From a bacterium (lineage in GTDB: Bacteria > Coprothermobacterota > Coprothermobacteria > Coprothermobacterales > JAADFF01): 7,869 bases of DNA. Numbering within the stretch: position 1 is the stretch's first letter; each line of letters begins with the position of its first letter. Under the pieces are notes generated by a model, which worked only from the letters and a program-made list of their open reading frames with translations, had not been told where the DNA came from and did not search any database. The position numbers and the translations under genes were made by a program. The stretch spans positions 1 through 7,869 of the forward strand of contig JAMORD010000083.1 in assembly GCA_027063755.1 (NCBI GenBank), given 5' to 3'. This document shows, one piece after another, positions 1 through 7,869 of the stretch.

Positions 1-1
1 G

Positions 2-670
2 CTGCTCCTCTATATCGTATTTAAACGTTATCTGTTTGGCCCACTAGTCAACATTGTTCGTAAGAAAAGAGAAGAATGGCAAAAGAAAGATGAAGAGCTA
101 CGCAAACGAGAAGAAGAGATAAAACAGGCATATGCCAAACTTGAAGAAGACAAAAAGAGATTAAAAGCTGAACTTGAGGCTATGAGAGAACAAATGGAAA
201 GAGAGATAGAAGAAGAAAAGAAAAAATTACTTGAAGAAGCTCAGAAAAAGGCTGATACAGTATATAAGCATACAGTCAATGCAGCACATGCCGAGGCAGC
301 CAGAATTATAGAAGAGGCAACGAAAGAAGTAGGGAAAATTATCACCATATCAACAACAAACATCTTAAACAACTTTCTGGGTACAAGCAGCCAAGTATGT
401 CTTCTAAAAATGCTATTTAAACGATTCTCCGGTGATATTAAGCAATATGCTGCCAAAGCCGGTAAGGGTATTATCTTAGAGTTGCCGTGGTATGTTCTTC
501 CTGAAGAAGAAAAAGAGATTAGAGAGAGTTTAGAAGAGATGGGAGTTTCTATCGCAGGCATAAAAGTTAATGAAGATATCATATCTGGTTTCAGACTGGT
601 TTACAAAGACTATGTCCTTGATGCCACATTGAATAGATATATTTCGGAAGCTATAGGTGATAGAACATGA
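2..670 (+). CDS. atpF: F-type ATP synthase b subunit with delta-like C-terminal region (5' partial)
   Basis: Peripheral-stalk subunit of an F1Fo ATP synthase, anchored in the membrane and holding the F1 head static. The frame is open from the first base, so the true start lies upstream; 222 residues are visible and probably only the first part of the membrane helix is missing. Visible residues 1-10 are the end of that helix, followed by the FGP proline typical of b subunits. Residues about 18-110 form a highly charged Lys/Glu coiled coil. Residues about 120-222 are not b-like: they end in a pattern (VNEDIISGFRLVYKDYVLDA) that matches the C-terminal part of subunit delta. This fits the b subunit of alternate (N-type) F-ATPases, which carries such a tail; mycobacterial b-delta fusions are longer. 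No separate delta gene precedes alpha. An internal ATG at 182 is not the start, because the coiled coil runs through it. The TGA stop overlaps the alpha ATG (ATGA). I am confident of the b part and fairly confident of the delta-like part. Confidence 0.93.
   Translation: MLLYIVFKRYLFGPLVNIVRKKREEWQKKDEELRKREEEIKQAYAKLEEDKKRLKAELEAMREQMEREIEEEKKKLLEEAQKKADTVYKHTVNAAHAEAARIIEEATKEVGKIITISTTNILNNFLGTSSQVCLLKMLFKRFSGDIKQYAAKAGKGIILELPWYVLPEEEKEIRESLEEMGVSIAGIKVNEDIISGFRLVYKDYVLDATLNRYISEAIGDRT
655..660 (+). promoter_or_regulatory. Ribosome binding site for alpha
   Basis: AGGTGA six bases before the alpha ATG, lying inside the last codons of the b gene (Ile-Gly-Asp encoded by ATAGGTGAT). Together with the ATGA overlap it points to coupled translation. 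Confidence 0.7.
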
Positions 671-2143
671 GTATCATTGAGGAATTTCTAAGAAAAACCA
701 AACACAGTCCTTTCATTGCTAAATCGTACACATCGGGAACGATTCTCCGTGTGGGAGATGGTATTGCATGGGCTGATGGTTTGTCCATGGTTGGTTATTG
801 GGAAATTGTGCAATTTGAAAATGGTAAAATCGGTATCGTAAGTGAACTAAGGCGAGGGGAAGTGGGCATACTACTGCTTGATGAACAAGATGTAGATGTA
901 GGCATGAAGGTTTACGGTACAGGCAGAGAGCCGGAAGTGCCAGTAGGTGAATCACTGCTTGGAAGGGTTATTGACCCATTTGGTAACCCACTTGACGGTG
1001 GTAGCCCTGTTGCAACATCAGAATATTTACCAATGGAGAGACCAGCTCCCCCAATTTCCTGGAGAGCTAAAGTCAATGAACCTGTAGAAACAGGCATATA
1101 CTCTATAGATCTACTTGTACCTATAGGACATGGCCAAAGAGAACTTATACTTGGTGATAGAGCTACTGGTAAAACAACCGTCGGCGTTGACATTCTCATA
1201 AATCAAAAAGGGAAAGATGTTATTGGTGTATATGTCAGCATAGGGCAGAAGGAATCCGACCTCAGTAGTGTCGTAGAAACATTTACTGAACACGGTGTAA
1301 TGGATCAAATTGTTATTGTTGCAGCTCCTGCGGCATATTCACCGGTACTAAGGTTTATGGCACCATATGCAGGTACATCTATTGGTGAATGGTTTATGTA
1401 CAGAGGTAAAAAGGTTATTGTCGTGTATGACGACCTCTCCAAACATGCTGTTAGCTACAGGGAAATCTCCTTACTACTGAGAAGACCACCTGGTAGAGAG
1501 GCTTATCCTGGTGACATCTTTTACACCCATTCAAGACTTCTTGAAAGGGCGGCTAAACTTAATGCTAAACATGGTGGCGGAAGTCTTACAGCTCTCCCCA
1601 TATGCGAAACACAGCTGGGAGACTTTTCTGCCTACATACCAACAAATCTCGTATCTATTACCGATGGACAAATATACCTTGATGCCAATCTATTTAATTC
1701 TGGTAGGAGACCAGCTGTACACCCCGGTCTATCTGTATCTCGTGTCGGTGGCTCTGCGCAGTATAAGGCTATTAAGAAATTAGCGGGAAAACTGAGAGTT
1801 GATTTGGCACGATACGAAGAACTGGCCACATTTGTGCAGTTTGGTGGCAAGCTTGATGAGAAAAGCGAAAAAATGCTTATAAGAGGCCGTCGCACTGTAC
1901 AAGTATTGAAGCAAAAAGCTCACCAGCTTGTTACTCCAGAAGAAGAGGTTATCGCACTTATACTACTATCAGAAGGTTTGCTTGACGAAATTAAGGAAGA
2001 TAAGGTCAATGATATGCTATGGGATTTCTACCAATATTTCAAAGCTGACAATGATAAACCCCAAATAGATATCCATAAAGAAATAGACGAAAATACTAAG
2101 CAGGCTATTATTAATATCTGGAAAAAGTTTATAGGTGATTTCT

Positions 2144-2157
<14 letters not shown>
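667..2157 (+). CDS. atpA: F-type ATP synthase subunit alpha
   Basis: Non-catalytic nucleotide-binding subunit of the F1 hexamer (alpha3beta3), on the cytoplasmic face. At 496 residues it is close to the usual 500-510, with an N-terminus a few residues short. The N-terminal beta-barrel contains GTILRVGDGIAWADGL (24-39). The P-loop is GDRATGKT (163-170), where E. coli and mitochondria have Gln at the fourth position and this protein has Ala166. Then come DDLSKH (255-260), LLLRRPPGREAYPGDIFY (269-286), the SAYIPTN segment (321-327) and SVSRVGG (356-362), whose Arg359 is the arginine finger reaching the catalytic site on beta. The start ATG overlaps the b stop and has AGGTGA six bases upstream, so it is well supported. 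The end overlaps the gamma start by 14 bases. The sequence leans toward the alternate-type alpha, but alpha alone cannot settle that. Confidence 0.98.
2133..2138 (+). promoter_or_regulatory. Ribosome binding site deciding the gamma start
   Basis: AGGTGA five bases before ATG 2144, inside the alpha coding end and again part of ATAGGTGAT encoding Ile-Gly-Asp. It overlaps the alternative GTG at 2135, which has no ribosome site of its own, so it favours the ATG. Confidence 0.7.
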
Positions 2158-4331
<2,174 letters not shown>

Positions 4332-4670
4332 ATGAAACTGAAACTTATTATATCTTCACCTGAAGGGGTTATATTTAATGGAGAAGCAGACTTTATATCA
4401 CTAACACTGGTAGATGGAGAAATTGGTATACTACCCAGAAGAGAAAATTTTATCGGGGCACTTGATGAAGGTCCTATTCGCATAAAACCACATGGTAAAA
4501 CGCTCTTTGTTCCAGGTGGATTGGTAATGAAAACGGGACAAGAGGTACACCTCACGGTACCCTTTGCCATAGAAGCCCAAAGCTATGAAGAGTACTGGGA
4601 TATTTTAGAAAAGAAATATATGGAAGCCGACGAGCGTATAAAGAAGCTGAAAGAAATAAACATTGGATAA
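4332..4670 (+). CDS. atpC: F-type ATP synthase subunit epsilon, short form
   Basis: Foot of the central stalk, linking gamma to the c-ring. The start ATG directly abuts the beta TAA, with GAGGTG six bases upstream. The first 85 or so residues form the epsilon beta-sandwich: the opening MKLKLIISSPEG, then DGEIGILPRRENFIGAL and VPGGLVMKTGQEV. At 112 residues it is shorter than the usual 130-140. The end (about 85-112) has room for only one charged helix instead of the two-helix hairpin that lets epsilon inhibit ATP hydrolysis in many bacteria. The ILPRRENFIGAL segment resembles alternate-type epsilons. The stop codon touches the stop of the convergent ABC ATPase gene. It is the last gene of this operon. 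Confidence 0.93.
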   Translation: MKLKLIISSPEGVIFNGEADFISLTLVDGEIGILPRRENFIGALDEGPIRIKPHGKTLFVPGGLVMKTGQEVHLTVPFAIEAQSYEEYWDILEKKYMEADERIKKLKEINIG

Positions 4671-5444
4671 CTACAAAGACAAAAGCACTGAATATATGTG
4701 ATCCATAATATCTGCAAACTCTTTGCTATCTTTATCTCTTGGATGTGGCATATTCACATCTACTATATCAAGAAGTCTTCCAGGTCTACGAGACAATACA
4801 TACACTCTATCAGAGAAATATACAGCCTCTTCAACATTGGTTGTTGTAAGTAGTATGCTCTTAACAACAAGCTGTTTTTCTAACCAAAGGCGAAGGAACT
4901 CTTCCCTAAGATCTTCTGCCGTTAGAGAATCAAGCGTTGTAAAAGGATCATCCATGGCGATAAGCTCCTCTTCAACTGATAAAGCCCTTGCAAATGACAG
5001 TCGTTGGCGCATAGCAAGAGTAAGCTCTCTGGGATATGTGTCTTCAAAGGAATCAAGCCCCATCAGGTCTATATATTTTAATGCAGTTCTAATACGCTGG
5101 CGAAGGGGTATACCTTTAGCCTCTAAAACAACCTCTATGTTTCCTTGAACCGTTAACCATGGAAGAGAAATAGGTTGCTGGGGAATAAGTGGCACAATGT
5201 GCTTTTCACTATCAAGGGGCTCTCCCCTATAAAAAATCTCACCTGCAGTAGGTTTTTCAAGCCCAACTACCATATTGAGAATACTAGTTTTACCTGAACC
5301 TGTAGGACCAAGTATAGATACGATCTCGCCCTCTCTTATCTCAAACGATACAGAATCAAATATAACAAATTTTTTTCCCTTCTCCTCAACAACCTTAGAT
5401 ATATTCTCTGCTCTCAATATACAGCTCTTCTTACCACTCACCAC
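4671..5444 (-). CDS. ABC transporter ATP-binding protein (nitrate/sulfonate/taurine-type) with degenerate motifs
   Basis: Nucleotide-binding subunit expected to sit on the cytoplasmic side of the permease encoded just upstream. Its 257 residues match the ATPase half of proteins that normally continue into an AAA-associated domain; here the chain stops just after the family junction HPRDKDSKEFADIMDHIYSV. Walker A GPTGSGKT (46-53) is intact, and a Q-loop (IPQQ, 87-90) and the D-loop LD (171-172) are present. The signature LSGGM is LTLAM (141-145), the Walker B MDEP is MDDP (164-167, Asp166 in place of the catalytic Glu), and the switch VTH is TTT (200-202, no His). The frame reads cleanly on both sides, so this is not a frameshift. 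GTG 5444 is chosen because GGAGG lies seven bases upstream; the gene overlaps the permease by 14 bases. It may bind ATP with weak or no hydrolysis, or pair with another ATPase. Substrate is unknown. Confidence 0.9.
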   Translation of the reverse strand: MVSGKKSCILRAENISKVVEEKGKKFVIFDSVSFEIREGEIVSILGPTGSGKTSILNMVVGLEKPTAGEIFYRGEPLDSEKHIVPLIPQQPISLPWLTVQGNIEVVLEAKGIPLRQRIRTALKYIDLMGLDSFEDTYPRELTLAMRQRLSFARALSVEEELIAMDDPFTTLDSLTAEDLREEFLRLWLEKQLVVKSILLTTTNVEEAVYFSDRVYVLSRRPGRLLDIVDVNMPHPRDKDSKEFADIMDHIYSVLLSL

Positions 5445-6963
5445 GCCTATACCTCCGCTCTGCCAGGTTATAAAGAGGCTGCCATACCAACCTATTCAAA
5501 AGAACAACATATACAGTCATAATAATAGCACCCCACATCATTAGTTTGGGGTTAGCTGTAAGATTTCTTACAAGAAATGAACCTATACCAAAAACAGCAA
5601 GTACCTCACCAGAAAATACCATGTATTCGGCAACAACAGAAGCGTTCCACGCTCCACCCCATCCCGTAATACTACCTGTTATCAACGATGGGAAAATAGC
5701 AGGGATAAATATCGTGCGTACAAACAGTCCCCCGCGAATCTTAAATACCTGTGCTAAATTTCTTAATGACATAGGAATGCTAACAGCACCTAAAAGTACA
5801 TTGTACATGATATACCAAACCATAGCCGTTACATAGATAAATATAGTCCCAACTTCCATACTACCCAAATATCTCACCATAATATGAATAATCGGAGGGA
5901 AAAAGGCACTAGCAGGAATACTGCTAAGTACGCCAATAGATGTGATAAATATATCAACAACTCTGGCAGACTCTTCCTTATGCTTAGAAACCCAGTAGCC
6001 GGGAACAAGAACTAACACCAAACTTATCAAATAGGCAACAAATATACGTAATGTTGTTATTCCTAAAGCTGGGAATATCTCAGATATACCCTGTGGCACA
6101 GGAGAGATAAGCCATATAACAAACTCATAGCCTCCATACAGGGCATATAGGCCAAAAGCAAAAAGTAAAGACTTTACTATAATCTTCACCCATTTTTTCC
6201 TAAAGAATGTCCATAAACCATATACCGTCCCATAGAAAAGTTGTTCAAAGCGTAATCTATATGCAATTTCCTCTATCCACTCAACAAAATGAGGCTTATA
6301 TACATCTATAGGTTCATAGTTATACTCAAATAGTTTAGCCCACTTCCGCAGTGAGTTCCATATAGCCATTTGCATAAACAAAACAATTGATACAAGCACA
6401 ACAAGTGTCAAGACAAGTCCACCAATATTGCCCTTTTCCAAATTGGTAATAATCTCTGTACCTAAACCTGGTAGTTTATACTCTTCTGATCCTACAGAAA
6501 ATATCTCAGATGCTATCAGAAAATACCAGCCATTAGCCCACGACATCATACTGTTATAAACAAGTCCGGGAATCATAGCAGGAATATAAAAATACCTAAT
6601 GCGAGTCAAAGGCGGAAGCTTATAGGCATCGGCAAGATACATCAAATCTCTTGGAAAAGTCTTCACTGTCTCATAGACTGAAAAAGCAAGATTCCACACT
6701 TGACATGTAAAGATAAGAAAGATGGATGCCATCTCTACTCCAATGCGACCACCACCACCGAGTTTCACAAAGAAAAGTATTGCAACAGGAAAGAAAGTAA
6801 CAATAGGAACAGATTGAAGAATATCTATGAGAGGAATCATCCACCTCTCTCGTCTTTTAGAAGAGGCAGCTGCAAGACCATAGGGAACAGCAAAAAGAAG
6901 TGATAGCACATAGGCTATCAACATACGCAAAAACGACCATCCTGCAGCTGCCAATAGACTCAC
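5431..6963 (-). CDS. ABC transporter permease with two fused BPD_transp_1 (binding-protein-dependent transport) domains
   Basis: Inner-membrane permease of 510 residues in which two transport domains are joined in one chain. The first half (about 1-205) has hydrophobic segments near 10-32, 44-66, 78-98, 140-157 and 180-203, with an EAA-type coupling loop at 111-132 (ADAYKLPPLTRIRYFYIPAM onward). A charged linker (about 205-260) follows. The second half has segments near 262-287, 298-322, 335-362, 370-394, 425-447 and 474-497, and a second EAA-type loop at 403-425 (VFKIRGGLFVRTIFIPAIFP). The halves are not symmetric: the first lacks the helix that opens the second. GTG 6963 is the only reasonable start. 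GGGGAGG lies ten bases upstream and an in-frame TAA at 6967-6969 blocks a longer product. The fusion is characteristic of the family that pairs with AAA-associated-domain ATPases. Substrate is unknown and no binding-protein gene is seen. Confidence 0.92.
   Translation of the reverse strand: MSLLAAAGWSFLRMLIAYVLSLLFAVPYGLAAASSKRRERWMIPLIDILQSVPIVTFFPVAILFFVKLGGGGRIGVEMASIFLIFTCQVWNLAFSVYETVKTFPRDLMYLADAYKLPPLTRIRYFYIPAMIPGLVYNSMMSWANGWYFLIASEIFSVGSEEYKLPGLGTEIITNLEKGNIGGLVLTLVVLVSIVLFMQMAIWNSLRKWAKLFEYNYEPIDVYKPHFVEWIEEIAYRLRFEQLFYGTVYGLWTFFRKKWVKIIVKSLLFAFGLYALYGGYEFVIWLISPVPQGISEIFPALGITTLRIFVAYLISLVLVLVPGYWVSKHKEESARVVDIFITSIGVLSSIPASAFFPPIIHIMVRYLGSMEVGTIFIYVTAMVWYIMYNVLLGAVSIPMSLRNLAQVFKIRGGLFVRTIFIPAIFPSLITGSITGWGGAWNASVVAEYMVFSGEVLAVFGIGSFLVRNLTANPKLMMWGAIIMTVYVVLLNRLVWQPLYNLAERRYRRGEW
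5452..5456 (-). promoter_or_regulatory. Ribosome binding site deciding the ABC ATPase start
   Basis: GGAGG on the minus strand, seven bases before GTG 5444 and inside the permease coding end. It favours the first of two consecutive GTG codons as the start. Confidence 0.7.
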
Positions 6964-6973
6964 TATTTACATA

Positions 6974-6980
6974 CCTCCCC
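6974..6980 (-). promoter_or_regulatory. Ribosome binding site for the permease
   Basis: GGGGAGG on the minus strand, ten bases before GTG 6963. An ATG-TAA pair lies between this site and the GTG in the same frame. The ribosome could in principle load on that ATG and stop at once, so the spacing to the true start is slightly long. Confidence 0.6.
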
Positions 6981-6996
6981 GACGGTTTATCGTCAT

Positions 6997-7485
6997 TCAC
7001 GGCTGCTCATCCTCTTCTGTTTCAAGGCACACCTCATCTTCATCGCCGTCATACCATATAATCTCTGCAAATCGTCCCCAATCAAGAACATTTTTGCTGA
7101 TAATATCTTCTTCTTCTTCTGTGAGATCAGAACCTATCATTCTATCAAATTCTTCTCTGTCTATACAATTTTCTGGCACACCTCTAAGAACAGACAATAT
7201 CTTCTGATATACAGGGTGATTTTCCAGTACATCTCTCAGTATCTTCTTTCTTGTCTGCAGGTCTGCCTCGGCAAACTTCTTACCCAAGTCCGTCAGGATA
7301 ACATCACCTTTCTCTACTTTTACAAATCCAAACGACTTTGCCGTTTCTATAATGCCTAATATCTCATCAAGGGAAAGATGCTCTTCTGTTGACAACTTAT
7401 ATGCATCCATAACACCATCTTCATCAAGCAGTATTTCTAAAAGCCCTAAAACATGTCCCACATCTGATCGTGGCAAACCGTCCAT
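6997..7485 (-). CDS. Stand-alone AAA-associated C-terminal domain protein
   Basis: Acidic protein of 162 residues with no signal peptide or membrane segment, so probably cytoplasmic. It resembles the domain usually fused to the C-terminus of nitrate/sulfonate/taurine-type ABC ATPases (the AAA-associated domain family). Shared features, numbered from the GTG at 7491, are the opening GHVLGLLEIL (12-21), the winged-helix-like stretch IETAKSFGFVKVEKGDVIL (48-66), TDLGKKFAEADLQTRKKI (67-84) and, near the end, LDWGRFAEIIWYD (136-148). The tail is strongly acidic (EDEVCLETEEDEQP). ATG 7485 is preferred over GTG 7491 because GGAGG at 7493-7497 is seven bases from the ATG and only one base from the GTG. 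It follows the PilZ gene by 14 bases and precedes the permease by 33 bases. I infer that it acts in trans on the ATPase encoded at the end of the operon. Its biochemical role is not known to me. Confidence 0.85.
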   Translation of the reverse strand: MDGLPRSDVGHVLGLLEILLDEDGVMDAYKLSTEEHLSLDEILGIIETAKSFGFVKVEKGDVILTDLGKKFAEADLQTRKKILRDVLENHPVYQKILSVLRGVPENCIDREEFDRMIGSDLTEEEEDIISKNVLDWGRFAEIIWYDGDEDEVCLETEEDEQP

Positions 7486-7492
7486 CTTCACC

Positions 7493-7497
7493 CCTCC
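7493..7497 (-). promoter_or_regulatory. Ribosome binding site deciding the AAA-associated gene start
   Basis: GGAGG on the minus strand, seven bases before ATG 7485 and directly after the PilZ stop. It is too close to GTG 7491 to serve that codon. Confidence 0.75.
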
Positions 7498-7499
7498 AA

Positions 7500-7844
7500 T
7501 TATTTAGATTCCGTCTCTACTATATCAGAAAAAACCCGAAATAACTTAGATGTGTGTTCTAAAAACTCAACACCTAAGATGTCTTTTCTCTCACCTCTTC
7601 TACGCCATACTACGCGTCCTAAAATATCCTCCACTTTTTTTCCAACTTTGATGCGCAATATTATCTTATTCAGATGTATATCATCGGGCGATGCCCATAT
7701 AATACGACAACCAGCCCATGAAATATCATCCATGATACCTTCATAAAACCGATCTCCACCAATTGGCCTAAATAAGACAGGTAGGGCTATAGAATACCTT
7801 TCAGCCTTGCGTTTATCAATCTTAGCAGCCTGTGAGAGAGGCAC
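7500..7844 (-). CDS. PilZ-domain protein, probable cyclic-di-GMP receptor (5' end uncertain)
   Basis: Small protein of 114 residues made almost wholly of one PilZ domain, a family that binds the second messenger cyclic di-GMP. The two binding motifs are visible: RKAER (12-16, RxxxR) and DISWAG (40-45, D/NxSxxG), separated by 23 residues. The later strand GRVVWRRRGERKDILGVEF (76-94) fits the usual barrel end. Both binding motifs are intact, so ligand binding is plausible. The GTG at 7844 has GGAGG 13 bases upstream, which is rather far. The frame stays open to the window edge (upstream residues read NGGYVTL), so the protein could be longer with an N-terminal part outside. It is the first gene seen of the leftward operon and may regulate, or simply be co-transcribed with, the ABC module. 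Confidence 0.85.
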   Translation of the reverse strand: MPLSQAAKIDKRKAERYSIALPVLFRPIGGDRFYEGIMDDISWAGCRIIWASPDDIHLNKIILRIKVGKKVEDILGRVVWRRRGERKDILGVEFLEHTSKLFRVFSDIVETESK

Positions 7845-7869
7845 AAGTGTTACATATCCTCCACCATTC

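Follow-up and report, generated by a model that had tools for sequence, protein, structure and literature searches.

The window analysed here, a single 7.9-kb contig, encodes an ABC transporter ATPase (the nucleotide-binding domain, NBD, of the complex) with degenerate catalytic motifs. We observed this sequence state, its conservation in a second species, its restriction to one lineage, a rate acceleration in the ATPase only and the structure of the surrounding operon. With modest confidence, we read the encoded system as an ABC complex that is dominated by ATP binding or turns over very slowly, with a conserved pseudo-ATPase NBD. The contig comes from a draft genome of 1.5 Mb that is 88% complete (G000), and the second genome of the genus (G001), also a draft, is from a separate species and is 93% complete; the degenerate ATPase is known from these two drafts of one genus. 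Both organisms are probably heat-loving, judging from their kinship with Coprothermobacter.

Genomic context of the operon

The plus strand of the window carries F1 ATP synthase genes (ORF list, Pfam), on which a minus-strand set converges that encodes a PilZ protein, an AAA_assoc_C protein, a fused permease and the ATPase (Table 1). The ATPase gene starts within the 3′ end of the permease gene, with an overlap of 14 bases, and the two are therefore probably translated together.

Table 1 Minus-strand genes of the transporter region, with positions in the window
Feature	Position	Strand	Evidence
ABC ATPase (NBD), 257 aa, GTG start	4671..5444	-	ORF, Pfam, alignment, AlphaFold2 model
Permease, ~510 aa, two fused BPD_transp_1 domains	5431..6963	-	ORF, Pfam
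AAA_assoc_C protein (PF09821), own gene	6997..7491	-	Pfam 2.5e-29
PilZ-domain protein, truncated at window end	7500..7844	-	ORF, Pfam; full length 201 aa in G001

The PilZ gene lies on the same strand as the AAA_assoc_C gene, 8 bases upstream of it. We weighed this adjacency as a possible c-di-GMP input to the transporter; it may instead be inherited synteny, because in Coprothermobacter-type genomes the PilZ gene is also nearby but is divergent and heads a chemotaxis operon. The convergent ATPase and epsilon genes have abutting stop codons (4671 and 4670) and zero intergenic space, as they do in G001. The F1 epsilon protein itself (4332–4670, plus strand) has only 112 amino acids and matches the N-terminal beta-sandwich domain alone; it scores 47 bits against an NCBIfam epsilon cut-off of 67 and seems to lack all or part of the C-terminal helical domain. 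An ORF at 2–670 (plus strand), open at its 5′ end, runs from a subunit-b N-terminal region to a subunit-delta-like C terminus, by eye a possible b–delta fusion.

The ATPase, the permease and the PF09821 protein co-occur in exactly the same 12 of the 60 genomes searched. The permease of this family is normally a single polypeptide with two BPD_transp_1 domains, and in the permease of the window both coupling (EAA-like) loops can be aligned. AAA_assoc_C is fused to the C terminus of the ATPase in some relatives and is encoded by a separate gene in others. The system in the window has the features of AAA_assoc_C-linked ABC transporters: an adjoining PF09821 protein, a fused two-domain permease and no binding protein beside them. 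No gene for a substrate-binding protein was seen adjoining the operon in G000, in G001 or in the relatives whose operons were examined. For one distant relative, an in-frame TAA splits the permease gene (G022:C128:10326-11831; L065/L090), which lies on a different contig from that of its ATPase.

The ATPase falls below the curated cut-offs of the NCBIfam equivalogs for the named subfamilies Nrt, Cmp, Tau, Ssu and SaoA (SaoA was best with 165 bits versus 360; ntrCD reached 139 versus 291.8), and we found no name for the AAA_assoc_C-linked transporter in the literature searched. A literature search on PF09821/AAA_assoc_C returned nothing informative, and the role of this domain in ABC transporters appears to be undescribed in the literature that was searched. 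The predicted structure of AAA_assoc_C has two winged-helix units (pLDDT 72, moderate confidence, from an alignment of two sequences). Foldseek gave no match to this model at E < 0.001, and VIA-align returned single winged-helix domains with Z of about 8–9, which is suggestive only.

Degenerate motifs of the ATPase

Pfam ABC_tran (PF00005) matches the ATPase at 3.7e-24 (86.3 bits versus a gathering score of 25), and the AlphaFold2 model has an intact NBD fold (pLDDT 92.8). At the level of sequence, the deviant signature weakens the claim of ATPase activity and leaves the ABC ancestry untouched. We read Walker A as GPTGSGKTS (46–54), the signature as LTLAM (141–145), Walker B as LIAMDD (MDD at 164–166), the D-loop as TTLD and the switch as LLTTTN (T202).

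The original prediction, that LTLAM, MDD and TTT are degenerate, was borne out for all three motifs in the ORF and by alignment to 88 other distinct relatives, five of them from the same order. An LSGGQ-like signature, with SGG in 88 of 88 relatives, is absent from this ATPase: S142, G143 and G144, each of them invariant across the 88, are replaced by T, L and A. The catalytic Glu at position 166 is likewise found in 88/88 relatives and is Asp here, and the Thr at position 202 has no counterpart among them (His 77, Asn 10, gap 1, Thr 0). The list of three, correct in all its entries, was nevertheless incomplete. The A-loop aromatic is also gone (V19, compared with F in 70, Y in 16 and H in 2 relatives; V19 aligns with a Tyr of CmpD), and the Q-loop segment carries F88P (PQ for FQ), S85P and L93S. 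The replacements are shared by the second species of the genus; the five relatives of the same order have a canonical signature and Glu. A switch His-to-Asn change (VTNQ, ITND) occurs in L079, L152, L153, L041, L045–L047 and L049–L051, all of which retain the signature and the catalytic Glu.

Residues kept in the ATPase are the Walker A K52, the Q-loop Q89, the Walker B D165, the D-loop D172, and Q147, R148 and R153. As far as residue identities tell, the cradle for the ATP phosphates and the Mg site remain, and the adenine stack, the trans signature contacts, the general base and the switch are altered. Among the 31 nearest canonical relatives 66 columns are invariant, and 18 of these are broken here; in a leave-one-out test, no canonical sequence broke more than two. 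The broken invariants comprise 8 of the 17 ATP-site positions versus 10 of the 49 others (P = 0.04), and because this enrichment is only modest, we do not claim that the changes are confined to the active site.

Conservation and rate of change

The G001 ATPase carries every deviation of its G000 counterpart at 93.4% amino-acid and 82% nucleotide identity. Between the two, dN is 0.045 and dS is 1.42, giving a dN/dS of 0.032 (from NG86 only, with dS near saturation); the corresponding NG86 ratios are 0.045 for the permease and 0.026 for AAA_assoc_C. Even the codons of the motifs differ synonymously between the species, for example CTT ACT CTT GCT versus CTG ACC CTT GCA. The deviations are thus common to a second species despite saturated synonymous sites, dN/dS is low and the motif codons have changed synonymously; on these grounds the degenerate motifs are a fixed, constrained state, neither decay nor error.

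Relative-rate tests compared this genus with its canonical Coprothermobacter-type sister from the same order, using four outgroups. The ATPase has accumulated excess change (51:27, 44:27, 45:18 and 48:23; χ2 of 4.1–11.6), with no acceleration in the permease (56:46 and similar, χ2 < 1) or in AAA_assoc_C (χ2 < 2.5). The most economical account has the ATPase changing in a burst in the genus ancestor and being tightly constrained thereafter, with the permease and the partner domain unchanged in pace. The earlier view that these motifs represent selected change rather than decay is supported by the presence of the same motifs in G001, a dN/dS of about 0.03 and an acceleration in the ATPase only.

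Comparison with known systems

The closest solved NBDs are NrtD and CmpD of the cyanobacterial nitrate and bicarbonate importers (PDB 8w9m, 8wm7, 9u9z, 9ua1), to which the ATPase is similar by sequence (CmpD, 2e-39) and, through its AlphaFold2 model, by fold (TM about 0.85); the permease halves resemble NrtB/CmpB. Unlike the ATPase studied here, NrtD and CmpD have consensus motifs (in CmpD ISGGMKQR, LDEPF and MITHD), and the 9ua1 chain has LDQPF at the Glu position. Canonical AAA_assoc_C-linked transporters, from Coprothermobacter-type genomes and other bacteria, share the operon, and their ATPases (50% identical in the Coprothermobacter type) all have LSGGM, MDE and VTH or nearly so, from which this ATPase deviates. 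The NrtD and CmpD systems also differ in using a second NBD, NrtC or CmpC, and in having the permease halves as separate proteins, whereas here there is one NBD gene and a fused permease.

In CFTR and SUR-type ABC proteins, ATP binding serves gating or regulation and not pumping (for CFTR NBS1, PMC7756269), but these are ABCC exporters of eukaryotes in which one site is canonical, and their homology to this ATPase is limited to the NBD. The degenerate sites of heterodimers (TM287/288, TAP and the ABCC family) share with this ATPase a Walker B Glu-to-Asp change, a deviant signature and an altered switch His (PMC5216877, PMC7756269). In TM287/288, the site that has an Asp in Walker B and a deviating signature is reported to be hydrolysis-incompetent, and this signature apparently cannot make the contact needed for full closure (PMC5216877). 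A changed signature is common to all degenerate sites in humans, hydrolysis at E-to-D sites seems far too slow to sustain transport, and ABCB1 with both Walker B Glu residues changed to Asp retains residual activity only (PMC7756269). In TM287/288, TAP and the ABCC family, degeneracy affects one site only and the cycle is driven by the other, a consensus site; by contrast, both sites of the homodimer expected here would be degenerate. We found no publication describing a bacterial homodimer in which both sites are degenerate, although our coverage of the literature was partial and absence from it is no proof.

A proposed binding-dominant complex and its alternatives

The complex that we favour would be of type I and Nrt/Cmp-like, built from a single permease with two fused domains, an AAA_assoc_C winged-helix partner and, presumably, the NBD in two copies; in this genus its NBD would have been rebuilt into a conserved pseudo-ATPase. 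The NBD retains the phosphate-binding Walker A, the Mg-coordinating Asp and the sensing Gln, and it has lost the aromatic that stacks on adenine, the glycines of the signature, the catalytic Glu and the His of the switch. A single ATPase gene that overlaps the gene for a permease with fused halves makes an NBD homodimer the default assembly. As all elements lie in one gene and no partner NBD was found, such a homodimer would have two degenerate sites, which favours a binding-dominant or very slow complex. Of the explanations in the original prediction, a slow or regulatory ATPase and ATP binding without cycling both agree with the sequence, which does not tell them apart. The two poor sites foreseen by the original prediction thus stand as the default; the homodimer itself is something that we infer, as are the loss of turnover and the regulatory role, and it could be wrong. 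At both composite sites, ATP binding would be weak to moderate and hydrolysis extremely slow or absent, so that ATP occupancy or the partner domain, not repeated hydrolysis, would set the state of a gated pore, a sensor or a very slow transporter. Slow turnover is possible, given that S142T keeps a hydroxyl and E166D a carboxylate; with the A-loop aromatic lost, even ATP binding could be weak, or another nucleotide could be used. We entertain only tentatively the idea that selection made both ATP sites of a homodimer non-hydrolytic, leaving a gated pore or a sensor that is switched by ATP occupancy and works with the winged-helix partner.

Compensated motifs could in principle leave an active ATPase, with Asp as the base, re-positioned loops and enough turnover for ordinary transport. 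The E-to-D and S-to-T changes are conservative, purifying selection is strong, the permease evolves at an ordinary rate and D-type sites seem still to be hydrolytic, although much slower (review PMC7756269). We consider this reading unlikely, as four further site elements are altered together (G143L, G144A, H202T and F19V) and none of the S, G, G and E changes is tolerated in the 88 relatives. A decaying gene or an assembly artefact, to which the 18 of 66 broken invariants might point, is scarcely credible given the clean frame, the identical deviations in the genome of a second species, the dN/dS of 0.03 and the high-confidence fold. Loss of the A-loop and hydrolysis residues, together with the predicted tandem winged helix of the partner, would also suit an NBD that no longer serves a transporter and has become a nucleotide-independent structural or DNA/protein-linked scaffold with AAA_assoc_C; the strict retention of the Walker A Lys, Walker B Asp, Q-loop Gln and D-loop Asp and the normal evolutionary rate of the permease make this very improbable.

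Heterodimerization with a consensus ATPase encoded elsewhere, as the original prediction suggested, would leave one site working, or neither, because each site needs elements of both subunits. Precedents for degenerate sites in the literature searched are all asymmetric, with a consensus partner present (PMC7756269), NrtD and CmpD pair with NrtC and CmpC, and G000 is only 88% complete. However, the operons examined in canonical relatives each contain just one ATPase gene, and no consensus partner was found in the assembled sequence of either draft. G001, at 93% completeness, has no other NrtD-like ATPase, its best others being C69 (407 amino acids, MalK/UgpC-type) and C86 (332 amino acids). 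C86 was rejected as a partner as it has its own permease, and its G000 counterpart, C106, has its own binding protein as well (C106/C86 are likely of the tungstate/TupC type); C133 of G000 was rejected as an importer with its own permease and binding protein. Within the limits of draft genomes, the suggestion of a partner elsewhere is unsupported, and we regard a heterodimer as improbable.

Implications

In the degenerate-site literature searched, sites that do not fire are always paired with one that does. If the favoured reading is true, a conserved, doubly degenerate homodimer would separate the effects of ATP binding from those of hydrolysis in a natural complex, for which the canonical orthologue from the same order, 50% identical, provides an internal control. 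Because evolution has preserved the altered motor almost exactly, it is probably a switch or a very slow motor and not a broken gene.
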